33,406 bases of DNA from positions 1-33,406 of the IMG/VR virus record IMGVR_UViG_3300042894_001062, one strand, 5' to 3'. The notes beneath the pieces are model-generated. The model was not told the origin of the DNA, searched no databases, and saw only the letters and a list, made by a program, of their open reading frames with translations. Source of the stretch: a virus. The position numbers and the translations under genes are program-made. Positions 1 through 33,406 of the stretch are shown here, piece after piece; the stretch's first letter is position 1, and each line of letters begins with the position of its first letter.

Positions 1-126
1 TAAGAAATAGATATGCATAAATTGATTTTAAGCAATCAAAAATATATTTATATGTATTTGGTTGCTTAAAAAAAATATTGTCTTAAAATGCAAAAAAATA
101 AACACAATCGTTATATTAATAAAATT
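1..126. repeat. Terminal direct repeat, first copy (circular-map overlap)
   Basis: Bases 1-126 are identical to 33278-33403; the last three bases of the window then diverge. The repeat carries the last seven codons of the tail-fibre-assembly-like gene (stop TAA at 18-20), a 12-bp inverted repeat, and the upstream region of the first head gene. The simplest reading is that the molecule is circular or circularly permuted, so the genome is about 33,277 bp. A genuine packaged terminal redundancy is possible but would usually be longer. The diverging last three bases may be assembly noise. Confidence 0.9.
26..71. terminator. 12-bp inverted repeat at the tail/head junction
   Basis: Stem arms at 26-37 and 60-71 pair over 12 bp with one G-U pair and enclose a 22-nt A/T loop. 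The hairpin lies six bases after the last tail gene stop (18-20) and before the first head gene. The 3' arm runs into A residues rather than a U tract, so it is not a classic intrinsic terminator. It may protect an mRNA 3' end, mark a transcription-unit boundary or bind a protein. The left arm contains the word ATTTTAAGCAA (26-36 region), which also occurs in other intergenic regions. Confidence 0.5.
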
Positions 127-132
127 TACAAT

Positions 133-528
133 ATGAATACACAAAGAAAAATATTTGAGAAGTTATCAAAAACAAAGGTAGAATTAGGTTTGGTAGATGA
201 ATTGGAATATTCATTAAAAGATTTGCAAGATTTTGTTTCGGAACAAGAATCAGTATTAAACGATTTTGATGGAGAAATATCGAAAATAACGTCTATAGTT
301 AGTGATTTATTAAGAAGTATTGAATTTAAAGTTACTGATATGAATACATTTGCAAGTGGAAAAGCTGATATGAATAAACTAATGGATATAGCAAGTCAAC
401 TGGGCGTACCAGTAACCGATCTTTATCCACCTTTTGATGAATATACCGCACTTATGCAAGAAGCAGATGCGAATAGTGAATTATTAAGTGAAAAAGCAAT
501 TATGTTAGAAAATACTGGATTACTATAA
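133..528 (+). CDS. Hypothetical head-module protein, coiled-coil-like (131 aa)
   Basis: I do not recognise a named family. The protein is acidic and mostly helical. A heptad-like stretch in the first third is followed by a segment with DMNTFASGKADMNKLMDI and then VPVTDLYPPFDEY. It is the first gene after the tail-module boundary and precedes a scaffold-like gene, a decoration-like gene and the major capsid gene, so a head or neck role is inferred from position only. An in-frame ATG at 88 would add 15 lysine/asparagine-rich residues. I prefer ATG 133 because the CGTTATA element (109-115) and an A-rich leader lie just upstream of it. Confidence 0.6.
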   Translation: MNTQRKIFEKLSKTKVELGLVDELEYSLKDLQDFVSEQESVLNDFDGEISKITSIVSDLLRSIEFKVTDMNTFASGKADMNKLMDIASQLGVPVTDLYPPFDEYTALMQEADANSELLSEKAIMLENTGLL

Positions 529-542
529 TCAAATAAATAAAT

Positions 543-1088
543 ATGAAAAACACAGAAATTTTAAGTAAAATCAATGCTTTACTAAATAGAAAAGTAAAGT
601 TAGAACAAATAACTTTAGAGAATGGTACTGTCGTAGAAGCTGATAGCTTTGAAGTAGGTAAGCCGATCTTCGCAATTGATGGGGAAAATAAAGAACCATT
701 AGGCGTGGGGGAATATGTAATGGCAGATGGTTCTAAATTATACGTTACTGAAATCGGAGTAATTGGAGAAATTGCAAGTGCTACAACAGAAGAAGCCGAG
801 GGCGAAGAAGTAGAAGCTGGTAAAAAGAAAGATTATGAAATGGCAGAAATTCCAGCTACATTAGAAGAAATTCTAACGGCAGTAGTAGATGCTATCCAAC
901 CTAAACTTGATGAATTACAAGCCAAGATTGATGCTTTAACTGGCGGTCAAACTGCTATGAAAGAGCAATTGTCTGCTACTCCAAGTAAGCACACAATTCA
1001 CAAACCAACAGAGTTGAAAAGTTCAACAAAAGTAGAAACAAAATCAAATGATGTACAAGCAAGAATTTTTGCTCAATTATCAAAATAA
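543..1088 (+). CDS. Putative scaffold-like or head accessory protein (181 aa)
   Basis: The first ~85 residues look like a small beta domain (QITLENGTVVEADSFEVG, then PLGVGEYVMADGSKLYV). An acidic linker (EEAEGEEVEAGKKK), a helical segment around residues 100-140 (TLEEILTAVVDAIQPKLDEL) and a polar Ser/Thr/Lys tail follow. Beta domain plus acidic linker plus coiled coil, placed two genes before the major capsid protein, resembles scaffold or capsid accessory proteins of Bacteroidota phages. It follows the previous gene by 14 nt and is probably co-transcribed with the capsid gene. The family recall is moderate and no catalytic motif is visible. Confidence 0.6.
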   Translation: MKNTEILSKINALLNRKVKLEQITLENGTVVEADSFEVGKPIFAIDGENKEPLGVGEYVMADGSKLYVTEIGVIGEIASATTEEAEGEEVEAGKKKDYEMAEIPATLEEILTAVVDAIQPKLDELQAKIDALTGGQTAMKEQLSATPSKHTIHKPTELKSSTKVETKSNDVQARIFAQLSK

Positions 1089-1112
1089 ATAACAATTTAA
1101 AAATTAAATAAA

Positions 1113-1538
1113 ATGGCAAATAGCATTTCAAATCAAGTAGTAAGAGAACGTAGACCACAACTTACATTAACAACAACGCAAACATTATCAGAAGCAAATT
1201 CAGCAAGAGAATACAATATTGCAACTGATGCATTAGTAATTACTTTACCAACTATTTCAGCTGATAATATCGGTATGGAATTAACATTCCGTAATACTGG
1301 TGCTGATGCCAATAACATCATCACTTTATCTCCAGCTTCAACAGATGCTTTTATTGGTGGATTCCCATTCGTAACTGGTTCAACTGCATCTATGAATAGA
1401 GCAAGTGGAGTAGTAAACAAAGATTTTATCAATACAAAAGCTACTTCTAAAAGAGGAGATTTTGTTGTTGTCAAAGCAGTAGCAGTAGGAGAATGGTACA
1501 TTCAAGGTGGACAAGGAGTTTGGGCATCACAAGCATAA
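1113..1538 (+). CDS. Putative capsid decoration or head fibre protein (141 aa)
   Basis: The protein is rich in Ser, Thr, Ala and Val with alternating hydrophobic residues, as in a beta-rich surface protein. The N-terminus (VVRERRPQLTLTTTQTLS) is followed by predicted strands such as IGMELTFRNTGADANNIITL, and it ends in a Trp/Gly-rich motif, WYIQGGQGVWASQA. It lies directly upstream of the major capsid gene in the same direction, the usual place for decoration proteins. The function is inferred from composition and context; a small tail spike is the main alternative. An A-rich leader precedes ATG 1113. Confidence 0.6.
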   Translation: MANSISNQVVRERRPQLTLTTTQTLSEANSAREYNIATDALVITLPTISADNIGMELTFRNTGADANNIITLSPASTDAFIGGFPFVTGSTASMNRASGVVNKDFINTKATSKRGDFVVVKAVAVGEWYIQGGQGVWASQA

Positions 1539-1564
1539 TTTTAAAAATATAAAAATATAAAAAA

Positions 1565-2494
1565 ATGAGAAATACTAAATTAAGCACAGTTAACAATATC
1601 AGCACTACTTATACTGGAGAGTTCGCTGGTAATTATATCAATGCAGCAATTTTATCTGCAAACACATTGGCTAACAATGGTGTTACAATCAGACCTAACG
1701 TAAAGTTCAAAGAAACAGTTAAAACTTTGTCGACTTCAAACTTGATTCAAGATGCAACTTGTGATTTTGATGATACTGGAATCGTTACTTTGGCTGAAAA
1801 GGTACTTGTAGTATCTGAAAAACAAGTGAATTTACAACTTTGTAAAACTCCATTCCAATCTGACTGGGATGCAGTACAAATGGGGTATTCTGCGTTTGAT
1901 GTTATGCCAAGTACATTTTCTGACTTCTTTATCGGTAAAATTTTAAAGGATGTTGCATTGGCAACTGAAAATTACCTTTGGAGTTTGACTGCTGGGTTTC
2001 CAGCATTGTTGAAAGCAGATGGAGCAACATTGGTAACTCCAACTACAATTGATGCAACTAACGTAATCGCTGAAATGCGTAAAATGGTTACTGCGTGTCC
2101 TCCAGCAATCTACGGAAAAGAAGATTTGAAATTATTCGTATCTCAAAAAGTAGCAAAAGATTATATAGCAGCATTAGGTGGTTATGCTACTAACATTGGT
2201 GCAAATGGTATGAATGCGCAAGGTACTACTTGGTACAATGGTGGTACTGCATTATCATTCGATGGTGTTCCAGTATTCGTAGCAAACGGATTGAGCGGAA
2301 ATAATGGAAATGCTATGGTATTGACATCAGTTGACAATTTATACTTCGGTACTGGTTTATTAGATGACCAAAACCTTGTGAAATTGATTGATATGGCTGA
2401 TATTGATGGTTCTAAAAATGTACGTTTTGTAATGAGATGGACACAAGGACTTCAAGTTGGTTTTGGAACTGATTCAGTAGTTTATAGCGCATAA
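1565..2494 (+). CDS. Major capsid protein (309 aa)
   Basis: This is the probable shell protein of the icosahedral head. The sequence matches the type of major capsid protein common in Bacteroidota siphoviruses. It has an N-terminal arm (residues 1-60), a segment with KVLVVSEKQVNLQLCKTPFQ followed by SDWDAVQMGYSAFDVMPSTF, and a C-terminal domain with LYFGTGLLDD and FVMRWTQGLQVGFG. At 309 residues it is at the short end for an HK97-fold capsid protein without a delta domain, which fits the separate scaffold-like gene upstream. Codons and base composition are more regular than in neighbouring accessory genes, as expected for a highly expressed gene. An intrinsic terminator follows at 2503-2521. 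Confidence 0.8.
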   Translation: MRNTKLSTVNNISTTYTGEFAGNYINAAILSANTLANNGVTIRPNVKFKETVKTLSTSNLIQDATCDFDDTGIVTLAEKVLVVSEKQVNLQLCKTPFQSDWDAVQMGYSAFDVMPSTFSDFFIGKILKDVALATENYLWSLTAGFPALLKADGATLVTPTTIDATNVIAEMRKMVTACPPAIYGKEDLKLFVSQKVAKDYIAALGGYATNIGANGMNAQGTTWYNGGTALSFDGVPVFVANGLSGNNGNAMVLTSVDNLYFGTGLLDDQNLVKLIDMADIDGSKNVRFVMRWTQGLQVGFGTDSVVYSA

Positions 2495-2502
2495 ATTTAA
2501 AG

Positions 2503-2521
2503 GGGAGGAAACTCCCTTTTT
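2503..2521 (+). terminator. Intrinsic terminator after the capsid gene
   Basis: GGGAG (2503-2507) pairs with CTCCC (2512-2516) across a GAAA tetraloop and is followed by TTTTT (2517-2521). Further A-U pairs can extend the stem base. It lies eight bases after the capsid stop codon. It probably ends or thins transcription after the capsid gene and stabilises the capsid mRNA. Confidence 0.75.
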
Positions 2522-2548
2522 AACTAACAATTTAAAAAATATATAACT

Positions 2549-3088
2549 ATGGCTTGTTTAATGACAACTGGGCGTAAATTAGCTTGTAAAGATGCCGTAG
2601 GTGGTATCAAGGCAATCTATTTCGCTGACTATGGTACATTAGGTACAGCAACTATCGGGGCAACTGGATATGTTACTGCATTTTCGGGTACTGCATATAC
2701 TCTATACCAATATGATGTAAAATCTGCATCGGGATTAGAGCAAACAATCAATTCAAGTGATGATAACGGAACTACATTTTTTGAACAGACACTTACTTGT
2801 GTTTTGACTAAATTAGATCCTTTGACACAAGTTGAATTGCAAAAAGTAATTGCATCAAGACCACACGTATTCATCCAAGATAACAATGGAAATTATTTAT
2901 CTGTTGGTATGACGAGAGGAACTAACGTAGCTGGTTCTATTTCAACTGGTGTGGCTTTGGGCGACTTAAATGGATATACTCTAACTATTACTGGTCAAGA
3001 GCCATTAATGGCACAATTTGTAACTTCAACTTTGGTAACATCCAAGATTGCTGGTGGAGCAACTCCAACGCAAATTACTCCAGCATAA
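2549..3088 (+). CDS. Major tail tube-like protein (179 aa)
   Basis: The protein begins MACLMTTGRKLACKDAVGGI, a start I associate with major tail or tube proteins in Bacteroidota phages. The body alternates beta-strand-like segments (TLYQYDVKSASGLEQTINSS, FFEQTLTCVLTKLDP) and ends in a Thr/Pro-rich tail. About 180 residues is a usual size for a tube subunit. It lies between two intrinsic terminators directly after the capsid gene, so the two most abundant virion proteins form a boxed unit. The tube assignment rests on recall and context. A head protein is the alternative. Confidence 0.6.
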   Translation: MACLMTTGRKLACKDAVGGIKAIYFADYGTLGTATIGATGYVTAFSGTAYTLYQYDVKSASGLEQTINSSDDNGTTFFEQTLTCVLTKLDPLTQVELQKVIASRPHVFIQDNNGNYLSVGMTRGTNVAGSISTGVALGDLNGYTLTITGQEPLMAQFVTSTLVTSKIAGGATPTQITPA

Positions 3089-3137
3089 TTTTACACTTTA
3101 GAAAGTGACTGGATTGAGGGTTCTCGGTCGGAAAATG

Positions 3138-3166
3138 GCATCGATTTACATCGGTGCTTTTTTTTT
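3138..3166 (+). terminator. Strong intrinsic terminator after the tail tube gene
   Basis: GCATCGAT-type arm 3138-3145 pairs over 8 bp (one G-U) with 3150-3157 around a TTAC loop, followed by nine T residues (3158-3166). It separates the abundant capsid/tube transcripts from the portal unit, which restarts at the CGTTATAC element (3186-3193). Confidence 0.88.
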
Positions 3167-3185
3167 GCAAAAAACTTAAAAGGTA

Positions 3186-3200
3186 CGTTATACGAGTATG
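3186..3200 (+). promoter_or_regulatory. CGTTATAC start-proximal element, copy 1
   Basis: CGTTATAC at 3186-3193 is followed by four bases (GAGT) and ATG 3198. The same word and spacing occur before 21843 and 28998. Here it directly follows a strong terminator, so it probably belongs to a re-initiation signal, either a promoter giving a very short leader or a translation element. Confidence 0.5.
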
Positions 3201-3554
3201 ATAGTATTAAACACAAATATTAGCCAAACATTCCCAATTATTCCAACTCGGATTTCCGATGGAACTAATAACAGAATAAATTTTGCATTTACAGATGAAA
3301 CAACAAAAGAAATATTCTACAAAGTATCACTTACAAGGATTGAAAGTTACGATACTTTAATAGTTGGAAGTCCTAATTTGGATTTCTTAAAAGAGAATAG
3401 ATTTTACAATTTGGTTGTATCATTTGAAAATACAAATGAAGTAATTTACAAAGACAGAGTATTCTGTACTAACCAGCCGATAGCAAGTTATTCAATAAAT
3501 AAAGATGAATATACTTTGCCAAATATTGACAATAATGACTACATTACAATATGA
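3198..3554 (+). CDS. Hypothetical structural-module protein (118 aa)
   Basis: I do not recognise a named family. It starts MIVLNTNISQTFPIIPTR and looks beta-rich, with repeated short hydrophobic strands (IFYKVSLTRIESYDTLIVG, FYNLVVSFENTNEVIY). Its length and fold impression suit a small virion or baseplate-type domain. The stop overlaps the portal start by four bases (ATGA at 3551-3554), so it is translationally coupled to the portal gene and is probably a structural or assembly partner. It is the first gene after the terminator at 3138-3166. Confidence 0.65.
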   Translation: MIVLNTNISQTFPIIPTRISDGTNNRINFAFTDETTKEIFYKVSLTRIESYDTLIVGSPNLDFLKENRFYNLVVSFENTNEVIYKDRVFCTNQPIASYSINKDEYTLPNIDNNDYITI

Positions 3555-5323
3555 GAAACATAAAAAAAATTAATCCGATAGTAAAAACCGAGCCTAAAAC
3601 TAAAAATACTGGGATTGGAATTGTTAACCTTGCTACATACACATCTCCAAAGATTTCAGAAGTTAGAAATAAAGACTGGGTAGCATACGGAGATGATAAT
3701 AATTATTTCGGGTACTTACAAGACAGAATCAATGGAAGTCCTACCAATAGTGCTATTATAAATGGTATCAGTCAAATGATATTTGGGCAAGGTATTGATG
3801 CGACTGATTCTTTATTAAAGCCACAAGAATATGCACAAGCAATGCTTTTATTCAATGATGATGTAGTAGAAAGATTATGCTATGATTTGAAAGCAATGGG
3901 TAATTGTGCTATTCAAGTGGTGTATTCTATTGATAGAAGCAGAATTGTAAAGTGTAATCATTTTCCGATTGAAACTTTAAGAAGTGGAAAATGTAATGAA
4001 GATGGCGATGTTGAATTTTATTACTATTCCGATGATTGGACTGCTATTAGTGCAGTAAATAAACCAACACCGATTCCAGCATTTGGAACAAGTTCTGAAT
4101 CCGAAGAAATTTTATTCATAAAACCTTATAAGTCTGGGTACTACTATTACTCTCCAGTAGATTACCAAGGCGGTTTGCAGTATTGCGAACTTGAAGAAGA
4201 AATATCCAATTATCATTTGAATAACATTATGAATGGATTAGCACCAAGTATGTTAATCAATTTTAATAATGGAACTCCTACCGAAGATGAACAAAGAGAT
4301 ATTGAAAGAAGTATTGCACAGAAATTTAGCGGTACTTCAAATGCTGGGCGGTTTATCCTATCGTTTAACGATTCAGCTACTAACGGAGCAACTATTACTC
4401 CAGTTCAATTATCTGATGCGCATAATCAATACCAATTCCTATCAGACGAGAGTATGCGTAAGATAATGGTATCGCATCGAGTTATTTCGCCTTTACTATT
4501 AGGAATTAAAGATGGAACTGGATTTGGTAACAATGCCGAAGAACTTCAAACGGCTTCAACCTTGATGGATAATACCGTTATAAGACCATTCCAAAATTTA
4601 TTAATCAAAAAAGGTTTTGATAGGATTTTAGAATACAACAAAATCACTTTAAATCTATACTTTAAAACATTACAACCATTAGAATTTAATGACTTGAGTA
4701 ATGCGGTTTCAAGCACTCAAATTGAGGAAGAAACTGGTCAAAAAACATTAAGCCAACAACAAGTTGATTTGTCAGAATATGGCGAAGTTATCGATTTGGA
4801 TGTTTATGAGTTGATTGATTCACGAGCAGTAGACTACGAAAAGGAACAAGAACTCGATCAAATGTTAAGCGTACATTTAAGTACTGGTTCAGCTTATGGA
4901 AATGCTAAATCGGATGAGGATAGTCCTATTTACAAAGTTCGTTACAGATATGGGGGCAATCCAAATCCCGAAAGACCATTCTGCAAGGAAATGATGTCAG
5001 CCAATAAAATCTATCGTAGAGAGGACATTGACAGAATGAGCCAAAACACGGTTAATGCTGGGTTCGGAATGAGTCCAAATCCAAATGCACCTTACGATAT
5101 TTTCCTATGGAAAGGCGGTGGAAAGCTATCTGATGCTTATCCTTTTGGAACGTGTAAACACTTTTGGCTACGTGAAACTTACGCTACTAAAGACAGAAAA
5201 GGCAAAGTAGATGTTTATAGTCCGAATGCCGAAATAGTTAGTCCATCAAGAAGTATTTCAGAAAATGGATTCATACCACCAATAACCGATTCACGTGCAT
5301 TTATAGCACCACACGATATGTAA
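3551..5323 (+). CDS. Portal protein with C-terminal extension (590 aa)
   Basis: This is the probable dodecameric portal at the unique capsid vertex, through which DNA is packaged. Typical portal features are visible: N-terminal VAYGDDNNYFGYLQDRINGS, then NSAIINGISQMIFGQGI, a central AMGNCAIQVVYS, and YQFLSDESMRKIMVSHRVIS in the clip/stem region. From about residue 430 there is a domain beyond the usual portal core, with IYKVRYRYGGNPNPERPFCK, YRREDIDRMSQNTVNAGFG and CKHFWLRETYATKDRKGKVD. Similar Cys/His-bearing tails recur on Bacteroidota phage portals, but I know of no established function. It is coupled upstream by ATGA overlap and followed after 2 nt by the connector gene. Confidence 0.8.
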   Translation: MRNIKKINPIVKTEPKTKNTGIGIVNLATYTSPKISEVRNKDWVAYGDDNNYFGYLQDRINGSPTNSAIINGISQMIFGQGIDATDSLLKPQEYAQAMLLFNDDVVERLCYDLKAMGNCAIQVVYSIDRSRIVKCNHFPIETLRSGKCNEDGDVEFYYYSDDWTAISAVNKPTPIPAFGTSSESEEILFIKPYKSGYYYYSPVDYQGGLQYCELEEEISNYHLNNIMNGLAPSMLINFNNGTPTEDEQRDIERSIAQKFSGTSNAGRFILSFNDSATNGATITPVQLSDAHNQYQFLSDESMRKIMVSHRVISPLLLGIKDGTGFGNNAEELQTASTLMDNTVIRPFQNLLIKKGFDRILEYNKITLNLYFKTLQPLEFNDLSNAVSSTQIEEETGQKTLSQQQVDLSEYGEVIDLDVYELIDSRAVDYEKEQELDQMLSVHLSTGSAYGNAKSDEDSPIYKVRYRYGGNPNPERPFCKEMMSANKIYRREDIDRMSQNTVNAGFGMSPNPNAPYDIFLWKGGGKLSDAYPFGTCKHFWLRETYATKDRKGKVDVYSPNAEIVSPSRSISENGFIPPITDSRAFIAPHDM

Positions 5324-5325
5324 TT

Positions 5326-5829
5326 ATGGCAACAACTCTATTCATAACACCGACAGATTTAAAGCAGAATACAATCCTAAATGGGAATGTAGATACTGAT
5401 ATGTTTATTCAGTTCATCAAGATAGCACAACAAATGCACGTTCAAAACTATCTTGGAACTCAATTGTATAATGCCATCACAGACAAGATAAATACCAATA
5501 CGTTAACTGGCGATTATCTGAACTTGGTTAATGATTATGTTCAACCGATGTTGATTCATTTTGCTATGGTAGATTATTTGCCGTTTGCAAATTATCAGAT
5601 TCGCAATGGTGGGGTGTTCAAACATAAGACTGATAATTCAGAAAATGCCACCAAAGATGAACTTGATATTTTAGTTCAGAAACATCGTACATTTGCAGAT
5701 TTTTATGCAAAGAGGTTTGTGGATTATATGGGAATTTATTCATCAAATCTGTTCCCAGAGTACTGGAAAAATTCAAATGATGATATGTTTCCAGACTATA
5801 AACCTAATCCGACTGGCTGGGTATTGTAG
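5326..5829 (+). CDS. Head-tail connector protein, DUF6712-like (167 aa)
   Basis: This is probably a head completion or adaptor protein docking below the portal. It is mostly helical, beginning LFITPTDLKQNTILNGNVDT, followed by FIQFIKIAQQMHVQNYLGTQ, which resembles the gp6-like connector helices and the DUF6712 proteins of Bacteroidota phages. The C-terminus is aromatic and polar (FPEYWKNSNDDMFPDYKPNP). The length and the position two bases after the portal fit this role. It is the last head gene before the lysis cluster. Confidence 0.68.
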   Translation: MATTLFITPTDLKQNTILNGNVDTDMFIQFIKIAQQMHVQNYLGTQLYNAITDKINTNTLTGDYLNLVNDYVQPMLIHFAMVDYLPFANYQIRNGGVFKHKTDNSENATKDELDILVQKHRTFADFYAKRFVDYMGIYSSNLFPEYWKNSNDDMFPDYKPNPTGWVL

Positions 5830-5851
5830 TTAATTTAAAGCCATTTTAAGG

Positions 5852-5919
5852 CATTTTAAGCAACTTTTATCACGTTCTACATATTTTGTTATAAACTTGG
5901 AGAACGTTAAAAATCCTAT
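5852..5919 (+). promoter_or_regulatory. 68-bp regulatory element, copy A (upstream of lysis cluster)
   Basis: This 68-bp block matches 18663-18730 without gaps. The first 19 bases (CATTTTAAGCAA start) differ at one position, 11 central bases are unrelated, and the last 38 bases (TATTTTGTTATAAA start) differ at two. Coding constraint cannot explain this in an intergenic region. It ends four bases before ATG 5924. It probably carries a phage-specific promoter: TATTTTG and TTATAAA resemble promoter boxes, but not the TAnnTTTG consensus exactly. Confidence 0.65.
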
Positions 5920-5923
5920 TCCG

Positions 5924-6058
5924 ATGATACATAGAGAGAGCAAAATAAATAAAGTCAAAACATCAGAATTTGACGAAAAAAAGGATAAAAAACAATATCA
6001 AATTAAAAATACGAATATTCAAAAGATGCAAGAATATTTAAAAAAAGAAAAAAAATGA
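5924..6058 (+). CDS. Small basic hydrophilic protein of the lysis cluster (44 aa)
   Basis: The peptide starts MIHRESKINKVKTSEFDEKK and ends MQEYLKKEKK. It is highly charged, has no membrane segment and resembles no family I know. It begins four bases after regulatory element A, and its stop overlaps the holin start by four bases (ATGA, 6055-6058), so it may control holin translation or act as a small antiholin-type partner. These roles are inferred from position only. The precise coupling argues that it is translated despite its size. Confidence 0.5.
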   Translation: MIHRESKINKVKTSEFDEKKDKKQYQIKNTNIQKMQEYLKKEKK

Positions 6059-6225
6059 CACACGAAAACATTAAATTACTGGCGGTAAATACAACCATAT
6101 TTGGATTAAGTTTTACCAGCATTGAAAACTCGATGCGTATTTTTTTACTTGCATTGTCAATCATATACACATCGATTATGATTATAAAATTATTAACCAA
6201 AAAGAAAGAAAATGAAAATAAGTGA
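6055..6225 (+). CDS. Putative holin, two membrane segments (56 aa)
   Basis: Two hydrophobic segments are visible: IKLLAVNTTIFGLSFTSI (residues ~6-23) and IFLLALSIIYTSIMIIKLL (~29-47). They are separated by a short polar turn and followed by a strongly basic tail (KKKENENK). This is the layout of a short class II-like holin, which would form inner-membrane lesions and release the endolysin. Its 3' end overlaps the M15 peptidase gene by 14 bases, and it overlaps the preceding small gene by four, making a compact lysis cassette. No Sec signal is seen on the peptidase, so holin-dependent release is plausible. Confidence 0.68.
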   Translation: MTHENIKLLAVNTTIFGLSFTSIENSMRIFLLALSIIYTSIMIIKLLTKKKENENK

Positions 6226-6673
6226 ACACTTAACATTAGAAGAATGTACGAGGTCAGAAACGGCAACTAAACTTGGAATCGTAAATAATAATCCGAATCT
6301 CTCGGTAATTGAAAATATGAAGTTACTTGCCGAAAAGGTGTTTGAGCCAATTAGGAATAATTTTAAGCAACCAATTTTGGTTTCGAGTGTATTCCGTTCA
6401 TTAGGATTAAATAATGCCTTAAAAGGGAGTATTACAAGTCAGCATTGTAGTGGTCAAGCAATGGATATTGATATGGGCGATGCTGGGAAGCCAAGCAACA
6501 AAGAGATATTTGATTACATAAAAAAGAATCTTGAATTTGATCAGTTGATTTGGGAATTTGGAACAAAGACCAATCCAAGCTGGGTTCACGTATCTTACAC
6601 CAATGGGAAGAATAGAAAGCAAGTTTTACGAGCAGTTAAATTAAACGGAAAAACACATTATGAAAATTTTTAA
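6212..6673 (+). CDS. M15-family peptidase endolysin (153 aa)
   Basis: This is probably the cell-wall-degrading lysis enzyme, a zinc D-Ala-D-Ala carboxypeptidase/endopeptidase of family M15 (M15_3-like). The metal-binding pattern is present: SQH (H78), SGQAMDID (D85) and WVH (H126). The substrate-binding SSVFRS lies at ~58-63. The N-terminal SEHLTLEECTRSETATKLGI is a common start in phage M15 enzymes. At 153 residues it is a single catalytic domain without a wall-binding domain. It lies directly after the holin and overlaps both neighbours. Confidence 0.88.
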   Translation: MKISEHLTLEECTRSETATKLGIVNNNPNLSVIENMKLLAEKVFEPIRNNFKQPILVSSVFRSLGLNNALKGSITSQHCSGQAMDIDMGDAGKPSNKEIFDYIKKNLEFDQLIWEFGTKTNPSWVHVSYTNGKNRKQVLRAVKLNGKTHYENF

Positions 6674-6860
6674 TAGAAATATCGATATGTCAGATTTAGA
6701 TAAAATACCAGAGCCAATTAAAAATGTACTCGATGAAGCTGCTCAAAAATATGCAGAAAGTCATTCGACAACAAATGCTGGGTTTATATTGCGATTAATA
6801 TGCAAGTTCATTAAGCCAAGTACAATTATCAAAATGTTTGCACACAAAATGTCTAAATAA
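6660..6860 (+). CDS. Hypothetical small protein after the endolysin (66 aa)
   Basis: The gene overlaps the endolysin 3' end by 14 bases and is the last gene before a 226-bp non-coding region. The protein begins MKIFNRNIDMSDLDKIPEPI, has a helical middle, and a moderately hydrophobic basic C-terminal half (GFILRLICKFIKPSTIIKMF) that could be an amphipathic or membrane-associating helix. There is no lipobox and no clear spanin architecture. A lysis-accessory role is suggested by position only. Confidence 0.5.
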   Translation: MKIFNRNIDMSDLDKIPEPIKNVLDEAAQKYAESHSTTNAGFILRLICKFIKPSTIIKMFAHKMSK

Positions 6861-7086
6861 TAAGTTCGTATGTACTAAATGGAGTTATTTTAAGCTACAT
6901 TTAAGGCAATATAATACTAAAATGATGTTATCTTATCTGTAATGATATTATCGGTCATTGTGGGTAAGATTTCGTTTTTTTATTTATGAACTATATTGTA
7001 TTATATAATAATAAATATTTAATAATATAATATATAATAATATATATATATAAATATATAATAACTCTTTTAAAACTATTTTATAT
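6861..7086. other. Non-coding region with repeat words and a 66-bp A/T-only tract
   Basis: No gene is visible. The left part carries ATTTTAAGC and ATTTAAGGC words (6887-6907) like those in the 68-bp elements, then a TACTAAAATGATGTTAT stretch that could be a decayed third copy of their second half. An AATGA/TCATT inverted repeat follows near 6940-6960. Bases 6999-7064 contain no G or C. Such a tract could be a DNA unwinding element at a replication origin or a promoter-proximal spacer for ninG. No TAnnTTTG promoter is evident. Confidence 0.45.
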
Positions 7087-7512
7087 ATGGCTTTTAATCC
7101 GCAACCGAAAATTAAAAAAGCAAAAAAAGAAAGTAGATCCTCTATTGTAAAAAAACTTGATACTGAATTTAGTATTTATGTAAGGAAAAGATTTGCAGTC
7201 GATAGGAAAGCAAGTTGTTTTACGTGCGATAAAATAGATGATTGGAATAAAATGCAATGCGGTCACTTTCAATCAAGAAAGCATTATGCCACAAGATGGG
7301 ATGAAACAAATTGTCAAGTCCAATGCGTAGGATGTAATGTTTACAAGTATGGCGAACAATTTAAGTTCGGAATACATTTGAATCAAGTATATGGTGCTGG
7401 GGTTGCTGAAAGTCTTTTACAAAAAGCAAGGTCAGAAGTAAAGATTAAAGATTTTGAACTGAAAGAATTAACAGAATACTATAAAAATATGAACAAACTA
7501 TTTGATTTTTAA
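7087..7512 (+). CDS. ninG: NinG/Rap-like recombination protein (141 aa)
   Basis: This resembles lambda NinG (Rap), a structure-specific endonuclease that acts on branched recombination intermediates. Zinc-type ligands are visible: CFTC (C44, C47), CGH (C58, H60) and CQVQCVGC (C76, C80, C83). The family signature continues as GHFQSRKHYATRWDETN and YGEQFKFGIHL. The basic N-terminus (PKIKKAKKESRSS) is typical. A length of 141 is shorter than lambda NinG but normal for Bacteroidota phage versions. It works with the ERF annealing protein, the SSB-like protein and the FEN exonuclease encoded downstream. Confidence 0.85.
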   Translation: MAFNPQPKIKKAKKESRSSIVKKLDTEFSIYVRKRFAVDRKASCFTCDKIDDWNKMQCGHFQSRKHYATRWDETNCQVQCVGCNVYKYGEQFKFGIHLNQVYGAGVAESLLQKARSEVKIKDFELKELTEYYKNMNKLFDF

Positions 7513-7530
7513 AAATTAATTATATATTTG
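7501..7530 (+). promoter_or_regulatory. Bacteroidota-type promoter for a small RNA
   Basis: TTTG at 7501-7504 and TATATTTG at 7523-7530 are spaced by 18 nt and match the TTTG/TAnnTTTG consensus. The -33 box lies inside the last ninG codons. Transcription should start about 7536 and enter a gene-less stretch that ends in a terminator at 7595-7627. Confidence 0.62.
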
Positions 7531-7535
7531 CACAC

Positions 7536-7627
7536 CTCTTGATAGTAACTCTGCATTGCTTATCATAAATCAGTTTTTAGTGAGACGGAAAATTCGCCTA
7601 TGTTTTAGACATAAGGCGTTTTTTTTT
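7536..7627 (+). ncRNA. Putative ~90-nt small RNA
   Basis: A promoter (7501-7530) and an intrinsic terminator (7595-7627) bracket about 90 nt with no open reading frame. A TGATA/TATCA arm pair (around 7550-7566) can form a 5' hairpin with a central loop, and the terminator hairpin forms the 3' end. The 5' end is inferred from the promoter. It could be a free small RNA acting on host or phage mRNA. No known family is recognised. Confidence 0.5.
7595..7627 (+). terminator. Intrinsic terminator of the small RNA
   Basis: CGCCTATG (7595-7602) pairs with CATAAGGCG (7610-7618), with one bulged A, around a TTTTAGA loop and is followed by nine T residues (7619-7627). It isolates the small RNA from the next promoter at 7647-7679. 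Confidence 0.85.
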
Positions 7628-7646
7628 GCTTTTTTTTGCCATTCCA

Positions 7647-7679
7647 TTTGTTTTTATTAAAAAATTGTTTTTATCTTTG
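7647..7679 (+). promoter_or_regulatory. Bacteroidota-type promoter of the ribozyme leader
   Basis: TTTG at 7647-7650 and TATCTTTG at 7672-7679 are separated by 21 nt. The -7 box matches TAnnTTTG exactly. Predicted transcription starts near 7686, giving a 5' leader of about 245 nt before ATG 7931. Confidence 0.65.
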
Positions 7680-7685
7680 CCTCGT

Positions 7686-7864
7686 TGATTTGGTTCAGCA
7701 GTAGAGATAACTACTAATTAAATCGGGTTCATATATCCCTATTTGTATGTTGGGAAACAACACCGAGAAAGTTGCGGAAGTCAATAAAGACTATAACATT
7801 GGGTAAGCATACTCTGACTTAAAAATCGAATGCCTTGACCACTCTAAATAAGAACTGGCAAGTA
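7686..7864 (+). ncRNA. Structured leader RNA of unknown family, upstream of the ribozyme
   Basis: No reading frame covers this stretch. Visible helices include AGTAG/CTACU-type arms (7700-7704 with 7711-7715), TGTTG/CAACA around a GGAAA loop (7748-7752 with 7758-7762), and CCG/CGG (7763-7765 with 7775-7777). AGTC/GACT (7779-7782 with 7789-7792) and GCAT/ATGC (7807-7810 with 7830-7833) are also present. Some pairings compete: GTTG 7771-7774 can take CAAC 7758-7761, and AAGTC 7778-7782 can pair with GACTT 7816-7820. The ribozyme directly downstream would release this RNA as a ~185-nt fragment. Its function is unknown; it could be a regulatory RNA or a switch. Confidence 0.5.
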
Positions 7865-7917
7865 AGTGTACAAGGATGTGTTATCCTTGCTGATGAGTAG
7901 CAGAACTACGAAACACT
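7865..7917 (+). ncRNA. Hammerhead self-cleaving ribozyme, type III topology
   Basis: All core elements are present. Stem III: AGTGT 7865-7869 with ACACT 7913-7917 (5 bp). Cleavage triplet GTA ends at 7870, so the cut falls between 7870 and 7871. Stem I: CAAGGAT 7871-7877 with ATCCTTG 7883-7889 (7 bp, loop GTGTT). Core CTGATGA 7890-7896. Stem II: GTAG 7897-7900 with CTAC 7906-7909 (4 bp, loop CAGAA). GAAA 7910-7913, whose last A pairs with the U of the triplet. Stem III is open, hence type III. The cut would free the upstream leader and leave the mRNA for gene 7931 with a 5'-OH end and 60 nt of leader. Hammerheads are known in phage genomes; activity here is predicted, not shown. Confidence 0.9.
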
Positions 7918-7930
7918 AAAAACAAAAAAA

Positions 7931-8176
7931 ATGGAAAAGTTAAACAATCAACTGGGTAATCTTATTGCAGAAAATTTAAACTTAAATTTCTTTTTCTCGG
8001 TAACAATTAGTAATTATGAATTATTTTTATTAGGTAAATATACCTTAATTACCGAAGAATATTTGCTGAACAATGGATTTGTAATTTATGATTATGCACA
8101 CACAGATAATCCCTTATTTATTGAGTTTATTAAAGGAAATGTAAAAGCAACTTTGGCGGTAAATGAAAATTTATAA
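7931..8176 (+). CDS. Hypothetical protein behind the ribozyme leader (81 aa)
   Basis: I do not recognise the family. The protein begins MEKLNNQLGNLIAENLNLNF, is acidic to neutral, and has mixed helix and strand character (FFSVTISNYELFLLGKYTL, then FVIYDYAHTDNPLFIEFIKG). It is the first gene of a unit made by the promoter at 7647-7679 and is preceded directly by the ribozyme and the CACTAAAAACAAAA leader. The expensive upstream RNA suggests its dose or timing matters. Small ORFs follow closely at 8179 and 8328. Confidence 0.6.
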   Translation: MEKLNNQLGNLIAENLNLNFFFSVTISNYELFLLGKYTLITEEYLLNNGFVIYDYAHTDNPLFIEFIKGNVKATLAVNENL

Positions 8177-8178
8177 TT

Positions 8179-8331
8179 ATGGAAAACAAATATTGCGTTT
8201 TAGAGTTAGTCAATGGAAAAATAATTTCACACGGATGTTTTGAAAAAAGAGCGGAAGCCGAAATATACAAAATAGAATTTGAAGAATATTATCCCGAATC
8301 CAGTTTTATAATCAAAAATTTTACAAAATGA
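8179..8331 (+). CDS. Hypothetical small protein (50 aa)
   Basis: The gene starts 2 nt after the previous stop. The protein reads MENKYCVLELVNGKIISHGC, then an acidic helix (EKRAEAEIYKIEFEEYYPES), and ends SFIIKNFTK. It resembles small phage proteins of unknown function with a strand-helix-strand layout. Its stop overlaps the next start by four bases (ATGA at 8328-8331), which supports translation. No function can be assigned. Confidence 0.5.
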   Translation: MENKYCVLELVNGKIISHGCFEKRAEAEIYKIEFEEYYPESSFIIKNFTK

Positions 8332-8447
8332 AAAATATAATTATGCCATTATCAGCAACAATCGGAATCCTATCTAATGTGGTTCCGATTGTAATATTCT
8401 GCTTTGCAGTATGCATCGTATGTTTATTTATAGAATGTAAAAAATAA
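8328..8447 (+). CDS. Small single-pass membrane protein (39 aa)
   Basis: One hydrophobic segment (IGILSNVVPIVIFCFAVCIV and a few residues beyond, ~12-34) is flanked by a short N-terminus and a basic end (ECKK). The segment contains three cysteines. The start overlaps the previous stop (ATGA). Small membrane peptides in early phage regions often interfere with host envelope processes or superinfection, but nothing in the sequence points to a specific target. Confidence 0.45.
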   Translation: MKNIIMPLSATIGILSNVVPIVIFCFAVCIVCLFIECKK

Positions 8448-8451
8448 TAAC

Positions 8452-8474
8452 AATCACTAAAAACAAAAAAAATG
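8452..8474 (+). promoter_or_regulatory. Shared leader motif (AATCACTAAAAACAAAA), copy before the JAB gene
   Basis: The word directly precedes ATG 8472. The same word lies before ATG 10835 (from 10816) and ATG 14651 (from 14632), and a truncated form follows the hammerhead core before ATG 7931 (7913-7930). It is probably a 5' UTR translation signal replacing a Shine-Dalgarno sequence, or part of a common promoter-proximal region. Confidence 0.55.
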
Positions 8475-8885
8475 AAGAAATTTGAATTAAAAACTTTACA
8501 GACTAATTTTGAAGCTGTAAAGATAACAAAAGACGAAGATGCAATCAATGTAATAAGACAATTTTACGGAGATGATATTGAGATATTTGAAAGTTGTTTT
8601 ATACTGCTTTTAAATAATTCTAACATAACGATCGGTTATGCTAAAATAAGTCAAGGGGGAATAACTGGCACAGTAGTAGACACAAGATTGATTGCAAAGT
8701 ATGCTATTGAAAGTTTGGCAACTGGTGTTATTTTATGCCATAATCATCCGAGTGGAAGTTTAAAGCCGAGTGAAGCTGATATTTCAACTACTAAAAAAGT
8801 AAAAGACGGCTTGAAAATATTTGATATTGTTTTGCTCGACCATATTATACTTACCAAAGATAGTTATTCAACAATACCTTTGTAA
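8472..8885 (+). CDS. RadC-like JAB/JAMM domain protein (137 aa)
   Basis: This is the C-terminal metalloprotease-like domain of RadC (COG2003), found alone in many phages and mobile elements. The zinc motif is clear: CHNHPSGSLKPSEAD supplies H90, H92 and D103, and ESCFILLLN has the upstream acidic residue E40. LLDHIIL at ~121-127 is the usual RadC ending. The helix-hairpin-helix part of full RadC is absent. The role is uncertain; DNA repair or antirestriction has been proposed for the family, and the neighbouring NinG and ERF fit a DNA-processing setting. Confidence 0.88.
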   Translation: MKKFELKTLQTNFEAVKITKDEDAINVIRQFYGDDIEIFESCFILLLNNSNITIGYAKISQGGITGTVVDTRLIAKYAIESLATGVILCHNHPSGSLKPSEADISTTKKVKDGLKIFDIVLLDHIILTKDSYSTIPL

Positions 8886-9052
8886 TGCGGTTCGAGGACT
8901 ATAAGTTGATTTACGAGCAAATGGTAGCCGTATTCAAGAGAGATAAAGAATTGACACATATTGAAATAACATTTGAAATTCAACCAATAACAACAGATAA
9001 AAAAACTGCAAGAATTAACGTAAAAACATACAAAGATGGCGACAAAAGATAG
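8885..9052 (+). CDS. Hypothetical small protein (55 aa)
   Basis: The start shares one base with the previous stop (TAATG). The protein begins MRFEDYKLIYEQMVAVFKRD, then a strand-rich stretch (ELTHIEITFEIQPITT) and a basic end (INVKTYKDGDKR). The next gene starts 17 bases inside it. No family is recognised. The tight junctions on both sides support a real gene. Confidence 0.5.
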   Translation: MRFEDYKLIYEQMVAVFKRDKELTHIEITFEIQPITTDKKTARINVKTYKDGDKR

Positions 9053-9260
9053 TATTAGCTACAAGGGAATTGATTTTGATTTTGAATATAGTTATTATGC
9101 TGGTCGTAGGGCGACTTATGAAGAACCAGAGGAACACGAAGAAATTGAAGTTTACAATGTAAAAATCAACGGAAACGATGCCGAATGGCTTTTAGAGAGC
9201 CAATGGGATGAATTCGTAGATGAAGTACTTAATTCAATAAAAGAAAGAGGAAATGGATAA
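9036..9260 (+). CDS. Hypothetical acidic protein (74 aa)
   Basis: The protein is very acidic, with EEPEEHEEIEVYNVKINGND in the middle and WLLESQWDEFVDEVLNSIKE near the end. The first part (SISYKGIDFDFEYSYYAG) looks like paired beta strands. Strong acidity is common in DNA-mimic or antirestriction proteins, but nothing more specific supports that here. It overlaps the next gene by eight bases. Confidence 0.55.
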   Translation: MATKDSISYKGIDFDFEYSYYAGRRATYEEPEEHEEIEVYNVKINGNDAEWLLESQWDEFVDEVLNSIKERGNG

Positions 9261-9435
9261 TAAATTAGATACACGCTGGATGTTACTCGAGGAGGGATAT
9301 CCGCATACCGTTCTACTAACGGAAGAAGAAGTAAAAAAGCTGGTTGTAATATACCAGCAAAAAAATCCGCATTTAAATTATTCTGCTGGGTACGATGAGT
9401 ATTATGAATTTTCAGATTTAAAACCAAATAACTAA
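9253..9435 (+). CDS. Hypothetical small protein (60 aa)
   Basis: The start overlaps the previous gene by eight bases. The protein reads MDNKLDTRWMLLEEGYPHTV at the start, then LLTEEEVKKLVVIYQQ, a likely helix, and ends DEYYEFSDLKPNN. It is acidic and soluble. No family is recognised. It belongs to a run of small early genes between the JAB and ERF genes. Confidence 0.5.
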   Translation: MDNKLDTRWMLLEEGYPHTVLLTEEEVKKLVVIYQQKNPHLNYSAGYDEYYEFSDLKPNN

Positions 9436-9441
9436 AAAAAG

Positions 9442-9639
9442 ATGGAACAAATTATTGAATCAATTAACAAGAAGTTGAAATTTTATGATGTCATAGAATT
9501 GACAGAAATCGAAAAGAATTTCGATGGTAAAGCGTTTAAATTTTCAAGCACTATGGGATATGGTGTTTATGAACAAGAATCACAGATTTATGTGACAATT
9601 AACGATGTAATGTATTTAGCAACAATAGAACCGAAATAA
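9442..9639 (+). CDS. Hypothetical small protein (65 aa)
   Basis: The protein begins MEQIIESINKKLKFYDVIEL and continues with a helix and likely strands (FKFSSTMGYGVYEQESQIYV, then TINDVMYLATIEPK). It is preceded by an A-rich leader (ACTAAAAAAAG). No known family. The next gene follows after one base, consistent with an operon of small early genes. Confidence 0.5.
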   Translation: MEQIIESINKKLKFYDVIELTEIEKNFDGKAFKFSSTMGYGVYEQESQIYVTINDVMYLATIEPK

Positions 9640-9640
9640 A

Positions 9641-9844
9641 ATGAAATCTAACGAAAACTGGGGTACGAAAGAAGCAATGCACTTCCTTTCACAAAGTAAT
9701 GAAGCATTAAGAACAGAAAACAGAAGATTGCTCGATGAGATTGAAAGACTTACAAATTCAATGGAAGTACTGGATGCCGAAATAGTAAGCAATCAATATT
9801 ATGGCTGTAAAGTAAATTATAATTTTAACACTAAAACTAAATAA
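9641..9844 (+). CDS. Small coiled-coil protein (67 aa)
   Basis: Residues ~15-48 form a heptad-like charged helix (SNEALRTENRRLLDEIERLT). The C-terminus has YYGCKVNYNFNTKTK. It probably oligomerises. It sits two bases upstream of the ERF gene and could be a partner of the recombination proteins, but this is inference from position. Confidence 0.5.
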   Translation: MKSNENWGTKEAMHFLSQSNEALRTENRRLLDEIERLTNSMEVLDAEIVSNQYYGCKVNYNFNTKTK

Positions 9845-9846
9845 AA

Positions 9847-10425
9847 ATGGAAGCAAAAACAATTATTGCATTTAACTCAATGAGTTTGGCAAGTAAATTA
9901 TCTCAAATTCAAGTAGAATTTAAAGCGAAAAAAACATCGTTTAATAAGTTCGGTAATTATTATTTTCGTAGTGCTGAATCGATTTTAGAAGCATTAAAGC
10001 CGTTGAACGAAAAGTATCAAGTTTACTTTACGATTAACGAAAGATTAATCAATGCTAATCCACCAATTATGGAATCGGTAGCTACTATTTGGTGTTGTGA
10101 AAGCGGTCAGAGTATAGACTGCCAAGCAATAGTAGGAGTTGATTTAGAACAGAAAGGTATGGCTATGTCGCAAAGGTTCGGGGCAACTTCCAGTTATGGG
10201 AAGAAATATGCGCTGGGTAATTTATTATTGATTGATGATACCGCTGATGCCGATGCTACAAACAAGCACGACAAAGTTGCTACACCAGCAAAAACAATAT
10301 TGGAAGCTGGAACAGATGCTTATGATAAAGCAGTTGATTATATCGCTGGTGGGGGAGATATTGCATTAATCGAGAAGAAATATATGTTAAGTATAGAAAT
10401 TAAAAATAAACTTTTAAATAAATAA
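9847..10425 (+). CDS. ERF-family single-strand annealing protein (192 aa)
   Basis: This resembles P22 Erf-type recombinases, which anneal complementary single strands during phage recombination and genome circularisation. Diagnostic features are FGNYYFRSAESILEALKPL early on, and QRFGATSSYGKKYALGNLLL followed by IDDTADADATN in the core. The C-terminal ~45 residues form a short polar helical domain. It lies two bases upstream of an SSB-like gene, the usual pairing, and the genome also encodes NinG and a FEN exonuclease. A circularly permuted genome fits a need for recombination. Confidence 0.88.
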   Translation: MEAKTIIAFNSMSLASKLSQIQVEFKAKKTSFNKFGNYYFRSAESILEALKPLNEKYQVYFTINERLINANPPIMESVATIWCCESGQSIDCQAIVGVDLEQKGMAMSQRFGATSSYGKKYALGNLLLIDDTADADATNKHDKVATPAKTILEAGTDAYDKAVDYIAGGGDIALIEKKYMLSIEIKNKLLNK

Positions 10426-10427
10426 AA

Positions 10428-10778
10428 ATGGAAATTCAAGGACAAATTATTCACATTGGAACTACCGAAACATTCGGAGCAAAAGGATTTAAGAAAAGGC
10501 AAATTGTAATTAAGACCCATGCGCAAAATCAACAGAGTATTCCAGTTGATTTTACGCAAGATAAATGTATCGTACTTGATAAGTATTCAATAGGGCAGTT
10601 TGCTAAAATATCGGTAAACGTACAAGGTTCTGAATGGCAAGGTAAGTACTATGTAAATCTTCAAGGATGGAAAATTGAGAACGGAGAAAAGGAAAAGTCA
10701 GCAGAATCATTTATGCCCGATAGAGATACATCCTCTCCAGCTTTACAAGATGAAGAAGAAGATGATTTACCATTTTAA
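10428..10778 (+). CDS. SSB-like OB-fold protein, DUF3127-like (116 aa)
   Basis: The protein starts MEIQGQIIHIGTTETFGAKG followed by FKKRQIVIKTH, the pattern of the DUF3127 single-strand-binding-like family common in Bacteroidota. Beta strands of an OB fold can be traced to WKIENGE at ~80-86. The C-terminus is an acidic tail ending DEEEDDLPF, like the SSB tip that recruits partner proteins. It probably coats single-stranded DNA and cooperates with the ERF protein encoded two bases upstream. A terminator follows at once. Confidence 0.8.
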   Translation: MEIQGQIIHIGTTETFGAKGFKKRQIVIKTHAQNQQSIPVDFTQDKCIVLDKYSIGQFAKISVNVQGSEWQGKYYVNLQGWKIENGEKEKSAESFMPDRDTSSPALQDEEEDDLPF

Positions 10779-10785
10779 TTTAACT

Positions 10786-10815
10786 GGCTGGGGGGAAACT
10801 TCCAGCCTTTTTTTT
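10786..10815 (+). terminator. Intrinsic terminator after the SSB-like gene
   Basis: GGCTGG (10786-10791) pairs with CCAGCC (10802-10807) around a 10-nt loop and is followed by eight T residues (10808-10815). It closes the recombination operon. The next gene starts with its own copy of the AATCACTAAAAACAAAA leader. Confidence 0.85.
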
Positions 10816-10834
10816 AATCACTAAAAACAAAAAT

Positions 10835-11746
10835 ATGTTAATAGACTACAACAAACAACTGGACATCATTCGTAATATCAGAAGCGGAAAACTAAAAGAG
10901 GGTTTAAAACTGGATATTCCCGAACTTGATGAATACATTCGTTTTAAAACTTCAAACTTCAATATAGTACTCGGACACGCTAACGTAGGCAAGACTACAT
11001 CCATTTTATACTTAATGCTTTGTTATTCCTTAAAACATAGCTTAAAATGGCTCGTATGCAGTTCAGAGAATGATTCTTATTCCCTAATTAGAAAGCTGGT
11101 GGAATTTCTTGATGAAACACCAATCAATTTAATGTCGGAAGCTAATTTCAAAACTCATTCCGACTTTGTAAATAAGCACTTTAAATTTGTAGATAATTCA
11201 GTAATGTATGATTTCAAAATGGCATTGGTTATGTTCAAGGATGTTAAGAAAGATTTTGCTTATAATGGTATTCTACTTGATCCGTATAATGCACTTATCA
11301 AGGATAACGAAATGATGAAAAGTTTGGGCGGTCACGAATATGACTACCAAGCGTGTACCGAGATGCGGATGTTCTGCAAGGAAAATAAGGTAACGATGTG
11401 GCTGAATACACACGCTAATACAAATGCTTTGCGTATGGTATATCGTAACGAACATCAGTACGCTGGACATCCATTACCGCCAATGGCAAGTGATGTAGAG
11501 GGCGGTGGTAAGTTTGTAAACAGAGCAGATGATTTTATTGTAATTCATAGACTAACTTTACATCCGCAACTTTATACTACAACTATGATTCATATTCGGA
11601 AAGTAAAAGAAATTGAAACTGGTGGGCGACCTACCAGCATAGATAATCCTATTGAAATTGTAGCACTACAAAATAATGTCGGCTTTGCAATTAATGGTAA
11701 ATCTATTTTGCGAACCATAAAAGAATCCCAACTAAATTTTTTATAG
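10835..11746 (+). CDS. DnaB/RepA-like hexameric helicase ATPase (303 aa)
   Basis: This is a RecA-fold ATPase of the DnaB/KaiC superfamily, probably the phage replicative helicase. The Walker A motif is GHANVGKTT (~47-55), and a Walker-B-like segment is GILLDPYNAL (~145-154). WLNTHANTNAL (~190) matches the H4-type region, and DDFIVIHR follows later. It has only the C-terminal motor part of DnaB, with no N-terminal scaffold domain, as in several Bacteroidota phages. No phage DNA polymerase or primase is seen, so host enzymes must be recruited. The stop abuts the sigma factor gene directly. Confidence 0.8.
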   Translation: MLIDYNKQLDIIRNIRSGKLKEGLKLDIPELDEYIRFKTSNFNIVLGHANVGKTTSILYLMLCYSLKHSLKWLVCSSENDSYSLIRKLVEFLDETPINLMSEANFKTHSDFVNKHFKFVDNSVMYDFKMALVMFKDVKKDFAYNGILLDPYNALIKDNEMMKSLGGHEYDYQACTEMRMFCKENKVTMWLNTHANTNALRMVYRNEHQYAGHPLPPMASDVEGGGKFVNRADDFIVIHRLTLHPQLYTTTMIHIRKVKEIETGGRPTSIDNPIEIVALQNNVGFAINGKSILRTIKESQLNFL

Positions 11747-12313
11747 ATGAAAACAATTCTTGATGTACTATTTGAAAAACATAATACTTGGTTAAAGTAT
11801 GTGAAGTCCTTTGGATGTGATTCTGAAATTGCAGAAGATTTTGTACAAGAAATGTACATCAAGATTTATGTTTATAGTCAGAAAAAAGAAAATGATTTGA
11901 TGTACAATGAAAACGAAGTCAATTACTTTTTTGTATATGTTACTTTAAAGAATTTATACTTTGACAATTTACGACTAAAGAAAAGAATTAAAATAGAGCC
12001 TTTAAGCGAAGATTATTTGGAAACTACACAAATGTATTCCGAAGATGATTTCAATCTTAAAAACGATGCTTTATTGCGCTGGGTTGTTAATCTGCAAAAA
12101 GAAATAGAATCAATAAAAGATTACAACCAAAAGAAAGCAAATCTGATCTATGTAAAATTCATTTACGATAAAATATTTATTGAGAAAATGTCGGTAACAG
12201 ATTTGTCAAAAGAAGCTGGGATATCGTACTGGAGTTTACGAAATACTATTCTAACAATTAAAAAACAAATTAAAAATGAGATTCAAAATATCGGAGCAAA
12301 TGAGTGCCTATGA
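11747..12313 (+). CDS. Phage-encoded sigma-70 family (ECF-like) RNA polymerase sigma factor (188 aa)
   Basis: Residues ~25-80 match sigma region 2 (DSEIAEDFVQEMYIKIYVYS, then YFFVYVTLKNLYFDNLRLKK). Residues ~148-178 match region 4 with its helix-turn-helix (MSVTDLSKEAGISYWSLRNT). The size and the two-domain build without region 1 or 3 are those of ECF-type factors. It starts immediately after the helicase stop, so it is made with the replication genes. It probably redirects host RNA polymerase to middle or late phage promoters; the repeated 68-bp and CGTTATAC elements are candidate targets, by inference. Confidence 0.82.
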   Translation: MKTILDVLFEKHNTWLKYVKSFGCDSEIAEDFVQEMYIKIYVYSQKKENDLMYNENEVNYFFVYVTLKNLYFDNLRLKKRIKIEPLSEDYLETTQMYSEDDFNLKNDALLRWVVNLQKEIESIKDYNQKKANLIYVKFIYDKIFIEKMSVTDLSKEAGISYWSLRNTILTIKKQIKNEIQNIGANECL

Positions 12314-12473
12314 TAGGGCAATTTTGCTTTTAAATAAATATAGTTTGCAATATGTGAAAGACATTGTGAATTATGAAATCAAAATCAGTAGAGCGGAAGA
12401 TGATGCCGAGCGTTGCAATTACTGGAACGATGTGGCAAAAGAAGTAAAAATAATGATAGCTAAACAAAAATGA
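12300..12473 (+). CDS. Hypothetical small protein, paralogue family member 1 (57 aa)
   Basis: The protein begins MSAYDRAILLLNKYSLQYVK and ends with a YWNDVAKEVKIMIAKQK helix. It shares the layout of the next two genes: an N-terminal helix with a KY motif, a central conserved helix, and a Tyr-Trp-x-x-Val-Lys end. I start it at ATG 12300; an ATG at 12276 would lie deeper in the sigma gene. It overlaps the sigma gene by 14 bases. Function unknown. Confidence 0.55.
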   Translation: MSAYDRAILLLNKYSLQYVKDIVNYEIKISRAEDDAERCNYWNDVAKEVKIMIAKQK

Positions 12474-12694
12474 TGACACCACAAGAAAAAGCAAACGAGT
12501 TAGTGAATAAGTATTGGAAAATCAATACGGAAAATGACTATTGGACAGTTAGTCTGTCATTAGGGAAAAGAATGGCTATAATCGCAGTTGATTATATAAT
12601 AACATCAAATCCACATAGCAATCCATTTAATACTGATGTTCATTCAACTATGGCTTACTGGATGAATGTAAAAAAAGAAATACAAAAACTATGA
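12470..12694 (+). CDS. Hypothetical small protein, paralogue family member 2 (74 aa)
   Basis: The protein begins MMTPQEKANELVNKYWKINT, followed by MAIIAVDYIITSNP and a terminal YWMNVKKEIQKL. The EKAxELVxKY start, the IAVDxII core and the YWxxVKxEI end are shared with the next gene and partly with the preceding one. Such proteins are common in Bacteroidota phages and prophages, without known function. It overlaps both neighbours by four bases. Confidence 0.6.
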   Translation: MMTPQEKANELVNKYWKINTENDYWTVSLSLGKRMAIIAVDYIITSNPHSNPFNTDVHSTMAYWMNVKKEIQKL

Positions 12695-12936
12695 CAGCAA
12701 AAGAAAAAGCAGAAGAATTGGTTTTTAAATTTTATACATCATTTCCTTTGGATGATTTTGCAAACGAAAGATATATTTTTGTAAAGAAACACGCTAAAAA
12801 TTGTGCATTAATTGCAGTTGACGAAATAATTAAACGCACAAAGAGTGTAGATACTATGCCACCGAATTGTCAGAAAATAGATGAGAACACAAAAGAGTAT
12901 TGGAAAGAAGTTAAACAAGAAATAGAAAAAATGTAA
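12691..12936 (+). CDS. Hypothetical small protein, paralogue family member 3 (81 aa)
   Basis: The protein begins MTAKEKAEELVFKFYTSFPL and has NCALIAVDEIIKRTK in the middle and EYWKEVKQEIEKM at the end. It is the fullest member of the three-gene family. The tandem arrangement with four-base overlaps points to local duplication followed by divergence. Function unknown. Confidence 0.6.
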   Translation: MTAKEKAEELVFKFYTSFPLDDFANERYIFVKKHAKNCALIAVDEIIKRTKSVDTMPPNCQKIDENTKEYWKEVKQEIEKM

Positions 12937-13043
12937 TGGAAGATTTTGCACAAGGAATAGTCATTGGATATATAATTGGAACTTGCTTTGCATTGGCAAT
13001 AATGGCAATCCTAAAAGATAAACGAGATGAAGATAGGGGATAA
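12936..13043 (+). CDS. Small single-pass membrane protein (35 aa)
   Basis: A hydrophobic helix (GIVIGYIIGTCFALAIMAIL, residues ~7-26) contains GxxxG-like spacing and is followed by a charged tail (KDKRDEDRG). The start shares one base with the previous stop (TAATG), and the next gene starts inside its 3' end, so it is embedded in an overlapping operon. Function unknown. Confidence 0.45.
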   Translation: MEDFAQGIVIGYIIGTCFALAIMAILKDKRDEDRG

Positions 13044-13161
13044 ACTGGAATGGTTATTCCGAAAGACTGGAATCAAATGGATTGTAAAAAAAATACATCC
13101 TAATTGCAAATGCGATGAAAGACAAAAAAAGATGAATGAGTTTCAATTTAAAAGAAAGTAA
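13027..13161 (+). CDS. Hypothetical small basic protein (44 aa)
   Basis: The protein begins MKIGDKLEWLFRKTGIKWIV and contains a CKC motif (PNCKCDERQKK). It is strongly basic. The start EWLFRKTGIKWIVKKIHP resembles short proteins seen in Bacteroidota phages that pair a small helix with a Cys-x-Cys metal-type motif. It overlaps the upstream gene by 17 bases and is followed after one base by ATG 13163. Confidence 0.45.
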   Translation: MKIGDKLEWLFRKTGIKWIVKKIHPNCKCDERQKKMNEFQFKRK

Positions 13162-13162
13162 T

Positions 13163-13363
13163 ATGAACGAACAAGATAAAAGCTGGTGGGAATTATTCCG
13201 AGCGCAAAATAGACCATATCTCGAGAATGATGAATACAAAATGGTATGCGAGATTCACGCAAGAATATTCAATAACAAAGTTGAATACCCTTGCAAATGC
13301 AATCCGATAAAGATTCAAAAAATGATTAATGATATTAACGAAGAATATTCAAAAGATGAGTAA
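13163..13363 (+). CDS. Hypothetical protein with a CKC motif (66 aa)
   Basis: I use ATG 13163, just after the stop of the upstream gene, rather than ATG 13136 inside it. The protein begins MNEQDKSWWELFRAQNRPYL and contains MVCEIHARIFNNK and EYPCKCNPIKIQKMIND. The PCKC element echoes the NCKC element of the preceding gene. It overlaps the next gene by eight bases. It resembles small uncharacterised phage proteins. Confidence 0.5.
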   Translation: MNEQDKSWWELFRAQNRPYLENDEYKMVCEIHARIFNNKVEYPCKCNPIKIQKMINDINEEYSKDE

Positions 13364-13766
13364 CGAAACATCGCACCATAAATGGGAGCAAGGTATCATT
13401 CAGTTAATGAATCTTGATGGCTGGGAACTGGAATGGACTGGGGAAGAATTTGAACACTATGATGCCAAAGGAAAAACGCCAAAGGGATTTGATTGTGTGA
13501 TTGAGTTTAAATTACGTCACGCATATTATCCAACAAAGATTTTAGAAAAGTTCAAATATGATAAATTAATGCAAATGACTTGTATGAAGTTTTATTATGT
13601 ATTCGATTCTGGCGGTAATTATCTTTATCATTTAGATACGTTAAGAGTTCCGAAACCAGTAAACGTAAGTTGTAAGACCACAGAGAAATTTAATCGGACA
13701 GACTTAATGGATAAACAATGCTATATGCTTTCAGAAAGTCAAGCGAGTATAATCAATAAATATTAA
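13356..13766 (+). CDS. PD-(D/E)XK nuclease-like protein (136 aa)
   Basis: The stretch GKTPKGFDCVIEFKLR (residues ~39-54) fits the D-x(n)-ExK core of the PD-(D/E)XK fold: D46, E50 and K52. It is followed by a helix with basic residues (PTKILEKFKYDKLMQM) and strands (KFYYVFDSGGNYLYHLD). The size is that of a minimal nuclease domain. It may process recombination or replication intermediates or attack host DNA. I chose ATG 13356 (MSNETSHHKW) over ATG 13329, which would overlap the upstream gene more. The fold call is moderate and specificity is unknown. Confidence 0.6.
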   Translation: MSNETSHHKWEQGIIQLMNLDGWELEWTGEEFEHYDAKGKTPKGFDCVIEFKLRHAYYPTKILEKFKYDKLMQMTCMKFYYVFDSGGNYLYHLDTLRVPKPVNVSCKTTEKFNRTDLMDKQCYMLSESQASIINKY

Positions 13767-13767
13767 T

Positions 13768-14577
13768 ATGAAAACACTTAACAGCGTATCTGGGGGAAAA
13801 ACATCTTCTTATTTAGCAAAGAATTACCCAGCGGATTACAATGTATTTTCTTTGGTTAGAATTGAGGATATAAGATGTATGCCAAAAGATAAAAAAATAG
13901 TTCAATTAGTTTCAGATAAAATAGGAATGGAATTTATTGCAACCGCTGAAAGTGATAAAACTTTAAAAGTTGTTTTAGATTTAGAGCAATTAATCGGAAG
14001 CGAAATAAAATGGTTAACTGGAGAAAGTTTTGAAAGTTTGATTGAAAGAAAAAAATTCATACCAAATAAACTAACAAGGTTTTGTACAAGTGAAATGAAA
14101 ATTAAACCTATTGCTGAATTTTGTCGTAACGAAATAAAAGAAATTGTTTCTACTCGACTAGGAATAAGATACGATGAAGAGAATAGGGTAAATTACGATA
14201 ATACTGATTTTAAATTTCATAATGGTTATTCTGCAAACGGTCGTAATAAATGGATTATTGAAAAATATAGAGAAATTGAATATCCATTAGTAAATGATAA
14301 AATTGACCATTACCAGATTTACTTATGGAGTTTATCTACAAATTTAGATTTTCCACAAGACAGCAATTGTGTGGGATGTTTTCATAAACCAATTCAACAA
14401 ATACGGAAAAACTGGGATGATGAGCCATTTAAGATGCAATGGTTTGCAGAACAAGAAATAAAAAAAAGAAGATGGAAAGAAGAAATGACATATTTTAATG
14501 CAAAAAAAATTGGATTACAAACAGACTTTATTTTTGGAACTGGCTCTACTTGCAATAGTGGTGGGTGTACTGATTAG
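13768..14577 (+). CDS. PAPS reductase-like PP-loop enzyme (269 aa)
   Basis: The N-terminus has a PP-loop, SGGKTSS (residues 8-14), of the adenine nucleotide alpha-hydrolase superfamily that includes PAPS reductases, DndC and tRNA thiolation enzymes. Cysteine motifs follow: FCTSEMKIKP (~112-121), NCVGCFHKP (~200-208) and a terminal CNSGGC. These could bind a cluster or carry sulfur. Stand-alone members are frequent in phages, and the natural substrate is mostly unknown. It ends the cluster before the promoter at 14593-14622. A role in nucleic-acid sulfur modification or in sulfur metabolism is open. Confidence 0.75.
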   Translation: MKTLNSVSGGKTSSYLAKNYPADYNVFSLVRIEDIRCMPKDKKIVQLVSDKIGMEFIATAESDKTLKVVLDLEQLIGSEIKWLTGESFESLIERKKFIPNKLTRFCTSEMKIKPIAEFCRNEIKEIVSTRLGIRYDEENRVNYDNTDFKFHNGYSANGRNKWIIEKYREIEYPLVNDKIDHYQIYLWSLSTNLDFPQDSNCVGCFHKPIQQIRKNWDDEPFKMQWFAEQEIKKRRWKEEMTYFNAKKIGLQTDFIFGTGSTCNSGGCTD

Positions 14578-14592
14578 TAAAGTATGAAAAAA

Positions 14593-14622
14593 TTGTTTAT
14601 AAAATATAATATATTACCTTTG
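14593..14622 (+). promoter_or_regulatory. Bacteroidota-type promoter before the exonuclease gene
   Basis: TTG at 14593-14595 and TACCTTTG at 14615-14622 are spaced by 19 nt, an excellent match to the host consensus. The transcript would begin near 14629 and immediately include the AATCACTAAAAACAAAA leader (from 14632) before ATG 14651. It probably drives the exonuclease-to-PLP-enzyme unit (14651-18641). Confidence 0.72.
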
Positions 14623-14650
14623 TAAAATAATAATCACTAAAAACAAAATT

Positions 14651-15361
14651 ATGATAGTATTAGTAGATGCAGATAGCTTGATTTGGAGCAGTTGCTACCG
14701 AAAAAAAGAACATCCCGAAGATGAAATGTACCACACACTTGAGAATGCAATAGCAAAATTCGATGAGGTATTTATGTCAATCATCAATAAGATTGAAGAA
14801 AGATACGAGATTGATAAGGTACTTACCTTTGCTGGTGCGAGAGGTAATTTCAGAAAACAAATATCAAAGACTTATAAAGCGAACCGAAAGGAAAGCGACA
14901 GACCTCCAATTTTAAATGAACTTCAAAAGTATGTAGCAGAAAGTTATGACGCTATTGCTGGGGAGGGTGTTGAAACTGACGATGTAGTAGCTACATATTG
15001 GAAAACATTAACAGATACCTTTGGTCGTAATGAAGTGTTGATAGTATCGATTGACAAAGACTACAAGCAGTTCCCTTGTTTGATTTATGATTACCATTAC
15101 AAGAAACAATTATTTTACGACATATCAGAAGTAGAAGCAAGATATAATTTTTGGGAACAAATGATTGCTGGGGATTCTGCTGATAATGTAAACTACTGCA
15201 AGGGATATGGTAAAGCATACTGCAAGAAAGCATTTAAAGAGTGTGTAAGCGAGTTTTCTTTTATTAGGGCAGTCTTTACACTTTATAAAGAATTGTATCG
15301 TAACAAAGCACGTGAGAAGTTTTTAGAGTGCTACCAACTTTTAAAATTAAGAACAGAATGA
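14651..15361 (+). CDS. 5'-3' exonuclease, FEN/PIN-like (236 aa)
   Basis: This is a flap endonuclease/5'-3' exonuclease of the T4 RNase H-T5 type, which removes RNA primers and degrades or resects DNA ends. The metal ligands can be followed: D6 and D8 (LVDADSL), the VETDD cluster (E108, D110, D111), SIDKDYKQ (D135, D137) and GDSADNV (D175, D178). A helix-hairpin-helix (KGYGKAYCKKAF, ~184-195) follows. The basic arch contains YKANRK. The length is normal. It overlaps the DnaA-like gene by four bases and may supply single strands to the ERF protein. Confidence 0.88.
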   Translation: MIVLVDADSLIWSSCYRKKEHPEDEMYHTLENAIAKFDEVFMSIINKIEERYEIDKVLTFAGARGNFRKQISKTYKANRKESDRPPILNELQKYVAESYDAIAGEGVETDDVVATYWKTLTDTFGRNEVLIVSIDKDYKQFPCLIYDYHYKKQLFYDISEVEARYNFWEQMIAGDSADNVNYCKGYGKAYCKKAFKECVSEFSFIRAVFTLYKELYRNKAREKFLECYQLLKLRTE

Positions 15362-15726
15362 CAAAAGCCGAAGAAATAGGAAAAGAAATAAATGATACGC
15401 TGGGTTTGAATCTTTACGAGAATACTCGAACATTAGATCTTGTCGATGCGAGAAGTTTGTACTGCTACATCCTACGGAAAGATTTGAATTATACTTTGTA
15501 CCAAGTAAGAGATACTTTAAGAAAACAAGGGAAATCATTTGACCATTGTAGCGTATTACATAACGTGGCAATTTACGATGAGGTAAGAAGAAGAAAGCCG
15601 AATCTTGAATTGATTAGGGATAGCATACTTGGGGATATAAGTCCAAAGTACGCAATCTTAAAGAAGCTGGAGAAAATAGACGACATTGATAAATTAGAAC
15701 AAATATTGAATTGTATAAATAGTTAG
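15358..15726 (+). CDS. DnaA domain IV-like DNA-binding protein (122 aa)
   Basis: The protein resembles the C-terminal DNA-binding domain of DnaA. LVDARSLYCYILRKDLNYTL (~28-47) is followed by QVRDTL and the signature-like GKSFDHCSVLHNV (~58-70), comparable to the DnaA box-recognition helix region. The DnaA ATPase domain is absent. It could bind the phage origin, recruit the helicase or occupy host DnaA sites. I start it at ATG 15358, which overlaps the exonuclease stop (ATGA); ATG 15328 would overlap by 34 bases. Confidence 0.72.
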   Translation: MTKAEEIGKEINDTLGLNLYENTRTLDLVDARSLYCYILRKDLNYTLYQVRDTLRKQGKSFDHCSVLHNVAIYDEVRRRKPNLELIRDSILGDISPKYAILKKLEKIDDIDKLEQILNCINS

Positions 15727-15728
15727 TT

Positions 15729-16331
15729 ATGAAAGAAATAATTTACTTGGAAAGTTTTCCGCTAAAGGACATAAAGCCAAATCCATTGAATCCAAGATTC
15801 ATTAGAGATAAGAAGTTTGAAGATTTAAAACAAAGTATCAAGGACTTACCCGAGATGCTCCAGTTAAGAGAAATTATAGTTGATGAGGATTATGTGGTTC
15901 TGGGCGGTAATATGCGATTGAAAGCATTAACCGAATTGAAATTCAAAACACTAAACATAGTAATGTGGAAAGGACTTACTGATGATGAGAAAAAAGAATT
16001 TGTAATTAAAGACAATGCAAACTACGGCAACTGGGATTGGGATGTACTGGCTAATTCATTTGATGAATCGGATTTAAAAAAGTTCGGTTTGAATGTATGG
16101 CAACCACAAGAAGCAATCGAAGAAGAAGATTACGATTATGGTTTTGAAGATGAGAATACCTACGAAGCAAATGAGAAAGAACCATACTCGAAAAAAGCCG
16201 TTATAGTCGTAGAATTTAATATTCTTGATTATCCAGTAGCTTATGATTTAATCAAAACTCTGACCGACAAAGGAGCAGACATTGGAGCATTATTAATCGA
16301 AAAACTTATATCCAAAGATGGAAACAATTAA
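15729..16331 (+). CDS. ParB-like nuclease/NTPase-fold protein 1 (200 aa)
   Basis: The N-terminal ~100 residues match the ParB/sulfiredoxin fold: NPLNPRFIRDKKFEDLKQSI (18-37), PEMLQLREIIVDE and VLGGNMRLKAL (58-68). The second half is acidic (EEEDYDYGFEDENTYEANEK) and ends in a short alpha/beta segment (ADIGALLIEKL). Phage ParB-like proteins often accompany DNA-modification genes; known ParB proteins are CTPases, and nuclease or targeting roles are proposed in this context. It overlaps a second ParB-like gene by 14 bases. Confidence 0.82.
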   Translation: MKEIIYLESFPLKDIKPNPLNPRFIRDKKFEDLKQSIKDLPEMLQLREIIVDEDYVVLGGNMRLKALTELKFKTLNIVMWKGLTDDEKKEFVIKDNANYGNWDWDVLANSFDESDLKKFGLNVWQPQEAIEEEDYDYGFEDENTYEANEKEPYSKKAVIVVEFNILDYPVAYDLIKTLTDKGADIGALLIEKLISKDGNN

Positions 16332-16887
16332 AATACAAATAGGGCAATTAAAAAATTCGAATTACAATCCGAGGGTAATTGATACTTTCAAATACGAAAG
16401 TTTAAAAAAGTCAATACTCAATATGCCAAGTATGCTGGAAGTAAGACCAATACTGGTTGATGAAGATAATAACATACTGGCTGGTAATATGCGTTACCGA
16501 GCGTGTATGGAACTTGGTTATGCGGAAGTATTCATCAAGAAAATAAATAACCTATCTGAATCCCAAAAAAGGGAATTGATGATAAAGGATAATATTTCTT
16601 ACGGAGAATGGGATGAACAAATTTTAGCAGACAACTTCAATACTGATTATGTTAATGATTGGCTGGGTAAAGAGATTATAGATTATTCCGCATTGCTTTA
16701 CGAGGATGTATCAGAAGAAATAGAATCATTGCACCAAGGAGTAAAAAAATCTGTTCACATAAAGATTAATGGAGACTTTGAAAAGGCGCAAGAGTTAGAG
16801 AAGCGTTTTAAGGAACGAAAAATTTATATAGGTGGGTTGCTTATAGATAAACTAAAAGAAGTAAAAAAAGCGTATGAAACGAATTGA
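16318..16887 (+). CDS. ParB-like protein 2 (189 aa)
   Basis: This is a tandem paralogue of the preceding gene: NYNPRVIDTFKYESLKKSIL (15-34), PSMLEVRPILVDEDNNILAG (37-56) and NMRYRACMELGY. The RELMIKDNISYGEWDEQIL segment corresponds to KEFVIKDNANYGNWDWDVL in protein 1, and the C-terminal IYIGGLLIDKL matches its end. The two copies share architecture but have diverged strongly, so they may form a heterodimer or read different signals. It overlaps the dioxygenase gene by 14 bases. Confidence 0.82.
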   Translation: METIKIQIGQLKNSNYNPRVIDTFKYESLKKSILNMPSMLEVRPILVDEDNNILAGNMRYRACMELGYAEVFIKKINNLSESQKRELMIKDNISYGEWDEQILADNFNTDYVNDWLGKEIIDYSALLYEDVSEEIESLHQGVKKSVHIKINGDFEKAQELEKRFKERKIYIGGLLIDKLKEVKKAYETN

Positions 16888-17656
16888 TTTAATACAAGTA
16901 GAACATAATAGAAAGATTGGGGATATATGTGAATACATAGAACCGAATGTAACAGAGGATAGTTTGTTTTATTCTGATGGCGAACTAATAGGATTCTACA
17001 TTAGGAATATCTCAAAGTATAGTAAAAAGTTATCTGATCTGATTGCTATTGCAAATAAAGAATTATTGTCCGATGCCGTTCCAAAAAGTACAATGAAAAG
17101 AAGTAGCGGATTAATAAATAAAGCAAATGATGTATTGCAGTTTTCTACCATACTTGGTGCGATACCACCAAAGCCACATATGAGGAGAGCATACCCAAGC
17201 ACAAGTTCAGTTCACTATTATCCAACTGCAAAGACTTTTGTTAAAGCAATGCTACTCGCATCAGAGGAAAGCGCATTGTTAATCAAAGAGTTAGCACCAA
17301 ACATTTATGACAATCAAGTAGAAATTATGAACAATGTAAAAGACCAATGGAAGTTTGGAAAACTATTTACAAGTTCTATTTCGAATTTTAATATTTCTGC
17401 TGGGTTTCATATTGACAATGCAAACATAAAAGGATGTGTAAATGTAATTATCTGCAAGAGGAAAGATAGTAAAGGCGGTTGCACTACCGTTCCAGACTAT
17501 GGGGCAACAGTTGATAGTTGTGATAATAGTATGCTGGTATATCCAGCTTGGAGAAACATTCACGCAGTAACACCAATAGTACCTTTGGCAGAAGATGGTT
17601 ACAGAAACACATTAGTATTTTATCCTTTAAAAGCATTCCTAAATGAAAACATTTAA
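16874..17656 (+). CDS. 2OG-Fe(II) dioxygenase, TET/JBP-like (260 aa)
   Basis: The C-terminal half forms a double-stranded beta-helix with a full iron and 2-oxoglutarate set: FHID (H179, D181), NIHAVTP (H230) and YRNT (R244). The GGCTTVPDYGA and NSMLVYPAWRN segments between them resemble TET/JBP-type DNA-base oxygenases. The N-terminal ~160 residues are helical. It probably oxidises the 5-methyl group of thymine (or of 5-methylcytosine) in DNA to hydroxymethyl, giving the substrate for the kinase encoded at 19851. It overlaps ParB-2 and the PLP gene by 14 bases each. The substrate is inferred. Confidence 0.78.
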   Translation: MKRIDLIQVEHNRKIGDICEYIEPNVTEDSLFYSDGELIGFYIRNISKYSKKLSDLIAIANKELLSDAVPKSTMKRSSGLINKANDVLQFSTILGAIPPKPHMRRAYPSTSSVHYYPTAKTFVKAMLLASEESALLIKELAPNIYDNQVEIMNNVKDQWKFGKLFTSSISNFNISAGFHIDNANIKGCVNVIICKRKDSKGGCTTVPDYGATVDSCDNSMLVYPAWRNIHAVTPIVPLAEDGYRNTLVFYPLKAFLNENI

Positions 17657-18641
17657 TGCATTATCATTTGATAGAAGCAAAAGCCGATGGGAAGAACACC
17701 TATATGATTTTACTCCAGTAGAAAAAATAGGCGATATGTTTTTCAAGAGGGAAGATAAATTCGCACCGCTGGGATTCGGTTCTATAAATGGAAGTAAGTT
17801 AAGACAATGTATTTGGCTGGTTCACGAGTGGGTAAGAACTAAAAACGTAAGAGGAATTGTAAGTGGTAGCGTGGTGGGTTCTCCACAACATCCGTTCATT
17901 GCATCAATATGTAAGCACTATAACATTGGATGTCTGATAGTTACGGGTTCAAAGAATTATAAGTCACATAAGAATATGCAGTTAGCAGAAGAACTGGGGG
18001 CGCAATTCCACGTTACCAATATTGGTTATGCAAAAGCATTGCAAAGCAAATCGTTTAAACTGGCGAAGTTATTACCAAATCACGAAGTATTAGAAACAAA
18101 TATAACAGTTGATGAAAGGATTAATAGTCCAGAAAGAATTGAAGCGTTTCACAAAGTAGGAAGTTACCAAGTGAATAATATTCCGAACCATATTGAAACA
18201 TTGATTATCCCTTGTGGCTCGTGTAATTCAGTAACATCAATTTTGTATGGTATAGCATTGAAAAAGCCAAAAGCATTAAAAAGGATTTTATTGATGGGAA
18301 TCGGTAACAACGGAAGTTATCATTTGGATTACATCCCAAGGCGGTTGAAAATAATTAGCGGTGTGCTGGGGGTTGATTTGAATCAATCATTTGACTATAC
18401 TTTTTTTAAAGATAGAAACGCAAATGGAATTGAAGTACTGCATCACAATTTAAATGGAAGTGGATTTTGTACTTACGATTGCTGGATGCCTTATTCATAC
18501 AATGGATTAAATTTACATCCAAGATATGAGGGGAAAGTATTCAATTATATGAAAGCAAATCCAAATGAATTTGACAAGTATATGAATGAAAAAACTCTTT
18601 TTTGGATAGTAGGAAACGAACCGACATACATTCCAGCATAG
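17643..18641 (+). CDS. Fold-type II PLP-dependent enzyme (332 aa)
   Basis: The protein resembles the tryptophan synthase beta/ACC deaminase superfamily. The probable PLP-binding lysine is K52 in SINGSKLRQC. FFKREDKFAPLG precedes it, the SGSVVGSPQHPF loop follows, and the glycine/serine phosphate-binding loop is IIPCGSCNSVTSILYG (~188-203). It keeps most of the family's length (~330). Such enzymes are found in phage DNA hypermodification loci, where they decarboxylate or rearrange an amino acid attached to a base. Here it is coupled to the dioxygenase gene by a 14-base overlap, which supports a role on modified DNA rather than on free amino acids. Confidence 0.78.
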   Translation: MKTFNALSFDRSKSRWEEHLYDFTPVEKIGDMFFKREDKFAPLGFGSINGSKLRQCIWLVHEWVRTKNVRGIVSGSVVGSPQHPFIASICKHYNIGCLIVTGSKNYKSHKNMQLAEELGAQFHVTNIGYAKALQSKSFKLAKLLPNHEVLETNITVDERINSPERIEAFHKVGSYQVNNIPNHIETLIIPCGSCNSVTSILYGIALKKPKALKRILLMGIGNNGSYHLDYIPRRLKIISGVLGVDLNQSFDYTFFKDRNANGIEVLHHNLNGSGFCTYDCWMPYSYNGLNLHPRYEGKVFNYMKANPNEFDKYMNEKTLFWIVGNEPTYIPA

Positions 18642-18662
18642 GTACGGAGAGTTAAAATAAAG

Positions 18663-18730
18663 CATTTTAAGCAATTTTTATTTGCTGGTAACTATTTTGT
18701 TATAAAGTTAGAGAACGTTAAAAATCCTAT
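18663..18730 (+). promoter_or_regulatory. 68-bp regulatory element, copy B (upstream of transferase/terminase unit)
   Basis: This matches 5852-5919 over 68 bp without gaps (one mismatch in the first 19, two in the last 38, centre different). It lies between the PLP gene and ATG 18757, 26 bases before the start. It probably begins a new transcription unit running through the modification transferase, kinase, terminase and tail genes. The same control of lysis and packaging genes would suit a late promoter. Confidence 0.65.
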
Positions 18731-18756
18731 CGGAAGGATATATAAGAAAGCACATT

Positions 18757-19854
18757 ATGATTGGAAGATATTGCGATATAAATTCAGAACAAGAAGAAAA
18801 AGATTTGAAATATGGTATGGATTTTCGGGAACCAAAATATAGGAGAGAAGTATTTTTGCGGTTCTATGAATTTCATTTAAAGAACAAGTCACACGCTGGG
18901 GCGGTTTATTATGTATTCCCTTTTATCTTTGAAAAGATGCAAATGAACCAAGAGCAAAAATTATGGTTTGCATACATAAATGGATGTACTCAAAATGTAA
19001 TAACAACTTATCTTATTTGGGAACAGATTCCAAACTTGAAAGAAATTGACTTACCTAAATTTAGTAAATGGTACAGAACAAATTATGATAAACTTGGCTG
19101 GGATACAGACCGAAGATACATAAAGAATGTTTTCGAAACGTGCATAGAAAATTACATCAGCATTCTCGATGGAAGAACACAAGAGCAATTTTTCAGAATG
19201 AGAGATGGAGAAGAACACAAGTACACAAACTTCAAATCATTATGGAATACCGTTATAACTAACTTCCATACCTTTGGTAGACTGGCTACATTCAGTTACC
19301 TTGAATTTCTTAAAATAGTAGGACTGAATATAGATTGTGATAGTTTGTTTCTTGATGATATTAGTGGCTCTAAATCACATCGGAATGGATTGTGTAAAGT
19401 GCTGGGGCGAGACGATCTCGATTGGTATAAAACGGAAGTAATATACGATGAAGAAATATTGAACTGGCTTAAAGTAGAGGGTGCATTACTTTTGTTAGAA
19501 GCAAAAAAAAGATTCCCACACGAAGATTTATCCTATTTTACATTAGAAACTACGTTATGTTGTTATAAGTCTTGGCACAGACCGAACAGAAGATACCCGA
19601 ATGTTTACAATGATATGTTTTACGAGAGAATAAAATATGCTGAATCAAAATGGAAAAGGAAGTTACCATTGTTTTGGGAAGCAAGAAAGAAATACTTGCC
19701 AACTGAATTGAGATTGGAAGATAACCGAGCCGACTTTGGAGTACACAAAACAAAACAAAATCATTACAGACTTACTGGGGAAGTAATAATGATGAATAAG
19801 GATTGGGAATGCTTTGATAATAATTATAACGATTACATAAAAAATAGACAATGA
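18757..19854 (+). CDS. Amino acid:DNA transferase-like protein (formerly aGPT-PPlase) (365 aa)
   Basis: The protein resembles the all-helical family predicted as alpha-glutamyl/putrescinyl-thymine pyrophosphorylases and later described as amino acid:DNA transferases. These displace pyrophosphate from activated 5-hydroxymethyluracil in DNA with an amino acid or amine. Recognisable parts are AGAVYYVFPFIFEKMQMN (~47-64), FAYINGCTQN (~71-80), and DDISGSKSHRNGLCKVLGRD (~200-219), the most conserved block. The length is typical. It overlaps the kinase gene by four bases (ATGA), so the two steps are made together. The amino-acid donor cannot be read from the sequence. Confidence 0.78.
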   Translation: MIGRYCDINSEQEEKDLKYGMDFREPKYRREVFLRFYEFHLKNKSHAGAVYYVFPFIFEKMQMNQEQKLWFAYINGCTQNVITTYLIWEQIPNLKEIDLPKFSKWYRTNYDKLGWDTDRRYIKNVFETCIENYISILDGRTQEQFFRMRDGEEHKYTNFKSLWNTVITNFHTFGRLATFSYLEFLKIVGLNIDCDSLFLDDISGSKSHRNGLCKVLGRDDLDWYKTEVIYDEEILNWLKVEGALLLLEAKKRFPHEDLSYFTLETTLCCYKSWHRPNRRYPNVYNDMFYERIKYAESKWKRKLPLFWEARKKYLPTELRLEDNRADFGVHKTKQNHYRLTGEVIMMNKDWECFDNNYNDYIKNRQ

Positions 19855-20330
19855 CAATATTATTAATAGGGATGTGCGGTGCTGGTAAGACGTGGGTAAT
19901 GGAAAAGTTATTACAATACTATGTTCTGTCACACAGAAAGAAGCTGGGTAAGATTTATTACCATACTGACAATAGGATAATTGTTTTGGGCAAATATGAT
20001 GGTTCAATGTATCAAGGTTCTGACAAGTTATCAATGAGTGTAATGACCGATGTTGATAATTTCATAGAATATGCTAAAGAAAAAATTATCGTAGCAGAGG
20101 GGGATAGATTTACAAATAGTAAATTCATCGGGAAAGCAGAGCCAATCATAATCAAGATTACAGATGATGGTGTGCTGGGTAGAATGAAAAGAAATAGCGG
20201 TCAAACAGAAAGACATTTGAAGTCCGTTCAAACAAGAGTAAACAACATAAAAGCAAATCACGATGTTATCAATTCGGATGAAGCGTTTAATTTAATTGTA
20301 AATTTAATAAGCGAACATTATGGCAAATAG
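19851..20330 (+). CDS. 5-hydroxymethyluracil DNA kinase-like P-loop kinase (159 aa)
   Basis: This is a small P-loop kinase with Walker A GMCGAGKT (7-14). LGKYDGSMYQGSDKLS (46-61) is the pattern seen in phage 5-hmdU DNA kinases, and a likely Walker B/lid segment is VAEGDRFTN (81-89). The C-terminal RMKRNSGQTERHLKSVQTR (~121-139) supplies basic residues for ATP or DNA. The predicted reaction is phosphorylation of 5-hydroxymethyluracil in DNA to an activated form for the transferase encoded just upstream. It lacks a fused helical DNA-binding domain. It overlaps the small terminase gene by 11 bases. Confidence 0.78.
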   Translation: MTILLIGMCGAGKTWVMEKLLQYYVLSHRKKLGKIYYHTDNRIIVLGKYDGSMYQGSDKLSMSVMTDVDNFIEYAKEKIIVAEGDRFTNSKFIGKAEPIIIKITDDGVLGRMKRNSGQTERHLKSVQTRVNNIKANHDVINSDEAFNLIVNLISEHYGK

Positions 20331-20655
20331 TGACATATTAAAAAAGGGAATGATTGAAGCATTGGAAAAAACGCTGGGGATTGTATCATCGGCTTGTAAG
20401 ATGGTCGGTATCGCTCGGTGGACACATTACCGCTGGATGGAAGAAGATGCTGAATATAAAAAGCAATGTATGGATATTGACAATATGACTTTGGACTTTG
20501 CGGAAAGCCAATTACATAAGCAAATAGCAGAGGGCAATACATCGGCTACGATATTCTTTTTAAAGACCAAGGGCAAAAAACGTGGGTACATTGAAAGAAT
20601 GGAACTGGATAACGGAGAAGATAATAATACATTCAGAGTAGAAGTAATTGAATGA
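20320..20655 (+). CDS. Terminase small subunit, helix-turn-helix (111 aa)
   Basis: The N-terminal part (IEALEKTLGIVSSACKMVGI, then ARWTHYRWMEEDAEYKKQC) is a homeodomain-like helix-turn-helix of the phBC6A51 type. The remainder (FAESQLHKQIAEGNTSATIF, then FLKTKGKKRGY) is the usual helical oligomerisation region of Bacteroidota phage small terminases. It probably recognises the packaging site and regulates the large subunit. It overlaps TerL by four bases (ATGA) and the kinase by 11. Confidence 0.82.
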   Translation: MANSDILKKGMIEALEKTLGIVSSACKMVGIARWTHYRWMEEDAEYKKQCMDIDNMTLDFAESQLHKQIAEGNTSATIFFLKTKGKKRGYIERMELDNGEDNNTFRVEVIE

Positions 20656-21809
20656 AAGATATAAAGACTAATATCGTTTGGAATCATTTGTCAAAGTCAG
20701 ACAAGAGGATTGTCATTGAGCAAGGCGGTACACGAAGCGGTAAGACTTACAATATTCTGATGTGGATTATCTTTGATTATTGTAGCAAGAACAAAGGGAA
20801 GATAATTACAATATGTAGAAAAACATATCCAGCGTTACGTGCAACTGCTATGCGTGACTTCTTTGATATCTTAAAGGCAAATGGCTTGTACAATGAAACA
20901 TCGCATAACAAGTCAAGTAGTGAGTTCCAGTTTAATGGAAATACAATAGAGTTCATATCGCTGGATAAGCCGACAAAGATTAGAGGTCGTAAAAGGGATT
21001 TACTTTATGTAAACGAAGCAAACGAAATAACCTTTGAGGATTGGCAACAATTAGTATTCAGAACAACTGGGCGAATCATACTGGATTACAATCCATCAGA
21101 TGAGTTCCATTTTATTTACGACAAGATAAAACCAAGGGATGATGTAGATTTTTTCATAACAACATATTTGAATAATCCATTCCTCTCGGAAGATATAATC
21201 AAAGAGATTGAAAGGTTAAAGGATATTGATGAAAATTACTGGCGGGTTTATGGCTTGGGAGAAGTTGGGGCAAGTCAGTCAATTATCTTTAGGATTCAAG
21301 ATTGTGTTGACATTCCCGAAACGGCTGAATTTTTATCGCTGGGAATGGATTTTGGTTTTACAAATGACCCGACAACTATTGTAGAAGTTTGGAAGCAAGG
21401 CGATGATATTTATCTGAAAGAATTATTATTTAAAACTGGGTTGACTAATAGAGATATTGACAATCATTTGAAAGAATTTAAAGTAGGAAGAAAAGAGATA
21501 TTTGCCGATAGTGCCGAACCAAAATCTATCGAAGAACTTTATCGTATGGGTTGGAATATTAAACCAGCTACCAAAGGTCAAGGTAGTATCAATATCGGAA
21601 TCGATATGATGAAGCGTTACAGAATTAATGTAACAAGGGATTCCTTGAATATGATTAAAGAGTTCAGAAATTACAAATGGAAAGAGGATAAAAACGGAAT
21701 AGTACAAAATGAACCAGTAGATATGTTCAATCATACAATAGATGCGGTTCGTTATGCTTTGTACGACAAACTGGCAAGACCAAACTATGGTAAGTATGCC
21801 GTAAGATAA
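20652..21809 (+). CDS. terL: Terminase large subunit (385 aa)
   Basis: This is the DNA-packaging motor and headful/cos nuclease. Motor: Walker A GGTRSGKT (25-32), Walker B DLLYVNEANE (116-125) and coupling region RIILDYNPSD (~141-150). RNase-H-like nuclease: GMDFGFTNDPT (D233), ADSAEPKSIEEL (D287) and HTIDAVRYA (D364). At 385 residues it is slightly short but all motifs are present. The nuclease type resembles Terminase_3/PBSX-like enzymes. It is followed by the tail chaperone unit rather than by the portal, which lies half a genome away. Confidence 0.93.
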   Translation: MKDIKTNIVWNHLSKSDKRIVIEQGGTRSGKTYNILMWIIFDYCSKNKGKIITICRKTYPALRATAMRDFFDILKANGLYNETSHNKSSSEFQFNGNTIEFISLDKPTKIRGRKRDLLYVNEANEITFEDWQQLVFRTTGRIILDYNPSDEFHFIYDKIKPRDDVDFFITTYLNNPFLSEDIIKEIERLKDIDENYWRVYGLGEVGASQSIIFRIQDCVDIPETAEFLSLGMDFGFTNDPTTIVEVWKQGDDIYLKELLFKTGLTNRDIDNHLKEFKVGRKEIFADSAEPKSIEELYRMGWNIKPATKGQGSINIGIDMMKRYRINVTRDSLNMIKEFRNYKWKEDKNGIVQNEPVDMFNHTIDAVRYALYDKLARPNYGKYAVR

Positions 21810-21830
21810 CTCACAAACAAAATAATAATA

Positions 21831-21845
21831 CGTTATACCAGTATG
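21831..21845 (+). promoter_or_regulatory. CGTTATAC start-proximal element, copy 2
   Basis: CGTTATAC 21831-21838, four bases (CAGT), ATG 21843. It sits in the 33-bp gap between terL and the tail chaperone gene, preceded by A-rich sequence, with the same spacing as at 3186 and 28986. Confidence 0.5.
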
Positions 21846-22490
21846 AAAATAATTGTACCAACATCGTTAGCAGACATAAGATTGTCGCAATATCAAAGAT
21901 ACCTTAAAGCCGTAGAGGAAGCCAAAAGTCAAAATCAAGAGAAGTGGCTGGATGTAATTATGGTTGAAATCTTCTGCAACCTTACAAGGATTGAAGTATT
22001 GAATATTGAGTTTTCATTCGTTACAGAAATAGCAGAAAGGATTGGGGAAGTTTTAAAACAAGAACCAGCATTAGTAGAAAGATTCCAAGTAGGGGATTTG
22101 ACTTTTGCGTGGTTACCTAAACTGGATGATATGAGTTATGGAGAGTTTATTGACTTGAATAATAACATTGGCGACTGGGAAAATATTGTTACTGCTATGG
22201 GGGTTCTGTACCGACCAATCAAAAAAGAGTTTAACGGAAAGTACATTGTGGAAAAGTACAAAGGAGATACATACCACGATGCTTTGAAAGAAATGCCGAT
22301 GGATGCCATAGTAGGCTCGATGGTTTTTTTTTGGAATTTAGGAATCGACTGCACGACTTATATAGTGAAGCATTTGGAGAAAGAAACGACGATGGATATT
22401 CAGAATCAAGCGAATTTAGTAAGCAATGGAGTTGGTATTCAACAGTCGATGAACTCGCTGGTTCAGACCTTACAAAGCATAAAGAGATAG
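21843..22490 (+). CDS. Tail assembly chaperone, zero-frame product (215 aa)
   Basis: This is probably the gpG-like chaperone that coats the tape measure during tail assembly. The N-terminal domain is helical and acidic (SLADIRLSQYQRYLKAVEEA start). FAWLPKLDDMSYGEFIDLNN (~88-107) is reminiscent of Bacteroidota tail chaperones. A T9 slippery run at 22324-22332 falls around codon 161-163, and a -1 frame continues to 22594. The normal product ends with NSLVQTLQSIKR. It starts with the CGTTATAC element and leads the tail module after terL. Confidence 0.75.
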   Translation: MKIIVPTSLADIRLSQYQRYLKAVEEAKSQNQEKWLDVIMVEIFCNLTRIEVLNIEFSFVTEIAERIGEVLKQEPALVERFQVGDLTFAWLPKLDDMSYGEFIDLNNNIGDWENIVTAMGVLYRPIKKEFNGKYIVEKYKGDTYHDALKEMPMDAIVGSMVFFWNLGIDCTTYIVKHLEKETTMDIQNQANLVSNGVGIQQSMNSLVQTLQSIKR

Positions 22491-22594
22491 AGGAAATGAA
22501 TGTGCATAAATGTTTACTCAATTTGTGCTACAAGATTTCAAAAAGGAAAAAGGAATATAATGAATTAAAAAAGATACAGAGAAATGGCAAATAA
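22331..22594 (+). CDS. -1 frameshift extension of the tail chaperone (gpGT-like)
   Basis: This reading frame has no ATG at its left end, but it is continuous with the upstream gene through the T9 run (22324-22332) if ribosomes slip by -1. The predicted fusion is about 250 residues: ~163 of the first frame plus 87 here. Its end, SKQWSWYSTVDELAGSDLTK followed by HKCLLNLCYKISKRK, resembles the second-frame part of other Bacteroidota tail chaperones. The stop lies inside the next gene start (22584), as is usual for such cassettes. The slip efficiency cannot be read from sequence. Confidence 0.72.
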   Translation: MEFRNRLHDLYSEAFGERNDDGYSESSEFSKQWSWYSTVDELAGSDLTKHKEIEEMNVHKCLLNLCYKISKRKKEYNELKKIQRNGK

Positions 22595-23057
22595 TTTAAG
22601 CGGTGTTGAATCAATTTATAGGCTTATTAAATCAATGGAAGCGGAGTTAATTTCCAATCCATTCTGTAATGCAGTTACGCTGGGTACAATGACTGAAATT
22701 GATTTGCCAAAGCAGACAATATTCCCTTTGGCAGACATAACTTTGAACAATGTAACCAATAGTGAAAACACTTTGGTATTCCAAATAACAATTACCAATT
22801 TGGATATTGTTGAAATATCAAAGGAAGTACCGCAAGACATATTCGGAAATGACAATTTGGTTTACATTTGGACTAACCAGCTTTATGTTATTAACAGACT
22901 TATTGGAAGATTAAGACAATCAACAATCCATTCTGATGGCTGGGAACTAATAGGCAATCCGCAATCTGATTTTGTTGACAAGGAAATGGAGAATATGTTA
23001 GCTGGTTTTGAAACAACTTTATCAATAGCAATTCCAAATGGAATAAACGTATGTTAA
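22584..23057 (+). CDS. Putative tail terminator/completion protein (157 aa)
   Basis: The protein begins MANNLSGVESIYRLIKSMEA and has a mixed alpha/beta pattern (IFPLADITLNNVTNSENTLV, then LDIVEISKEVPQDIFG, YIWTNQLYVINRLIGRLRQS). Proteins of this type and size follow the chaperone in many Bacteroidota siphoviruses and are taken to close the tail tube. It overlaps the upstream frame by 11 bases and the next gene by seven. The role is inferred from order and resemblance. Confidence 0.6.
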   Translation: MANNLSGVESIYRLIKSMEAELISNPFCNAVTLGTMTEIDLPKQTIFPLADITLNNVTNSENTLVFQITITNLDIVEISKEVPQDIFGNDNLVYIWTNQLYVINRLIGRLRQSTIHSDGWELIGNPQSDFVDKEMENMLAGFETTLSIAIPNGINVC

Positions 23058-23596
23058 CATTAAAATATTTACAACAAGAACTTGACGACTTCGGAAATCA
23101 AGTTGTAACGGATGCCAAAGCAAATTTAACTTCATCGGGAAAAGTAGATACTGGAGAACTTAAAAATAGTGTAAAGACAACTGGTGCGGTTTTTATGAAA
23201 AGAAGTATTACGCTGGGAATATCATTATCATATTACGGAGCATTTGTGGAAAAAGGTGTTCGGGGTGTGGGCGGTGTTCGTAAAATGACAAGCGTATTCA
23301 ACAGAAGAAACAACAAGGGAAAGTTATGGAAGCAAAAAGGAAAAGGAAGTCCATACTCGTATAAAGAGGGTGTAAAGCCAAGTGTAAAGCATTTTGTAGA
23401 ATGGAGTAACAAAAGAGGATTGAATCCGTATGCGGTTCGTGAGAGCGTTTATCATCAAGGTATAGCACCAACTCCATTCCTAACACAAGCAGTAGAAAAA
23501 AATATAAAATTAATGCCACCAAAATTAGCAGAAGCATTTGGCTTGGATGTAAAAAGTACAGTTGATTTCATTATAAAATCAAATTTTAAAAGATAA
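23051..23596 (+). CDS. HK97 gp10-like tail/neck component (181 aa)
   Basis: The sequence follows the HK97 gp10 family: a helical N-terminus, then KVDTGELKNSVKTT (~31-44), LGISLSYYGAFVEKGVRGVG (~55-74) and a conserved APTPFLTQAVEKNIK end. It is basic, with a central KGKLWKQKGKGSPYSYKEG insertion. Members help join head and tail or stabilise the tail end. It sits between the tail terminator-like gene and the first large tail gene. Confidence 0.75.
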   Translation: MLTLKYLQQELDDFGNQVVTDAKANLTSSGKVDTGELKNSVKTTGAVFMKRSITLGISLSYYGAFVEKGVRGVGGVRKMTSVFNRRNNKGKLWKQKGKGSPYSYKEGVKPSVKHFVEWSNKRGLNPYAVRESVYHQGIAPTPFLTQAVEKNIKLMPPKLAEAFGLDVKSTVDFIIKSNFKR

Positions 23597-23599
23597 ATT

Positions 23600-24757
23600 A
23601 TGATACCAGTAAGAGTAAGAAGTCCGTTTATAAAAGAAGTATTAGGTACTTATGGTTCAACTCAAATAGGAACAAAGATAATATTAACCATTTGGAATGC
23701 TGATGGCACAGAGCCAACTGCTGGTCAAGCTGGGTACTATTCATTATCAAAACCGAATGCAAGTCCAACTCAAAAAGGGGGGCAATATAACGTATCAAAT
23801 TATGTAAGGGAATTTATCAATAACAGATATCCAAGTGAAGCCGTAGTATATGATCCTCCAACGTACTCGATATTTGCAGAAGCTAATAATGAATGGTGCT
23901 ATTTTCGCATAAAAGCATATTGGGTTTCTGCAACTGCTGATACATTGATTAGTGATGTTGTTTACGTTGGTATAAATAGCTTTACAAATTATATGGATGG
24001 AGTTAATCAATCATTTGATTTTCCAACTAATAACCGACTTATTATGTTGTCAAATAGATACATAGTAAAAAAATTACTTTTAAATGATGTTGTATTCAAT
24101 GCACCAAGTTATGTTAATTGCTTAATTGATTGCTCCGAACCAGCTGGAGCGTATGCCACAATCACTTATTCAACCACGATGCCAAATGGAAGTCCATATA
24201 GCTTGACAATTCCAATTCCGTATGTTGTTGGCAATGTACAAATACCAACAATGATTTCGAGTGCATCATCATCATCAGCATTAACAAAAGTTGAAATCAA
24301 GGTGTTAAGTTCGCTGGGTGCTTTGCAAGGGTACGATTATTTTTATAGTCAAGTTGTTGAAGAATGTAAATACGAACCAGTAAAATGTCAATTTATAAAT
24401 CGTTATGGCGGTTGGGAAACTTTAATTTTTTACAAGGCACAGACAAATTCGATTTCTGTAAAAAGCACCGATTATAAATTTTCTCCCGAACAAATGAACT
24501 ATGATGTTTATGCTGGGCAAATGAAATCATTAAACATTAATGGAACGCAAAGTGTAAAATTAAATACTGGCTGGGTTGATGAGAACTATTCTGAATTGAT
24601 TACAGACTTGATGTTGTCTGAAAAGGTTTTGTTAGATTACAAACCAGTTATTGTAAAGACACAAACAAGCGATTTAAAGAGTCATTTAAACGAAAAGAAC
24701 ATCAACTATACAATTGAGTTTGATTACGCCTATAATTTAATAAATGATGTAGTATGA
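23600..24757 (+). CDS. Putative distal tail/baseplate protein (385 aa)
   Basis: The protein begins MIPVRVRSPFIKEVLGTYGS and appears beta-rich throughout, with FINRYGGWETLIFYKAQTNS (~274-293) in the distal half, a stretch I associate with baseplate-side proteins of Bacteroidota phages. It precedes, and overlaps by four bases, the long tail protein at 24754. No enzymatic motif is seen. An adsorption-apparatus role is inferred from its position upstream of the tape measure and fibre genes. Confidence 0.58.
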   Translation: MIPVRVRSPFIKEVLGTYGSTQIGTKIILTIWNADGTEPTAGQAGYYSLSKPNASPTQKGGQYNVSNYVREFINNRYPSEAVVYDPPTYSIFAEANNEWCYFRIKAYWVSATADTLISDVVYVGINSFTNYMDGVNQSFDFPTNNRLIMLSNRYIVKKLLLNDVVFNAPSYVNCLIDCSEPAGAYATITYSTTMPNGSPYSLTIPIPYVVGNVQIPTMISSASSSSALTKVEIKVLSSLGALQGYDYFYSQVVEECKYEPVKCQFINRYGGWETLIFYKAQTNSISVKSTDYKFSPEQMNYDVYAGQMKSLNINGTQSVKLNTGWVDENYSELITDLMLSEKVLLDYKPVIVKTQTSDLKSHLNEKNINYTIEFDYAYNLINDVV

Positions 24758-26868
24758 TAACAGTAGCAATCTATATTGAAGATTCAGTAACATTAGAATT
24801 TAATCGTATTGATTTGTTTTCAGATGAGAAAATTTCTGTGGTATCTTCAGTTCAACAAATAAGTGATATTGCAAAAACATTTACGGATTATAGTCAGACA
24901 TTTACAATACCAGCATCGGTGGCTAATAATAAAATATTCAGACATTGGTATGATAATTCTAACAACAATTTTTTTAGCACATTAATAAAAGCAAATGCCT
25001 ATATTGAAATTGATACAATTTTATTCCGTAAAGGAAAAATACAATTAGAAAGTTGCAATATAATTAATGGAGTAACGCAAGATTATTCAATTACATTTAT
25101 TGGAACGCTGGGTAATTTGAAAGATATATTTGCTGGAAAATACTTGAAAGATTTGACAGATACAACTTATGATTTTCCATACTCACAAGATAATGTATTG
25201 TTAAAAATAACATCAAATACTGATACCGTACCTCCAAGTAGAGATGTACATTTTCCATTAATTTCATCAAAGGAATTATGGCAATATGGAACAACTACTG
25301 GTTATGATATAGGTACTGCATCAGAACCAATTAGAACAAACGAATTATTTCCAGCAATAAGAGTTAAGTCTATTTTAAATATGATTGAAACTGAATTTGG
25401 AATTAATTTTGCTGGGGGATTTATGACAGATTATCGGTTGTTACCTTTGTTTATGCTTTTAAAAAATTCCGATGTCTTTACTCCTACACCTTATTTGCAA
25501 AAAATATCATTAGCTACATTTCAATATTATGATACTGCTGGACAACCAGTACCATCTGTAACTGGCTATTCTGTTGATTTGGTAAATGATAGACTGACAA
25601 GTGTTGACGCTCCATCTACTTTTTTGACTAAACCTTGGTATCAAAGAAATTTATATATGCTAAATGATTCTATGCCAATTGGTACAAAATATTCATTTTA
25701 TATTTATAAAAATGGTCAATATTTTATGCACAAAGATTTTATTACTACTTCTACTGGAACTACTGCATACAGAATTGAAACAATAGTACCTATTGGTGGC
25801 AGTACTCAATATGTACAAAGTGCTACTGGTTATTTAGGAAGTGGGGATTATTTTGAATTTTATTACGGAAGTTTGAGTGGAATAACAACTGGTGCTACAG
25901 TTATTGGTAGTATGACCTATTATGATGGCAATAACTTTAGCGTTCCAAGAGTAATTGCTGATTCTGACCCAATAATTATTCCCGATTATAAATTGCCTAT
26001 TAAAAATTATTTTCCCGAAATGAAAATCGAGGATTTTTTTAGTGGCTTGTTGAAAATGTTTAATTTGACTTGTACATCGAAAGATGGAATTACTTATGAG
26101 ATTGAAACCATAGATAATTATTATGCAAATGGATTCTTTGTAGACATAACTAAATACATCGTATCTGACAAAAAAGCATTGAATAGGGTAAAAACTTATA
26201 AGAAAATCAATTTTGAATATGAAAAGTCGGAATCATTAATTAACGTGGGTTTTAGTTCTGCAAATGGAATTGAATATGGTTCACTTTTTTATACACCAGT
26301 TCCTCCATCGGATGGGGAAGAATACAATATAAAATTGCCATTTGAAACATTAAACTTTTCAAATCTTACACAAATATTTCAAGTTGGTTACTTATTAAAG
26401 ACTGATTACCAACCATATATTCCTAAACCGATTTTATTGTATGCATCAATTTTGGATGGGAATTATGTAGTTGATATGTCAAGTCCAGCAGTAACTTATT
26501 ATGTATCAACTAATCCAACTGGGAATGGAACTGGCTATCAAATGTATAGACCATTTGGGCAAGAGAACTATACTACAACTGATTCTTATAGTATAAATTT
26601 TAATGAGCAACAATCTACACTTACAAATTTAGTTTGTGAAAAAAGTTTATACAATCAATACTACGAAAACTATTTAGGAAATGTATTTACTCCAAGAGCA
26701 AGACTATTAAAAGTAAAAGCAATTTTACCAAATAGTATTTTAACATCACTTAAATTAAATGATAGGATTATAATAAAAGATGCTCGTTACATAATCAATA
26801 CAATGACAACTGATTTAACAAGTGGCGAAGTACAATTTGAATTACTAACTGATTTTAGAACGATATGA
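24754..26868 (+). CDS. Large tail protein, Tal/minor structural-like (704 aa)
   Basis: The N-terminus (VAIYIEDSVTLEFNRIDLFS, then VQQISDIAKTFTDYSQTFTI) is typical of a long tail-tip protein family in Bacteroidota siphoviruses. A central region is variable and Tyr/Thr-rich. A helical element (NYFPEMKIEDFFSGLLKMFN, ~418-437) is followed by beta sheets, and the end (LKLNDRIIIKDARYIINTM) resembles tail hub domains. It probably forms the tail tip together with the neighbour at 23600. It overlaps the next small gene by four bases. Confidence 0.62.
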   Translation: MITVAIYIEDSVTLEFNRIDLFSDEKISVVSSVQQISDIAKTFTDYSQTFTIPASVANNKIFRHWYDNSNNNFFSTLIKANAYIEIDTILFRKGKIQLESCNIINGVTQDYSITFIGTLGNLKDIFAGKYLKDLTDTTYDFPYSQDNVLLKITSNTDTVPPSRDVHFPLISSKELWQYGTTTGYDIGTASEPIRTNELFPAIRVKSILNMIETEFGINFAGGFMTDYRLLPLFMLLKNSDVFTPTPYLQKISLATFQYYDTAGQPVPSVTGYSVDLVNDRLTSVDAPSTFLTKPWYQRNLYMLNDSMPIGTKYSFYIYKNGQYFMHKDFITTSTGTTAYRIETIVPIGGSTQYVQSATGYLGSGDYFEFYYGSLSGITTGATVIGSMTYYDGNNFSVPRVIADSDPIIIPDYKLPIKNYFPEMKIEDFFSGLLKMFNLTCTSKDGITYEIETIDNYYANGFFVDITKYIVSDKKALNRVKTYKKINFEYEKSESLINVGFSSANGIEYGSLFYTPVPPSDGEEYNIKLPFETLNFSNLTQIFQVGYLLKTDYQPYIPKPILLYASILDGNYVVDMSSPAVTYYVSTNPTGNGTGYQMYRPFGQENYTTTDSYSINFNEQQSTLTNLVCEKSLYNQYYENYLGNVFTPRARLLKVKAILPNSILTSLKLNDRIIIKDARYIINTMTTDLTSGEVQFELLTDFRTI

Positions 26869-27011
26869 TAAAACATATTTTGGATTGTTTGAAATATGAT
26901 TTCGAGCATAGGAGCAAGTTGATTGCAATAGCAAAGGGAAAAAACAAATTACCCGAAACATTTAAGGAAGCGGTTGAACCAATAAAGAAAATGAAATGGC
27001 ACAAGAAGTAG
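26865..27011 (+). CDS. Hypothetical small basic protein before the tape measure (48 aa)
   Basis: The protein reads MIKHILDCLKYDFEHRSKLI and continues as a basic helix ending KKMKWHKK. The start overlaps the tail protein stop (ATGA) and the end overlaps the tape measure start by 16 bases, which supports a translational-coupling role even if the peptide itself has no known function. The call is moderate because of its size. Confidence 0.45.
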   Translation: MIKHILDCLKYDFEHRSKLIAIAKGKNKLPETFKEAVEPIKKMKWHKK

Positions 27012-28966
27012 AGGTTAAAGTAAAAGTAGATACTGGCGGTGCTACCGCTGGTGTTGACAATTTAGAAAAGTCCTTTGGAAGATTAAAAGAGGGTGTAACA
27101 AAGACACAAGAAAAGACCGTTGACTATGGAAAACAAATATTACAAAATGGTCAGTTAACACAGAAATTAAGTCAAGCAACTGGCGGTTTGTCTGATGTTT
27201 TTATTAATGCGGCAAAAGGTATTAACCTAACTAATTTTTCATTAAAAGCGATGAAAGGTGCTATTATGTCAACTGGTGTTGGTATATTGGTTATTGCGCT
27301 GGGGGAATTAATTACTATGTTGGCTGAATTTTATAGTTCTGAAAAACAATCTGAAAAAGCATTAGATGATATGACATCGGCTTTGGAAAGACAATCAGAT
27401 GCGTTTGATGAGTTGGGCGATAAGACAAAGTTTCAAAATCAATTAATACAGAAATATGCCAAAGCAAATGGTGCAAGTAAAGATGAATTGAAAAAGACAA
27501 ACGATGCCTATTTGCAAAGTGAGAAAGAGAGAATACAAACTGAACTCGACTTACTTGAAAAGGAACATATGGCGGTTCTGAACAATGATAAGTTAAATGA
27601 AGAAGATAGGGCGAAAGCACTTGGGGATGTTAACAATCAAATAGAGAAACTTCAAAAGTTAAAGATTTCTAACAATAGAGAAATGTTAAATGCTGATGCG
27701 GATTTCTATGCGGAAGAAAAACAAGCAAGTAAAGAAGCAAAAGAAAAAGCACTTGAAAAGCAAAAGACCGCTGGGGAGAAAGCCAAACAAGAGCGTAAGC
27801 AACAACTGGATGCCTTAAAGAATCTTGAAAAGAAATACCAAGACGACTTGGAAAACTTAAAAGACAAAACCGAGCAACAAAAGCTGGATAGAGAAAAGCA
27901 AAGAGCATTTAAAGAATTGGATTTGATTAAGCTATCTGAATCCGAAAAGGCGAAAGCAAGACAATTAATCATAAAGGATTTCCAAGCCAAGCAAGAAGCA
28001 TTAGACAAGTCGCATCAAGAAAAAGTATTAGCATTAACTCAAAAGCTGGAAGCCGACAAGGCAACACTATTGGCAAAGAGTGATGAAGCGAAATTAATGT
28101 TACAACAAGCAAATGCAAAGAAGCAATTAGAAGCCGATTTGATTGCTATAAATGCAAGTGAAACGGAGAAGAATAACGCACGATTATTATTGCAGAATAC
28201 ATTTGACGAGCAGAACAAATTACTGGCTTTAGACAAGGCGAAAAAAGCTAATGAGGAAAAGGTAGCGATGATTAATTTAGACCTTGAAAATGATACCATA
28301 GCATTTGATACTAAAAGACAATTAATACTCGATCGGGAAGCACTTTTATTACAAGACCAAACATTGACTGAAAGTCAAAGGTTGCAAATAATGAAAGATT
28401 CAAAAGATGCTCAAAAGAAAATTAACGATGAAGAAGTTGCGCAAGTAAAAGCAAAAGAGGAAGCTAAAAAAGTTTTGTTACAAGCTGGGTTTAATGCCTT
28501 GACAAGTTTGACATCAATTATGCTGGGCGAGGGGAAGAAAGCGCAACAAATTCAAAAGGGATTGACATTAGTTCAAATCGGTATTGATACTGCAAACGCA
28601 TTCTCTAAATTAATGGCTGGTTCAGAAGCAGCTGCGGTAGCTACTGGACCCGCATATCCATTGGCAAAACCTATCTTTTATGCAAGTGGATTGGTTCAAA
28701 TTTTAGCTAACGTAGCAAAAGCAAAATCAGCATTATCGGGCGCAAGTTCTGGCGGTGGCGGTGGAGGTGGTTCTGCACCGAGTATTCCTACTCCGCAAAT
28801 GGCATCTCCAAGTTTTAATATTGTTGGGGCAAGTAAAACAAATCAGATAGCAGAAACTATTGCACAAAAGAATCAAGAGCCAGTTAAAGCGTATGTAGTG
28901 GCAAATGATGTTACTACAAGACAATCTTTGGATAGAAACATTGTGGCAAGTGCATCAATAGGATAA
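26996..28966 (+). CDS. Tape measure protein (656 aa)
   Basis: This would set tail length. The N-terminus (VEVKVKVDTGGATAGVDNLE) is typical of tape measure proteins. A hydrophobic segment, GAIMSTGVGILVIALGELIT (~87-106), could insert in a membrane. Residues ~130-490 form a long charged coiled coil. A second hydrophobic part (~500-580, including AGFNALTSLTSIMLGEGKKA) follows, then a Gly/Ser-rich linker and an NVTTRQ-like polar end. At 656 residues, about 100 nm of tail is predicted by the usual ~1.5 Å per residue rule. It is the largest helical protein of the genome. Confidence 0.88.
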   Translation: MAQEVEVKVKVDTGGATAGVDNLEKSFGRLKEGVTKTQEKTVDYGKQILQNGQLTQKLSQATGGLSDVFINAAKGINLTNFSLKAMKGAIMSTGVGILVIALGELITMLAEFYSSEKQSEKALDDMTSALERQSDAFDELGDKTKFQNQLIQKYAKANGASKDELKKTNDAYLQSEKERIQTELDLLEKEHMAVLNNDKLNEEDRAKALGDVNNQIEKLQKLKISNNREMLNADADFYAEEKQASKEAKEKALEKQKTAGEKAKQERKQQLDALKNLEKKYQDDLENLKDKTEQQKLDREKQRAFKELDLIKLSESEKAKARQLIIKDFQAKQEALDKSHQEKVLALTQKLEADKATLLAKSDEAKLMLQQANAKKQLEADLIAINASETEKNNARLLLQNTFDEQNKLLALDKAKKANEEKVAMINLDLENDTIAFDTKRQLILDREALLLQDQTLTESQRLQIMKDSKDAQKKINDEEVAQVKAKEEAKKVLLQAGFNALTSLTSIMLGEGKKAQQIQKGLTLVQIGIDTANAFSKLMAGSEAAAVATGPAYPLAKPIFYASGLVQILANVAKAKSALSGASSGGGGGGGSAPSIPTPQMASPSFNIVGASKTNQIAETIAQKNQEPVKAYVVANDVTTRQSLDRNIVASASIG

Positions 28967-28985
28967 ACAAAAAAACAAATTAAAT

Positions 28986-29000
28986 CGTTATACAACTATG
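28986..29000 (+). promoter_or_regulatory. CGTTATAC start-proximal element, copy 3
   Basis: CGTTATAC 28986-28993, four bases (AACT), ATG 28998. The position relative to the start is identical to copies 1 and 2. It begins the protease-to-fibre unit after the tape measure gene. Confidence 0.5.
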
Positions 29001-29630
29001 AAAGTAATTGAATTAATAATAGACGAAGAAATGGAATTAAGCGGAATTGATGCAATATCAATCGTTGAAAATCCAGCCATAGAAGAAAATTGGGTTGCTT
29101 TAAATAAGCAAGAGCCAAAGGAATATAAGTTTGCGGAAGTGGATTCTGAAAAGAGAATCATTATGGGAGCATTATTAGTTCCCGACAAGCAGATATATAG
29201 ACGTGATGAAGAAAACGGAGAGTATATGATCTTCTTCTCGAAAGATACTATTCGTAAGTGTATGGAAATGTTTTTCAAAAATGGAAATCAATCTAATGCG
29301 ACATTTGAACATTTGGAAGAAATTAGCGGATTGACTTTAGTAGAAAGCTGGATTGTAGAAGATACCGAAAAGGACAAAAGTAAGTTGTACGAATTAAACG
29401 TACCAGTAGGAACTTGGATGGGTACAATGAAAGTTGACAATGAAGTTATATGGACTGATTTTATCAAAACTGGGAAAGTAAAAGGATTTAGTATTGAGGG
29501 TTATTTTGCAGATAAAGCAGTTCCGTTATCAAGAAATAATGATTCTGAAATTGAAGATGAAATACTGGCTGGGTTGGAATTATTAGAAATTAAATCCTTA
29601 TTAGATAACTATGGCAATCCAAAACTTTAA
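28998..29630 (+). CDS. XkdF-like prohead protease (210 aa)
   Basis: The protein resembles the XkdF family of capsid maturation proteases. It begins with the usual ISIVENPAIEENWVAL (~20-35). FEHLEEISGLTLVESWIVED (~103-122) holds a candidate His-Ser pair of the S78-like fold, and VPVGTWMGTMKV and GKVKGFSIEGYF follow. It would cleave scaffold or capsid arms during head maturation. Its location after the tape measure, far from the portal and just upstream of fibres, is unusual. The catalytic assignment is by family resemblance. Confidence 0.75.
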   Translation: MKVIELIIDEEMELSGIDAISIVENPAIEENWVALNKQEPKEYKFAEVDSEKRIIMGALLVPDKQIYRRDEENGEYMIFFSKDTIRKCMEMFFKNGNQSNATFEHLEEISGLTLVESWIVEDTEKDKSKLYELNVPVGTWMGTMKVDNEVIWTDFIKTGKVKGFSIEGYFADKAVPLSRNNDSEIEDEILAGLELLEIKSLLDNYGNPKL

Positions 29631-29835
29631 AACACCGAGCCACACAAGTCCAAAGAATGCCAAAAGAGGGTGTATCTGTGAGGATAATACATATAGTTCC
29701 AAATGTTGCGATGGTTCGTTACAAGCACAAGGAATAGGTATTATTCAAAGAGTTACGAAAGTAGAAACATTCTTTTTGTTACAAGAGGATTATAATAGAC
29801 TACTTCAAGAAAATCAATCAAAAATACTACTATAA
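29611..29835 (+). CDS. Conserved Cys-rich small phage protein (74 aa)
   Basis: The motif RGCICEDNTYSSKCCDGSLQ (~19-38), followed by AQGIG, is a signature I recognise from small uncharacterised proteins in Bacteroidota phages. The four cysteines may bind metal or form disulfides in a virion protein. A C-terminal helix (FFLLQEDYNRLLQENQSK) follows. It overlaps the protease gene by 20 bases and the fibre gene by one base, so it is a co-expressed structural or fibre partner. Confidence 0.65.
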   Translation: MAIQNFKTPSHTSPKNAKRGCICEDNTYSSKCCDGSLQAQGIGIIQRVTKVETFFLLQEDYNRLLQENQSKILL

Positions 29836-32048
29836 TGGATAAAAGAATATCAGATTTACAACAAGTACAATCTTTAAGCAACAATGATGTTTTGCCAATT
29901 GTTAATGGAAACCAAACAAGAAAAGTTTCGATTGCACAAATAAAAGCATCAATACCAACACCAGCAAGTCCATCATTGCAACAAGTAACCGATGTAAATA
30001 ATTTAACAAACAATCCAATTATATCAAAAGTTGGCTTTGAAACAATTACAGATGGGGAAACCGAAGATATATCATTCATTGGTGCTATGTCAATCAATGT
30101 TGGCGGAATCATTTCTAACAAAGGATTAATTACTTTAAGGGAAAATGGAAATGGAAGTGGAAATAGTGTTTTATTAACTACTGAATCTTTAAGTGCTGAT
30201 AGGTCAATAACACTACCAAACAAAAGTGGAATTATTGCTTTGACAAGTGATGTTGCACCAGCGGTTACAACAACAAGTCAATTAACTAATAATGGTGCTG
30301 ATGGAGTAAATCCATTTATAACTGCTTTGGATATTCCGACTGCTGGTCAAGCAAGTACATTAGTTCGTGAGGTAAAAAATATGACCGGTGCAACTTTAAC
30401 AAAAGGAACAGTAGTTTATATTTCGGGAGCAAATGGGAATAAAGCATTGGTATCAAAAGCACTTGCGACAACTGATGCTTTAAGTTCAAGAACATTTGGA
30501 TTGTTGCAATCTAACATTTTAAATAATGGTTTGGGAAATTGCGTTATTATTGGGGATTTAAGTGGCATTGATACATCATCATTTGCAGAGGGTGCTCAAT
30601 TATATTTAAGTGGTGTAACTGCTGGAACTTATACTGACACAAAAATATTAGCACCAACACATTTAGTTTATGTTGGTAAGGTAACAAGGTCGCATCCTAC
30701 ATTAGGTCAAATCGAGGTTGGTATTCAAAATGGTTATGAATTAGAAGAAATTCACGATGTAGCACTTTCAACACCGACAAACGACCAAGTATTGGCTTAT
30801 GATTTTGCTACATCATTGTGGAAAAATAAAACAATATCGCAAGGTACACCATTAGTAAGAGAAGAATTTACTTATTCTGGGGCGCAAACTTTTACTTTGT
30901 CAAATAATCCAAGCGCAATTTATATTGTATTTGTAAATGGCCAAGAATTAAAACAATCGCAATATTCATTATCTACTAATGTATTGACAATTTTAAACAC
31001 ATTAGAAATTGTTAATGGATTGCCCGACAAAGTGAGCATTATTTATACTGCAACTTTGGGAGGTGTATTGGATTATTATACAAAAGCGCAAACAGATGCA
31101 AAAAGTATTTTGACTGAATCGCCATTGCAAGGTGGTGGGGATTTAAGTGCCAATAGAACAATATCAATTCCGATGGCCGATGCTGATTATGATGGATATT
31201 TAAGTAGTAGCGCATTTAATAATTTTAATGCAAAACAAGATGCGATAATATTAACAACTAATAATTTCAGCGGTCAATCAACTTTAGTTGGTAATACATT
31301 AAACATTCCAAATTATGAGGGATTTATACCAAAATTAAAAGGCCACGAAACATTTAGGGGTGTAAATTTTTCTAACAATTCAACGACAGAAGTTACCAGC
31401 GGTGGTGTAACTATGTCAACAACTGCATCAGCAATTGCACGTTCCGTATCATCAACCAATTTTGCATCCAAGCAAATAAGAAAAGGTTTTTATGGAACGG
31501 TTGTATCGGCTGGTCGTTATACTGGTATTCGTGGAAGTGCTTTACTATGGTTTATGGGAGGTGGCTTTAAATATGTATGTGATGTTTACATTTCCGATAC
31601 TGCATTTGGAAGTGGATGCCGACAATTTTATGGACTTGCTGGGCAAACAACCGATTTGGGTTATTCTGATACGATTTTGGTTTCATCATTAACAAATGTA
31701 ATAGGGGTTGGTTCTGATGCATTAGATACTAACTTACAAATATTCCATAATGATGCTACCGGTACTGCAACAAAGGTTAATTTGGGAGTTAATTTTCCAG
31801 CCAATAGAAGTGCTGGAGCAGAATTAACAACAATTTATTCAATTGAATTGTATAATGATTCGGCAAGTACAAGTGTAAAATATTCTGTTGAAAATAAAGA
31901 AACTGGAGCAATTGCAACTGGAACAATAGGCACAAACTTACCATTGCATACACAAGGTTTAAATTTCTTTGCATCACGTTGTATGGGAGCCGGAGTAACT
32001 AATACCGGTCAATTTGATTTATTAACTTTAGGTACTTATTCACTTTAA
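29835..32048 (+). CDS. Tail fibre/receptor-binding protein (737 aa)
   Basis: The N-terminal SDLQQVQSLSNNDVLPIVNG is a common attachment start of Bacteroidota tail fibres. A repeat-rich shaft follows, then a small domain around ~180-300 (NMTGATLTKGTVVYISGANG and FGLLQSNILNNGLGNCVIIG) typical of fibre shafts. LTESPLQGGGDLSANRTISI (~431-450) recurs in related fibres. The distal region (~500-737) is Gly/Ser/Thr-rich and probably holds the receptor-binding trimer. It is the largest protein of the genome and is followed by three small fibre genes. Confidence 0.72.
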   Translation: MDKRISDLQQVQSLSNNDVLPIVNGNQTRKVSIAQIKASIPTPASPSLQQVTDVNNLTNNPIISKVGFETITDGETEDISFIGAMSINVGGIISNKGLITLRENGNGSGNSVLLTTESLSADRSITLPNKSGIIALTSDVAPAVTTTSQLTNNGADGVNPFITALDIPTAGQASTLVREVKNMTGATLTKGTVVYISGANGNKALVSKALATTDALSSRTFGLLQSNILNNGLGNCVIIGDLSGIDTSSFAEGAQLYLSGVTAGTYTDTKILAPTHLVYVGKVTRSHPTLGQIEVGIQNGYELEEIHDVALSTPTNDQVLAYDFATSLWKNKTISQGTPLVREEFTYSGAQTFTLSNNPSAIYIVFVNGQELKQSQYSLSTNVLTILNTLEIVNGLPDKVSIIYTATLGGVLDYYTKAQTDAKSILTESPLQGGGDLSANRTISIPMADADYDGYLSSSAFNNFNAKQDAIILTTNNFSGQSTLVGNTLNIPNYEGFIPKLKGHETFRGVNFSNNSTTEVTSGGVTMSTTASAIARSVSSTNFASKQIRKGFYGTVVSAGRYTGIRGSALLWFMGGGFKYVCDVYISDTAFGSGCRQFYGLAGQTTDLGYSDTILVSSLTNVIGVGSDALDTNLQIFHNDATGTATKVNLGVNFPANRSAGAELTTIYSIELYNDSASTSVKYSVENKETGAIATGTIGTNLPLHTQGLNFFASRCMGAGVTNTGQFDLLTLGTYSL

Positions 32049-32049
32049 T

Positions 32050-32274
32050 ATGGAACAATTTAATTTACAACATCAAATCATTGCATTTGATAACGGACAA
32101 GCGAATGTAAGATTATTTCCAAGCAATTTGGGTTTAATTGATAAAATAGAAACATTCAGAATTTATGAACACGAATGGGAAGCAGAATTGAATATTAATG
32201 ATTTTATTCAAGAAATGCTACCGATTTTGTACAATAATCTTGATGAAGAAACAAAACAAAATTACTACTTATGA
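32050..32274 (+). CDS. Hypothetical small fibre-module protein (74 aa)
   Basis: The protein begins MEQFNLQHQIIAFDNGQANV and ends IQEMLPILYNNLDEETKQNY. It is acidic, with a strand-rich start and helical end. It sits one base after the fibre gene and overlaps the next by four bases. A chaperone or fibre partner role is inferred from position alone. Confidence 0.5.
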   Translation: MEQFNLQHQIIAFDNGQANVRLFPSNLGLIDKIETFRIYEHEWEAELNINDFIQEMLPILYNNLDEETKQNYYL

Positions 32275-32933
32275 TAGCAGATAATAAATTGCCAAAAGGG
32301 CAAATTGTAGATTATATTTCTGATACAACACAAACTGCTTTAAATGGAAAGCAAGGAACTTTGACGTTAACAACTACTGGAACAAGTGGAGCAGCAACAT
32401 TAGTAAGTGATACTTTAAATATTCCGCAATATTCTGGAGGATCTTCCGTGCAAAGAGAATTTTTAAGAGCATTTTATCCATCTTGGAATTTTAACATTGT
32501 TAACAATTGGAGGTCTTGGGCGAGAAATACATCAAATATGTTATCAGCAGATGCTAACTTATCATTTGGTACTGCATCAACTCCAAGTGGATTATCAGAT
32601 GCGAATTTTATATTAGTAGTCGGAAAAACACAATTAAAAAATGTAAGGTGGTCAATGAGACATTCTGATGTAGGAGCAAGGGATATGGAAATATATATAA
32701 AGTCTTTTACATTTGCTAATGGTGTTGTAAGAGGTTCTGAAACTAACAATCAAGTTTTAGTACAGCAAACTTGGTCTATACCATTAGGTTCTTCTCAAAA
32801 TGGATTTAAAGACGATTTCACAATAGCAAGTCATACACTTGATAATATTACCGGAATACAGATAGCTTTTAGGCAAACAAGTGGAACAGTTATCGCAATT
32901 CAAGGGGTTAATTTAATTTTAGAATTTGAATAA
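32271..32933 (+). CDS. Second tail fibre/tip protein (220 aa)
   Basis: The N-terminus (ISDTTQTALNGKQGTLTLTT and DTLNIPQYSGG) is similar to the distal shaft segment of the large fibre (ANRTISIPMADADYDG and VGNTLNIPNYEG), suggesting a shared shaft motif, followed by an independent C-terminal domain. It may be a separate short fibre or a capping tip. It is separated from the large fibre by one small gene. Confidence 0.58.
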   Translation: MIADNKLPKGQIVDYISDTTQTALNGKQGTLTLTTTGTSGAATLVSDTLNIPQYSGGSSVQREFLRAFYPSWNFNIVNNWRSWARNTSNMLSADANLSFGTASTPSGLSDANFILVVGKTQLKNVRWSMRHSDVGARDMEIYIKSFTFANGVVRGSETNNQVLVQQTWSIPLGSSQNGFKDDFTIASHTLDNITGIQIAFRQTSGTVIAIQGVNLILEFE

Positions 32934-32934
32934 T

Positions 32935-33297
32935 ATGAAAGCAAGAATAGAAAATCAGAATTTTAAAGGAATTTATACAGATGAATTTATCCAAGATAAT
33001 TTATCTAATATTATAAATGGTCAATTGGTTTCGGAATGGGAATTGACAGAAATATTGCCAACTGAATTAGAACTTAAATATATTAATTTAAAATTTGATG
33101 GATTAGTTTATTTTGATGGGGCAAGTATCGATGAAATCGAAGAATCTGAAAACGCTAAAAAACAAGTTCAAAATCTTGAAGTATATAATGAACTATTATT
33201 AACGGATTGGTATGTTGTCAGATTTGTTGAAACTGGAATACCAATACCAGCTGAAATATTAGCAGAACGACAAGCAATAAGAAATAGATATGCATAA
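32935..33297 (+). CDS. Tail fibre assembly-like protein, DUF4376-like end (120 aa)
   Basis: The C-terminal LLTDWYVVRFVETGIPIPAE followed by AERQAIRN matches the end of tail fibre assembly chaperones (DUF4376-type). The N-terminal part (KARIENQNFKGIYTDEFIQD) is strand-rich. I use ATG 32935; a TTG-initiated extension to 32926 is unlikely. Its stop is also present at 18-20 in the terminal repeat, so on the circular map it is the last gene before the head module. Confidence 0.65.
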   Translation: MKARIENQNFKGIYTDEFIQDNLSNIINGQLVSEWELTEILPTELELKYINLKFDGLVYFDGASIDEIEESENAKKQVQNLEVYNELLLTDWYVVRFVETGIPIPAEILAERQAIRNRYA

Positions 33298-33403
33298 ATT
33301 GATTTTAAGCAATCAAAAATATATTTATATGTATTTGGTTGCTTAAAAAAAATATTGTCTTAAAATGCAAAAAAATAAACACAATCGTTATATTAATAAA
33401 ATT
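33278..33403. repeat. Terminal direct repeat, second copy
   Basis: Identical to 1-126. It contains the end of the fibre assembly gene, the 12-bp inverted repeat (33303-33314 with 33337-33348) and the CGTTATA element before the first head gene. Bases 33404-33406 differ from the expected continuation (127-129). Confidence 0.9.
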
Positions 33404-33406
33404 ATA

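Follow-up and report, generated by a model that had tools for sequence, protein, structure and literature searches.

A type III hammerhead ribozyme between a pseudoknotted leader and a putative early operon in a phage genome

The locus and its ribozyme

The stretch analysed here, called the window, comprises all 33,406 nucleotides of IMG/VR virus record IMGVR_UViG_3300042894_001062 (positions 1 to 33,406). An upstream unit containing a NinG-like gene (7087-7512) is closed at 7595-7628 by a terminator-like intrinsic hairpin (CGCCU AUGU ... ACAU A AGGCG, with one bulge) followed by T9, recognized from sequence and folding; it and the features mapped below, through the primase/helicase gene, lie on the plus strand. 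A simple terminator scan missed this hairpin because it permits no bulge, and the simple sigma-70/terminator scan was set aside as unsuited to this phylum. Downstream, the octamer TATCTTTG at 7672-7679 fits the Bacteroidota sigma-A -7 box TAnnTTTG, which in flavobacteria is located at -12 to -5 (PMC9723704). This places the predicted transcription start near 7684, and TTTG at 7647-7650 fits the -33 element. The predicted transcript opens with a structured leader and a hammerhead motif, followed by a gene of no recognized family encoding 81 amino acids (7931-8176), whose product is homologous to none of the proteins encoded first after 66 other type III elements. Later genes of the same transcription unit (8472-11746) encode RadC-like (8472-8885), ERF (9847-10425) and DnaB-type primase/helicase (10835-11746) proteins. 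With replication and recombination proteins encoded downstream, the label "early gene" is reasonable, early timing itself being inferred.

Two further observations concern the surrounding sequence. An exact 20-nt copy of the hammerhead 3' tail (CACTAAAAACAAAAAAAATG, 7914-7933) occurs at 8455-8474, ahead of the RadC-like gene at 8472. This copy lacks the remainder of the ribozyme and could be either a start-region module that the two sites share or the scar of a recombination. Farther along, a gene cluster at 15729-20330 is suggestive of DNA base hypermodification, its members being a ParB-like pair, a Tet/JBP-type oxygenase, a PLP-type enzyme, an amino acid:DNA transferase (ADDT) and a P-loop nucleotide kinase-like protein. 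ADDT scores 84 bits, the other members falling below Pfam cut-offs.

The type III hammerhead occupies 7865-7917 and is supported by motif reading, folding, covariation and a descriptor. Stem III is formed by AGUGU (7865-7869) pairing with ACACU (7913-7917) over 5 bp; stem I by CAAGGAU (7871-7877) and AUCCUUG (7883-7889), 7 bp plus one G-U pair for 8 in total; and stem II by GUAG (7897-7900) and CUAC (7906-7909), 4 bp. The core strands are CUGAUGA at 7890-7896 and GAA at 7910-7912. H17 is A7870, giving a GUA cleavage triplet at 7868-7870 and, by inference from hammerhead anatomy, a cleavage site 3' of A17 between 7870 and 7871. All that defines a type III core is present (CUGANGA...GAA, an A15.1-U16.1 pair and a non-G H17), as are three helices surrounding it with stem III open. 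Thirteen nucleotides separate stem III from the ATG at 7931, so that the last base of the stem lies 14 nt upstream of that codon's A. The element is thus a complete type III hammerhead, as the sequence-only reading of this locus had described to the base, including all core nucleotides, helices of 7, 4 and 5 bp and the 13-nt distance to the ATG, which holds when counted from stem III. Self-cleavage, by contrast, is inferred from sequence alone.

In isolation, the segment adopts the hammerhead as its minimum-energy fold (-13.5 and -12.5 kcal/mol in two foldings), with a single-sequence folding z-score of merely -1.4. The evidence accordingly rests on motif and covariation, not on folding energy. 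A strict type III descriptor found no match in 300 Markov shuffles of the window on both strands, and the corresponding I/II/III descriptor returned 44 matches in 457 kb of real phage sequence versus none in 5 shuffled sets. No second hammerhead copy was found in the window, whose operon carries this one alone.

Conservation of the ribozyme and its leader

A distant DNA search also located this element in cultured phages of Flavobacterium belonging to the genus Elemovirus, and pattern scans of IMG/VR yielded 23, then 90 and then at least 120 contigs. Across 26 aligned type III elements, standard pairs fill 96.1% of pair cells, two-sided compensatory changes occur in 14 of 18 hammerhead pairs, and the covariation score is 0.572 versus at most 0.115 with slid partners. 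All three helices covary, and the sequence-only proposal, which would have been refuted by a lack of helix conservation in related phages, survives this check. Most homologues were fetched with patterns fixing the core and loops, where conservation is partly a product of how the sequences were picked; stem covariation is not such an artefact, because the patterns left variable stem positions free. The loops of stems I and II (GUGUU and CAGAA), which in a type III hammerhead would touch each other, are likewise conserved among relatives, but the search patterns fixed much of both. Position 7 is the free position of the hammerhead core, and it varies among the relatives (T, C or A). One variant (L088:9790-9860, the same element as L027) stands behind a normal leader with one extra U between core and stem II, and is possibly slow or inactive.

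The host group can be approached through the portal protein. Its only named relatives in the phage collection are from Nonlabens phages, at 36% identity, so the phage likely groups with phages of Flavobacteriia. The Nonlabens phages seem to lack the hammerhead, judging from P12024S, in which the descriptor found none. Neither model R1 run on 395 genomes of a Bacteroidia-type class nor the core pattern run on 395 genomes of the phylum gave a match, in both cases without a positive control genome. These empty searches offer no more than a hint that the cassette may reside in non-integrating phages. Four pattern matches in genome contigs were rejected as chance, none being a hammerhead by the strict descriptor.

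Comparison with Rfam, the other computational check proposed with the sequence-only reading, gave an ambiguous answer. At the gathering threshold no hammerhead match was returned for the window, and annotation at the same level reported none in 7 relatives, which makes gathering-level annotation uninformative here. Run alone on the window element, RF00008 (Hammerhead_3) gives 18.0 bits against a cut-off of 48.5, so membership in that model is not met; the score is low mainly because the model fits this stem III poorly. Close relatives with the same layout reach 22.6 to 45.1 bits. Hammerhead_3 and Hammerhead_1 (RF00163) share their core and helix topology with the phage elements, and the best relatives score 45.1 bits (RF00008) and 31.9 bits (RF00163) against cut-offs of 48.5 and 34, all observed matches lying below. 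The low RF00008 score is a limit of the model and not of the motif.

Upstream of the ribozyme, the leader RNA is predicted, from the promoter box and the cleavage site, to span 187 nt (7684-7870) and, once released by the hammerhead, to end at A7870 with an inferred 2',3'-cyclic phosphate. Its conserved pseudoknotted core (7758-7862) is supported by alignment A3, a pair count and model R2. The core contains helices P1 (7758-7761/7771-7774), P2 (7779-7782/7789-7792) and P3 (7801-7804/7811-7814), a 4-bp pseudoknot (7807-7810/7830-7833) and P5 (7834-7837/7859-7862), which encloses an AAAUA hairpin and, as the closing helix, ends about 2 nt short of hammerhead stem III in the window. The pseudoknot pairs as GCAU/AUGC in the window and elsewhere as GUCU/AGAC, GUCC/GGAC, GACU/AGUC, GGUU/AACC and others. 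Over the 11 aligned sequences, 94.1% of cells are paired, two-sided changes occur in 15 of 28 pairs, and the covariation score is 0.469 versus at most 0.078 for slid versions. Model R2 gives the window 104.7 bits, the window being itself one of the 11 training sequences. The sequence-only description of a promoter-driven structured leader before an early gene therefore held, given the Bacteroidota-type promoter box and the covarying leader, with early timing inferred.

No credible match to Rfam riboswitches or ncRNAs was found for the leader at E up to 10 in the window or up to 1 in 7 relatives, and a group I intron-like reading was dropped for want of an Rfam match. Rfam holds no family for this pseudoknotted leader; it is a candidate for a new one. 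The 5' part of the leader (approximately 7700-7757; a hairpin, AUUAAAUCGGG and CCCUA) resembles an H-type pseudoknot, with only 5 sequences aligned, and this possible pseudoknot is common to L069, L072, L074 and L086. In related contigs, nearly the same ribozyme is preceded by leaders of several types that look different from one another. A second type (CCCAAAUAGGUAGUAUGUG...GGUCUAGGAAGA) lies about 130 nt upstream of the hammerhead in L076, L078, L081, L084, L116, L130, L133 and others; it likewise has an AAAUA hairpin loop and could conceivably be a distant relative of the window leader.

The leader model finds 29 matches in 834 kb, all immediately upstream of a hammerhead, 28 of them strict. 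Since hammerhead patterns had retrieved most of these loci in the first place, the fair sample is the 15 contigs chosen by leader sequence alone (one leader-only pattern gave 12 contigs). In every one of the 15 a hammerhead directly follows the leader, 14 being strict and one a variant with one inserted base; 14 also preserve the complete core, U16.1 and an H17 other than G. The distance from stem III to the start codon is 12-16 nt in 25 of 28 leader-linked cases. What follows the start codon is far less constant. The window leader matches 14 others while the window first protein matches none of theirs, and first proteins are unrelated in 209 of 218 leader-homologous pairs; the cassette is accordingly generic, not tied to one gene.

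Hammerhead arrays in related operons

The contigs retrieved contain 290 non-redundant hammerheads, which cover all three topologies and are distributed across 166 loci, 71 with more than one hammerhead and 38 with mixed types. Type III comes first in 40 of 40 mixed arrays; array counts are per locus and uncorrected for relatedness. An ORF starts within 45 nt downstream of 151 of 196 type I and 56 of 83 type III elements, versus 15% of random positions. Type I elements sit between genes. In 131 of 183 cases the ribozyme contains the upstream stop codon, and the median distance to the next ORF start is 17 nt from the ribozyme (22 nt from the cut).

The longest series noted are the five-hammerhead operons of L102, L139 and L107, in which all three topologies stand in a row as III-III-I-II-I. 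Cultured phages are represented as well. The strict descriptor identifies type I hammerheads in Cellulophaga phage phi19:3 (NC_021789; L278:21767-21819) and Agrobacterium phage OLIVR1 (L279:3960-4009). Phage phi19:3 also has an annotated RNA ligase family protein; a link to cleaved ends is conceivable, with no test data. In Pelagibacter phage EXVC012P (L280:3997-4057), a type I hammerhead-like element overlaps the end of a small gene in a region encoding ArdA-like proteins; an ArdA gene was tied to hammerheads in 2011.

A model for leader release and its alternatives

The likely role of the ribozyme is to detach the first early mRNA from the structured leader RNA so that the resulting ends are defined and folded, with cleavage and role alike inferred. 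In this model the promoter at about 7672-7679 would drive transcription of the folded, pseudoknotted leader, then the type III hammerhead and then the early operon, and the hammerhead would cut itself at 7870/7871, probably during transcription. One product would be a free leader RNA with a fixed 3' end; the other would be an early mRNA beginning with a 5'-OH hairpin and having an unstructured A-rich start region, unstructured because the 5-bp stem III would fall apart after the cut. The predicted mature 5' UTR (7871-7930) folds into the stem I hairpin carrying the 5'-OH, the core, the stem II hairpin and an A-rich unpaired stretch to the start codon. Flavobacterium johnsoniae is without Shine-Dalgarno sites, and adenines at -12/-13 together with low structure aid initiation there (PMC6847099). 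It is from the open A-rich start region, the two retained hairpins and the stem III end at -14 that leader release and mRNA maturation are proposed.

Topology would determine where the ribozyme ends up. A type III cut would leave stems I and II on the downstream mRNA, and after a type I cut the upstream mRNA would retain the ribozyme in its entirety. In related phages, type I and II hammerheads would repeat the cut between later genes, generating mRNA 3' ends with ribozyme hairpins, and a type III element followed by type I or II elements would yield a first mRNA folded at both ends. This operon-splitting role is inapplicable to the window by itself, because its operon has only one hammerhead.

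The motif, its covariation, the leader linkage, the position and the order of types are shown and give the model its basis; cleavage, protective ends, a freed start region and a separate leader function remain inferences. Precedent exists in the haloviruses HF1 and HF2, where an mRNA 5' end was mapped to within 3 nt of a hammerhead's cut site, and clustered phage hammerheads cleave in vitro (PMC3088659). Against the model, the minimum-energy fold of the whole leader, computed without pseudoknots, favours a non-hammerhead pairing by about 3 kcal/mol. The sequence-only reading had proposed built-in mRNA processing, which is supported but too narrow, as leader release and a generic cassette are also implicated.

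Two alternatives remain possible. The first, a translation switch in which the uncut form holds structure near the start region and the cut opens it, does not exclude leader release. It is favoured by the fixed end of stem III 12-16 nt before the start codon in leader-linked cases, adjoining the -12/-13 adenines that promote F. johnsoniae initiation (PMC6847099). Against it, the A-tract itself is unpaired in both cut and uncut forms, and type I ribozymes show similar spacing with a different geometry. The second, bolder reading is a single joint claim: the leader would be a new class of phage ncRNA, abundant from the first early promoter, with the hammerhead as its 3'-end maturation enzyme; the freed leader would act in trans (e.g. 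on host transcription, translation or defence); and the type I/II ribozymes of related phages would divide the remaining operon into mRNAs of one gene each, folded at their ends.

A natural aptazyme, in which the leader senses a ligand or protein and the hammerhead is the output regulating early-operon expression through cutting, is with the translation switch one of the main rivals, though of low probability, and it too could coexist with leader release. The contiguity of leader and ribozyme, with the last leader helix about 2 nt before stem III in the window, speaks for it, as do a pseudoknotted fold resembling sensing RNAs in complexity and a pseudoknot-free fold that allows alternative leader-ribozyme strand pairings. 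The different-looking leaders before nearly the same ribozyme argue against one ligand, however, the downstream genes are mostly unrelated, and the leader has no Rfam riboswitch match.

Less plausible still is a conserved hairpin that merely matches a hammerhead and acts without cleavage. There are no experimental data for this phage, and 4 of 18 consensus-conforming hammerheads failed to cut in vitro in 2011 (PMC3088659); on the other hand, full core, U16.1 and non-G H17 are retained in 14 of 15 leader-chosen contigs, and the operons concerned, in related phages, also carry the motif in other topologies. The idea of a mobile-element relic (retrozyme, retrotransposon or circular RNA) with no phage role is strongly disfavoured, for although hammerheads are common in such elements (PMC3088659), the window has a single copy and no repeat, the position before start codons is fixed, the linkage is to a covarying leader and compensatory changes span diverged phages. 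The sequence-only reading had likewise spoken against transposon debris, and this held, the constant 12-16 nt spacing contradicting it.

With leader release as the preferred account, these data indicate orderly use of catalytic RNA by a large group of free-living phages that mostly go unnoticed at Rfam thresholds, with type III at the operon head and type I or II between genes. Why phages keep hammerheads, a question open since 2011, is now directly testable in cultured systems, namely Elemovirus phages on Flavobacterium sp. BAL314 and Cellulophaga phage phi19:3 on C. baltica #19.

Perreault et al. described phage hammerhead clusters in 2011, proposed transcript splitting and noted the HF1/HF2 element (PMC3088659). 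In the HHphage variant of these lytic viruses, the hammerhead lies 13 nt ahead of the start codon of the gene that opens an early polycistronic transcript; the window shares this arrangement (about 13 nt ahead of the first early gene) at exactly 13 nt, early timing being inferred. HF1/HF2 differ in their archaeal host and variant core, and no structured leader or downstream ribozyme series is described for them in the bearing sections of that paper (PMC3088659). In the prophage clusters of Agrobacterium, Azorhizobium and Clostridium scindens, genes of a single phage transcript are bordered by several hammerheads, for which a role in dividing it into gene-length mRNAs was proposed, and three of the arrays cut in vitro; the bearing sections report no order rule or pseudoknotted leader (PMC3088659). 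Several hammerheads per operon, the mark of this 2011 cluster kind, are absent from the window and present in many related contigs. A word search of the same paper found neither Bacteroidota nor Flavobacterium phages named. Theta ribozymes of Bacteroidota/Bacillota gut phages are likewise small, self-cleaving and engaged in processing phage transcripts, mostly in Bacteroidota phages, but have an HDV-like fold and are tied to tRNA 3' processing (PMC10879173). Within the literature searched, the new elements are the Flavobacterium-type phage family, the fusion of a hammerhead to a covarying pseudoknotted leader, the 12-16 nt spacing rule, the location of the stop codon within type I elements and the rule on the order of types.
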